In this document: positions 1 to 64,000 of the stretch, piece after piece | Numbering within the stretch: the stretch's first letter is position 1 | Layout of the letters: each line of letters begins with the position of its first letter | Source: Sphaerolaimus hirsutus | Lineage: Eukaryota > Nematoda > Chromadorea > Monhysterida > Sphaerolaimidae | Length of the DNA stretch: 64,000 nt | NCBI GenBank assembly: GCA_964036195.1 | Contig: OZ038456.1 | Coordinates: forward strand, 28,149,188 to 28,213,187 | Reading direction: 5' to 3' | Notes under the pieces: model-generated | The model's input: the letters and a program-made list of their open reading frames with translations, nothing else | Database searches by the model: none | Told to the model about the DNA's origin: nothing | Translations under genes and position numbers: made by a program

Positions 1-313
1 CTTGCCGGTGTAATGTGCGAGATAGGCAGTGTGCGTAATGGGTTTGTGTGCAGGATAGGCCGAAATGCGGGATGGGCCAGTGATCACACATTGTGTGTTG
101 ACACCCCCCCCCCCCGCAGCAGCCGCGTCCAGATATATGGGAGTTGCACATGCGGAATGAGCCACCGTATTTCATGAGCGGCATGGCGCGGCAAACTCAA
201 AGGGCACACAACAATGGATGTTATGAGTAACAACACGCAATGTGTGATCACTGGCCTATCCCGCACACAAACCCATCACGCACACTGCCTATCTCGCACA
301 TTACACCGGCAAG
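1..313. repeat. Palindromic repeat at window start
   Basis: Bases 1-~95 are the inverted complement of ~235-313 (TTGCCGGTGTAATGTGCGAG and onward). Between and beyond the arms the word TGCGG(G/A)ATAGGCC recurs in both orientations up to about 400. Confidence 0.85.
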
Positions 314-399
314 ATGCGGGATAGGCCAAAATGCGGAATGGGCAGGTAAATGTGCGGGATGAGCCAAAATGCGGAATAGGCCGATGTGCGGAATAGGCA

Positions 400-921
400 T
401 GCGCCGTTTTCATTGGTTTTGTGGCATTTTTATAGTCATTGCTTCTATTCCTGCATGCTATCATGTAAAAATAAGTTGTGATATGTTAGTGTAGTATAGA
501 ATATTCAGCCAATGTGCTCCCACATACTTCTACACTGGGAAACATTAGTCTCAATGTTTTAGCCTTCTCTTATAGCCTTAGGTTTAAGCACTATTTCATG
601 CCTAACTTCACTTGAAGTCACGAAACATTCACAAACAGCGATATACATAATGAGTCAACCAAAAAGAAATTTTTGGCAGAAATCACCACTTATCATGGTG
701 TCCCATGACTACACAGCCATTATATGGCTATATATCATAACAATTGCTGCCAAGTGTCTGATATACCTGTATATATTGATACAGAACCATATTTTGGAGC
801 TTTTTAGGGAACGTCTCGACATTTTTTGAAAAAAAAGCGAAAAAAGCGCGTTTTTTTAAAACAAAGCACTTTTTATATAAAAAAGCGGGGCCGTGAAAAA
901 AAGCGCTTTTTTCCATCCCTA
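400..921. mobile_element. TAGGGATGG-family hAT copy, partial
   Basis: Right end CCATCCCTA at 913-921. The interior matches 3170-3663. The left end runs into the GCGGGATAGGCC palindrome. It sits inside or beside the Tc1-like end at 922-952. Confidence 0.7.
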
Positions 922-2305
922 GTGGGGAGTCTCAACTATTCTGGCCGCTAGTATAATTCAATTAATGAAGTTGACAATTGAATATTTGAAAATTCAAACA
1001 CAAAGCATACAGTAGTCGCACACTGGACGTCATGTGGCCATTTCAGTTTTCACCAAGTCACGGTGTAAACCAGTGTGCGTAGAGGCACAACAGCAACTGC
1101 ACACCACAAACACCGCAACCGCCCAAAAAACTTTGGCAGTGTTCGAACCCGCAAACTTTCACGCACCACCGAGCCGCGGGAGGAAGTAAATTTGATGCAG
1201 GCAGCACTGGTGGCTGCGGCTAAGCCTTGATTGAAGTGCGTCAAACATTGCTCTATGCTACTTGGGTTTGATGGGCAATAGCTGCAAAAAAGCAACTGAG
1301 GCAGTGTCAACTGAAAAAGCAGTTTGCACATCTCGAGTTGGCCCGTGGCCAATATCGATATAGAAAGCAATACCGTTAAAATCATAACATTGATAAAATG
1401 ACAAACATAAAATACGTTTAAATCTGGTGCCGAAAACGCAGTAATCCGGTGTACACTATACATTTAATAACACGAAATGACAAAGTAGCAGAAACAGAAG
1501 CGTTAGAATAGAATAGCGCCAGAGAAATACACAAATGGAGCTCTCGGACATTGCCATTGCGGAATTTGATACGCGTGGCAATATCATCGCTTTGAAGCAA
1601 AAATATCTTAATTTCGCAGCTGTGGGCGTATTATGTTACCCCCAAACGCTCAAGCTCAACCCCGGGGCAGAATCTTTGGCTATTTACTATCCCCCGCCCA
1701 CCTCCACAAATCAACCACATATCTAGCTATTTAACACAAGAAATTTTTCATCAATTTTTGCTCAAAATCGCTCATTTTCATACATTTTTGCCGATTTTCA
1801 CCTTCAAAATCACTACATGTGCCTTATAGGCTATTTTTTGGTCATGTGTGCTTATATACCTATTTTTAGCGATTTTCCCCTTTTCTGCACCATACACTTG
1901 AAAAGCCTACTTAAACAAACAGACACACTCCATTGAACAACAAAAAATAGTTACATTGACTAACCAAATAACCCAAATAAATATCTGATTAATTGAAACA
2001 AGTAAACAACAGTTGCCCTAATTTATATTCACTGACGTTTCAAATATATGCACACTGGTCCTCCACACATCAGAAACATCAGAAAGCTATGCACAATTGA
2101 AAAAGGGGATTATGAATAGTGAAGGAAAAGCGACACGAGGCACGAAATAAGCGCATATCATCGATTGGTTGAAGTTTTTAGCTGGTGGTGGGGAAATGGC
2201 GCCAGCGCCATGACATTAGTGATATATTTACTGCCAGAAGGAAATGCACTTTTGCCAAGGCGGTACAGCATTTTCAAAGCATATTATACTCGGATGACAT
2301 CACGC

Positions 2306-3663
2306 TAGGGATGGCAAGCGCTTTTTTTTAAGCGCTTTTTTTAAAAAAACGCCGCTTTTAAAAAAAAAAAAGCGCTAGGGTCCCAACTAGGGTTGGAAAA
2401 AAAACGTTTTTTTTTTTTAAAAAAACGTTTTTTTTTAATAAAAAACGTTTTTTTTTAAAAGCTCCCAGATATGACCTTGTGTCAACATATATAGGTATAT
2501 CAGACAGTGGCAATACTCTGTGATGTTATATATGACCACATAATGTCTGTGGAGCCATGGGATAGCATTATAAGTGGTGATTTGTGTCAAAAATATCCAT
2601 TTTTCGTCGACATATTGTTCGTATATCGCCTTATAGTTGAATGTTCGTGACTTCAGGTAAAGTTTGGCACGGAATAGTGATCAAACAAGGTTATAAAACG
2701 AGGTTGTTGCTTTGGGAGTGAAGTTACACACTGTGGAGGTACATGGAAGCACATTACCTCAATATTATATACTACAGCAACATATGACGGCTTATTAACC
2801 CAAGGTAGCACATAGAAATGGATACTTTGATACTAAAAATGCCACAAAACCAATTAAAACAACCACCAATGTCAATTTGTGTGTGAAATTGCGCGCTTGC
2901 GCGCAAAAATTTTGCAAAATACCTAGTGCTTAGTACTAAAAATTTCGGTCGATGTTTTTTTTTTTAAAAAAACATTTCGGACGTCATGTTTTTTTTTAAA
3001 AAAAAACGTTTTTTTTTAATAAAAAACGTTTAAAAAAAAACATCGGCCAACCCTAGTCCCAACGCTTTTTTTTAAAAAAAAGCGCTGGCAAAAAATGTTG
3101 TACTTATGCACTAGGTATTTTGCTATTTTTTTGTGCGCAAGCGCAAAATTTCACATGCAAATTACCACTGGTGGCTGTTTTCATTGGTTTTGTGGCATTT
3201 TTAGTGTCATTGCTTCTATCCCTGCATGCTATCATGTAATAATAAGTTGTGATATGTTAGTGTAGTATAGAATATTCAGCCAATGTGCTCCCAAATACTT
3301 CAACAGTGGGGAAAATTAGTCTCAATGTATTAGCCTTCTCTTATAGCCTTATTTATAAGCACTATTTCATGCCTAACTTCACTCGAAGTCATGAAACATT
3401 CACAAACTGCGATATACATAATGAGCCAACATAAAAAGTAATTTTTTTGGCAGAAATCACCACTGATCATGTTATCCAATGTCTACACAGCCATTATATG
3501 GCTATATATCATCACAAGTACTGCCACTTGTCTGATATACCTGTATATATTGATATAGAACCATATTTGGGAGGTTTTTAGAGAACGTCTCAACATTTTT
3601 TGAAAAAAAGCGAAAAAAGCGCGTAGCGGGGCCGTTAAAAAAAGCGCTTTTTTTCCATCCCTA
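2306..3663. mobile_element. hAT-type element, TAGGGATGG ends, left arm only
   Basis: Ends TAGGGATGGCAAGCGC and GCGCTTTTTTTCCATCCCTA. Flanked by the 8-base duplication CATCACGC (2298-2305, 3664-3671). The right arm has a single copy of this word with no insertion (33217-33224). Internal AAAAAGCGCTTTTT words repeat. The element 2388-3055 is nested inside. No transposase frame. Confidence 0.9.
2388..3055. mobile_element. hAT-type element, TAGGGTTGG ends, nested
   Basis: Ends TAGGGTTGG and CCAACCCTA with duplication GTCCCAAC (2380-2387, 3056-3063). Near both ends are runs of the palindromic word AAAAACGTTTTT, likely transposase-binding repeats. A GCGCGCTTGCGCGC palindrome lies near the right end. 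Non-autonomous. Confidence 0.9.
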
Positions 3664-4850
3664 CATCACGCCGTACATTTTTCTGGAGGAAACACTCCAT
3701 CATGACGTGATCACTTTCGTCGCCATCATCTCTCGCCATCAAGTCATCACTTCGTCGTCATCACGCCTCCATAAGTTCTCGGCTGGCCGTCTGCCAGCCA
3801 AAGACATAACTCATATCTGTTTGTAGAGTATCGTGTCTGCCGAGTATACTATTTGACATAAAAAAATGCATTCTGCTAGATTTTTTTGAAAAAAAATTGT
3901 CATATATCGTCGCAACCTCAATTACAACATTTAATCCTTATCTCTTCCTACTTTTCGACCATTAACTTTGCAATTGAGGCCTCCAATTCTAAAAGTCGAC
4001 AAGTCCAAAATATGAAACTGTCTAGTTAGGCACGGAAACGTCATCTGGGGCTACCCCCGCACATTTAATTTTCCATTTTCATAAATTGTTTGACCTCACA
4101 CGGCTCTGGGGAAAAATGCAAAAAAATTGGGCAATAACTCGACTAGTCCACTTAGTTTTGGGCTAAAAGTCGACAAGTCCATCCTTCGTCTCCTGTTTTG
4201 TTGGGGAAAAAAGCAAGAAATGTGATAAGCCCACTGTGGACACCGATTTCTAAAAGTCGACAAGTCTATTAATTGCCCATAAGGCAGTCTCATCGTCGCT
4301 AGGAACAAAAATGTTCACGCGTGCAAGAAGTCGACAAGTCCAATTCCCTCCCCACAACAGTTTTGCTCTGACCAAATGGAATTATATGGACACCCCATTT
4401 TTCACATATAGGTTGAGAGTAGGGGCTGAAAATTTGAAACTTCATTGTCAACATATGGAACTTAATGGAAAGCATGAGAGAGCCCATTGGACACGCACCA
4501 CGGGCCTGGAATTGGGTCTGAAACTTGAAATGCGATATACTCAAAATCGCATTTTGTGGACTTGTCGACTTTTAGAATTAGAAGGCTCTGAATTAATACT
4601 CCATAATGCAAGATTAGCCGCTTGTGACATTAACCAAAATGACATTTTTCATAAATCTAACGGAAATTTTATTTTGTACGCTTACTTTTCAAAATCCAAC
4701 GCTTGTCGCTTGGCAAAGTTTTAACAAATTTACCCGGCGATAACAACAATCAACAACTAAATCTCACCGCAAATTTGAAAAAACACGCAAAATAAAACAT
4801 AAAACCACGTTTTTAAATTTAAAAAAAAAAACAGGAAAGAAATAACGAAC

Positions 4851-4983
4851 TGGCTTTCGGTCATAATGTCCGTCTCCGTGCGCCTGGCCACCGGGGCGAA
4901 TTGCTCCGTCTGCCTCTGGTAATCCTTGAAAAAAGTGCCAATGTTGTCGTCGAAATTGCCCACCAACTCCTCCAGCGATTGAC
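4851..4983 (-). CDS. FEZ exon 4, left-arm copy
   Basis: Acceptor after ATCAG, donor GTTCGT. Encodes SLEELVGNFDDNIGTFFKD and onward. Confidence 0.86.
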
Positions 4984-7900
4984 CTGATTTTAGAGTTTTT
5001 CAATCAAATGAATTCGTGATCAAATGTATATCTTTGAATAAAGCTCAGCCTCCGGGGGCCTGAGGCCACTCACAAGTACTGTAAAATGCCCTCTAAGATT
5101 CAGTAAAATAGTAACAGAAAATTTGGCATTTTACAGGGCCTTTCACACGACTTCTGACACTTTACATGACATTAACATTTTCCATGTATTTCCCACGACT
5201 TTTGACACTTTGCATGACATTAGACAGGGCATTTTACATAACTTTTGACCCTCTGCATGGCATTTTACAATCTTATATTTATTTATATATTCCAATTTTT
5301 TCTTAGTGATTGAAATATATTGAAATTATTTATATTTTATCCCAGTTTTTTTGAGATATTTGATTTTTTGAGAGTTTATATTTTATTACACTTTCACAAA
5401 ACACTCACCCAAATTCTCATCCAAAACTCCATGTGGCGAGTGGCTCCTAGACCGGGATCGAAAATGGACAAAGTTGTTGTGTCCATCGGTTAGCGAGTTG
5501 TCATTCAGTCGGTTGTTTTGGCACTTTGCCACGGCGCAGTCATCTAATAATGCGGTGCCTAGTGTAGGCCGCTGAAATGAGGGGTTTTTTCATTCAAAAA
5601 TCGGACGGTAAGATTTTGAAGCCAAATGAATATGAACGTGTCTAGTTTGAGGGGGTACTAGCTCAGATATATACCTATCCCTACGAGAAAATCCCGCTAA
5701 AAACCCAGACCACAAGGACCTTGCTAGGGGGTGGCCGAACCCCCTTCCACTCCACCCCGATAACGTAAAAATCAGTGGAAATTATAAAAAGTGAATAATG
5801 GACGTTTTTGCACTAAACAATGTGAACGGAAACCCCCTCATCTATTTTATGCCACTTTTCTGCCATCCGAGGGTGTTTTTAGACCTTTGTGAACTCTGAA
5901 TACCAGAATTATGGCCAAAATCTCGATCTCGAGCCAAAACAATGCTAATCCCGATCTCGATCCTGTGGCCTCAATCCCGATCCCAAATCTCAAAAAGCCA
6001 ATCCCGATCCCGAAAAGTCAATCCCGTTTGAATCCTAGGGGGGGGGAGGACGCCGCCGCTCACATTCGCCGTATACAATCCATCCGCCCACTCGAAAATG
6101 TTGGACACGTCCCTGCCACACCAGGATTTGGTCCGAAAAGTTGGAATTTCTCCTAATCTTTCACACAAAAATGTCACTTAGATGGATTAAGAACTCAAGT
6201 GGCATAAAATGCACATTGGAGGTTACAATTCACATTTGTCATTGCAATTTTTCACTTGTCATTTTGAATTTGTCACTTTTAACAGGATCGGGATGAGGGG
6301 CATTTGCAGGATCGGGATGGGGGTGGGGCCAGTGGACGAACATCGACGGTGCGTGTGGCCTGGCTGCGGGCACGGGCGTGCCTCGGTGCGCCCACGTGTG
6401 CCTCATTGCCGTTGCCATCGCTGGTGCGTCCCGCAGCGCCCAGTGCGTCGCCCAGCTGGAGGCGCGGCTGGGCGTGGGCAGAGTCGTCGCTGCACTCGTC
6501 GTCGTGCGCCGCCAGCGGCACCGCCGGCACGAACAGGTCCCCGCTGCACATCGCTGCCGGGGGGGGGGTTGAATTAGGACGCCGTGGATTGACGAAATGA
6601 TTTCGCTAAATCAAGTGTATAAAACTCTTCGCCAGGGTTGAATTGTCTAATGGTTGGCCATGTTTACACGATAAATTAGCGGCGACAAAGTTTTTAGAAT
6701 TTTAAGTTTCATATTTCAAGCAATAAGAGCTGTATTTTTGAGAAAAGATACAGACGTATACATAGATTTGCCACAGGGCCGTATCCAGCGGGGGCGGGGG
6801 GGGCTGCAGCCCCCCCCCCCTTCCCGGGGCGAGACCAGAAAGTGACAGGAAAAAGCGACTTTTTCAACCTCAGCGTAAAAAAATTTGCGCGCGAGCGCGC
6901 ATTCTTCACCAGACATAAGGTAATTATCATCAGATTTGCTCGATGTGGCCGCAAATCTTTATAAATACACTCAACGTTGTGCTTTTTGCTGTTTAGTATG
7001 TATATTTACGTACATATACAGCGTTCCATGGCGCTGGCTACAACGCCAATGGCACCATGACGTGGCGCTTACTAATGGTGCCAGCGCCATGGCGCCATTC
7101 CGCCACTATGTAGCTAAAATTTTAGGGGGGGGGGGCTGAGCCCCCCCCCCCCTCGCCGGCCTCCGTAAACAAGCAGCCCCCCCCCCCGCTCAAAAATCCT
7201 GGATACGTCCCTGATTTGCCAAGTATGCATAAATACTACATGAGTAAAACTACATGATAAACTTGAAAAAAATTTGGCCACTAATTTTTAACTGTAAACA
7301 CCGCCTCAACTTTACAATTAAAATATGCCTACATGCACTGGGTGAGGATTACGACATGCCTCTTCGCACGCTGCGCCAGCAATGTGTTTCTAAAAACTGA
7401 CGGGAAATTTTTTAAAAAGGTCGCATTTCAGATTCTGAGTCATGGGTGCATAAATTCATAAATTTCAATTTACTGCACAACTACTCTGCACTACACGCTC
7501 ATTTTGGCGGATTAAGAAATCCGAAAAATGGCGTTTTATATGCAGAGCACAGGTAAATTTGTATTGGATGCCGGATAATCAAGGATTTCGTCAAATAAAC
7601 CACCAGACGGCAACATCAATCAAAGATTTTTTTTTAGACAATATATGAACAGCGATTTCCTACTAATGTCTGGATAAAATTTTCTGGTTCATATTAAATC
7701 TAACGTAAATCACACCGCTCTACACCTCTGTAGGAAAAAAAATCGAACACATTTTCCCCACATTTTATCCAAACATATCCACAAATCGAGTATTTTATGC
7801 AACATTCCAACTTCATCAATATTTAGCTACCTTTTGCTCCTTATTTTTAACGATAAATTTCAAACTATTACAATGCATCGAATAGAAATGCGTTTTCTCT

Positions 7901-7991
7901 GGGTAAATCGGTCCAATCGATTAAACAAAAAAAAAAATCCAATTTTTCGCCACTCACCAGCCATGGCATCGTTGTAGCTTTTATTTTCCAT
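4851..7991 (-). CDS. FEZ1/unc-76: FEZ 5' half, left-arm copy (coding exons 1-4, partial)
   Basis: Mirror copy of the first four FEZ coding exons at complement(7958..7991), complement(6342..6553), complement(5409..5571) and complement(4851..4983). Exon lengths equal the right-arm copies and all frames are open, so nothing marks this as a pseudogene. Donors differ: exon 1 has GTGAGT here (GTTAGT on the right), exon 2 has GTTCGT (GTGAGT on the right). Exon 2 differs at several residues (for example RTVD versus RTAD) and exon 4 has VGNF versus VCNF. Exon 5 would lie left of position 1. It is either the other allele or a paralogue. Confidence 0.83.
5409..5571 (-). CDS. FEZ exon 3, left-arm copy
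   Basis: Acceptor TTTCAG, donor GTGAGT; same length and phases as the right copy. Confidence 0.78.
6342..6553 (-). CDS. FEZ exon 2, left-arm copy
   Basis: Acceptor GGCAG, donor GTTCGT, 70 open codons. The long frames on the opposite strand here are GC-rich shadows. Confidence 0.75.
6774..7213. mobile_element. hAT-type element, CAGGG(C/A)CGTATCC ends (left arm)
   Basis: Duplication ATTTGCCA (6766-6773, 7214-7221). Lies in intron 1 of the left FEZ copy. The same insertion is in the right arm (28972-29413), so it is older than the arm split. Confidence 0.9.
7958..7991 (-). CDS. FEZ exon 1, left-arm copy
   Basis: Same 11-residue start as the right copy, with consensus donor GTGAGT. Confidence 0.68.
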
Positions 7992-8889
7992 TATATCGAA
8001 GAAATATTTAGCAGACTAATAGAAATACACACAGAACAAATCGTTTTTTAATGGAAAATTAACATAAATTTATACACAAACATCGAACAGCCGCCGAGGG
8101 TTTCCCTTTTTACAATAAAATAATTTTTGGATATGGGATCACGGAAAATTATCCGTATGGAAACTTGGCAGCTCGCCAAAGCAGCCGTTTGGATACACCG
8201 CTTTGTACACATACGTCCCATACATGTGTCCACTAGTGCGTGAGTCGCCATGAGCGACCATCTCCGGTCGCTTAATCGTATTCCGCGGCCATTATCGGTG
8301 ACGCGGACGGAAATCCTGTTATTTACTCTCGTTTTCAATATCCAATTGTATACACGGTAACCAATACAAACTTGGAGTTGGGTTAAGTTCCCATACGTGA
8401 CCCGATCCGGAATCCGGACATTATGTGAACTTGGCACGTGTCCAACAACCCGTATGGATATGCCGTTTGTATACGGCCGTTGACGATGGTGAGGGGCGCT
8501 GCAGCCAGTGTGTTTGCGGCCATGAGCGACCATCTCCGGTGGCTCTATCACATCTGCGGACATTATCACTGACTCGGACGGAAATCCTGTGTCTTTTACT
8601 CTCGTTCTACAATATATAATCGTATCCAAATACATAAGAAGCCTTCATTGGTAAAATGCCAAGTTCACATAATGTCGGCGATCGTTGGATATGATGCAGG
8701 ATAGTTTTGGATACACGTGTTTGAGGAATACAAAATGAAGGTGTGACTTATAATTTGATTCATTTTCAAGTAAGAGAAGTACTTGTCGCTCTGAAATTCG
8801 CTGTCAAAAACCACCATATATTATTATTGCAGAATAGACCGTGGAAAACCATGACTCTGCAAAACTGAGAGATCGAACTTCTTTCGAAT

Positions 8890-9441
8890 TAGGGTGTCAA
8901 ATTTCCGTTTTCCGTTTCTGCTTTCCGCAGGCAAATTTTTTTCCGTTTCAGTTTCCGTTTTCCGGCTGCTAAATTTTTTTTCCGTTTCCGTTTTTCCCGC
9001 TCATTTTCCGTTTTCCGGCTAAAATTTCAGTTTTTCTGCCTTTTTCCGTTTTCCAGCTCAATTGTCTGTTTTTCCAACTTTTTTTTCATTTTCCGGCTCA
9101 ATTCTCTGTTTTCTGTTTCAGCCAAACTGGTAAACATGCATGCAGGTGCTCAATTATGTGAATTGTTTCTATTTCTAGCAAGATTTCTGCAAATTTTTTG
9201 ATTTCTGGAATAATTTCTGCAATTTTTTTGTTGTTTCCGGCAAAATTTCAGCAATTTTTTTCCGTTTCCGGCATAATTTCAGCAAATTTTTCCATTCCGT
9301 TTCCGTTTTCCGGCCTTTCATTTTTCCGTTTTCCGATTTCCGGCAGGTGCAAATTTTTTTCTGTTTCCGTTTTCCGGCAAGTGCAAATTTTTTTCCATTT
9401 CCGTTTCCGTTTTCCACCAAAAAGTTTTTGTTGACACCCTT
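8890..9441. mobile_element. hAT-type element, pyrimidine-rich, left arm only
   Basis: Ends TAGGGTGTCAA and TTGACACCCTT, duplication TTTCGAAT (8882-8889, 9442-9449). Empty site in the right arm at 27406-27413. The whole interior is a degenerate tandem of TTTCCGTTTTCCGG-type words, T/C on one strand and A/G on the other. Confidence 0.88.
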
Positions 9442-10240
9442 TTTCGAATTTTCGATTTTTTGGAGGTATTTTTGGTCGAAAATGGTTTTAAAAATGCAAA
9501 AATTTTACTCAAAATATCAATTTTGCATGGATTTTTTGTAGCGGCAGAATTCAATGTGCAAATATGTCCGTCGTCACAGTATAGACGCTGTAAAACATTA
9601 AGATGTATTCAAAATTCAGACTAAAAATTCGAAAATGCTATAATTTAATGCAAAAAAATCGAAAAGTAGGCAAAAAATTCGAAAATTCGAAAAGTAATCA
9701 AAAAGATTCGAAGGGTATTGAAGGGATATTTCGAGGGGGGGTTATTATTTCGCCAGAAATTTTTCAAACGGTTAGTTTTAGTAAAATTATTTTTACTAAA
9801 CATGTATATTATTTTTATTAAAATTGTATTTTATTTTTATTTTATTGATGTTTTATTTCATTTCATTTTATTTTATTCTGAAATGTGATTAATAAAATAA
9901 AATGAAACCATTTTACAAAAATTTTACAAATATTTTACAAAAATTTTACAAAAACTCAGGATCTTGGATGCAAGGCCATAAAACAATGCGCACTCTAGAA
10001 GCATGCAGATGAATACAAAAATTTTACTGTAGGCTTGTGACACCGGTTGCGATGAAGGTTATCTTGAATTTTGACCCTAGCGGGGGCCAGATGCATATAT
10101 AGCTAATTGCTCCTCCTGAGGGAAAGATAGCTAAGAATTTGTTGTTGTTGTTGTTTTTTGGGGGTGGAGGAGGGCTTGCGGAGTTCAATATATAGGCTTT
10201 TCAAGGTATGGAACGAAGAAAATGGGTGAAAAATAACATA

Positions 10241-10666
10241 CCGTATTACCTCGAATTAACCCCCCCCCTTGAATTAACCCCCCCCTCGAAATACCCCCCC
10301 TAAATTTCGGCTGAGGAAATAATAAACCCCCCCCCTCGAAATACCCCCCCCCTAAAACTGAGTGTAACGTGAACGTACATGACAAATACCGCAGTTTGTG
10401 TTCTGTACAATGCAGAACACACGTTAAAACTGATGATTAAGTGACGTTAGGGAAGGGTTTTTGTGTATATACAGTTATAGATGCCTATAAACACACATAC
10501 ATCTATGTAATTGTTAGATTTTTCTACGTATGCGTATGGGGAATTTTCGAAAATTTCTGGCGAAATAATAGACCCCCCCTCGAATAAACCCCCCCTCGAA
10601 TTATCCCCCCCTCAAATTTTGCTGGCGAAATAATAAACCCCCTGGGGGTATTTCGAGGTAATACGG
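10241..10666. mobile_element. TA-flanked element, CCGTATTACCTCGAA ends (left)
   Basis: Ends CCGTATTACCTCGAA and TTTCGAGGTAATACGG with TA on both sides. Poly-C runs separated by TCGAA(T/A)TA words follow each end. A conserved core contains GAACGTACATGACAAATAC and CAGAACACACGTTAAAAC. No coding frame. Confidence 0.85.
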
Positions 10667-11038
10667 TAGATAAGTGATTGTTAAAATGAAAATATATTAA
10701 AAGATATGAAAATTTGCAATTTTGAGCAAAAATATTTTTTAATCGCAACAATGAAAGCAACAACAAGGTACAAAGTTCTGCAAATTGGCAGCTAGAATCT
10801 TAGGCAGCAGGATAGAAAACTTTGAATAGAATATTGCAGACACTCAAGTTTTTGTAAAATTGTATTTTTATTTTATAAATTTTCCATTTTATTTTATTCT
10901 TCAATTTTCCATTTTATTTATTCATTTTTTTTCTTCTGAGATTTTGCCAACCCTGTTTGTAACGTGCACAAGTGTGGAAAAGTGCAACAATAAGCACCAT
11001 GTATAAGGTATTGTGCACAATCATGGCCATCTCCTCCG

Positions 11039-12688
11039 ATGCGATCGGAATTGTGCGCCAAGCGCTCCTGGTCGACTCCGAGGGGGGGGGCTGTTGATTG
11101 GAATCGGATTTTTTTGACTGAAGGCTTGGGCGAGTCCACGCCGGCCCAGTTGCTGCGCAGCTTAAAGTACGCGTGCAGTGACTGGCAGCCGCGCTTGGAC
11201 AAACCCTTGAACTACAAAAAGAACTGGAAACGCCCACCGTGGGCCAACAACACACCGCGCTTCGGGGGACCCAGTGACAGGTTCTGTAGGAATTCGGAAT
11301 TTGGCTTGGATAGGGGCGGCGATAGGCAGTCTCTCCAACTAGGCATCCCGATGCAATACTGTCCCATATCGATATGGCTAAACGGCGACAGCACGTGCAC
11401 CGGGGATTTTAGGACAAGCCTGCAAAACGTGATGCGCGGCTCTGTACAATCGGGGCTGGGCGACGCTAACAGGCGATATGACTTGGCAATGGTTACCACA
11501 GTCGGGGAAGTGTACCGCGGCTGCCGGTTGTCGACAATTAAGGGATCGTGTGACCTCCAAAGCTGGGAATATGTGGGTGTGGTTGTTGTAAAGACCGTAC
11601 TCGATTATCTCGACACTGTTTACCTCACGGTGCGCGATAAAACTACCAAGTGGATGGAGCTGTTCGTGAAGAACATATATGTTTTTTGCGTGCAACTCCG
11701 GGAGGCGCTGAACAATGGAAACAAACCGCACGTTCCGATTGTGATCTGTGTGACCCAGCCGCTCTACCCTCCGCAACCGGGAATCGCGCAACATAAGCAG
11801 GCAGTGTCCAGTCTATTACTTCTAGGCCGCGACATTGAATCTGCTTTAAAGTATGCGTGCGAGACGATCACTAATGTAGTGGTGGTGCAGCCGCTACATT
11901 ATCTGATCAGAAACCACGAAATTTTGAACCAGTCGACAAAAGAAGACACTGTCATGGGGCTGTACAGCGGGATGGTCACTGAAGATGGGTTACACCTGTC
12001 ACCCTATGGCGCGGCGCTAATGTCCCGGATCGTGGCCAGGGAATGTGTATTTTTCCTGCACGATCACGGGTGCACATCAATGGGAAGGTGTGTCGAAGTA
12101 GGTGGGGTGCCATCTTATTCACATCCACAAGTGCTGCTATCTATTTCAGGTGGCTGCAAAAGCGAGGGGTCACCACTCCCGCAAGCGTACGCAGTCGGGG
12201 GGAGGCAGCGACACTCGAAGGAAATCCAAAGATCGCCGAAAAGGTGGGCCTATGCTGTAGAACACAAACACTACTCTCTATCTCCACAGTACTCTCTGTC
12301 ACCATATCGCGCAAAATCACACCCAAAACCACAGATAGCAAAGCTGGCAGTTCAGGGCGCTCTCGGCGCGATTCAGTGGCCGGCCGCAGCGATAAATGAA
12401 GCGGCAGCGGGGGGCCGTCCGACCGTGGTTCGACAGGCCATTCGAACTACGGGTACCGCGGGAACCAGCGGGGCGGATACGGGAACTGGTGGGTTCCCGC
12501 AGTACTGCTGGGTGGCTTATCTGCTTACGCTGAGAACACTTTTACTGATCGCTCAGGTCTGGTGGCTATCGGGGGCGCGGCGGCTCCCACTTCGACGGGG
12601 GTGGCGCCCGGTTCGAGGGCCGCGGCCGCGGGGGGCGCGGCGGGTACCAAGACTGGCGCCAGGACCGTGGGCGATACGACTAGGGAGT
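11039..12688 (+). pseudogene. LINE ORF1: SGNH-esterase-like protein with RGG tail, frameshifted (left)
   Basis: The open frame from 11039 shows WLNGDST (Gly116-Asp117-Ser118, nucleophile block) and DGLHLSPYG (Asp316, His319, catalytic Asp-x-x-His block), the hallmarks of SGNH hydrolases. The likelier original start is ATG at 11024 (MAISSDAIGIVRQALL), which leaves frame at the G run 11080-11088. After about 12050 the coding signal changes frame: a basic Ser/Arg stretch, then NYGYRGNQRGGYG, then YRGRGGSHFDGGGARF and more RGG repeats ending RGRYD and a stop at 12686-12688. RGG boxes bind RNA, fitting a retrotransposon RNP protein. The same changes occur in the right arm, so they predate the arm split. 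Confidence 0.75.
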
Positions 12689-12834
12689 AGATCGTGCGGT
12701 GAGTACGGGAAAAGACCTATCATAAACATGCTTTACTTCAGCGTGTTTATCATAGGTAATTTCCCAACGTTAAGTGCAACTCTTGATGTCTTATTAGCGT
12801 TGACTGTTTCAACTGTTATTAACACACCACACAG

Positions 12835-12957
12835 GTGCGGGATGCATTACGTCTGTGTCCGTATTGCGCGATGTGTGACAAAGACATTCCTTTTGAGTTA
12901 TGCAGTGCTGACCGGAGACGTGAAAATGATTCAAACTTTGACAATAAAGGGAAATAA
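12835..12957 (+). pseudogene. Cys-rich 40-residue frame between LINE ORF1 and ORF2
   Basis: After an acceptor-like CCACACAG the frame reads VRDALRLCPYCAMCDKDI and onward to FELC, a C-x2-C-x2-C cluster with a later Cys, then a stop. It could be the remains of a zinc-binding N terminus of ORF2 or a piece of ORF1. A donor-like GTGAGT lies at 12700. Mirror copy in the right arm. Confidence 0.4.
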
Positions 12958-12977
12958 CCTGATTCTTTTTCTTCTGA

Positions 12978-12994
12978 TGACAGGAAAGAGCCAG
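12978..12994 (+). repeat. 17-base word inverted at LINE 3' UTR
   Basis: TGACAGGAAAGAGCCAG here and its exact complement at 17114-17130 flank ORF2 of the same LINE. In the transcript they could pair. Mirror pair in the right arm. Confidence 0.6.
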
Positions 12995-13013
12995 ATGCCC
13001 CATGGGGCAGGCC

Positions 13014-13379
13014 TGATACGCACATCTGCCTGATACGCACATTTTCCCGTTTTTTCACTTGACACTTTTTCAAGTGATTTTCAGATATGAGTAAAGTGAA
13101 AAAAGTTGCGCAATGACATTAGTGAACTTTTTCACTTCACTCATATCTGAAAATCACTTGAAAATGTGTCAAGTGAAAAAAAACAGTGAGAAATAGCTAT
13201 TTTTCACTGTTTTTCACTTGACACATTTTCAAGTGATTTTCAGATATGAGTGAAGTGAAAAAAGTTCACGCATGTGATTGCGCAGCATTTTTCACTTTAC
13301 TCATATCTGAAAATCACTTGAAAAAGTGTCAAGTGAGAAAAACGGGAAAATGTGCGTATCAGGCAGATGTGCGTATCAG
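13014..13379. repeat. 366-base palindromic element at LINE ORF1/ORF2 junction (left)
   Basis: Outer ends CTGATACGCACATCTGCC and its complement. Nested inside are further inverted words (TCACTTGACAC...TTTTCAAGTGATTTTCAG) in alternating orientation, so the strand folds into several stacked hairpins. The frame of ORF2 begins inside its right half, so the apparent ATG at 13326 belongs to the palindrome. No clear target duplication. Confidence 0.8.
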
Positions 13380-16300
13380 TGCACCCCCATGCCCCACAGT
13401 TTCACGACAGGCATCTCCGCTGGTGGAGGGGGCCCTAATGCCCCCTTGATTCGGGGGCAGATGGACTCCCTCCAGCAGTCGGAGAGCTCCGGGTTGGGTA
13501 ATGGACGATCTAGAAGTGGCTTCGGCAAGTCACATCAACAAACCGGCACAGTCACAGGTGGGTATTCGGATAAATGTAGTCATTCTGTTGAGAACAGTAA
13601 TAAATGTATTGCTGTTACATACCAGAATGTACATTCAATCAAACACAAGCAACAAGAACTAGCGGAAATCATTAACAAAACCTCGGATGATATTTTGGGC
13701 TTAGTAGAAACAAATACAACAAACAATGCGGAGATATTCAGCGTAACAAATTTTGACACATTTGCTAAACATAAGAAAACCGGAGCGAGGGAAACGGGCG
13801 GTCTACTAGTGTTTGCAAGGAAAAACCTACATGCCATGGTAGACGGTAGCGACTTCCTCGACAAAACGAATGCAGTTCTCTCAGTGGGATTTGACACTGA
13901 CAATGGTATAAAAGTGCATGTGATGATAGTGTACCTCCATGATCATGGAAAAGTAAGCCGTGATGTGGGGTACCTACACAAAAACATGTCAACACTTGAT
14001 GGATTACACAAACAAAAACTGGCCTTCGACAGCACTGGTGATGAAGTGATCATACTTGGCGATTTCAACGGTCACATAGGGAGTGATAACCTAGGAGTGC
14101 GGGGGAACCGGCCAGAAATCAATAAGGTCGGGCATCTTGTCAGAGGCTGGATAGATGCCGACAGTTTGGAGATTTGTAACAAAAATGCTTCGCAGTGGTG
14201 GACATACGAATCCGGAACTAGTAAGACGCTACTCGACTTGGCCCTGCTGGATGCAGCAAAGGCCCACGAGTATACACTGCATCTATCGAATGGAGAGGGT
14301 GGTAGGTCGTTACTTTCCGATCACTACGCTCTCCATTTAATACTGCAGATGCGACATATTCCGCTCCGCGACATCGAAAACACGCCGAAATGGATAGTTC
14401 AGGGGAAAGATGACTCGATGAAATTCTCAGCCAAACTGGAAGAACTTCTTGCAGCGGAAGGTGAGGCAATTGATTCATACCACGACCTGCACGCCGCAAT
14501 GAAGCATGTTGGAGTAGAACACTTCAGCAAGAAAACGAAAAAGTCTCCTGTTTCAAAAACACAACGGACAATTCGGTCAGCAAAACGGGAAATTAACAGA
14601 TTGCGACGACGTCTTCATGAAGGTAAGATCTTGTACGAGGGATTCAAAACTATAAAGTCAAAGGAAAAAGCAAAAATGTTGGCGGCAGAGTCGGATGCAA
14701 AAATGGACAGAATGAAGCGGTCATTAGATAAGGAATTGGAGAGCTCGGGTACAGAAACAGACCTGTACAAACTGGCAAAGCACTTCCGGGAACCGGGGAT
14801 TAAATATGCGATGCTACGATTCAACTCAGGCGAGGTTGCTGCGTCAATCCAGGACTTACAGAAGATATTAGTCGACTTCTGGAACAGAATACAATGCCCG
14901 AACCCTGATGAGTGCAGAAATTGTAGACGACAGCTGTCTCCGCAATGCGATTACATCGAAAGATAAATCGTACTTGCACCACGATTTGACCCTGGGAGAG
15001 GTAAGTGCTGCATGCCGAAAACTTAAGCTGAGAAAATCAAGCGGGACAACAGGGATTTCACACGAGATGCTCCGAACCCCTGGCACCCACCTGTTGGAGA
15101 TATTATGTTCTATTTTCAACAGGTGGTTTCACGGGGAGGAGATCCCATCGGAAGCAAAAACCTGCAAGCTGATACTTCTACACAAAAAGGGCTCGAAGAG
15201 TGACGTGAACAATTACCGAACAATAGGACTACAGTGTAATATTTTGAAATTGTACTGTAGCGTCCTAAATAAACGTCTCCTGACAGCCTTCGAAAACTGC
15301 AATGGATTTGGTGACATGCAAGGCGGCTTTTGGAAACACAGGCGAACGACTGATAACCACATCATAATCCAGGGATGTCTGTCAAGCGGCAAAAAACTCT
15401 CATGTTGCTTTGTTGATGCGGTAAAAGCATTTGACAGAGTTCCGCGCGATAGACTTTGGAGGAAATTGACTCATTTTGGCTACCCAAAACGATTTGTAGA
15501 TGCACTTGAATCAACATACGACAATCAAAAGTGCTATTTGCAATATGCGCATGTCACAACGACGCTCTTGGATTAGAGGCTGGGGGTCAGGCAGGGGTGC
15601 TGCCTTTCACCCAGCCTATACGTGTTATACATGGCAGACCTTCGGACAAGCCTAGAGAGGACAAAAAAGGGGGCGAATCTGGAAGGCAAATGGATCCCAG
15701 CGGTGTTTTTTGTAGATGACATTGTCTTAATGGCCAACAAAGGAGAGATTTGCAAGCTCTGATGGACGTTTTCTCAGAATGGGCATGGTGCTGGGGGGTT
15801 GCCATAAGTCCGCAAAAAAGCCGCGTTCTACACTTCAGACAGACAGCGTCCGAAACAAACAAATGGATGCTAGGATACGACGATAACAAAATGCCGCAGT
15901 TGGTTTCAGAAGTAAATGAAACTAAATACCTCGGCTTGACGATCACTAGTCACCGCGACCCATTTGATAAACAAAAAACACTCTACATACAATGGGGTCA
16001 TACAGCACGCGTGCTGGTCGCCGAAATTGCGGCCTATAGCATGCGACCGCTGTGGGCCACGCAGAGACTATGGACACTTTATGCGATGTCCAAGGTGTTT
16101 TATGGGGTAGAAATTGTCGGACTTAGTCACCTGGCTAGGGACAAGCTGACATCGATTGAGATGTCACTCTATAGAGAACAAATGAGAGCCCCCAGACATC
16201 TATCAAACAGATTACTTGCAATTGAAGCGGACACGATAACGACGACAGGCTGGTACGCGCTGCGCATGATCCAAATGGACGAATATCTGAGAAGTGGCAA

Positions 16301-16940
16301 GGCCTCCACTACGACTCGAACCGCAGCACAAAGGTGGGCAAAAAGCCAAGGGGCTACAAAGCGCAAGAATAGCATTGCTGGGAGAGCGGATATGGCAAAG
16401 ACATGGCTCTCCATATCTGATATGTCCACAACACCAAGCAAAACACGATTAAAGGATATGGCAAAGTATGCATCATGGAACAATCTCAGCAGGGTAGGTA
16501 AAGAACAGGGAAAGACATGCAAAATCAAACGGGTTGTAGGTGCAAATGTGACACCTATATGCCCGAAAACACTCACATCAAACGATTTAGACTGGTTCAT
16601 GCTACGACATGGCCTTTTTATTCAGACAAGACAGATAAATTCAAGTAATGTTAGGGATCTGTGGACATGCTGCCCGTTTTGTCGGAGGGTGGGTTTCGAC
16701 TTCTGGCTAACGGGAGATCACATATTAGAAAACTGCGTGTCAGACACAACGATTGCTTGGAGGATGGAGACAATGCGGTCATTTAAGAAAGGTTGCTGTG
16801 CAGAAGGCTGCGACAAAAAGGCTAAAACCGATCTTAGACGTCTCTTGGAATCTTCAACCTGTCATACTGCGAGAGCTACTTTTAGCAGGAAAATACGAGA
16901 CTTGGATAAACATATGTCGGAACTTTGCGGACCATTATAG
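13326..16940 (+). pseudogene. LINE ORF2: AP endonuclease plus reverse transcriptase, broken (left)
   Basis: Endonuclease motifs: QNVHS, LGLVETN (catalytic Glu), ILGDFNGHIG (Asp/Asn) and LLSDHYAL (Ser-Asp-His). Reverse transcriptase motifs: LHKKGSKSDVNNYRTIG, FVDAVKAFDRVP (motif A), GVRQGCCLSPSL (motif B) and FFVDDIVLMA (motif C, VDD). C-terminal Cys/His cluster CPFC...GDHILENC. Three lesions: an extra C near 14903, a TAG stop at 15574-15576, and a frameshift near 15750 where the frame moves to LQALMDVFSEW. Only the last is shared with the right arm. Confidence 0.9.
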
Positions 16941-17564
16941 GCACTAGTAGGGGGTTTAACCTGTTTTGTTCTCTAGTTAGCTCACTTACTAGCAGTAGTC
17001 GCTTTTTGGGCTACGGCCCATCGTTCTTCAACATCTACCTTTCATGTGCCAATATACTTCCTCCCTACCGAAGGCTCGCGTAGAGCAACGAAGGTGGAAG
17101 GGGGGGCAGAGTGCTGGCTCTTTCCTGTCAAGATGACGTGTTACGATCCTCAGTAAACTGGTGAACTTGATACTCTCTGATAATTGATACTACGAGTATA
17201 TACCTTCACTTAGATCTCACTTCTGGACCAATGAAACAAACCTCGATACCTATATGGATACCATTGCCTTATCTTACTGTTAATGTGCATTTTTATGTAT
17301 GTAAACGCTTAGTGGCACAGGGGGACTGCTTACGTCGCGGTCCCTTACGTGCCACGTCCACATGATTCTACTATGTAGTGTATTTTCATTTAGCGCTTTT
17401 AAACGTTTACTTGATCGTATCGGCTGTATTTTCGCCTATTGGAGTTGTTGGCGCGCGTTGTTTTACCGTATGTTATGTTAGTTAGACTTCCGCCGCGTTA
17501 TTTTTACCTTGTACTTTTGTACTTTGTACCCTTCTGCCTCGCGAAGACTGAGTGGTATATGAAG

Positions 17565-17581
17565 AATTGAATTGAATTGAA
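17565..17581 (+). repeat. LINE 3' tail, pentamer repeat (left)
   Basis: Three to four copies of ATTGA at the point where LINE similarity ends, as expected for LINEs that end in a microsatellite instead of poly-A. Mirror copy at 19306-19325. Confidence 0.7.
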
Positions 17582-17664
17582 GGTCTTTTGACTTATATAC
17601 CTACCAACCAAGTATATAATTGGTATAAACCAGAGTTGTTCAAATACTGGTATTTTTGGAAAGT

Positions 17665-17864
17665 NNNNNNNNNNNNNNNNNNNNNNNNNNNNNNNNNNNN
17701 NNNNNNNNNNNNNNNNNNNNNNNNNNNNNNNNNNNNNNNNNNNNNNNNNNNNNNNNNNNNNNNNNNNNNNNNNNNNNNNNNNNNNNNNNNNNNNNNNNNN
17801 NNNNNNNNNNNNNNNNNNNNNNNNNNNNNNNNNNNNNNNNNNNNNNNNNNNNNNNNNNNNNNNN
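17665..17864. other. Assembly gap, 200 N
   Basis: Exactly 200 N. The base before it (17664) is the last base of left-arm homology to the right arm. That coincidence suggests a scaffold join between two contigs rather than a continuously sequenced palindrome. Confidence 0.99.
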
Positions 17865-19216
17865 AAAATTTTCACTTTGAAATTCCCGCCAAGTAAATTT
17901 TGCAATGCATGCATTTTAGAGGTATGGTTCTTTACATCACTTTAAACATCAAACCCTTCCCATTAAAGTATCGTAAACCAGCTCTTCAAGTGTCTAATAA
18001 AAAAGTTCCAAAAAGTGAATTTTTTGTCATCCATCTATTGGGGAGTGGTGTTTTTTAGAAAATAAGTAGATTTTTGAGAAATTTTTTTACATTAATTTCA
18101 CATTATCGAATAGTGTATAGTAGGGGAGTGGTGTTGGTAACACATCCCCAAAATTTTAGATTTATACCCCTCCCACAGCTCAGAAATCAGCGGGTGCCGG
18201 ACCTGCTGTGGGACACCAAAAAAGCCACAAAAAATTTTGCACTTAGGGCGACCCACCCTGAGAGGGGTCGCCGCGACGCCCCCAATTCATGCGAAGTAGA
18301 GGGGGGTTGCGCCAATATCTCCCCCAAGTTTCAGCCTCTGGGGCGCTCTAGAACTGGGGATAGGATATAAGAAGTAACATCAAAAAATGGCTGCCGGACG
18401 TGACCGGGAAGGTGTTTACATTCTTGCATTTAAACAGTGTGTATTATATCACATTGCTTAATCAGTTAAATATCAACACTGAAAAAGTGCCATTTTTAGG
18501 CAACATCATACCACTAAATTTGTTACAGTCTGAAATGTTTCATAATTGGCAGTAAAATGTGAAAAAATGAATGAAAATGAAAGATAAATTGATCTCAAGG
18601 TGAAAACAGTGGTGTTTTCTAATGCTCAACAGTGAGAGCTCTTTCTAAATTTTTTTACACTTACCGTATTTCCACGAAATACCCCCCGGGGGGTGATTGT
18701 TTCATAGTGGTCCCGAGAGGGGGGGGGTCAAACGAGGGGGGGGGGGGGGTATTTCGAGGGGGGGGGGGGTTATTATTTCACAAGAAAATTTTTGAAAACC
18801 AAGTACGAAATTGTCGTCTGAAACGTACGCAGACGTCGAAAAATGCAACAAAAACCGCCATTTATAAGGTTCTGTTGACTAATATTAGTATGTAGATGGT
18901 ATGTACACTGTTGTAACGTGACACCGACATTGTTTTAACGTGTGTTCTGCAGTACACTGAACACAAACTACAGTTGTTGTCATGTACGTTCCCTTTACAC
19001 TCAATTTGGGGGGGGGTATTTCGAGGGGGGGGGGATTGTTTCATAGTGGTCTCGAGAGGGGGGGGGGGGGTCAAACGAGGGGGGGGGGGTATTTCAAGGG
19101 TGGGGGGTATTTCGAGGAAATACGGTACACTTTTTTAACACTTTCCTGGGTATTTTAAAAATACCTTACACTTTTGGTATCTATACTTTAAATTTGGAAA
19201 GTGTATTTACACTTAC
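17865..19216. other. Spacer between arms
   Basis: Single-copy spacer on the right contig. It contains one TA-flanked poly-G element (18664-19125) and a short tandem of the hexamer ACACTT next to the right-arm start (19206-19224). Between 17865 and 18663 I see AT-rich sequence with no convincing exon; the 98-aa frame at 18074 has no recognisable features. Confidence 0.8.
18664..19125. mobile_element. TA-flanked element in the arm spacer
   Basis: Ends CCGTATTTCCACGAAAT and TTTCGAGGAAATACGG, TA on both sides, very long G runs; same core. Confidence 0.85.
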
Positions 19217-19947
19217 ACTTACACTTTCCAAAAATACCAGTATTTGAACAACTCTGGTTTATACCAATTATATACTTGGTTGGTAGGTATATAAGTCAAA
19301 AGACCTTCAATTCAATTCAATTCTTCATATACCACTCAGTCTTCGCGAGGCAGAAGGGTACAAAGTACAAAAGTACAAGGTAAAAATAACGCGGCGGAAG
19401 TCTAACTAACATAACATACGGTAAAACAACGCGCGCCAACAACTCCAATAGGCGAAAATACAGCCGATACGATCAAGTAAACGTTTAAAAGCGCTAAATG
19501 AAAATACACTACATAGTAGAATCATGTGGACGTGGCACGTAAGGGACCGCGACGTAAGCAGTCCCCCTGTGCCACTAAGCATTTACATACATAAAAATGC
19601 ACATTAACAGTAAGATAAGGCAATGGTATCCATATAGGTATCGAGGTTTGTTTCATTGGTCCAGAAGTGAGATCTAAGTGAAGGTATATACTCGTAGTAT
19701 CAATTATCAGAGAGTATCAAGTTCACCAGTTTACTGAGGATCGTAACACGTCATCTTGACAGGAAAGAGCCAGCACTCTGCCCCCCCCTTCCACCTTCGT
19801 TGCTCTACGCGAGCCTTCGGTAGGGAGGAAGTATATTGGCACATGAAAGGTAGATGTTGAAGAACGATGGGCCGTAGCCCGCAAAGCGACTACTGCTAGT
19901 AAGTGAGCTAACTAGAGAACAAAACAGGTTAAACCCCCTACTAGTGC

Positions 19948-22900
19948 CTATAATGGTCCGCAAAGTTCCGACATATGTTTATCCAAGTCTCGTATTTTCC
20001 TGCTAAAAGTAGCTCTCGCAGTATGACAGGTTGAAGATTCCAAGAGACGTCTAAGATCGGTTTTAGCCTTTTTGTCGCAGCCTTCTGCACAGCAACCTTT
20101 CTTAAATGACCGCATTGTCTCCATCCTCCAAGCAATCGTTGTGTCTGACACGCAGTTTTCTAATATGTGATCTCCCGTTAGCCAGAAGTCGAAACCCACC
20201 CTCCGACAAAACGGGCAGCATGTCCACAGATCCCTAACATTACTTGAATTTATCTGTCTTGTCCGAATAAAAAGGCCATGTCGTAGCATGAACCAGTCTA
20301 AATCGTTTGATGTGAGTGTTTTCGGGCATATAGGTGTCACATTTGCACCTACAACCCGTTCGATTTTGCATGTCTTTCCCCGTTCTTTACCTACCCTGCT
20401 GAGATTGTTCCATGATGCATACTTTGCCATATCCTTTAATCATGTTTTGCTTGGTGTCGTGGACATATCAGATATGGAGAGCCATGTCTTTGCCATATCC
20501 GCTCTCCCAGCAATGCTATTCTTGCGCTTTGTAGCCCCTTGGCCTTTTGCCCACCTTTGTGCTGCGGTTCGAGTCGTAGTGGAGGCCTTGCCACTTCTCA
20601 GATATTCGTCCATTTGGATCATGCGCAGCGCGTACCAGCCTGTCGTCGTTATCGTGTCCGCTTCAATTGCAAGTAATCTGTTTGAAAGATGTCTGGGGGC
20701 TCTCATTTGTTCTCTATAGAGTGACATCTCAATCGATGTCAGCTTGTCCCTAGCCAGGTGACTAAGTCCGACAATTTCTACCCCATAAAACACCTTGGAC
20801 ATCGCATAAAGTGTCCATAGTCTCTGCGTGGCCCACAGCGGTCGCATGCTATAGGCCGCAATTTCGGCGACCAGCATGCGTGCTGTATGACCCCATTGTA
20901 TGTAGAGTGTTTTTTGTTTATCAAATGGGTCGCGGTGACTAGTGATCGTCAAGCCGAGGTATTTAGTTTCATTTACTTCTGAAACCAACTGCGGCATTTT
21001 GTTATCGTCGTATCCTAGCATCCATTTGTTTGTTTCGGACGCTGTCTGTCTGAAGTGTAGAACGCGGTTTTTTTGCGGACTTATGGCAACCCCCCAGCAC
21101 CATGCCCATTCTGAGAAAACGTCCATCAGAGCTTGCAAATCTCTCCTTTGTTGGCCATTAAGACAATGTCATCTACAAAAAACACCGCTGGGATCCATTT
21201 GCCTTCCAGATTCGCCCCCTTTTTTGTCCTCTCTAGGCTTGTCCGAAGGTCTGCCATGTATAACACATATAGGCTGGGTGAAAGGCAGCACCCCTGCCTG
21301 ACCCCCAGCCTATAATCCAAGAGCGTCGTTGTGACATGCGCATATTGCAAATAGCACTTTTGATTGTCGTATGTTGATTCAAGTGCATCTACAAATCGTT
21401 TTGGGTAGCCAAAATGAGTCAATTTCCTCCAAAGTCTATCGCGCGGAACTCTGTCAAATGCTTTTACCGCATCAACAAAGCAACATGAGAGTTTTTTGCC
21501 GCTTGACAGACATCCCTGGATTATGATGTGGTTATCAGTCGTTCGCCTGTGTTTCCAAAAGCCGCCTTGCATGTCACCAAATCCATTGCAGTTTTCGAAG
21601 GCTGTCAGGAGATGTTTATTTAGGACGCTACAGTACAATTTCAAAATATTACACTGTAGTCCTATTGTTCGGTAATTGTTCACGTCACTCTTCGAGCCCT
21701 TTTTGTGTAGAAGTATCAGCTTGCAGGTTTTTGCTTCCGATGGGATCTCCTCCCCGTGAAACCACCTGTTGAAAATAGAACATAATATCTCCAACAGGTG
21801 GGTGCCAGGGGTTCGGAGCATCTCGTGTGAAATCCCTGTTGTCCCGCTTGATTTTCTCAGCTTAAGTTTTCGGCATGCAGCACTTACCTCTCCCAGGGTC
21901 AAATCGTGGTGCAAGTATGATTTATCTTTCGATGTAATCGCATTGCGGAGACAGCTGTCGTCTACAATTTCTGCACTCATCAGGTTCGGGCATTGTATTC
22001 TGTTCCAGAAGTCGACTAATATCTTCTGTAAGTCCTGGATTGATGCAGCAACCTCGCCTGAGTTGAATCGTAGCATCGCATATTTAATCCCCGGTTCCCG
22101 GAAGCGCTTTGCCAGTTTGTACAGGTCTGTTTCTGTACCCGAGCTCTCCAATTCCTTATCTAATGACCGCTTCATTCTGTCCATTTTTGCATCCGACTCT
22201 GCCGCCAACATTTTTGCTTTTTCCTTTGACTTTATAGTTTTGAATTCCTCGTACAAGATCTTACCTTCATGAAGACGTCGTCGCAATCTGTTAATTTCCC
22301 GTTTTGCTGACCGAATTGTCCGTTGTGTTTTTGAAACAGGAGACTTTTTCGTTTTCTTGCTGAAGTGTTCTACTCCAACATGCTTCATTGCGGCGTGCAG
22401 GTCGTGGTATGAATCAATTGCCTCACCTTCCGCTGCAAGAAGTTCTTCCAGTTTGGCTGAGAATTTCATCGAGTCATCTTTCCCCTGAACTATCCATTTC
22501 GGCGTGTTTTCGATGTCGCGGAGCGGAATATGTTGCATCTGCAGTATTAAATGGAGAGCGTAGTGATCGGAAAGTAACGACCTACCACCCTCTCCATTCG
22601 ATAGATGCAGTGTATACTCGTGGGCCTTTGCTGCATCCAGCAGGGCCAAGTCGAGTAGCGTCTTACTAGTTCCGGATTTGTATGTCCACCACTGCGAAGC
22701 ATTTTTGTTACAAATCTCCAAACTGTCGGCATCTATCCAGCCTCTGACAAGATGCCCGACCTTATTGATTTCTGGCCGGTTCCCCCGCACTCCTAGGTTA
22801 TCACTCCCTATGTGACCGTTGAAATCGCCAAGTATGATCACTTCATCACCAGTGCTGTCGAAGGCCAGTTTTTGTTTGTGTAATCCATCAAGTGTTGACA

Positions 22901-23561
22901 TGTTTTTGTGTAGGTACCCCACATCACGGCTTACTTTTCCATGATCATGGAGGTACACTATCATCACATGCACTTTTATACCATTGTCAGTGTCAAATCC
23001 CACTGAGAGAACTGCATTCGTTTTGTCGAGGAAGTCGCTACCGTCTACCATGGCATGTAGGTTTTTCCTTGCAAACACTAGTAGACCGCCCGTTTCCCTC
23101 GCTCCGGTTTTCTTATGTTTAGCAAATGTGTCAAAATTTGTTACGCTGAATATCTCCGCATTGTTTGTTGTATTTGTTTCTACTAAGCCCAAAATATCAT
23201 CCGAGGTTTTGTTAATTATTTCCGCTAGTTCTTGTTGCTTGTGTTTGATCGAATGTACATTCTGGTATGTAACAGCAATACATTTATTACTGTTCTCAAC
23301 AGAATGACTACATTTATCCGAATACCCACCTGTGACTGTGCCGGTTTGTTGATGTGACTTGCCGAAGCCACTTCTAGATCGTCGGTTACCCAACCCGGAG
23401 CTCTCCGACTGCTGGAGGGAGTCCATCTGCCCCCGAATCAAGGGGGCATTAGGGCCCCCTCCACCAGCGGAGACACCTGTCGTGAAACTGTGGGGCATGG
23501 GGGTGCACTGATACGCACATCTGCCTGATACGCACATTTTCCCGTTTTTCTCACTTGACAC
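19948..23561 (-). pseudogene. LINE ORF2: endonuclease plus reverse transcriptase, one frameshift (right)
   Basis: Open for 811 codons from 23561 to 21126, with Glu128 (LGLVETN), Asp246/Asn248 (GDFNG), Ser331-Asp332-His333, reverse transcriptase Asp697 and Asp703 (motif A) and Val796-Asp797-Asp798 (motif C). It then stops after GEICKL, while the coding signal continues in another frame (LQALMDVFSEW..., 21138 to 20440, and on to 19948). This break is identical in both arms, so it is ancestral rather than a sequencing slip. The first ~45 residues come from the palindrome and are probably not original. Confidence 0.9.
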
Positions 23562-23874
23562 TTTTTCAAGTGATTTTCAGATATGAGTAAAGTGAAAAAT
23601 GCTGCGCAATCACATGCGTGAACTTTTTTCACTTCACTCATATCTGAAAATCACTTGAAAATGTGTCAAGTGAAAAACAGTGAAAAATAGCTATTTCTCA
23701 CTGTTTTTTTTCACTTGACACATTTTCAAGTGATTTTCAGATATGAGTGAAGTGAAAAAGTTCACTAATGTCATTGCGCAACTTTTTTCACTTTACTCAT
23801 ATCTGAAAATCACTTGAAAAAGTGTCAAGTGAAAAAACGGGAAAATGTGCGTATCAGGCAGATGTGCGTATCAG
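23508..23874. repeat. Palindromic element at LINE ORF1/ORF2 junction (right)
   Basis: Mirror of 13014-13379 with a few differences in A-run lengths. Confidence 0.8.
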
Positions 23875-24178
23875 GCCTGCCCCGTGGGGCATCTGGCTCT
23901 TTCCTGTCATCAGAAGAAAAAGAATCAGGTTATTTCCCTTTATTGTCAAAGTTTGAATCATTTTCACATCTCCGGTCAGCACTGCATAACTCAAAAGGAA
24001 TGTCTTTGTCACACATCGCGCGATACGGACACAGACGTAATGCATCCCGCACCTGTGTGGTGTGTTAATAACAGTTGAAACAGTCAACGCTAATAAGACA
24101 TCAAGAGTTGCACTTAACGTTGGGAAATTACCTATGATAAACACGCTGAAGTAAAGCATGTTTATGATAGGGTCTTTT

Positions 24179-25850
24179 CCCTGTACTCACCGCACGATCT
24201 ACTCCCTAGTCGTACCGCCCACGGTCCTGGCGCCAGTCTTGGTACCCGCCGCGCCCCCCGCGGCCGCGGCCCTCGAACCGGGCGCCGCCCCCGTCGAAGT
24301 GGGAGCCGCCGCGCCCCCGATAGCCACCAGACCTGAGCGATCAGTAAAAGTGTTCTCAGCGTAAGCAGATAAGCCACCCAGCAGTACTGCGGGAACCCAC
24401 CAGTTCCCGTATCCGCCCCGCTGGTTCCCGCGGTACCCGTAGTTCGAATGGCCTGTCGAACCACGGTCGGACGGCCCCCCGCTGCCGCTACGTTTATCGC
24501 TGCGGCCGGCCACTGAATCGCGCCGAGAGCGCCCTGAACTGCCAGCTTTGCTATCTGTGGTTTTGGGTGTGATTTTGCGCGATATGGTGACAGAGAGTAC
24601 TGTGGAGATAGAGAGTAGTGTTTGTGTTCTACAGCATAGGCCCACCTTTTCGGCGATCTTTGGATTTCCTTCGAGTGTCGCTGCCTCCCCCCGACTGCGT
24701 ACGCTTGCGGGAGTGGTGACCCCTCGCTTTTGCAGCCACCTGAAATAGATAGCAGCACTTGTGGATGTGAATAAGATGGCACCCCACCTACTTCGACACA
24801 CCTTCCCATTGATGTGCACCCGTGATTGTGCAGGAAAAATACACATTCCCTGGCCACGATCCGGGACATTAGCGCCGCGCCATAGGGTGACAGGTGTAAC
24901 CCATCTTCAGTGACCATCCCGCTGTACAGCCCCATGACAGTGTCTTCTTTTGTCGACTGGTTCAAAATTTCGTGGTTTCTGATCAGATAATGTAGCGGCT
25001 GCACCACCACTACATTAGTGATCGTCTCGCACGCATACTTTAAAGCAGATTCAATGTCGCGGCCTAGAAGTAATAGACTGGACACTGCCTGCTTATGTTG
25101 CGCGATTCCCGGTTGCGGAGGGTAGAGCGGCTGGGTCACACAGATCACAATCGGAACGTGCGGTTTGTTTCCATTGTTCAGCGCCTCCCGGAGTTGCACG
25201 CAAAAAACATATATGTTCTTCACGAACAGCTCCATCCACTTGGTAGTTTTATCGCGCACCGTGAGGTAAACAGTGTCGAGATAATCGAGTACGGTCTTTA
25301 CAACGACCACACCCACATATTCCCAGCTTTGGAGGTCACACGATCCCTTAATTGTCGACAACCGGCAGCCGCGGTACACTTCCCCGACTGTGGTAACCAT
25401 TGCCAAGTCATATCGCCTGTTAGCGTCGCCCAGCCCCGATTGTACAGAGCCGCGCATCACGTTTTGCAGGCTTGTCCTAAAATCCCCGGTGCACGTGCTG
25501 TCGCCGTTTAGCCATATCGATATGGGACAGTATTGCATCGGGATGCCTAGTTGGAGAGACTGCCTATCGCCGCCCCTATCCAAGCCAAATTCCGAATTCC
25601 TACAGAACCTGTCACTGGGTCCCGCGAAGCGCGGTGTGTTGTTGGCCCACGGTGGGCGTTTCCAGTTCTTTTTGTAGTTCAAGGGTTTGTCCAAGCGCGG
25701 CTGCCAGTCACTGCACGCGTACTTTAAGCTGCGCAGCAACTGGGCCGGCGTGGACTCGCCCAAGCCTTCAGTCAAAAAAATCCGATTCCAAATCAACAGC
25801 CCCCCCCTCCGAGTCGACCAGGAGCGCTTGGCGCACAATTCCGATCGCAT
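24179..25850 (-). pseudogene. LINE ORF1: SGNH-esterase-like with RGG tail, frameshifted (right)
   Basis: Same esterase blocks (WLNGDST and DGLHLSPYG) and same frame changes as the left copy. The Gly/Arg-rich tail is read in a different frame from the esterase. The alternative frame 24199-24846 carries NYGYRGNQRGGYGNWW. Confidence 0.74.
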
Positions 25851-26222
25851 CGGAGGAGATGGCCATGATTGTGCACAATACCTTATACATGGTGCTTATT
25901 GTTGCACTTTTCCACACTTGTGCACGTTACAAACAGGGTTGGCAAAATCTCAGAAGAAAAAAAATGAATAAATAAAATGGAAAATTGAAGAATAAAATAA
26001 AATGGAAAATTTATAAAATAAAAATACAATTTTACAAAAACTTGAGTGTCTGCAATATTCTATTCAAAGTTTCCTATCCTGCTGCCTAAGATTCTAGCTG
26101 CCAATTTGCAGAACTTTGTACCTTGTTGTTGCTTTCATTGTTGCGATTAAAAAATATTTTTGCTCAAAATTGCAAATTTTCATATCTTTTAATATATTTT
26201 CATTTTAACAATCACTTATCTA

Positions 26223-26654
26223 CCGTATTACCTCGAAATACCCCCAGGGGGTTTATTATTTCGCCAGCAAAATTTGAGGGGGGGATAATTCGAGGGGGGG
26301 TTTTTTCGAGGGGGGGGTCTATTATTTCGCCAGAAATTTTCGAAAATTCCCCATACGCATACGTAGAAAAATCTAACAATTACATAGATGTATGTGTGTT
26401 TATAGGCATCTATAACTGTATATACACAAAAACCCTTCCCTAACGTCACTTAATCATCAGTTTTAACGTGTGTTCTGCATTGTACAGAACACAAACTGCG
26501 GTATTTGTCATGTACGTTCACGTTACACTCAGTTTTAGGGGGGGGGGTATTTCGAGGGGGGGGGGTTTATTATTTCCTCAGCCGAAATTTAGGGGGGGTA
26601 TTTCGAGGGGGGGGTTAATTCAAGGGGGGGGGGGGTTAATTCGAGGTAATACGG
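26223..26654. mobile_element. TA-flanked element, mirror of 10241-10666
   Basis: Same insertion in the right arm; differences are mostly in poly-G lengths. Confidence 0.85.
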
Positions 26655-27654
26655 TATGTTATTTTTCACCCATTTTCTTCGTTCCATACCTTGAAAAGCC
26701 TATATATTGAATACCGCAAGCCCTCCTCCACCCCCAAAAAACAACAACAACAACAAATTCTTAGCTATCTTTCCCTCAGGAGGAGCAATTAGCTACATAT
26801 GCATCTGGCCCCCGCTAGGGTCAAAATTCAAGATAACCTTCATCGCAACCGGTGTCACAAGCCTACAGTAAAATTTTTGTATTCATCTGCATGCTTCTAG
26901 AGTGCGCATTGTTTTATGGCCTTGCATCCAAGATCCTGAGTTTTTGTAAAATTTTTGTAAAATATTTGTAAAATGGTTTCATTTTATTGTATTTATCACA
27001 TTTCAGAATAAAATAAAATAAAATGAAACATGAATAAAATTAAAATAAAATACAATTTAAGTAAAAATAATTGTACTAAAACTAACCGTTAGAAAAATTT
27101 CTGGCGAAAAAAAACCCCCCTCGAAATATCCCCTCAATCCCCTTCGAATATTTTTGATTACTTTTCGAATTTTCGAATCTTTTTCCTACTTTTCGATTTT
27201 TTTGCATTAAATTATAGCATTTTCGAATTTTTAGTCTGAATTTTGAATACATCTTAATGTTTTACAGCGTCTATTCTGTGACCACGGAAATATTTGCACA
27301 TTGAATTCTGCCGCTACAAAAAATACATGCAAAATTGATATTTTGAGTTAACTTTTTGCATTTTTTAAACCATTTTCGACCAAAAATACCCCCCAAAAAT
27401 CGAAAATTCGAAAGAAGTTCGATCTCTCAGTTTTACAGAGTCATGGTTTTCCACAGTCTATTCTGCAATAATAATATATGGTGGTTTTCGACAGCGAATT
27501 TCAGAACGACAAGTACTTCTCTTACTTGAAAATGAATAAAATTATAAGTCACACCTTCATTTTGTATTGCTCAAACACGTGTATCCAAAACAATCCTGCA
27601 TCATATCAAACGATCGCCGACATTATGTGAACTTGGCATTTTACCAATGAAGTC

Positions 27655-28185
27655 TAATTATGTATTTGGATACGATTATATATTGTACGAACGAGAGTAA
27701 AAGACACAGGATTTATGTCCGAGACAGTGATAATGTCCGCAGATGTGATAAAGCCACCGGAGATGGTCGCTCATGGCCGCAGGCACACTGGCTGCAGCGC
27801 CCCTCACCATCGTCAACGGCCGTATACAAACGGCATATCCATACGGTTTGTTGGACACGTGCCAAGTCACATAATGTCCGGATTCCGGATCGGGTCACGT
27901 ATGCGAACTTAACCCAACTCCAAGTTTGTATTGGATACCGTTGGATTGAATTGGATATTGTACGAACGAGAGTAAAGAACGCAGGATTTCCGTCCGCGTC
28001 ACCGATAATGGCCGCGGAATACGATTAAGCGACCGGAGATGGTCGCTCATGGCGACTCACGCACTAGTGGACACATGTATGGGACGTATGTGTACAAAGC
28101 GGTGTATCCAAACGGCTGCTTTGGCGAGCTGCCAAGTTTCCATACGGATAATTTTCCGTGATCCCATATCCAAAAATTATTTTAT
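27655..28185. repeat. Two-unit tandem duplication upstream of FEZ exon 1
   Basis: Units of about 270 bases, each with TGTACGAACGAGAGTAAA, GACCGGAGATGGTCGCTCATGG-type and TATCCAAACGGC words. The second unit ends about 125 bases before the FEZ start codon, so it could include promoter sequence. Mirror copy at about 8100-8640. Confidence 0.65.
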
Positions 28186-28308
28186 TGTAAAAAGGGAAAC
28201 CCTCGGCGGCTGTTCGATGATTGTGTATAAATTTATGTTAATTTTCCATTAAAAAACGATTTGTTCTCTCTGTATTTCTATTAGTCTGCTAAATATTTCG
28301 TCGATATA

Positions 28309-28342
28309 ATGGAAAATAAAAGCTACAACGATGCCATGGCTG
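28309..28342 (+). CDS. FEZ coding exon 1 (start)
   Basis: Encodes MENKSYNDAMA plus one base, followed by donor GTTAGT. The leftover G joins the CG at the start of exon 2 to make Ala12. The left-arm copy has the stronger donor GTGAGT at this site. The exon is only 34 bases and rests on phase match plus conservation in both arms. Confidence 0.7.
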
Positions 28343-31300
28343 GTTAGTGGCGAAAAATTGGATTTTTTTTTTGTTTACTAATCGATTGGACCGATTTACC
28401 CAGAGAAAACGCATTTCTATTCGATGCATTGTAATAGTTTGAAATTTATCGTTACAAATTAGGAGCAAAAGGTAGCTAAATATTGATGAAGTTAGAATGT
28501 TGCATAAAATACTCGATTTGTGGATATGTTTGGATAAAATGTGGGGAAAATGTGTTCGATTTTTTGTTCTTCAGAGGTGTAGAGCGGGGTAATTTAAGTT
28601 TGATATCAAATGAACCAGAAAATTGTACCCAGACATTAGTAGGAAATCGCTGTTCATATATTGTCTAAAAAATTGTTTTTAAAAAATCTTTGATTGATGT
28701 TGCCGTCTGGTGGTTTATTTGACGAAATCCTTGATTATCCGGCATCCAATACAAATTTACCTGTGCTCTGCATATAAAACGCCATTTTCGGATGTCCTAA
28801 TCCGCCAAAATGAGCGTGTAGTGCAGAGTAGTTGTGCAGTAAATTGAAATTTATGAATTTATGCACCCATGACAGTTGAGGCGGTGTTTACAGTTAAAAA
28901 TTAGTAGCCAAATTTTTTTCAAGTTTATCATGTAGTTTTGTTCATGTAGTTTGTATGCATACTTGGCAATTCAGGGACGTATCCAGGATTTTTGAGCGGG
29001 GGGTGGTGCTTGTTTACGGAGGCCGGCGAGGGGGGGGGGGGTTAGCCCCCCCCCCCTAAAATTTTAGCTACATAGTGGCGGAATGGCGTCATGGCGCTGG
29101 CGCCATTAGTAGGCGCCACGTCATGGTGCCATTGGCGTTGGCGCTAGCGCCATGGAACGCTGTATATGTATGTAAATATACATACAAAACAGCAAAAAGC
29201 ACAACGTTGAGTGTATTTGTAAAGATTTGCGGCCACCTGGAGCAAATCTGATGATAATTACCTTATCTCTGGTGAAGAATGCGCGCTCGCGCGCAAAATT
29301 TCGTTGGAAAAGTCGCGCGCTGACGTTTAAAAAGTCGCATTTTCCTGTCACTTTCTGGTCTCGCCCCGGGAAGGGGAGCCCCCCCCCCCCCGCCCCCCCT
29401 GGATACGGCCCTGTGGCAAATCTATGTATACGTCTGTATTTATACAGCTCTTATTGCTTGAAATATGAAACTTACAATAGTAAAAATATTGTCGCCGCTA
29501 ATTTATCGTGTAAACATTGCCAACCATCAGACAATTCAACCCTGGCGAATAGTTTTATACACTTGATTTAGCGAAGTCATTTCGTCAATCCACGGCGTCC
29601 TAATTCAACCAGCCCCCCCCCCCAGCGATGTGCAGCGGGGACCTGTTCGTGCCGGCGGTGCCGCTGGCGGCGCACGACGACGAGTGCAGCGACGACTCTG
29701 CCCACGCCCAGCCTAACCCCCAGCTGGGCGACGCACTGGGCGCTGCGGGACGCACCAGCGATGGCAACGGCAACCAGGCACACGTGGGCGCACCCAGGCA
29801 CGCCCGTGCTCGCAGCCAGGCCACACGCACCGCCGATGTGAGTCCACTCGCCCCACCCTCATCCCGATCCTGCAAATGCCCCTCATCCCGATCCTGCAAA
29901 TGCCCCTCATCCCGATCCTGCAAATGCCCCTCATCCCGATCCTGTTAAAAGTGCCAAATTCCAAATGACAAGTGAAAAAATTGCAATGACAAATGTGAAT
30001 TGTAACCTCCAATGTGCATTTTATGCCACTTGAGTTTTTAATGAGTTCTTAATCCATCTAAGTGACGTTTTTGTGTGAAAGATTAGAAGAAAATCCAACT
30101 TTTTGGACCAAATCCTGGTCTGGCAGGGACGTAGCCAACATTTTCGAGTGGGCGGATGGAGTGTACGGGATTGACTTCTCGGGATCGGGATTGTCTTTTT
30201 GAGATTTGGGATCGGGATTGGGGCCACGGGATCGAGATCGGGATTAGCATTGTTTCGGGGTTGGGGTCTCATTATCGAGATTTTGGCCATAATTCTGGTA
30301 TTCAGAGTTCACAAAAGTCTAAACAAAACCTTGGATGGCAGAAAAGTGGCATAAAATAGATGAGGGGGTTTCCGTTCACATTGTTTAGTGCAAAAACGTC
30401 AATAGTTTACTTTTTATAATTTCCACTGATTTTTACGTTATCGGGGGTTCGGCCACCCCCTAGCAACGTCCTTGTGGTCTGGGTTTTTAGCGGGATTTTC
30501 TCGTAGGGATAGGTATATATCTGAGCTAGTTACCCCCTCAAACTAGACACGTTCATATTCATTTGGCTTCAAAATCGTACCGTCCGATTTTTGAATGAAA
30601 AACCCCCTCATTTCAGCGGCCTTCACTAGGCACCGCATTATTAGATGACTGCGCCGTGGCAAAGTGCCAAAACAACCGACTGAATGACAACTCGCTAACC
30701 GATGGACACAACAATTTTGTCCATTTTCGATCCCGGTCTAGGAGCCACTCGCCACATGGAGTTTTGGATGAGAATTTGGGTGAGTGTTTTGAGAAAGTGT
30801 AATTAAATATAAACTCTCAAAAAATCAAATATCTCAAAAAACTGGGATAAAATATAAATAAATCACTATATTTCAATCACTAAGAAAAAATTGGAAGATA
30901 TAAATAAATATAATATTGTAAAATGCCATGCAGAGGCTCAAAAGTTATGTAAAATGCCCTGTCAAATGTCATGCAAAGTGTCAAAAGTCGTGGGAAATAC
31001 ATGGAAAATGTTAATGTCATGTAAAGTGTCAGGAGTCGTGTGAAAGGCCCTGTAAAATGCCAAATTTTCTGTTACTATTTTACTGAATCTTTACAGTTTA
31101 CTTTACAAGCATTTTACAGTATTTATTCAAAGATATACATTTGATCACGAATTAATTTAATTTAACAACTCTCAAATCAGGTCAATCGCTGGAGGAGTTG
31201 GTGTGCAATTTCGACGACAACATTGGCACATTCTTCAAGGATTACCAGAGGCAGACGGAGCAGTTCGCCCCGGTGGCCAGGCGCACGGAGACGGACATTA

Positions 31301-34300
31301 TGACCGAAAGCCAGTTCGTTTTTTCTTTCCTGTTGTTTTTTTTTTTAATTTAAAAACGTGGTTCTATGTTTTATTCTGCGTGTTTTTTTAAATTTGCGGT
31401 GAGGTTTAGTTGTTGATTGTTGTTATCGCCGGGTAAATTTGTTAAAACTTTGCCAAGCGACAAGCGTTGGATTTATGAAAAGTAAGCGTACAAAATAAAA
31501 TTTCCGTTAGATTTATGAAAAATGTCATTTTGGTTTATGTCACCGCGTACAAGCGGCTAATCTTGCATTATGGAGTATTAATTCAGAGCCTTCTAATTCT
31601 AAAAGTCGACAAGTCCACAAAATGCGATTTTGAGTATATCGCATTTCAAGTTTCAGACCCAATTCCAGGCCCGTGGTGCGTGTCCAATGGGGCTCTCTCA
31701 TGCTTTCCATTAAGTTTCATATGTTGACAATGAAGTGTCAAATTTTCAGCCCCTACTCTCAACCTATATGTGAAAAATGGGGTGTCCATATAATTCCATT
31801 TGGTCAGAGCTAGGGTTGGCCGATGTTTTTTTTTAAACGTTTTTTTTTTTTTTAAACGTTTTTTAAAAAAAACAAACATGACGTCCGAAATGTTTTTTTT
31901 TAAAAAAAAACATCGGCCGAAATTTTTAGTACTAAGCACTAAGTATTTTGCAAAATTTTTGCGCGCAAGTGCGCAATTTCACACACAAATTGACATTGGT
32001 GGTTGTTTTCATTGGTTTTGTTGCATTTTTAGTATCAAAACATCCATTTCTATGTGCTACCATGGGTGAATAAGCCAACATATGTTGCTGTAATATATAA
32101 TATTGAGGTAATGTGCTTCCATGTACCTCCACAGTGTGTAACTTCACTCCCAAAGTAACAACCTCCTTTTATAACCTTGTTTGATCACCATTCCGTGCCA
32201 AACTTTACCTGAAGTCACGAACATTTGACTATAAGGCGATATACGAACGATATGTCAACAAAAAATGGATATTTTTGACACAAATCACCACTTATAATGC
32301 TATCCCATGGCTCCACAGCCATTATATGGTCATATTCAACATCACAGAGTATTGCCAGTGTCTGATATACCTATATATGTTGACACTAGGTCATATCTGG
32401 GAGCTTTTAAAAAAAAACGTTTTTTATTAAAAAAAAACGTTTTTTTTTTTAAAAAAAACGTTTTTTAAAAAAAAAAAAACATCGAGTTAAAAAAAACGTT
32501 TTTTTTCCAACCCTAGTCAGAGCAAAACTGTTGTGGGGAGGGAAATGGACTTGTCGACTTCTTGCACGCGTGAACATTTTTGTTCCTAGCGACGATGAGA
32601 CTGCCTTATGGGCAATGAATAGACTTGTCGACTTTTAGAAATCGGTGTCCACAGTGGGCTTATCACATTTCTTGTTTTTTTCCCCCAACAAAACAGAGAC
32701 GAAGGATGGACTTGTCGACTTTTAGCCCAAAACTAAGTGGACTAGTCGAGTTCTTGCCCAAATTTTTTACATTTTTCCCCAGAGCCGTGTGAAGTCAAAC
32801 AATTTATGAAAATTTAAAATTAAATGCGCGGGGGTTGCCCCAGATGACGCTTCCGTGCCTAACTAGACAGTTTCATATTTTGGACTTGTCGACTTTTAGA
32901 ATTGGAGGCCTCAATTGCAAAGTGAATGGTCGAAAAGTAGGAAGAGATAAGGATTAAATGTTGTAATTGGGGTTGCGACGATATATGACAAATTTTATTT
33001 TAAAAAATCTAGCAGAATGCATTTTTTTATGTCAAATAGTATACTGGGCAGACACGATACTCTACAAACATATATGAGTTATGTCTTTGGCTGGCAGACG
33101 GCCAGCCGAGAACTTATGGAGGCGTGATGACGACGAAGTGATGACGTGGGGGTGAGAGATGATGGCGACGAAAGTGATCACGTCATGATGGAGTGTTTCC
33201 TCCGGAAAAATGTACGGCGTGATGTCATCCGAGTATAATATGCTTTGGAAATGCTGTACAACCTTGACAAAAGTGCATTTGCATCTGGCAGTAAATATAT
33301 TACTAATGTCATGGCGCTGGCGCCATTTCCCCACCACAGGGGTCTCCATAATTTTGGCCCTCGCGGGGGCTGGATAGATAGCAAATCGCTCCTCCGGAGC
33401 AGGGACGTAGCCAGGATTTTTGAGCGGGGGGGGGCGGATTGTATACGGAGCCCGGCGAACGGGGGGGGCGGCGCCCCCCCCCCCCCTAAAAGTTTGCTCA
33501 TGTAGTAAAGGAATGGCGCCATGGCGCTGGCGCCATTCGTTGGCGCCACGCCATGGCGCCACTGGCGTTGGCGTTGGCGCCAAAACCGCTGTATACGTCT
33601 GTATTTTACAGGCATTTACAGCGACATGGACAGAATATGAGCGTTTTTTTCACTGGCTTTGAGGTTGCGGAGACCGATCAGCCAAATATATGTTGCGTGA
33701 AGGAAAAATGCGCGCTTGCGCGCAAAATTTTGAAAACTGGGACAAAATCGTCTTCTGGAAGTGCCATTTCTGGCACATTTTCCGGTCCAGCCCGGGAAGG
33801 GGGGGGGGCGGCCGCCCCCCCCCCGCCCCCCCCTGGCTACGTCCTTGCTCCGGAGGGATAGATAAATAGCTGAAAAATTTTTCTGGGGGGGGGGCTCGCG
33901 GGGGCAAAATATAGAGTTTTTTACAGTGCATAGAAGGCAAAAAGGGGAAAAAATCGGTAAAACGGGCTAAAAATGGCTAAAAATAGGTTATATAAACATG
34001 TACATATGCGAAAGCTGCANNNNNNNNNNNNNNNNNNNNNNNNNNNNNNNNNNNNNNNNNNNNNNNNNNNNNNNNNNNNNNNNNNNNNNNNNNNNNNNNN
34101 NNNNNNNNNNNNNNNNNNNNNNNNNNNNNNNNNNNNNNNNNNNNNNNNNNNNNNNNNNNNNNNNNNNNNNNNNNNNNNNNNNNNNNNNNNNNNNNNNNNN
34201 NNNNNNNNNNNNNNNNNNNATTGGGACAAAATTTCTCAAAAATCGCTCCAGATAGGTAGGTAGCTGAGCGATTGGGGGGGGGGGGCTAAGGGGGTAGTAG

Positions 34301-37300
34301 CCAAAAATTTTGCCTCGGGATAGATAGATAGCTGAGCGGCATCCGGGATAGATAGATAGCTGACGGATTTGGGGGGGAAGCCCCCCCCCCCCTAGGAGAC
34401 CCCCCCCCCCCCCTGCCCCCCCCCCTAGGAGACCCCTGCCCCACCACCAGCTATAAACTTCAACCAATCGATGATATGCGCTTATTTCGTGCCTCGTGTC
34501 GCTTTTCCATCACTATTCATAATCCCCTTTTTCAATTGTGCATAGCTTTCTGATGTTTCTGATGTGTGGAGGACCAGTGCGCATATATTTAAAACGTCAG
34601 TGAATATAAATTAAGGCAACTGTTGTTTACTTGTTTCAATTAATCAGATATTTATTTGGGTTATTTGGTTAGTCAATGTAACTATTTTTTGTTGTTCAGC
34701 GGAGTGTGTCTGTTTGTTGAAGTAGGCTTTTTAAGTGTATGATGCAGAAAACCGGGAAAATCGCCAGAAATATGTATAAAAGCACACATGACCAAAAAAT
34801 AGCCTATAAGGCACATGTAGTGATTTTGAAGGTGAAAATCGGCAAAAATGTATGAAAATGAGCGATTTTGAGCAAAAATTTATCAAAAATTGCTTGTGTG
34901 AAATAGCTAGATATGTGGTTGATTTGTGGAGGTGGGCGGGGGATAGTAAATAGCCAAAGATTGTGCCCCGGGGTTGAGCTTGAGCGTTTGGGGGTAACAT
35001 AATACGCCCACAGCTGCGAAATTAAGATATTTTTGCTTCAAAGCGATGATATTGCCACGCGTATCAAATTCCGCAATGGCAATGTCCGAGGGCTCCATTT
35101 ATGTGTTTCTCTGGCGCTATTCTATTCTATTCTAACGCTTCTGTTTCTGCTACTTTGTCATTGCGTGTTATTGAATGTATAGTGTGCACCTGATTACTGC
35201 GTTTTCGGCACCAGATTTAAACGTATTTTATGTTTGTCATTTTATCAATGTTATGATTTTCACGGTATTGCTTTCTATATCGATATTGGCCACGGGCCAA
35301 CTCGAGATGTGCAAACTGCTTTTTCAGTTGACACTGCCTCAGTTGCTTTTTTGCGGCTATTGCTCATCAAACCCAAGTAGCATAGAGCAATGTTTGACGC
35401 ACTTCAATCAAGGCTTAGCCGCAGCCACCAGTGCTGCCTGCATCAAATTTACTTCCTCCCGTGGCTCGGTGGTGCGTGAAAGTTTGCGGGTTCGAACACT
35501 GCCAAAGTTTTTTTGCGCGGTCGCGGTGTTTGTGGTGTGCAGTTGCTGTTGTGCATACGCACACTGGTTTACACCGTGACTTGGTGAAAACTGAAATGGC
35601 CACATGACGTCCAGTGTGCGACTACTGTATGCTTTGTGTTCGAATTTTCAAATATTCAAATGTCAACTTCATTAATTGAATTACACTAGCGGCCAGAATA
35701 GTTGAGACTGTCCACCGTCGTCTCATAAGGGAAATTTGTTCAGGTGAGGTCCGACTGTTCGAGTGCACGTCACTCTTCAACCGCTCAGCGAAAATTGTTG
35801 ATATTTGAATATAATGTATTTTATGTCTGGGCTAACGTGAAAATCGATGTCATCTTTCACGACACCCCTGACCCAAGAAATGGTGGGTCTGAAAAAAGTA
35901 AATTTTCTAAAAAATTGGGCGTCACCCAGCAATAACAAAATTTGCACGTCAATAATTCGTTCATTTGTTGACCGATTTTTGTCAATCAACTTTTAAAATG
36001 ATCACAAATGATTAGAGAGTTCGTTTTTGAGGTCAAAGCGGTGATGTAGAATTGTGCATATATCGATTTGGGCCTGCGGTTATTGATACAGATGAAAGGC
36101 AGAAGTTTGAAGTGCTATAACTTTTGATTGGTAAGAGATATCGATCTGATTCGTTCGGTATTGTGTTTATCTCAATCAAGAGTATACGATAGCATGTTCA
36201 GAACAAAAAATTTTGCGTGGAAAAACGGTCAAATCGGCATACGGAATTTATACATAACATGTCATAATCTGACATTAAAAATGGAATCTTCAGGTTGTCC
36301 CGATCATTGTAAGAGTTGAATGATCCAAAATGGGTTAAGAAATGGCCAAGTGATTAAGCTTCAAAGTCAATCACCCAGAATGGCCAGATTTTTTTATTTT
36401 ATTGATCACCTTTTTTAAAGGCCCCCATTATCTAGTCACTGGGGGATTATTCAAGCAAACAAATTTTTTTCACTCATAGTCTTGACCTGAGAACCCAACA
36501 TACTGGAACAGCATCAAAATTGGGCCAGTGATAAGTAACTGGGAAGCTACAAAATTGTGGTGGACCCCCAGCCTCCCATTTCTCTATGGTTGGTGAGTCT
36601 CTCTAAGTCTCAACTATTCTGGCCGCTAGTGTACAAGTTTACATTAAACCATTCAAACGAGTTGATTCATTTGAATTTGACTTTCACTTTGACTGAGTTT
36701 TCACCGAATTAACGGTGCGAACTAGTGTGCGCAGCGCCAATGGGGGATGGTTATTATAAAGCGTGATAGCTTTCCAAGTATTTTATCGAATATAGACACC
36801 AAGATATCTAGATGTCATATTTCAATCAGATATCGACCAATTTTACTACATTTTTTTCCGAAATTAGTCGAAAAATGTAAAATCGATATCGAAAAGCATT
36901 ATAATCGCATTGCAACCCCAGTAAAACGAGTACAAACCAGTGACCCCGGTGCAAAACAGCCTATAAATTCATGAGCACGCATGGAACTCATGTTGCGTGC
37001 GGTGCAATTAGTCATGCAATGAGATTTTCTGAGGCCGAAACAGTGCCGCGCCATTTCTGTTTGGCGCCATGGCCATTTTGGCCCCGCACACACTATTTGA
37101 CAAGAGCACCAAATGTCAACTGGTTCCCATCCCAATTCGAGGCTTGCTCACGAGCCCTCCAACAAATGCAAAAGCCCAGCAAATGCAAAAGTGTTGAATC
37201 ATGCTGCAAAAAAGCTATAGTGTTGGAATACATATTGCAGTAAGTGCAATCTACAAGACGGACATTAAGTAATTTGTATACAAAAATGCGTAGTACATAT

Positions 37301-40300
37301 TGGGATGGGAACCAGTAGACGTTTGGTGTCCTTGTCAACTAGTGTGTGCAGGGCCAATGTCGCGAACTATTTTTACCACTTGTTGCTTGTCTTGTGATAA
37401 CTCCAATGCGCATGGTGCCAGGGCCAATTTCTGGCGCTCTCGCACCACTAATCGAATGGCTATCACTCCGCCAGTTTGTGTTTGTGTTCGCATGCATGCA
37501 TCAATTCCAATCTGACAAAAGGGGCTCATCTCATTTTGCATGTAAATGAACATGGAGCCTCGCAAATGAAATTGTTACATGTAAATATGCATGTGGACTG
37601 GGCACCGTACTAGGGGGTACTCCCAGCCCTGTAAATTTTTGTGTAAAATTTTTAAATGCCATGCCAAGTGTCTCAAGTCATGTAAAATTTTGTGTCTCAA
37701 GTCGTGTGAAATAGCCTGTAAAATGTCAAATGTTATGTCAAGTATCTCAAGTCATGTAAAATACCCTATAAAATGTCAAGTGTCTCAATTCATGTAAAAT
37801 ACCCTGTAAAATGACAATTGTCACTAGGGTTGGAAAAAAACGTTTTTTTTTTAACTCGATGTTTTTTTTAAAAAAAACGTTGTTTTTTTAAAAAAACGTT
37901 TTTAAAAAAAAAAAACGTTTTTTTTTAAAAGCTCCCAGATATGACCTAGTGTCAACATATATAGGTATATCAGACACTGGCAATACTCTGTGATGTTAAA
38001 TATGACCATATAATGGCTGTGGAGCCATGGGATAGCATTATAAGTGGTGATTTGTGTCAAAAATATCCATTTTTCGTCGACATATCGTTCGTATATCGCC
38101 TTATAGTCGAATGTTTGTGACATCAGGTAAAGTTTGGCACGGAATGGTGATCAAACAAGGTTATAAAAGGAGGTTGTTACTTTGGGAGTGAAGTTACACA
38201 CTGTGGAGGTACATGGAAGCACATTACCTCAATATTATATACTACAGCAACATATGACGGCTTATTAACCCATGGTAGCACATAGAAATGGATGCTTTGA
38301 TACTAAAAATGCCACAAAACCAATGAAAACCACCACCAATGTCAATTTGTGTGTGAAATTGCGCGCTTGCGCGCAAAAATTTTGCAAAATACCTAGTGCT
38401 TAGTACTAAAAATTTCGGCCGATCTTTTTTAAAAAAAAAAACATTTCGGACGTCATGTTTTTAATAAAAAAAACGTTTTTTTTATTTAAAAAACGTTTAA
38501 AAAAAAACATCGGCCAACCCTAATTGTCACGTCAAGTTTCTCAAGTCCTGTAAAATACCCTTTAAAATTTAAAATGTACATTGCATAACATTTCATATTA
38601 CAGACCCTTTTACATTACTTTTGACACTTTTCATTACATTTGACATTTTACAGGGTCTGGGAATACCCCAAACCAGTGTTTCGCTTTGGTGAACAAAGCA
38701 ACACATCCTATTATGGCTATGTGATCTGGGATGGGGTAGGTTACAGGGTGGCTCAGTGGTCAATTCTGCAAGTGGAGAAGTAAAAAACCATTTCAGTGTC
38801 AAGGTAAATAATTTGAATAAAAGATTGCAGTGAAATTGCTCATTGTACTCAAATTATTCAGTAAATGTTTTGAATTATTAAATGAAAAATAGAAAAATAG
38901 AACGAAATGAAAAGTCAACTGGCCTCTTAATTAACCAGACTTTTCGAAGGATTTGAGTAAAATTTCATTGAATTAATCAACCTGACAATATTTATATAAT
39001 ATTTATCAGTCAAAAAGTACAGTTCACCCCAATCCCCCACCCTACAAATGGCAATTTTTAAAAAGGGTAATGCATCACAAATTCAGTGAAACAAGCCAGC
39101 TAGGGTTCTAATGGGATACCGAAAGTCGGGTAAGGATCTGAGAAAAATGTTGGAATTTTCCAATCCGATCTGGACAATTGAAGAGACAATAACTGATGTC
39201 GATTGCATGGTCTACTCCATCAGTTGACAAGTGACAACAAAAGTGGTAAGTCAAATGACAAGTGAAGTTATAAGTGGCAAGTTAATTTATGCACTTGTCA
39301 CTGAACTGACTACATAGCTTGACTTTATCACTTACCATGTATCATGTCACTTGTCTACTTCTCCACATCTACTTGTTCAAAAATGTGCACTAGTTCCGAA
39401 CATCCCAGTCCCGATTCCAACTTTGCAAAATGTCAATCACGATCGGAAAAACACCCAGCTCAATTTCAACCCAACCAACCATGTTGCATGCAATGCAGTG
39501 TTCTGCATGTGCTGCGTGCTCCATGTGCACTGCTCTGCACTGGGTCAAGTGAATTCTTCATGTGACCATGTATGTGTATCTATGTATTTTTGTGTACATA
39601 CTGATGTGTATACATACCAGTATGTAGCTTGGCTACTATACTTGGGATTACTATATATGAGAATTGAGTATAGTAGTGCACAAACGGGGCTGTGCCATTT
39701 CGCAAGGGGGTGCCATTCTAATGATTGTTCCATTTTACTGCAGTTTAGCAAAATTGGATTAGTGGTGAGAGTGTGCATGAAATGGATGTCTGATTTCAAG
39801 TGATATGGCAAATCCCATTTAATTGTAAATACAAACACTTCAGTTTTGAGGAATTTCTCTACAGGGCAATAAAATGTGTATGTAAATGTAAATGTGTGTT
39901 TCAGTGTTGTGAGGCTGCGTGCACTCTGTGTTATGTTAGGCTTCTTTGTGTGAATCACGTGTTTCCATGGGGTACAAGTTTACTTGCTGTAGCTTGCCCA
40001 CTTTTACATTGATGGTGTTGTGTTGGAAGGGGGCAACTTCCTGACTTGAATTTGTATTCATAAAAGTTGCATTGTTTGGAAATCTGGGTGCTGGTTGAAT
40101 ATTTCAAAGTTATTTGGCTTGTACATATGTTGAATGCAAATATTGAGCAAAACACTCGGGCACAATGATCAGATGTGTGATTTTGTAAATATACAATGAT
40201 AGATAGAAATATAAAACAAACAGTAAATCAGAAGCCGGGCCATTCTCAGTACAAAAACTAAGGCAGCTCAATTTTCAAAGTTTCACGTGACTGCACTCTC

Positions 40301-43300
40301 AAAAAGTGTATACATACTTGGTCATATCGACAATTCCTGGGATTGTATTGTGAGCATTCAGTGAAGCATTTGAAATGGATGCAATTTATTTATTGTGAAC
40401 ACGATTTTATCAACAAAGTGGAGTACTTGAAATTGACTGAAAATACTGAAATTTGTGTAAGAATCTTGATTTTTAGAAATGTCAACGGCTCATCCTTATT
40501 CAATGTCAGAATTTTTAGAAATGTCAATGTCAAATGTATTCCTTATTCATAAATATTTATTAGCCCATAAAACTCCAGCGTCTCATAAATTTCCAAGTAT
40601 TTATTACATTGCTGTGCATTTGCTTGCAAAACGATAAAAAACTTTATGTTAGCATTAGGTTTTTTAAAACGCCATTTTTCTCAGTGGCACTCAGAAATCT
40701 ACAATTCAGATCTTTGGAAGAAAAATAGCTGGAGATTTTTTTATGGTTTCAGTCTGTGGGAGCACAAAAAACGGGTTCAAAATGCAAGCAAATGGTTCAA
40801 AGACAGATCAAAAGATGAACAAAAGAAGAGAATATAGACAGAAATTTGTGAAACATTGGAATATAGTAATGAAAACCAGTGATGCGTTATAATTTGCATT
40901 AAAATTTTACAACGAAAATTGTCCCCAGGGATAAGGGTGCATCTTATTTTTGATTTAATTTGTAAATTTTTGCAGCTTAACACAATTGATTTTTCTCATC
41001 CTTACGCACAGATACTGTAATTCCTTGAAATACCCCCCCCCCGCATCAAACTGACCACTATGAATTAATAGACCCCGTCCCCCCTCGAAATACCCCCCCC
41101 CCAATGTAGTGTAAACAGAACGTAAATGACAAAAGCTGCGGTTTGTGATCCGGGCAATGCAGAACACACGTTAAAAACAATGATTGTGTCACGTTAGAAC
41201 AGGGTTTTTATCATCTACATATATCAACATAAGTATATAAACTCTTACATATGGCAGTTATTGTTGCATTTTTTTACGTCTGCGTACGTTACACACAACA
41301 AATTAGTACTGCGAGTTCAAAAAATTTCTGGCGAAATAATAACACCCTCCTTCGGAATACCCCCGTCGATTAAACCTCCCTCAAAATTTCCACTCTGAAA
41401 AAATACCCCCCCCCCTTGGGGGGAGTACGGACCACTTCTAATCAGGCACGTTTCTCATGAAGCCCAGGTGCATCACATCTAATCAGGAACTGCCTCACTT
41501 CTAATCAGAATGTAATTAAGCGTTTCTGCCTCACTTCTAATCAGGTACTGCTTCATTTCTTATCAAAAGTGCATCACTTTTCATCAAAGCTCTTAATTGA
41601 CCTTCTGCCCCACATCTAATCATGTACTGCATCACTTCTTATCAGGAATTTACTTACACAATATTTCTCATCAATATTTATGCTGTGTCTATGGTGCTTC
41701 TCGCATTACCTCACATAAAAGTCAAAAAATTCATCTGATCAATGCTGTCTGTGTGGCACGTGCTTGTTTGTTGCCATTTGATACACAGTTCATTTGATAC
41801 TGCAATCACCAGTGCCAATATCACGTTTAAGTACACTTGAGCTAAAATGGAAAGGGATTAGCTCATGTGAAGGTTGCACATCTTACACAAGTATTTAGGT
41901 TTCCCAGCCAAATTGAATTTTCACTTCATTGAAGCATGACTGCTTTTCATTTAATTGGGGATGAGGATGTCATCCCAGGTCTCTCATAAAAAAATAAGCC
42001 AATTCTTTACATTGAAGATCACACACATCCTGGTCACTACTATAAGTTTAGTAGCAATGGAATTCATAGTTGGTGATGTGCTAGGTGGCTGATATTGGTA
42101 TCACAATATAGCCCAAACATTTATCTACCATCCTGTAAAATTTCAGCAGTGTAGCTGTATTGTACCCCCGTTTAGAGCTTTCCAAATGAAATGTGTGTGG
42201 TCAAGACTCAAGAGTTCATGAAATTTTGAAAGTTCATGAGGTGACAATTTTCCACCCATCCAGGTGGATTTGAAAACTGTGCATAATTCCAAGCTAATCC
42301 CTTTCCATTTTTAGCTCAAATGTACTTAAAAGTGATGCCACATTGCGGTATTGAAAGAACTGAGTATAAATGGCAACAAACAAGCAGGTGCCACACCAAC
42401 ATATGCATTTCCCAGGCAATACTAATTCCAACAGGTGCAAAGTGCATTCTGTAGCTTTTTTGACCAGTGGCATTGATCAGATGAATTTTTTGACTTTGAT
42501 GTGAGGTGATGCAATAAGTACCATACACAGCATAAAAATTGATGAGAAATATTGTGCAAGTAAATGCTTGATTAGAAGTGATGCAGTACATGATTAGATG
42601 TGGGGCAGAAGGTCAATTAAGACCTTTGATGAAAAGTGATGCACTTTTGATGAGAAATGAAGCAGTACCTGATTAGAAGTGAGGCAGAAACGTTTAATTA
42701 AGTTCTGATTAGAAGTGAGGCAGTTCCTGATTAGATGTGATACACCTGGGTAGGGTTGGAAAGAAAACGTCACCGTGGAAAGAAAAGAAAGATATTACCT
42801 AGTGTCAACATATATAGGTATATCAGACACTGGCAATACTCTGTGATGTTAAATATGACCATATAATGGCTGTGGAGCCATGGGATAGCATTATAAGTGG
42901 TGATTTGTGTCAAAAATATCCATTTTTTGTCGACATATCGTTCGTATATCGCCTTATAGTCGAATGTTTGTGACTTCAGGTAAAGTTTGGCACGGAATGG
43001 TGATCAAACAAGGTTATAAAAGGAGGTTGTTACTTTGGGAGTGAAGTTACACATTGTGGAGGTACATGGATACACATTACCTCAATATTATATATTACAG
43101 CAACATATGTCGGCTTATTCACCCATGGTAGCACATAGAATTGGATGTTTTGATACTAAAAATGCAACAAAACCAATGAAAACAACCACCAATGTCAATT
43201 TGTGTGTGAAATTGCGCGCTTGCACGCAAAAATTTTGCAAAATACCTAGTGCTTAGTACTAAAAATTTCAGCCGATGTTTTTGAAAAAAAAACATTTCGG

Positions 43301-46300
43301 ACGTCATGTTTTTAAAAAAAAAAAACGTTTTTTTTATAAAATGGGAATTTGGGAATGAATGTGGCGCTGACGCCAACTATTAGCGCCAATCAATAGCACA
43401 GTGCATTGGTGCAACTACGGTTGGCCTATGTTTTTTAAACGTTTTTTAAAAACTTTGTTTGTTTTTTAAAACACGTCCGAAACGTTTTTTTTAAACACTG
43501 GCCGAAATTTTTAGTACTAAGCACTAGGTATTTTGCAAAAATTTTGCGCGCAAGTGCGCAATTTCACACACAAATTGACATTGGTGGTTGTTTTCATTGG
43601 TTTTGTGGCATTTTTAGTATCAAAGCATCCATTTCTATGTGCTTCCATGGGTTAATAAGCCATCATATGTTGCTGAAGTATATAAAATTCACCAAATAAC
43701 CAACAAATCACCACTTATAATGCTATCCCAAGGCTCCACAGCCATTATATGGTCATATATAACATCACAGAGATTGCCACTTGTCTGATATATACATATG
43801 TTGACACATTAATCTGGGAGCTTTTAAAAACGCTTTAAAAACATTGTTTAAAAAAACATGGCGTTAAAGAAACGTGTTTTTTTTCATCCCTAGGCGCAAC
43901 TACTGTACAACTGCTGTGTGGGCTTTGCTGCATGGAGCAACTTTTTGCCCTGCTGTCCCCGCGTCTCACAGATCAATATTTGCATCTACATGAATCTTGT
44001 TCGAATGTGTTGCCGCCCAATGCTATCTTCATGAGGAAAGGGGCCGTTTTTTTTGTTTTATCGTTTATGTTGTTGTTTTTGCCGATTTTTATGTGGTTGG
44101 ATTGATTGAGTGCTATTAAATGTGGAATTTCTATAATTTTTTCTATAAATGCGTTATTCCCCTCTAAGATATCTAAATGTGACACCAAACATTGTGCATG
44201 TACACATAGGCGTTTTGCACACTAATTGACTATCAGAAGTAAACTCAATTTGAGGTGCTCATAGATCAACTTTGAAGTTTAAGCCTAGTTTAGTTTACCA
44301 CAATGAGGTGTCTGTCAACTACAGTTGACGAAGTTTTAAAATAAGCCATTGTGGTCAACTGAAATACCGCAAATCCTCGAATAAGACCCCCCCCCTCGAA
44401 TAACCCCCCTTGAATGAGTCCCCCTTGCTGGCGAGGTGAGGAAAAAATAACTCCCCCCCCCCTTGAACAACTCCCCCCTCTGAAAAACTCCTCCCTATGA
44501 TGAGAAGGATACAATGCAAAACTATAAAAGAATAGTACAAAAAAATTGCCTTTATCAGCGACAGCAGATACATAATGTGTATGCAGTGTATACACATTGT
44601 TATGTTGTTATTGGAGGGTGAAATACCTGAATTAAACGAGTTTACACACTACATCCATGCAATGATTAAGTCCACGTTTCCTGAGGAAATAATAACTCCC
44701 CCCTCGAATAACTCCCCCCCTTATATAACTCCCCCCTCCAAAACGTCTGACGAAAAAATAACTCCCCTGGGGTCTTATTCGAGGATTTAGGGTAGGTGCA
44801 AAGCTGATTTCCGAATAGAAGTTTGAGCCAGATTGAGTTGACTTTGGTTAGTCAACTAGAATGTGCGGCAACATTGCGTGTCACTTGTAACTTACAATTA
44901 TGCACAAATAACAGTGTGATGATTGCTTGTCAACTATGTTCGTGCGAAATGAGAAATGTGGCTTGGAAAGTCCTTTTTGAGTATGTATATGGTCAGAAGT
45001 GTGTTGCAAAATTTATATTTTGAGATATCATCCCAATTTTGTAGTAATAACATGTAAATTAAATATTCTTCATTAAAAGCCTGATCCGTGGATACTTGCA
45101 AGTATTCGTTTCATGATGACATCAGCCACTGACTGGTCGGAAAGTAATGTCGTTTAACATTTTTTGATAATATCATCAACACAATCGTTTGATGCCTTAT
45201 GCCTTCGTCTATGAAAGCGAAAATGTTTCAATATAACCAACATTTTCAGAATTTCTTCGTTGTAGGCATTTTGTCTGGACTAACAAGTAGGGTTCAAACG
45301 GGATTGACTTTCGGGATCGGGATCGGGATTGGTTTTTTGAGATTTTGGAATCGGGATCGGGATCGGGATTGGCTGGGATTGGGGTCACGGGATCGGGATC
45401 GGGATCGGGATTGGCATTTTTTCGGGATCGGGATTGGGGTCTTGGAAAAGAGATTTTGGCCAATGTTCTGGCATCCACAGTTGTTCATAAAGGTCTCAAA
45501 ACACCTTTGGATACCAGAAAATTAGCATTAAATGGATGCTGGGGGTTTATGTTCACATTTTTGCATGCAAAAATGTCATTTTTTCACTTTTTATTATTTC
45601 CACTAATTTTTCCGGGATCGGGATCCAGGACTTGGGAGTTTTTCGGGATCGGGATCGGGATTTAAAAATTTTCGGGATCGGGATTGCTAAATCCCGGAAT
45701 TTCACGGGATCCGGGATCGGGATCCCGTTTGAACCCTACTAACAAGTAAATGATTATGACAATACCTTTAATTCCAAAAGCATTTTCCAAATTTTCAGCT
45801 TCCAGAAAGTATAAGTGAGCTAGTTATTTGGGGACATTATTTTCCGAACAGGTTTAAAGGTATACATAAAAATGCTGTGCAATTGAGTTTGCTGTTTAGC
45901 GGTGCGTATGATCGATTACACGCAATTACAAAGTAATTTTAGTCTTCGTATAGTTTTGGACTTGTAGCAAATGTAGGCTTACAGATGATATCTCGCTAAA
46001 ATTCATCCATGTGTAATTTTTGTGTCTTACAAAACTTGATGTGTTTGGTAACACAGTAATTGCAAAAGGGAAAAGATAAAATACCGTGGAAAAATATTGG
46101 GGCGACGTAAATGAGGACATAAACTATCATGAAAAAATAATGAATGTAAAAAATTAACCGCGTAAAAATATATTACCTACTATGATATAACGCTGAAGCA
46201 CTGTGTAAGTGGAAAATGGTGTGAGTTGGAGTAAAAATAAATTGTTTACGGGGGCTTTATTGAAGTTGACTGATTATAGTGATTTTTATGTGAACACAAA

Positions 46301-49300
46301 GTCACAGGGAAGACATGAAAATAACAGGACTTAATCAAACTGATTTTTAATAAATGACACAATTTGACCATAAAAGCCGTACATTAAAAATGTGCATTTC
46401 GCAGGACGTGGTACACGTTGACTGGGCAGTTCGGCAACATCCTGCCGCTGGACTTCTCCCGGCCGAACGCACACAAACACAGCCCCCCGCTGGTGCGTTC
46501 CCTCACCTGTGCGCAAGGCAGGGCATCATGCCCTATTGGCCCTACACACGTTAGTTGACATCGACACCAAATGTCAACTGGTGCCGATCCCCATTCAGAG
46601 CTTGCTGACGAGCCGACGAACGATGTTCAAACACAAGCTTTGAATTGGAAACGGAACCAGTTGACATTTGGTGTCGATGTCAACTAGCGTGTGTGTGCTG
46701 GCATTGCTTTTACTGCACTTTCAAATTGACCGCACCCAGCGCACGAACCATTTCACGTAATTTGATTGTTTACCGACCGTTTGCTACCCTGCAATGCTTT
46801 GTTTCAATAGGCAATCGCTTCTAGCCTTCAATAAATATGCTGTTTCAATGTGTGGAATGCAGAAAAGTGGAAAAACTCGCAAAAAATAGGGTAAAGTGAA
46901 AATAGGTTTTATATAAGCATATATACCTATTTAGACAAAAATGGCTGACAATAGGCTATAATGTGCATGGACTAGTGATTTTGAAGGTGAACAAGTATGA
47001 AAATTAATGGTTTTTAGGGACGACGGGGAGCAAAGTTTCTCAAGAATCGCTCCAGATTTGGGGTGGGGTGGGTGGGTTCAGGGAATGAAGCCTAAAATTC
47101 CTGGAGGGTAACACCTTAACTTCCCCTCCCCCCAAAAAAAACCTGTACACAGTGACGCGGGGACGCATTACGAGCCCCATACGTTCTTATTTCGTAATTA
47201 TTTCCGCCGTCCCATTTCAGTCGGACGCGAGCAGCGGGAGCATCCCCCCTGGGCTGAAAAACATCCCGCTGACACCGCCGCACGACACGGAAAACGGGGA
47301 GGTTGCGGAGCGAGACTCCGCCCAGCCGGCTAGCGTGGTGCAGTCGGCGGAGCAAGTGATCCAGGAAATCGACGCCATCATGACCGGCAGTGACTCGGCC
47401 CTGGGCGACAGCGCCTACAGTGTCGCCAACTGTTCGTTACTGTTATGTTCGTGTTGTTGTTGTTGTTTTGGAGGGGGGGGGGTTTGGCGGAGTTTTTGAT
47501 GCCCTGAGGCAGGGCCGTATCCAGGGGGGGGGGGGCTGCAGCCCCCCCCCCCTCCCGGGGTGAGACCTAAAAAGTCACGAAAAATGCAATTTTTCCTATA
47601 CATAGTTTGATGTTTCTTAAAACTTTTTCGCGCGCAAGCGCGCAATTTCTTCCCCATACATTGTATTTCTAGTGGATCGGTCCCTGTAAACAAATATCCT
47701 TGAAAATGAACACATTTTTTCGACTTTCGCTGCATATGTATGCATATTTACATCTATATAAAGCGGTTCCTGGCGCTGGCGCCAGCGCCAATAGCGCCAT
47801 GGCGTGGCGCCTTGGTATGGCGCTAGCGCCAAAACGCCTTTCCGTCCCTATATAGGGAAAAAAATTTAGGGGGGGGGGGCTGAGCCCCCCCCCCGCTCGC
47901 CGGCTCCCGTAAACAAGCAACCCCCCCCCCGCTCAAAAATCCTGGATACGTCCCTGCCCTGAGGTCTTCAGGTACTAAGAGGAGTTGTGGTTTTTCAAAC
48001 GTTTTGAATTTAATTCAGTTTATTTTTACACAAGCTTTAATTCACTCAACTTTAACTCGGCTTAATTCACTTAAAGCAAGTATGCGCTGACTATGAGTAC
48101 TGAGACGCATTTTCCCCGACTAGAAATCCCTGACATTTTCTCGTTCGAACCCTACATGATTAAAAACCGGATGACCGGGGTCGGTCCGCCCTGTATTTGC
48201 ATACAATGTCATGTAGAAATGCTAAAAATTGACAAATTTGCTTGACATTTTACACACTGCGGTACTGGTCCCTGGGGCGTTAGGGGCAGGGGTAATGTGA
48301 TCAGTATTCAATCTTGACTTTTCAGGGTCACGATTTCCATGTAAGGCCGCGTTTACACGGATTTTTTGTGACGACTCAACATCACTAAAAAGTTCAATAA
48401 GTTGAGTAAAAAGGTTTCAAATTCATGAGAAAAAGTGGTCAATTGTACATTCTACCTAGGCGAATATACATGTCAAATTGCTGAATCGTGCTTGTAGCTT
48501 AGACTTATAGATGTTTGAAAATTTTTTGCCGTTGTCGGACAGTCTCCCGACAGCCTGCGACAACAGCAAAATTGGTTCAAACGTGCATAGGTCTAAGCTA
48601 CAAGCACGATTCTGCAATTTGACATGCATATTCACCCAGGTAGAATATACAGTTAACCACTTTTTCCCATGAATATGGAACCTTTTTCTCAACTTATTGA
48701 ACTTTTTAGTGGTGTTGAGTCGTCACAAAAAATCCGTGTAAACGTGGTATTATGTTAATTTTCATATTTGTTATACTCTATTCTACATTTTGAGTATTGG
48801 TGCAAACCCCCCTCAGGCGGCAGCGTGAGCGATTTTGGAAATCGAACCAGAAACGCGGCCGAGTTGGTTTCCACCGAGAAAGGTACAATTTACATGTATT
48901 CATTTATTTTCTCGATCATTTTTAGATTTTTTAAAATAGATTTTTAGCTTTTTGCTTTTAAATTTTTTTTTTTAAATTTTTTTTCTTTGTTTGCGTAAAT
49001 ATTTATGTAAATATAAATATGTCGACCGAATATTGCAGCCGATGGTAAGTCACTTGTTTATATGGAAATTGCAATTTTATTCCGCTAGAAATTTAGATGA
49101 ATCTAGATCATGACGTGTTTTCTTCTCCGGAAAAGCTCACTTGCAGTTTGCACATAGCGTTTAGGATCATGCATGATGCATAGGATCATGCATAAAAAAT
49201 ACATGATGTCCAGAAACGTTTTTTAAATAAAAAACATCGACCGAAAGTTTTAGTACTAAGCACTAGGTATATTGCAAAGTTTTTGCGCGCAAATTGACAC

Positions 49301-52300
49301 ACACAAATTGACATTGGTTGTTTTCATTGGTTTTGTGGCATTTTTAGTATCAAAGCATCCATTTCTATGTGCTACCATGGGTTAATAAGCCGTCATATGT
49401 TGCTGTACTATATAATATTGAGGTAATGTGCTTCCATGTACCTCACAGTGTGTAACTTCACTCCCAAAGTAACAACCTCCTTTTATAACCCTTGTTTGAT
49501 CACTATTCCATGCCAATCTTCACTTGAAGTCACGAACATTCGACTATAAGGCGATATACGAACATGTCGACAAAAATGTACTTTTTGACACAAAATTACC
49601 ACTTATAATGCTATCCCATGGCTTCACAGCCATTATATGGTCACGGATCTCGAATGAGGGGGGGGGGGGCCTGAGGTGTTACCCCCCCCCCAAACCGCCC
49701 AGCGATCTATCTATCCCGGAGGCAAAATTTTGGGCTACTACCCCCTAAACCCCCCCCCCCAAATCGCTCAGCTATCTATTTACCTATCCTGGAGCGATTT
49801 TTGATAAACCATACCCCAATTTTCGCTCAAATCGCTTTTTTTCATACCTCTTTATAGATTTCACCTCCAAAATACTAGTTTTTATTCCTATTTACCTATT
49901 TTCAGTCATTTTAGTACTATATGCTCTTGTATACCCATTTTGAGGTATATTACACCTACTTTTAGCGATTTTTCTCCCTTTTTTCCTTCTACACCCTGAA
50001 ATAGCCTATAACTCGAACCACCACACACCCCCACTCAATTTTTTCCAGCTATCTATCTATCCCGAAGGCAGCTCAGCTATCTATCCAACCACTCGGAGGG
50101 TCAAAATTCAAGATACCCCTGTATGGTTAAATACAACATCACAAGATTATTTCCACTTGTCTGATATATACCGATATTTATATGTAGACACAAGGCCATA
50201 TCTGGGAGCCATATATGGCCATATCTGGCCTTTTTCATGGATGTAGAAAAGAAAAAATGTTCAGGCCACAAATGAATACATTTTCCATGCACAATGCACT
50301 GATTATTCAGTTTTTGTCTCTATGCACACCACCTAGTGATCACCGGAAAGTAGTGAACTGAAAAAATCAGTTAGAACACTATCAGTTAACAGAGATGCAC
50401 ATTATTATCTCCGTCAACTAGTATTTGTGGTGTTCTAATATTTCAATATCCGTCAACTGATACCCGTTTACCGTATTTCCTCGAAATACCCCCCCCCCCG
50501 AAATACCCCCCCCTCGTTTGACCCCCCCCCCTCTCGAGACCACTATGAAACAATCACCCCCCCAGATTGAGTGTAAAGAGAACGTACATGAGAAATACTG
50601 CAGTTTGTGTTCTGTGTACTGCAGAACACACGTTAAAACAATGTCGATGTCACGTTAGAACAGCTGTACATACCATCTACATACTAATATTAGTCTACAG
50701 AACCTATAAATGGCGGTTTTTGTTGCATTTTTCGACGTCTGCGTACGTTTCAGACGACAATTTCGTACTTGGTTTTCAAAAACTTTCTTGTGAAATAATA
50801 ACCCCCCCTCTCGAATACCCCCCCTTCGTTTAACCCACCCCCTCTCGGACCACGATGAAACAATCACCCCGGGGGGTATTTCGAGGACATACGGTAAATA
50901 GAATTTTCCAGTTGACCGCTTCCCAACTGGCAACTAGCGTGTGTATTGTTAATGAACCGACCTGAAAATATAGTTTTGCTCCAAAATTTTCAGATCTCTG
51001 GGGCATGCGAATGAATGAATTATCAGCATTTCACACGGAATTGACTACACTTGTGCAGGCGTATAATGAGGCTTTAGTGCAGGTTTGCTACTGTTTTGTT
51101 TTATGTTTGTCAATTGAAAAGAAGATAAAAGTATAAAAAATAGATACTGAAAATTCCCTCTGATTATTTTTTTGGTCTGGGAAGTATTGTATTATGATTT
51201 ATTTTTCCGTGATAATTTTGTATCATTGATTTTTGATCATTCAGGGGGCGGGGGTATTAGAGATGATCTACTATTATTATTATTTATTTGCTAAAAAAAC
51301 AGGAATTGGCGCTGCGAGATGAACTGGAGTACGACAAGGAACTGAAGCACACTTTCATATCGCTGCTCTTGGCAGTGCAACAGCGCAGGTATTACATTTT
51401 AATTTTTTTATGTTGGTGTCCCGTGATATTTCGACATCTACCGCAAATCCTCGAATGTGACCCCCCTCGAATAACTTCCCCTTGAATAACCCACCCCTGT
51501 TTACGAGGTGAGGAAAGAATATCCCCCCCTTCTTGAATAACTCCCCCCTCTGGATGAAAAGGATAGAATACAAAAAAATATTAGCCTACCATAGCGATAG
51601 TTATGCTGTGTATACACATCTTTTCGTTGTTGGACGGTTAAATACCTGAATTACATGAGTTGACAGACTGCATCCATACAATGATTAAAGTTTAAGTTTT
51701 CTGAGGAAAAAATAAGCCCCCCCCCCCTCGAATAACTCCCCCTCAATAACGTTTCACGGAAAAATAACTCTCCTGGGGTCTTATTAGAGGAATTAAGGTA
51801 CATATAACAAGAGGGTAATTTTTATTTCGTCAAAATTTTCAAGCATGTTTCTATCAACTAGTTTAACGAAATATGCATTATTTACAAAAAAAACAAGTCA
51901 TTTTTGTTCAAATTGGCCCAAAATTTTATCATAAGCCACATGGTATGTTCGAGGGGGGTATTTTCCTCACTCGTTAAACACGCTGGAATTATTCAAGGGG
52001 GGGGGGGGTTAATGGAGCGAATGCTCAAAAAACTGTGCGCTCATGTGTTGCCCCCCCCCCAGACGCGAGTACGTGCTGTCGCGGCGGCGGTCGCGGCGAC
52101 CCCTGTCCGGGCTGGGCGCGGGCTGCAAGCGCCTGCCCCACTTCGTCACCGTGTCCGTGCCCATGGCCGCCGCACACGCCACCGCGCCCAGCTCACTCGC
52201 CGCGCTCTGTAATTGTCAGTTGCTTTTTGGGACTTTTTTCTTTTTTGCTGGGTTGGCTCATTGCCAGATGTTTGGCTCATTGCCAGATGTTTGGAAGTAT

Positions 52301-54519
52301 AGTGAGGCTGGGGAATTGTGACGACTAAACTTATTTTCTGATGTCTGCATTTTAAGAGAGGCGGAATTTCACATCAACGTACAGGTCGTGCCAAATTTCA
52401 ACTGTCGGAAGTGATTCCTTATGGTCAACTTAAATATGGTTCACACGGGTTTAACTGGGTTTAGTGAGGAAGGCAATTTGGGTTGGGTTGATTAGCTGAC
52501 TGTCCTCACACGCACTAGTTGGCAAGGACACCAATGTCCACTGGTTCCCGTCCCAATGCAAAGCTTGCCCACGAGCCGCCAACGATGGGAACCAGTAGAC
52601 ATTTGGCTGGTTGCCAACTAGTGTGCGTAGGGCCTAGCGTTCCAAAATGGCGGATTTTGAGAAAATATAATTGAATATAATGTCACAAAGTCTCTCAAGA
52701 ATAAAATATAATTAAATATCCCTAAAATATAATATCAAAATGGAAAAAAATATAAATATCAGAATTTGAGAGAATTTCTGGTATTTTAAAAAAATCTCAG
52801 AATATCTCTCAAAAAGAAAATATAATTAAATCTCTCTGAAAAATGTCGGAAAAGATATATAAATATAATTAAATATATATTTAATTATATTTTCTGAGAT
52901 TTTTTAATATAAACCTGGCAGAGATTTTTCTAACGCTAGTGGGGCTCGGGGCAGGGACGTATCCAGGATTTTTGAGCGGGGGGGGCTGCTTGTTTACGGA
53001 ACCCGGCGAGGGGGGGGGGCTGAGCCCCCCCTAAAATTTTCCGTACACAGACGCGGAATGGCGTTCTGGCGCCAGCGCCATACATAGGCGTCACGCCATG
53101 GCGTCATTGGCGTTGGCGCTGGCGCTTAGAACCGCTGTATATGTAGGTAAAAATACATACATATAGTGCAACAGGCACAAAATTGAGTCCATTTCACATG
53201 GAGTTGGGACTAAAGCGACTGATTTACGGAATATGCGCGCTTGCGCGCAAAATTTTTTACAAACACCTCAAAAATTGATACCGAAAGTAGTATATTCCTG
53301 TGTTTTTCATGTCTCACCCGGAAGGGGGGGGGGGCTGCAGCCCCCCCCGCCCCCCCCCCCCCCCTGGATACGGCCCTTGCTCGGGGGCGCCGTGGGGTGG
53401 CGCTTGAGTCGCCGTGGGGCATGACCGGCTTACATGCGTCCGTTCGCAGTGCTGCGCGCGGTGCACGACGACAGCCCCGCCGTGCCCGCCATGTTGACCG
53501 ACTACATACTCAAAGGTGCGTTTCTGGCACACAGTGCACTACTTCATTGAGTTATCCTAGCGCAAATGCCACATTCGTATATCAGCCATTTTTGATGTGG
53601 AAAAATGACGGTTTATGTGATATGGAAGGATGACGGTAATGTCTCACCACACATTGCAAATGTGACGTCTTTGTGACAAAAAAAAACAGTTTTACATGGT
53701 TTACATTTAAATTTTTACACAGAATTTCATTCTTCAAATTACCTATTCATAAAATCGTCAAGTAACCATCTCTGCAGTGCGTTTGGTCCGAAGTAACTTA
53801 TTGCCATATTTACAATTGTACGGAATGAAGCAGTGCAATGAAGCGCAAAGTTATATGCGCAACTGAAAATTGGCACTGATCCAAGAAACGTATCAGTCCA
53901 ACTCCGCTTAAGGATAGCTGAATGAATAAAATCGTCTTAGTCCTTTCAAATTCGAAACATTTTAGACACACCTATTCATATATACCGTATTTCCTCGAAA
54001 GGGGGTTTATTTTTTCAGAGTGAGATTTTAGAGGGGGTTTAAACGAGGGGGGGGGTATTTCGAGGGGCGGGGGAATTATTTCGCGAGAAATTTTTTGACA
54101 TCACAGTACTAAATTGATGTCTGTAACATACACAAACGTCGAAAAATGCAACAAAAACCGCCATGTATAAGACTCTACATAGACTTAAATGAGTACGTAG
54201 ACGGTATAAACCCTGTTCTAACATAACACAGTCATTGTTTTTCACGTGTGTTGTACATTTCCCCGATCACAAACCGTAGCTTTTGTCATTTACGTTCTTT
54301 ATACATACACTATATTTGGGGGGGGGGGGGGGTATTTCGAGGGGGGGGGGGGGTTTAAAACTCATAGTGTCCATTTTGAGGGGGGGGGGGTATTTCCGAT
54401 TTCGAGGAAATACGGTAACTGGCCCAAATAGCGTTTCTGTAAATTACTTTTTTGTACTCGCAAGAAAATAATTTTTTTTTTGCGCAGTTGTAGTACCGAC
54501 CAGTGAGCAGCCCGTGTGA
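28309..54519 (+). CDS. FEZ1/unc-76: FEZ/UNC-76 family kinesin-1 adaptor (spliced, 11 coding exons)
   Basis: FEZ proteins bind the tail of kinesin-1 heavy chain and cargo proteins, and support axonal transport, outgrowth and fasciculation. Coding exons: 28309..28342, 29626..29837, 30617..30779, 31181..31313, 46405..46492, 47221..47419, 50994..51082, 51303..51388, 52063..52208, 53450..53515, 54488..54519. All junctions are GT-AG and all phases agree, giving 415 residues, close to the roughly 390 usual for FEZ1. Family blocks: SLEELV..FDDNIG..F (138-155), FAPV (about 165), WYTLTGQFGNILPLDFS (183-199), SAEQVIQEIDAIM (about 254-266), a helical, probably coiled-coil stretch ending in ALRDELEYDKELKHTFISLL (about 278-330), and PAVPAMLTDYILK near the C terminus. 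Residues 110-128 are Ser/Arg-rich. The start is the first ATG of exon 1; Met13 is an alternative. The exon 6 donor (GTGTCG) is weak and rests on phase and alignment. Predicted from sequence, not from transcripts. Confidence 0.87.
28972..29413. mobile_element. hAT-type element, mirror of 6774-7213
   Basis: Same site in FEZ intron 1, right arm; one target duplication has mutated (TGGCAATT versus TGGCAAAT). Confidence 0.88.
29626..29837 (+). CDS. FEZ coding exon 2
   Basis: GC-rich exon with a poly-C tract and AG before it and donor GTGAGT after it. It encodes residues 13-82, with an acidic stretch (AAHDDECSDDSAH) as in FEZ N-terminal regions. Ends in phase 0. The left-arm copy has the same length but several amino-acid changes and donor GTTCGT. 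Confidence 0.78.
30617..30779 (+). CDS. FEZ coding exon 3
   Basis: Bounded by TTTCAG and GTGAGT. Open for 54 codons plus one base and contains an RSRSRSHSP stretch. The final G joins GT of exon 4 to make Gly137, leading straight into the conserved SLEELV block. Confidence 0.8.
30905..31125. repeat. Introner-family fragment in FEZ intron 3
   Basis: Several TGTAAAATGCC and GTCATG(T/C)AAAGTGTC words, the interior signature of the family, without clear ends. The mirror copy is at about 5080-5280. It fills roughly half of the 401-base intron. Confidence 0.6.
31181..31313 (+). CDS. FEZ coding exon 4, conserved N-terminal block
   Basis: Encodes QSLEELVCNFDDNIGTFFKD and onward to RRTETDIMTES. It matches the FEZ1 region reading SMEDLVNEFDEKLN..F and ending in LAPV. 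Donor GTTCGT interrupts a Gln codon completed by G of exon 5. The left-arm copy has Gly where this copy has Cys144. Confidence 0.88.
31811..32515. mobile_element. hAT-type element, TAGGGTTGG ends, right arm only
   Basis: 705 bases, duplication GTCAGAGC (31803-31810, 32516-32523). The left arm has the single empty-site word GCTCTGAC at 4365-4372. Same family as 2388-3055, opposite orientation. Confidence 0.92.
33400..33847. mobile_element. hAT-type element, CAGGGACGTAGCC ends, nested
   Basis: Duplication CTCCGGAG (33392-33399, 33848-33855). The interior has poly-G/poly-C runs next to the ends, clusters of GGCGCC words and a GCGCGCTTGCGCGC palindrome. Confidence 0.9.
34020..34219. other. Assembly gap, 200 N
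   Basis: Exactly 200 N, inside the CAGGGGTCTCC-type element 33337-34438. Reading frames crossing it are meaningless. Confidence 0.99.
35684..36631. mobile_element. Tc1/mariner-like non-autonomous element
   Basis: Ends CACTAGCGGCCAGAATAGTT and its complement, flanked by TA on both sides (35682-35683, 36632-36633). 948 bases without a transposase frame. The left arm shows the matching end at 922-952, so homology between the arms runs into this element. Confidence 0.85.
37080..37354. repeat. Inverted repeat, GTCAACTAGTGTGTGC family
   Basis: Ends GGCCCCGCACACACTA and TAGTGTGTGCAGGGCC enclosing GACACCAAATGTCAACTGG-type inverted words. Other copies: 46538-46702, 52499-52634 and a diverged one at 55864-56110. 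Confidence 0.8.
37608..38668. mobile_element. Introner-family element in FEZ intron 4, split by a hAT insertion
   Basis: Ends GGGGTACTCCCAGCCCTG and CAGGGTCTGGGAATACCCC are inverted repeats of the family. The interior repeats the words TGTAAAAT and GTGTCTCAAGTCATG. The element at 37825-38522 is inserted inside it. Its termini have lost the splice-like AGGT form. Confidence 0.62.
37825..38522. mobile_element. hAT-type element, TAGGGTTGG ends
   Basis: Duplication ATTGTCAC (37817-37824, 38523-38530), inserted in the introner-family element of FEZ intron 4. Confidence 0.92.
38671..41014. other. FEZ intron 4, apparently single-copy
   Basis: AT-rich sequence with no terminal repeats, target duplications or convincing exon. 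The 150-aa frame at 39351 has no recognisable motif and no conserved splice context. Confidence 0.6.
41015..41430. mobile_element. TA-flanked element, degraded ends
   Basis: Core (AACACACGTTAAAAACAATG, TTGTTGCATTTTTTTACGTC) matches the family. Left end TACTGTAATTCCTTGAAAT, right end GGAGTACGG. Confidence 0.75.
41436..42750. mobile_element. Foldback element with ~400-base inverted arms
   Basis: The arms (41436-41860 and 42290-42750) are reverse complements and consist largely of degenerate tandem units with the word CTTCTAATCAGG(T/A)ACTG. The centre (about 41870-42290) is unique. No reading frame of note. Confidence 0.85.
42751..43345. mobile_element. TAGGGTTGG-family hAT copy, right end degraded
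   Basis: Starts TAGGGTTGG directly against the foldback element ending at 42750. The interior matches 37825-38522. The right terminal repeat is lost after an AAAAACGTTTTTT word. Confidence 0.75.
43416..43892. mobile_element. hAT-type element, diverged
   Basis: Ends TACGGTTGG and CATCCCTA, with flanks GGTGCAAC (43408-43415) and GGCGCAAC (43893-43900), a one-mismatch duplication. Shorter, older relative of the TAGGGTTGG family. Confidence 0.78.
44367..44792. mobile_element. TA-flanked element, subfamily CCGCAAATCCTCGAA
   Basis: Ends CCGCAAATCCTCGAATAAG and CTTATTCGAGGATTTAGGG, TA on both sides. Poly-C tracts separated by TCGAATAAC. Different core from the CCGTATTTCC subfamily. Confidence 0.8.
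45288..45738. mobile_element. hAT-type element with GGGATC hexamer arrays
   Basis: Ends TAGGGTTCAAACGGGAT and ATCCCGTTTGAACCCTA, duplication CTAACAAG (45280-45287, 45739-45746). Both ends are extended by irregular arrays of CGGGATCGGGAT. Related arrays at 5920-6030 and 30150-30290 lie in intron 2 of both FEZ copies. Confidence 0.9.
45747..46404. other. End of FEZ intron 4, nothing recognised
   Basis: AT-rich, ends in the acceptor TTTCGCAG of exon 5. I see no repeat or gene. Confidence 0.6.
46405..46492 (+). CDS. FEZ coding exon 5
   Basis: Preceded by TTTCGCAG, followed by GTGCGT. In the frame fixed by phase it reads TWYTLTGQFGNILPLDFSRP and onward, the counterpart of the FEZ region around EVWDALTDNYIPSL. 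Ends in phase 0. Confidence 0.86.
46538..46702. repeat. Inverted repeat, GTCAACTAGTGTGTGC family
   Basis: Short palindromic copy in FEZ intron 5; ends GGCCCTACACACG and CGTGTGTGTGCTGGC. Confidence 0.8.
47221..47419 (+). CDS. FEZ coding exon 6
   Basis: Preceded by CCATTTCAG. Encodes a Pro/Ser/acidic stretch and then SAEQVIQEIDAIM, matching TADQVIEEIEEMM of FEZ1. The donor chosen (GTGTCG) leaves one base, which with AT of exon 7 makes Asn277. The donor is non-ideal. Confidence 0.8.
47510..47956. mobile_element. hAT-type element, CAGGG(C/A)CGTATCC ends
   Basis: Duplication CCCTGAGG (47502-47509, 47957-47964). Inside FEZ intron 6, 90 bases after the donor. Confidence 0.9.
48347..48747. repeat. 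Palindromic element, GTTTACACGGATTTTTTGTG ends
   Basis: Two arms of about 190 bases fold on themselves with a short loop near 48540. In FEZ intron 6. Confidence 0.83.
49204..50219. mobile_element. Decayed TAGGGTTGG-family hAT copy interrupted by another hAT
   Basis: Interior matches 31811-32515 up to a CATTATATGGTCA word, is then interrupted by 49644-50121, and resumes with ACATCACA...CATATCTGGGAGC. Both ends are degraded. Confidence 0.75.
49644..50121. mobile_element. hAT-type element nested in 49204-50219
   Basis: Flanked by TATGGTCA (49636-49643) and TATGGTTA (50122-50129), a one-mismatch duplication. Right end ATACCCCTG and CTATCTAT words as in 60296-60760. Confidence 0.8.
50471..50894. 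mobile_element. TA-flanked element in FEZ intron 6
   Basis: Ends CCGTATTTCCTCGAAAT and complement-type ATTTCGAGGACATACGG; about 100 bases before exon 7. Confidence 0.85.
50994..51082 (+). CDS. FEZ coding exon 7, helical region
   Basis: Bounded by TTTTCAG and GTTTGC. Encodes LWGMRMNELSAFHTELTTLV and then QAYNEALVQ, the counterpart of the FEZ1 segment ending in EELVQ. Starts with two leftover bases, ends in phase 0. Confidence 0.87.
51303..51388 (+). CDS. FEZ coding exon 8, most conserved block
   Basis: Bounded by AAACAG and GTATTA. Encodes ELALRDELEYDKELKHTFIS and then LLLAVQQR, almost the FEZ/UNC-76 signature (FEZ1 LARRDELEFEKEVKNSFI). This exon anchors the family assignment. Confidence 0.93.
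51441..51798. mobile_element. TA-flanked element, CCGCAAATCCTCGAA subfamily, in FEZ intron 8
   Basis: Ends CCGCAAATCCTCGAATGTG and TTATTAGAGGAATTAAGG. Shares GTATACACATC...TTGTTATTGGA-type core words with 44367-44792. Confidence 0.78.
52063..52208 (+). CDS. FEZ coding exon 9
   Basis: Preceded by a C10 tract plus AG, followed by GTAATT. Very GC-rich. Encodes an Arg-rich stretch (REYVLSRRRSRRPL) and then FVTVSVPM, similar in position to the FEZ C-terminal region before the final helix. Phases match both neighbours. Confidence 0.8.
52499..52634. repeat. Inverted repeat, GTCAACTAGTGTGTGC family
   Basis: Copy in FEZ intron 9; ends CTCACACGCACTAGTTGGCA and TGCCAACTAGTGTGCG. Confidence 0.78.
52634..52940. 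repeat. AT-rich element with TAGCGTTCCAAAATGG end
   Basis: Starts CTAGCGTTCC and ends TTCTAACGCTAG. The interior consists of AATATAATTAAATATA and TCTCTCAAAAA words. A related copy lies at 59721-60003 next to the SLC5A7 stop. Confidence 0.6.
52952..53379. mobile_element. hAT-type element, CAGGGACGTATCC ends
   Basis: In FEZ intron 9, ending 70 bases before exon 10. The flanks share CTCGGGG on both sides (near-perfect duplication). Confidence 0.85.
53450..53515 (+). CDS. FEZ coding exon 10
   Basis: Bounded by TTCGCAG and GTGCGT. Encodes LRAVHDDSPAVPAMLTDYIL and K, matching FEZ1 ILFAMKEDNEKVPTLLTEYI. It directly follows a hAT element (52952-53379). Confidence 0.9.
53985..54415. mobile_element. 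TA-flanked element in FEZ intron 10
   Basis: Ends CCGTATTTCCTCGAAA and TTTCGAGGAAATACGG; 72 bases before the last FEZ exon. Core in opposite orientation to 50471. Confidence 0.85.
54488..54519 (+). CDS. FEZ coding exon 11 (stop)
   Basis: Preceded by TTTTTGCGCAG. Completes Val406, then VVPTSEQPV and TGA. FEZ1 ends KVLCPT; this ends KVVVPT plus five residues. The acceptor, phase and residues agree, though the exon is tiny. Confidence 0.82.
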
Positions 54520-54655
54520 GGAATTTCGAGAGAAAAAAATGAACGCGTTCGGTTAACTCTGCCTTTTGTTGGTAACGCGTTTTACAAAATTGTGCTAATT
54601 TTTATTATCGAAATTGAAAAATGCGCAGCTGCATAGCATAAAAATGGCTTTTCCA

Positions 54656-54661
54656 AATAAA
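54656..54661 (+). terminator. Candidate poly(A) signal of FEZ
   Basis: AATAAA, 137 bases after the stop codon, with T-rich sequence further downstream. The first canonical signal I see after the stop. Confidence 0.55.
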
Positions 54662-55349
54662 GAACCTACCGTATATTTTTGAATATGAGTCAAATAGTTA
54701 GGTATTTTCGCATTCTGTTCATTTTTTTGGCAATTTTTATATGAAAAAATGTCAAGTTTAAATTTGATTTCCCAAAAAAATAACCATCTGGGAGGACTTA
54801 TTCAATAAGCTACGGTATTTTCGCTTTTTTAATAGTTATATCTGTTGGATCAGAGTGGTTCTGAATATTGTTTTTTTCTCGCCATGTTTGGGCATTCCGA
54901 ATTCATTTCATTTTCATTCATCCGTTTTTGGGGGCTTATTTTTTTATTCTAATTTTTTCGGGAACTTTGTAATGAGTTTTCCGGGTTTGAAATCGAAAGT
55001 CCGCAAGTTGACAGTTTACACAAAAAGCGGTTGTCAACTGATATGTCAACTCACCCCATGAATCAGCCCCAGAAATATTTGTATACTGAATACATAAAAA
55101 CGTTTGCAGTATTTTTTTACTCGCTTTAACATTTACACTGTTTCGTATGCCTAGATGCTAGATCTCCAAGCTTTTACAGGCTACTTATATTATCTTAAAT
55201 TGTCTCCAATTTGCATTTGTTCGCGACAACAATTTGCATATAGCTGTTGCACAGGTATCTATGATTTTTAAAATGTCTCAAATTCGAGTGAATTGAATTT
55301 CAGGGCGGGTAAACAGCTCCACTTTACTATACTGCAATACTAATGCAGG
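54662..55349. other. FEZ 3' flank, nothing recognised
   Basis: AT-rich sequence after the candidate poly(A) signal; no gene or repeat identified. Confidence 0.55.
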
Positions 55350-55357
55350 CCCCAGTA

Positions 55358-55858
55358 CAGGGGTCTCCAAGATTTTGGCCCTCGCGGGGGCTGGATAGAT
55401 AGCAAATCGCTCCTCCCGAGGGATAGATAGCTGAAACATTTTCTGGGGGGGCTCGCGGGGGCAAAATATATAGGCTTTTTCAGTGCATAGAAGGCCGAAA
55501 GGGGAAAAAATCGCTAATAATCGGTTAAAAGTGGCCAAAAGTAGGTTTAAAATAGCTAAAAACAGGCATATAACCATGCATATAGCCGGAGAGCACGATT
55601 TTGAAGGTAAAAAACTATAAAAAGGTGCGTAAATTGATGATTTTTAGCGAAAATTGGGGCAAAATTTCTCAAAAACCACTCCAGATAGATAGATAGCTGA
55701 GCGATTTGGGGGGGGGGGGGGTCTTTGGGGGTAGTAGCCAAAAATTTTGCTTCGGTATAGATAGATAGCTGAGCGGCCTCGGGGATAGATAGATAGCTGG
55801 CGGATTTGGGGGGGGGGCAGCCCCCCCTCCCCCAGCCCCCCCCCCTAGGAGACCCCTG
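55358..55858. mobile_element. hAT-type element, CAGGGGTCTCC ends
   Basis: Duplication CCCCAGTA (55350-55357, 55859-55866). Uninterrupted member of the family at 33337, about 500 bases, with repeated GATAGATAGCTGA words. Confidence 0.9.
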
Positions 55859-55863
55859 CCCCA

Positions 55864-56110
55864 GTATTTGACAAGGATACCAAATGTCAACTGGCTCACG
55901 AGTACACTGCTCATTTTTGTGTACACATATACTTCATGCCCGCCTTGAACATTGCACAGATTGCAATACTTATTTCAACCCTACAGCCTTATGTGCAACA
56001 TCATTACACACTTGCATTAGAATCTGGTTGGTGGGCTCGTGAGCAAGCTTCGAATTGGAATGGGGACCAGTTGACGTCTGGTGTTCTTGTCAACTAGTGG
56101 TGCCTGCATT
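55864..56110. repeat. Inverted repeat, GTCAACTAGTGTGTGC family, diverged
   Basis: Inverted words TTTGACAAGGATACCAAATG and CTGGTGTTCTTGTCAACTAG, with loss of the outer ends. An extra half copy ends at 56180. Confidence 0.65.
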
Positions 56111-56180
56111 AGTAGTGGAGTAAAGTAAACTGGAGCTGTTTACCTTACCTGAAATTGGTGTCCTTGTCAACTAGTGTGTA

Positions 56181-56924
56181 TTTACCAATGACCATTGGCT
56201 ACTCAAACATAGCTGATTAATAGGCATACCAATGGCCAGTGGTCATTCAGCGGTGAAATAACATAATGAAGTTTCCAGCTTTTCGGCGGCGCACAGGAGA
56301 AATTTTTTTGGAAATTTTTGCAATGTTTGTGGATTTTTGGATTAAATCGTTTCAGATTTTTTTGAGAAATCATTAAATTTTTTAATAGAAATCATAGAAA
56401 CACAGTGCTTTTTGTACGGTGCTCTCGCTTTTTACGCTTTTTTTCTACGATTACAGTTCTTTTTTGTGGAGAAGAACGTTATTTTGTTGTCTAAATGCTT
56501 TACATTGTTGCTGAATTTATTGATCAAATTAGAAAATGGTCACATTTAGTCAATTTGTGAGAGATGATTGTTGCATTTTTTAATTTACAAAGCTTTACAT
56601 CGATTTTAAACTTTATTCAGTCAGAATCAAGCTTTTACTGTTGTCTGTTTAGCTTTCATTTTTTTATTTTAAATTATGTGTCCGTTTTGCTTAATTGTAA
56701 ATTTAATCCCTTCTGAATTCTTTTTATTGTTAATTTATAAGCTTTCCATGGGAAATGTTGCAAAGTCATTAAAAAATTGTTGATTTTGAATAGCCTGTTC
56801 GGATAATTTGCATCGCTTTTTGACATGATTTTGAAAGTGATTTTTTTGGGAATTTTTTTATCAGGTCGCGGACCAGGGAAAATGTGTCAACCTGTGTCAG
56901 ACAAACAACTCCATGTTACGCGTC
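56181..56924. other. Intergenic, nothing recognised
   Basis: T-rich on the + strand, no open frame of note and no terminal repeats. Confidence 0.55.
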
Positions 56925-56932
56925 ACTGAGTT

Positions 56933-57360
56933 CAGGAACGTAGCCAGGATTTTTGAGTGGGGGGGGGCGGATTGTATACGGAGCCCGGCGAACGGGGGGG
57001 GGGGGCGGCCCCCCCTAAAATTTTACCCCTGTTGTAGGGGAATGGCGCCATGGCGCTGGCGTCATTCGTAGGCGCCACGCCATGGCGCCACTGCGTTGGC
57101 ATTGGCGCCACAACAGCAGTATACGTCTGTATTTTACAGGCATATAGAGCGACATGGACAGAAATTGAGTCCATTTTCACTGGCTTTTAGGCCGCGGAGA
57201 CTGGTCAGCCAAAAAGATATGTTGTGAAGGGAGAATGCGCGCTTGCGCGCAAAAAATTTTCAAACTGTCGACAAAATCGTCGTCTGAAAGTGCCATTTCT
57301 GGCACATTTTTTGGTCCGGCCCGGGAAGGGGGCCCCCCCGCCCCCCTGACTACGTCCTTG
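56933..57360. mobile_element. hAT-type element, CAGGAACGTAGCC ends
   Basis: Duplication ACTGAGTT (56925-56932, 57361-57368). Intergenic between FEZ and SLC5A7. Confidence 0.9.
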
Positions 57361-57629
57361 ACTGAGTTACACAAATTTTGGAAACCCAGAAATATGATTT
57401 CGACTCATTTCAGTTTACCAGAATGAAGTCGTTTTCAACTACAGTTGATAGAGATTCTCAAAATCAAATGCGTTGATATAAAAACTCAAATGTGTTCAAA
57501 GCTGATTTTAGAGTTTTTGGTTGAAAAATAGTGTGTGTTGGCACATCTTTGATGAATTGTTTACAAGCTCATAAAACAGTAAGTTTACTTCAGTGGATGC
57601 ATATTTTAAATCGTCGACTGTCACTTTAA

Positions 57630-58048
57630 GGGTCGTTCACACGGTATCTGTGCCGACAAAAAAATTGAGTTAGAAAGTTCCATAATTCAGGAATGAAGTT
57701 CCATATCTGCGGGAAAAGCCAGTGAAGTATACTCACTACGTAAGTTTACACACATGCCAATTTGCACATAATTTGAGCCTGTCGTTCACGAATTATAGGC
57801 ATTTGAAGATGAATTTTAGTTGTCGGTTCAGTTTTTGTTTTGAAACCGAACCGACAACTGAAATTCATCTTCAAATGCTTATAAGTCTTGAACGATAGGT
57901 TCAAATTATGTGCAAATTGGCATGTGTGTAAACTTAAGTAGTGAGTATACTTCACTGGCTTTTCCCGCAGATATGGAACTTTATTCCGGAATTATGGAAC
58001 TTTCTAACTCTATTTTTTTGTCGGCACAGGAAACCGTGTGAACGACCC
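57630..58048. repeat. Palindromic element, GGGTCGTTCACACGG ends
   Basis: Arms of about 200 bases (57630-57830 and 57845-58048). Similar build to 48347-48747 (terminal TTCACACGG, T-run, TTGAGTTAGAAAGTTC-type words) but different sequence. Flanked by CTTTAA and TTTACA. Confidence 0.83.
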
Positions 58049-58181
58049 TTTACATGGAATTGGAAATTTTCTCCAAAGGTTGACACTTACCGGTCAAGCG
58101 GAATCATATTTCCACACGTAGGTAAATACCATTTTATCCCAACAGACTTGAAAACGCCGTGTTTCTTGAAAAAGCGACCCC

Positions 58182-58343
58182 AGGTGCCACTCACAGACCC
58201 TGTAAAGTGTAATATATTATCCAAAATGTCTAAAGTCAGTGAAAAATGCCAAGAAAAGTTTCAAATTTCCCGTTTTACAGTGTATTTTTCACTGCATGAC
58301 ATTTTACACGGCACTTTACCGTGTAGTAAATGAGTGGCACCAG
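58182..58343 (+). mobile_element. Solo introner-like element outside genes
   Basis: Starts AGGTGCCACTCACAGACCC then TGTAAA and ends GAGTGGCACCAG. These are the same ends that supply splice sites in SLC5A7, but here no exon lies on either side. A 9-base word (AGTAAATGA) occurs just inside and just outside the right end. Confidence 0.6.
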
Positions 58344-58603
58344 TAGTAAATGACTATTATCGTAATTTCTAACGTACGTGAAGTAATGCTATCAAAAATA
58401 CTTTCCGGGGACTTTTTCAAGAGTACACGCCATACGGTACATATTTAGGTAGAAAGATGAAGGTCGCTAACTTAAAATCAATTTTAATCTCAACGCGTTT
58501 ATGTTTGAAAGATTATAGCTGGCAAATCTGTTCTAAACACATGATAAATTTGTACTTGGATGTCTGGAACACTTGCAGTTTGTCCAGTGTTGATTGTTGT
58601 GTA

Positions 58604-59091
58604 CCGTATTTCCTTGAAATACCCCCCCCCTCGAAATACCCCCCCCCCCTTCGAGATACCCCCTTCGAAATACCCCCCCCCCTCGAAATACCCCCCCCCC
58701 TTCGAGATACCCCCTTCGAAATACCCCCCCCCCTCGAAATGGGCAATATGAATCTATAAACCCCCCACGAAATACCCCCCAATTGAGTGTAAAGAGAACG
58801 TCAATGACAAAAGCTGCGGTTTATAACCCGGGCAATGCAGAACACACGTTAAAAACTATGATTGTGTTACGTTAGAACATGGTTTATACCAGCTACGGTA
58901 CATACTTATATAAGGCTGTAGACTCTTATACATAGTGGTTTTTGTTGCATTTTTATACGTTTGCGTACGTTATTAGTACTGGTAGTTCTAAAAAATTGCC
59001 GGCGAAATAACCCTCCCCCTCGAATTACCCCCCTCTCAAAATTTTCACTCTGAAAACATAAACCCCCTGGGCGTATTTCGAGGAAATACGG
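58604..59091. mobile_element. TA-flanked element, intergenic
   Basis: TA duplication present. The left end is expanded by a tandem of about 60 bases (poly-C plus TCGAAATAC units, 58620-58740). Confidence 0.85.
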
Positions 59092-59720
59092 TATTTACAT
59101 GAAACCGGCGAAAAACTATCAAATGGTTAAATGACTACGTAGCTCGATATTGGAACTCGGGAAAGGAAAATACATTGGAAATATTCACAACGATAAGAAA
59201 TTAGAGCAAAAATAACTTTTAATTGACCGTAATTCAAGAAAAAAAAAAAAAATTGCCAGCCATAATTTTTCAATTTGATTGTGAATACTTTTGATCTGCC
59301 ACTAATCATTGCCATTTAAATACAAGACCATCACGAATATATTCCAGCAAATGAAGTTAACCCCAAATGCATTGAATAAATTTATTTATTTAGATATGTA
59401 CATGAAACAAAATTTGAGGATAAATCGCTCTTTTGCCGACCTTTATTCCTTATTTTTTTCTAACAATGTAAAATAACGAGAAAGATTCAAAATGAATAGT
59501 CAATCTGGTGCCAGTTCCTCAAATTGAGAACTGAGATGTAAAACGGGAAAAGCGAACTGAATTGAGGAGTAAAATGGCAAAGTGAAGAGAAATAATTTTT
59601 TATTATATATTTTTTTTTACTTCGCTTTTGCCAATTTACTCGCCATTTCCCTTCACTTTTGCTAATTTCTCTTTGCAATTTCACTTCTCACTGTGCGGAA
59701 CTGGCCCCTGCTTATGTATG

Positions 59721-60003
59721 ACTAGCGTTCCAGATGTGGTGGTTTTTCAGATAAAATTATTGAATATTATATCAGAATCTCTCAAAAATATTTAATTATA
59801 CCTGAATTTATTATCTCTGGAAAACGCAGGAAAAAAATAGTATAAAATATAAATGATACGCTTGTACATACATATATATATATATATTCATTAAATTCGT
59901 TTTATTAAACCTATCCGAAAAAACGTGGTTAAAATAAAAAATAAAGGTTCTATATATTTTCTCATACTTTTAGAAATATACAACTCCAATGATTTTGGAA
60001 CGC
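59721..60003. repeat. AT-rich element, TAGCGTTCC family
   Basis: Starts ACTAGCGTTCCAGATG and ends GATTTTGGAACGCTG; includes a short TA run at 59870-59886. It ends about 100 bases from the SLC5A7 stop codon, so it may lie in the 3' UTR. Confidence 0.6.
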
Positions 60004-60103
60004 TGTGCACGAAACGACGGAAACGACAATGATTATGCCTGAAATTCGTTAAATAATGACTATAAAGTCAATAAATATCATTAGATTTAAAAACTCTCAG
60101 TAA

Positions 60104-60229
60104 TTAAACATCAGTAGAATAAATCTGCTCATTTTGATCTACACCATTCGTTTTTGGATTAGATTTCTGTTCATCGTCACTGTGTCCAACCCACATACTT
60201 TTCTGCTTTGAACCCCTTTTCGGGCCATC
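60104..60229 (-). CDS. SLC5A7 last coding exon
   Basis: Acceptor GTGCCCCAG, then DGPKRGSKQKSMWVGHSDDE and onward to YSTDV and TAA: 41 residues. Polar and charged, as expected for a transporter tail. Confidence 0.65.
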   Translation of the reverse strand, partial: DGPKRGSKQKSMWVGHSDDEQKSNPKTNGVDQNEQIYSTDV

Positions 60230-63200
60230 CTGGGGCACTCCCAGACCCTGTAAAATAGCCTGCGAAATGTCAACTGTCATGCAAAGTGTCTAAAGTAGGG
60301 GTAGGAAGGGGGGGTTACCGCCCCCCACCAAACTGCCCAGCTATCTATATATCCCGGAGGCGAAATTTTGGCCTACTATCCCTTAACCCCCCCCCCAAAT
60401 CTGCCAGCTATCTACTTATCCGGAGCGATAATTGAGAAACTATAACCCAATTATCGCTCAAAATCGCTATTTTTCATACCTTTACATAGATTTTCACCTC
60501 CAAAATCACTAGTTCATGCGTCTAACTGCCTATTTTCAGTTATTTTTAGTACTATATGTCCTTATATACCCCTTTTTAGCCATTTTTCACCTACTTTTAG
60601 CAATTTTTATTCTTTTCCTCCCTTCTATGCCCATATATTGAACCCCCGTGAACCCCCCCCCCCCAACCCCCCCACAAAAATTGTCAGCTGTCTATCCCTC
60701 CGGAGGAGCGATTTGCTGTCTGTCCAACCTCCCGGAGGGTCGAAATCTAGTATACCCCTGGTCTAAAGTCATGTAAAATGCCCTGGAGAGTAAGAAACTA
60801 GTTAAACATTTTACATGACTTTTGACACTTTACATATGACACGAGACTTTTCGCAGGTCAGTTTACAGGGTGTGAGAGTGGCACCTGTATTTTTGCGCCA
60901 CCCTGCACTTGTCTGATTTCTGGCTGGTAAGTGTCCATTTTGTGGTCGTTGGTGATTGGCCGGGCCTGGGGTGTGGTTCAGAGTTGTTAAAAGTACTGAA
61001 CTTTTTTTCAAAGTATACTTAAATGTAAAGTATTGATTTCTTACACACCCCGTGAGTACAGAAAGCGTAAAGTATTTTTTCTACTTTTACTCATGAGTAA
61101 ACATGAGTAAAATAGTTTTCCTCCTAGAAACGTAAAAGTATGTATTTTTTGGAATTTTGCCCCAATTTTCACTCAAAATCACTAATTTTCGTACCTATGA
61201 CAATTTTTACCTTCAAAGTCACTAGTTTGTGTGTTTTGTGTTTATTTTCAGCAATTTTTCCCCTATTTTCACATTTTTCTCCTTTCTTCTACATCTATGC
61301 CTTCAAAAAGCCTATAACAAAACCTATCTGAAACACCTTCCTATCCTTTCTGTACTCGAGTATTTTAACAAAGTATACGTCAAAGCGAGTACAGATACTT
61401 TTTCAAATACCTATATGTAAACGTATTTACTTAGTACTCGAGTATACCTACGTACTTTTCCAGTAAACATAAAGTATTAACAACTGGTGTGGTTTGAGGA
61501 GGGGAGGTGATCGGTTGATCTAGTCTAGGGAAATTGAAGAGTTTGCTTCCAAAACTCGATAACTCCATGTTTTTCAGTTGTGTGAAAATTGCATTTGAAA
61601 CTTTGAGAGTGGCCTGAGCGTCCACGCTTTGAGTGACAACCCTTGCCCTATACTTTTTGAAAAGCCAACGAATTTCTCTACTTTTTCCATAATTACAATC
61701 CTCTGGCCGGCGAATATGGCTAGAGTCAGGGCCATTTTACTGTCGTTAGGGCAACAAATTTAACGAACAATTTTTTTTAACGTGTTTCGGATGCTAACTT
61801 CATTTTTGTATGGGATTTGTGTGATTCTTCTTTAAATTTATAACGAGTTTCGAATGCAAAGTTTTTTCAGTGGATATATCGAGTTTCGAGTGAAAAATAT
61901 GATAGATATTTATGGAGTTATCGAGTTTCGAGTGAAAATTCACCATTTTGATGGTGGAGATATCAAGTTTTGGATGAAAATTTACACTTTTTTCAAAAAT
62001 CGGTGTCGCTATCTCGGGAACGGTGTTAGATATTGAGTTGATTTTTTTACATCATATATACACATGTGCGCTTATATGAGATCCACACCTAACAAAATTT
62101 CTTCGCTTTGGTTGTTATCGAGTTACGGAACCAAACGCCTAATTACCCTCGGTCATCGGATGAGTCCCCTCGAATATCCCCAGATTAATGGAACCTGACC
62201 TAGAGCGCCGACCTGGCGGAAGGTCGAAAATCTATCGGGCGGATGCCCTATACTACAAAATCTGTAGGGAGAATTAAATCTGGCGCTAGGGGGTTCTTGG
62301 GGCAAATATGGTATAAATCCTTTGGCGCTTCTGATGTGCTCAGGGCACTGGCCCATGGGTCGATTCGGCGGCGTTTTTACTCCACTGGCAGGGTTGGTTT
62401 TAGTAAAATTCTTCTTACTAAAATTGTAGTAAAATTGTATTTTTATTTTTATTATAAAAAAATTATTTTCATTTTATTCTTCAATTGTCCATTTTATTTT
62501 TTTACTGTTTAATTTTCCATTTTTATTTATTAATTTTAATTTGTTATTTTAGTTCATGACCAGGATTGGTTTTTGTAAAATCCTTTTACTAAAATTGTAG
62601 TAAAATTGTATAAATATTGTATTTCATTTTTATTTTATTCATGTTTTATTTTATTTTTCAATTTTCCATTTTATTTTTTTTCTCTGAGATTTTGCCAACC
62701 CTGTGCACCGGAAGTGGCTGCGCACGCACTCACCCTGCTGTCCAGGTCCTTGCCGTCGTCCAAATGACTGACGCCCCACAACTTCGAGTGGATCCATTCG
62801 GGCAGGACCAGTCTCGCCTGGGGGCACTCCCAGACCCTGTAAAAGGCCCCGTAAAGTGTCAAATGTCACACAGTGTCAAACGTCATGGAAAATGCCCTGC
62901 AAAATGTCATGTGTCATGCAAAAAGCTAAAAATGGCAAAAAAATTAAAGATTAAAAGAACGTACGGCACTTGGCAGCCAGCTAAAATTTCGCAATCGTTC
63001 TATAAATGGGTTGAACGCAGCTAAAATAGGCTAAATACGTGGTGATACCCCTATTTTGAATCTATTTTAGTGTTTTTCAACCCATTTATAGAACGATTGC
63101 GAAACTTTGGCCGGCTGCCAAGTCCCGTATCATTCTTTTAATTTTTATTTTTTATGCAATTTCATCTTCTTGCATGACATATGACATTTGACAGGGTCAT

Positions 63201-63428
63201 TTACATGACTTTTGACACTGCATGTCATTAGACATTTGACAGGGCTTTTTACAGAGTCTGGGACTGGCACCAGGGCGCTCACCGAAACGATCACCAGCAA
63301 AGTGAGCAGCATGGCGACCGTTTTGAATGGGAACTGGGTGCCGTATTCGATAGTGGACGGCCAGCCCAGCGCCGGCTCCCCTCCCAGACACCGCACCGTC
63401 CAACCGAATACGTAGCCGATGAACGCGC
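60104..63428 (-). CDS. SLC5A7: High-affinity choline transporter, C-terminal exons (5' end outside window)
   Basis: ChT imports choline with Na+ into cholinergic terminals, the limiting step for acetylcholine synthesis. Coding exons: complement(63283..63428), complement(62734..62817), complement(60885..60965), complement(60104..60229). All junctions are GT-AG and in phase, giving about 145 C-terminal residues and a TAA stop. The first exon reads GAFIGYVFGWTVRCLGGEP and later FPFKTVAMLLTLLVIVS, matching human CHT1 GAVAGYVSGLFLRITGGEP and FPFKTLAM; this is a late transmembrane segment. The next exon (LPEWIHSKLWGV) fits LPPKLDVFDAVV after the last membrane span. The last two exons are a hydrophilic cytosolic tail without clear family similarity and rest on phase and splice sites. 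The gene is convergent with FEZ. Upstream exons lie beyond 64000. Confidence 0.82.
60230..60884 (-). mobile_element. Introner-like element forming an SLC5A7 intron
   Basis: On the gene strand the intron starts GTGCCACTCTCACACCC followed by TGTAAA and ends TTTACAGGGTCTGGGAGTG followed by CCCCAG. The ends are imperfect inverted repeats (about 19 of 25 positions by eye), so both splice sites lie inside the terminal repeats. The interior has the family's tract of TGTAAAATGCC-like and GTGTC-like words and a nested hAT element (60296-60760). Confidence 0.72.
60296..60760. mobile_element. hAT-type element nested in SLC5A7 intron element
   Basis: Duplication GTCTAAAG (60288-60295, 60761-60768). Diverged relative of the CAGGGGTCTCC family (right end ATACCCCTG; CTATCTAT words). 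Confidence 0.85.
60885..60965 (-). CDS. SLC5A7 cytosolic-tail exon
   Basis: 27 codons, phase 0 at both ends, acceptor CACCCCAG, donor CAG|GTGCCA. The donor lies inside the terminal repeat of an introner-like element. A hAT element begins 14 bases upstream, beyond the acceptor. No family motif; support is the open phase-compatible frame. Confidence 0.6.
60979..61486. mobile_element. hAT-type element, CAGAGTTGTTA ends
   Basis: Duplication GTGTGGTT (60971-60978, 61487-61494). The duplicated word lies in the acceptor region of the SLC5A7 exon at 60965, so the insertion is 14 bases from the exon. The interior is rich in AAGTA/TACTT words. Confidence 0.88.
61495..62388. other. SLC5A7 intron interior
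   Basis: Contains a short direct repeat of TATCGAGTTTCGAGTGAAAA (around 61860-61970) but no exon or full element that I can support. Confidence 0.5.
62389..62703. mobile_element. CAGGGTTGG-ended A/T-rich element in SLC5A7 intron
   Basis: Ends CAGGGTTGG and CCAACCCTG. The interior is nearly all A/T with TAGTAAAATTGTA words and a probable internal duplication. The flanks TCCACTGG and TGCACCGG are an imperfect duplication. Related sequence borders the LINE in both arms (9768-9960 with 10840-10955; 25980-26060 with 26940-27090). Confidence 0.7.
62734..62817 (-). CDS. SLC5A7 exon after last membrane span
   Basis: 28 codons, phase 0 at both ends, acceptor GCCCCCAG, donor GTGAGT. Encodes ARLVLPEWIHSKLWGV and onward to DSR. 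Confidence 0.78.
62818..63282 (-). mobile_element. Introner-like element forming an SLC5A7 intron
   Basis: The 465-base intron begins GTGAGCGCCC and then TGGTGCCAGTCCCAGAC, and ends ACAGGGTCTGGGAGTGCC then CCCAG. Terminal repeats of about 31 bases match in most positions, and the acceptor AG is the outer edge of one of them. The interior holds a second inverted pair (about 62925-63010 and 63070-63150). Confidence 0.72.
63283..63428 (-). CDS. SLC5A7 exon with late transmembrane segment
   Basis: Donor GTGAGC. The acceptor chosen is GCGCAG just before the GAFIGY block; an earlier acceptor (for example TCTACAG, about 100 bases upstream) is possible because the frame stays open for some distance. 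Anchors the family call through LGGEP and FPFKT. Confidence 0.85.
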
Positions 63429-63600
63429 CTGCGCTCGGTGCGCTTTGTTTCGGTCGCATCCAGTACGGTACGGTGCGCATTTACGGTACGCAAAGTAGTG
63501 CGGTGCGCAAAGCTGCACTGTAGATTTTGGGTCATTTTGTTGAAGGCATTTTCTTCTTTTTTTTTGTTGAAAACTTTCGAAAAAATTTACCACTGCCAGG

Positions 63601-64000
63601 CAGAGTTGTTAGAATTACTGAACTTTTTTAAAATGTATATGTAAATGTAAGTATTTTTTTACTCACCACAAAGTATAGAAAATGTAAAATACTTTTTTGT
63701 TTACTTGTACTCATGTGTACATGTGGGTAAAATACTTTTTTTCCCAGTAAAATGTAAAAGCGAGTACCTTTCCCTTTCAAAAATGTAAAAGCTACTACTT
63801 TTTACATGTGAGAGTGAGTTTTACACTGGAAGACATAATAAAATTCGTTTTGTGTGATTATTTATCTTTTTTAAATGATATGATCTCTTAAAAATTTTCT
63901 CATTTTAGCAACAGTAATTCTGATTTTAGCAACAAAAATACATTTTCTCTGTACGCGTATACTTTGAAAATGTATGCTCAAAAGTGAGTACATTATTTTT
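63601..64000. mobile_element. CAGAGTTGTTA-type hAT element, cut by window end
   Basis: Starts CAGAGTTGTTAGAATTACTG like 60979-61486 and continues with the same AAAATGTAAAAGTA-type words to the end of the window. Confidence 0.75.

Follow-up and report, generated by a model that had tools for sequence, protein, structure and literature searches.

Short hairpin transposons with splice signals in their ends as probable introns in the nematode Sphaerolaimus hirsutus

The genome of Sphaerolaimus hirsutus contains thousands of copies of a short transposon, which carries splice signals in its ends and which, once inserted into a gene, is very probably removed as a new intron. As judged from the sequence, the introner finding is real and its mechanism is that of introners, with splicing itself predicted. 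We describe the family starting from the choline transporter gene (CHT, SLC5A7) on the minus strand of the window, as we term the whole 64,000-nucleotide stretch analyzed here (C9:28149188-28213187), where introns B and C are copies of one inverted-repeat element. The features of this gene are, in window positions:

63271..63428, minus strand: choline transporter exon upstream of intron C (GAFIGYVFGW...VSVSAL)
62821..63270, minus strand: introner copy C, a near-perfect 450-nt palindrome with donor GTGCCAGTCCC at 63270 and acceptor GGGAGTGCCCC at 62821
62818..62820, minus strand: CAG after copy C, predicted 3' splice site and right copy of the duplicated CWG
62734..62817, minus strand: choline transporter exon downstream of intron C (ARLVLPEW...DLDSR), with donor GTGAGT at 62733
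60885..60923 or 60885-60902, minus strand: candidate short exon before intron B, ending ...GCAAAAATACAG, with an uncertain 5' edge
60230..60884, minus strand: introner copy B (intron), GTGCCACTCTCACACCC ... GGGTCTGGGAGTGCCCCAG, containing additional internal sequence
60104..60229, minus strand: last coding exon (DGPKRGSKQ...QIYSTDV, stop)

In both introns the element extends from a donor end, GTGCCACTCCC, to an acceptor end, GGGAGTGCCCC, and is flanked by a duplicated CWG, the left copy of which is CTG at intron C (63271-63273). An earlier note on this DNA had described two introns of the gene as bounded by inverted terminal repeats, and this we confirm: CACTCCCAGACCCTGTAAA occurs at both ends of each, exactly at 60236 and 62825 on the plus strand and with 2 mismatches at 60862 and 63248 on the minus strand, and the inverted arms of B (60236-60280 and 60836-60880) and of C (62817-63029 and 63062-63274, 213 nt) are the arms of the element. 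The RNA fold of copy C has a calculated energy of -259.3 kcal/mol (z -26.9). On the minus strand, with slashes marking the junctions, intron B reads ...AAATACAG/GTGCCACTCTCACACCCTG...CAGGGTCTGGGAGTGCCCCAG/GATGGCC, and intron C reads ...AGCGCCCTG/GTGCCAGTCCCAGACTCTG...CAGGGTCTGGGAGTGCCCCCAG/GCGAGACTG. As each intron equals the element plus one CWG, its removal restores the reading frame.

For intron C, the acceptor proposed earlier at the repeat edge stands, whereas the donor proposed about 10 bases outside the element (63282) fares less well. The two candidate donors, CTG/GTGCCAGTCCC at the element edge (63270) and GTGAGC, lie 12 nt apart and are both in phase 0. Using the edge donor, the joined peptide scores 23.4 and 21.7 bits against solved choline transporters and aligns without gap for 4-6 residues past the junction, compared with 18.9 and 16.0 bits for GTGAGC, where the alignment is gapped at the junction or stops short. 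GTGAGC is nevertheless the stronger consensus donor, and with only 4-6 residues crossing the junction the support for the edge donor is modest. Most likely both splice sites of C lie at the element edges, while the alternative 12 nt away could still serve. A further introner of a divergent subfamily, located just beyond the window, splits the same gene at VMS/SSDSSILSASS, and the peptide joined across this site aligns without gap to CHT1 of known structure.

The delineation of intron B depends on the putative short exon between the 62733 donor and the element, without which B would be merely the 3' end of a longer intron. It is conceivable, if somewhat doubtful, that this exon is unused and that the element forms the 3' part of one long intron from 62733 to 60230: the nearest acceptor, before 60923, is lost in the tandem copy, and the protein region is too little conserved for a test. 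Arguing for a separate intron B, the element has CAG at both edges and a phase 0 junction, like the copies examined by protein alignment. A second copy of the 3' part of the gene lies ~24 kb away (L069-L071; window-scale coordinates ~80000-88000), with 158/162, 91/93 and 123/126 identical positions in the three compared exons and 93-96% identity over the long matches overall; in both copies, introns B and C have elements at their edges.

Throughout the 348-Mb assembly (762 contigs), a search for CAG plus the donor end, allowing 2 mismatches, found 7045 places, and the reversed-pattern control gave 0, excluding chance for the terminal repeat. CTG plus the donor end matches 6808 places, a count that overlaps with the former because the two patterns are one base apart. 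Sampled copies yield a 190-bp consensus close to a perfect hairpin. Its outer ends differ, however, being GTGCCACTCC on the donor side and GGGAGTGCCCC on the acceptor side, so that the terminal inverted repeat (TIR), read from outside, starts with GGGGCAC at the acceptor end and with GTGCCAC at the donor end. When exact ends and a spacing of 130-160 bases between the anchors were required, 62 copies had one donor and one acceptor end, compared with 2 donor/donor and 1 acceptor/acceptor copies, indicating that the two ends are specialised and that the spreading form is an asymmetric element with one end of each kind. Two further members lie in the window outside the gene:

58184..58340, plus strand: copy A, CAG/GTGCCACTC ... 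GAGTGGCAC/CAG, with symmetric donor/donor ends and the target-site duplication (TSD) CAG
38647..38669, plus strand: acceptor-like end of a damaged copy, TTTACAGGGTCTGGGAATACCCC, with another repeat interrupting the sequence on its left

The window also holds a LINE-like inverted pair, 10994-16937 (plus) and 25895-19951 (minus); the plus copy matches an endonuclease domain at E 3.6e-9 and, weakly and below the model cut-off, reverse transcriptase, and the minus copy was recognised solely through similar reading frames. In the mitochondrial COX1 (L094), AGR reads as Ser at conserved sites and TGA as Trp, and ATP6 follows directly after COX1. These codon assignments speak against a tunicate, a vertebrate or a cnidarian, and the gene order may be informative about the phylum.

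The flanks of the 62 exact donor-acceptor copies are CAG-CAG in 28 cases, CTG-CTG in 19, CTG-CAG in 8 and CAG-CTG in 7, the W base thus being mismatched in 15. In a sample of 46 copies with both ends found, a few of which are duplicated places, a left CAG (n=28) is accompanied on the right by CAG in 22, CTG in 2 and another triplet in 4, and a left CTG (n=18) by CTG in 10, CAG in 5 and another triplet in 3. C precedes CAG in 15 of 20 copies and G follows CTG in 8 of 10, indicating a preference for CCWGG. The flanks have a GC content of 0.55, compared with 0.41 for random 60-mers of the window, and are alike for the two edge types (CTG 0.554, CAG 0.546). The target of a zebrafish Harbinger is likewise centred on CCWGG.

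Within the PHIS (PIF/Harbinger-ISL2EU-Spy) superfamily, duplication of CWG is the defining feature of the NuwaI group (PMC4482050). With this Harbinger-related group the present family shares, in addition to the matching CWG duplication, an animal host. NuwaI TIRs usually start with GGG (PMC4482050); of the two ends of the present family, the acceptor end starts with GGGGCAC and the donor end with GTG. Mobilisation by a NuwaI-like PHIS/Harbinger-type transposase with CWG specificity would fit this match. A PF13359 search giving at least 163 matches, in which 150 of 306 candidates were scored and two families examined, did not find a transposase with the introner ends. The two families end, at the side seen, in GGGGCC followed by AAT/ATT, closer to the ANT type (Pangu), and were rejected as the autonomous partner based on this difference at that side. 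The first occupies more than 100 places (loci L039-L068 and L072-L073 cover both families), and of 30 PF13359 copies all except L045 (89%) match one of the two families at ~97% or more. In the second family, the transposase gene contains an introner-like palindromic intron, GTGGCAATCC...GGATTGCCCC/CAG (L073, ~1221-1418).

Taken together, we consider it highly probable that these introners are MITE-like, non-autonomous DNA transposons whose insertion at CCWGG-like sites duplicates CWG. At its left end the element would provide a GT donor immediately after the duplicated CWG, and at its right end a C-rich stretch followed by the second CWG, the AG of which would act as acceptor when W is A. Excision of the element together with one CWG by splicing would then yield the original reading frame.

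The earlier proposal that the family inserts as introns gains support from copies in unrelated genes, comprising PRP8, PRMT5, carnitine acyltransferase, a COMM-domain gene, lipase, a chondroitin synthase-like gene and bestrophin, where removal leaving one CWG restores a conserved peptide. We removed each sampled element with one CWG, translated the join and searched the junction-spanning peptides against Pfam at E<=0.01. The CAG copies yielded four families (carnitine acyltransferase, PRMT5, COMM and PI-PLC-Y) among 32 sense peptides (19 loci) and none among 26 antisense peptides (17 loci); the CTG copies likewise yielded four (lipase, bestrophin, CHGN and glycosyltransferase 11) among 28 sense peptides (12 loci) and none among 31 antisense peptides (16 loci). 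Overall, 8 of 35 distinct loci gave a match and 27 did not. The COMM, PRMT5, carnitine acyltransferase, lipase, CHGN and bestrophin matches span the junction. The PI-PLC-Y match is weak (E 0.005), a C2 match in the same peptide beginning just past the join, and the Glyco_transf_11 match is below its cut-off and reaches only a few residues before the join. The fucosyltransferase-like CTG copy (L089) was set aside, its Pfam match being weak and below the model cut-off and solved-structure support being absent. The PRP8 peptide (L037, whose flanks recur at a second place, L038) is gapless at the join, with one 2-residue gap ~19 residues upstream, the bestrophin peptide (L093) is gapless over residues 1-73, and in the gastric-lipase alignment there is a gap of one residue, placed two residues ahead of the join. 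By protein alignment, elements occupy the predicted introns end to end in PRP8, PRMT5, COMM, carnitine acyltransferase, lipase, CHT and other genes, and for CAG-ending copies the element edges and the TSD coincide with the predicted splice sites with the frame restored.

These alignments also bear on the possibility that old introns were invaded later by an ordinary MITE, the coincidence of element ends with splice sites being accidental or selected afterwards. Copies do exist outside genes, such as copy A, and the CHT gene seems to hold a non-element intron (donor 62733 to ~60923). Still, in PRP8, PRMT5, carnitine acyltransferase, COMM, lipase and CHT alike, the element ends coincide with the junction and a single additional CWG is present, which makes later invasion very improbable; at the lipase site it is largely refuted by an uninterrupted paralogue at the same codon. 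The case that the earlier note had named as refuting its proposal, old introns in which the repeat landed later, therefore does not fit the data.

That paralogue was obtained by searching the joined lipase peptide of the element-bearing copy (L087), which is split near residue 39, against the same genome. Located 5 kb away (C1:12071093-12071278), it is 97% identical over residues 1-62, uninterrupted and, unlike the gastric-lipase alignment, free of gaps; a second paralogue (C14:20007735) is 83% identical over residues 8-62 and also uninterrupted. These intron-free homologues point to intron gain at this one site, although intron loss could also have produced them. Harbinger-type elements are capable of precise excision, and a third paralogue (L026) bears an introner at the same codon as L087, both of which would suit an empty site that arose by excision rather than one never inserted into. 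We regard such an origin as unlikely, as the C14 paralogue is likewise empty and the introners of L026 (193 bp) and L087 (323 bp) belong to different length classes, suggesting two independent insertions at one site and thus an apparent parallel gain. The L087 element aligns along its length best with those of L012 and L093. Common ancestry of the L026 and L087 introns was considered and finds no support, the similarity of the elements (0.888 over 188 aligned bases) lying near the mean of 0.876 for 378 pairs and their length classes being different.

Copies ending in CTG, 26 of the 62 in the strict set, have no AG at the edge and would need a non-AG or a displaced 3' splice site. They are about as common as CAG copies: exact donor ends flanked by CAG and CTG number 49 and 49 on C1 and 39 and 32 on C2. 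Together with the symmetry of the mismatched pairs (8 and 7), this indicates that sites offering an AG are not in excess across the genome. Selection favouring a right-edge AG, seemingly visible in the small sample (5 CTG to CAG compared with 2 CAG to CTG), was accordingly rejected on the genome-wide exact counts of 8 and 7. One CTG-CTG copy outside the strict set sits on the sense strand in a conserved bestrophin exon (L093), and L089 is a weaker case of a CTG copy inside an exon. In L093 an AG lies upstream of the edge, GTGAG/TGCCCCCTG, the use of which would add three codons; L089 has no such AG. The options for CTG copies are thus GT-TG splicing, an AG upstream of the edge, or damaged alleles.

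The last option extends to the idea that many exonic copies, above all the CTG-ended ones, are recent unspliced insertions that break genes, as heterozygous or pseudogene alleles. The frequency of CTG copies and the presence of at least one copy in a conserved exon with no 3' AG at its edge would agree with this. Unspliced insertions would, on the other hand, not be expected to give Pfam matches in 8 sense and 0 antisense cases, and the bestrophin copy, only 85% identical to the consensus, is not fresh; we judge this explanation improbable. A spliceosome that accepts either 3' edge, treating CAG copies as GT-AG introns and CTG copies, which have no AG at the junction, as GT-TG introns, perhaps because the near-perfect hairpin draws the two edges close to each other, is a speculative and rather unlikely solution. 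Human GT-TG introns, in which the U2 spliceosome uses TG as 3' splice site, are described in PMC2374985 with TG serving solely as an option in addition to a different 3' site and never by itself, whereas a CTG introner would need TG alone or a nearby AG.

The introner survey of Gozashti et al. 2022 (PMC9860276) lists families whose members, counted as introns, number from 5 to more than 2000 per genome, and reports introners in only two animal groups. Known introners share with the present family that elements with TIRs and TSDs become introns, that the mRNA is restored and that GC-rich genic regions are favoured, and one known family with its own 5' splice site and a 3' site from the TSD has the same arrangement (PMC9860276). 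Here the TSD is the 3-bp CWG and the donor ends number ~7000, a measure that differs from the intron counts of the survey (PMC9860276). The term 'Harbinger' is absent from the main text of that survey (PMC9860276), and among the titles and abstract beginnings of the open-licence literature we found no report of this introner family.

Where introns come from is an old question, and here an animal genome holds a very large introner family, which may still be active. Its TSD can be recognised and its two ends are specialised; one paralogous site is empty, and copies reside in core genes, among them PRP8, whose product belongs to the spliceosome. Intron birth, the recruitment of splice sites and the fate of insertions that lack an AG would thereby be directly testable within one species.
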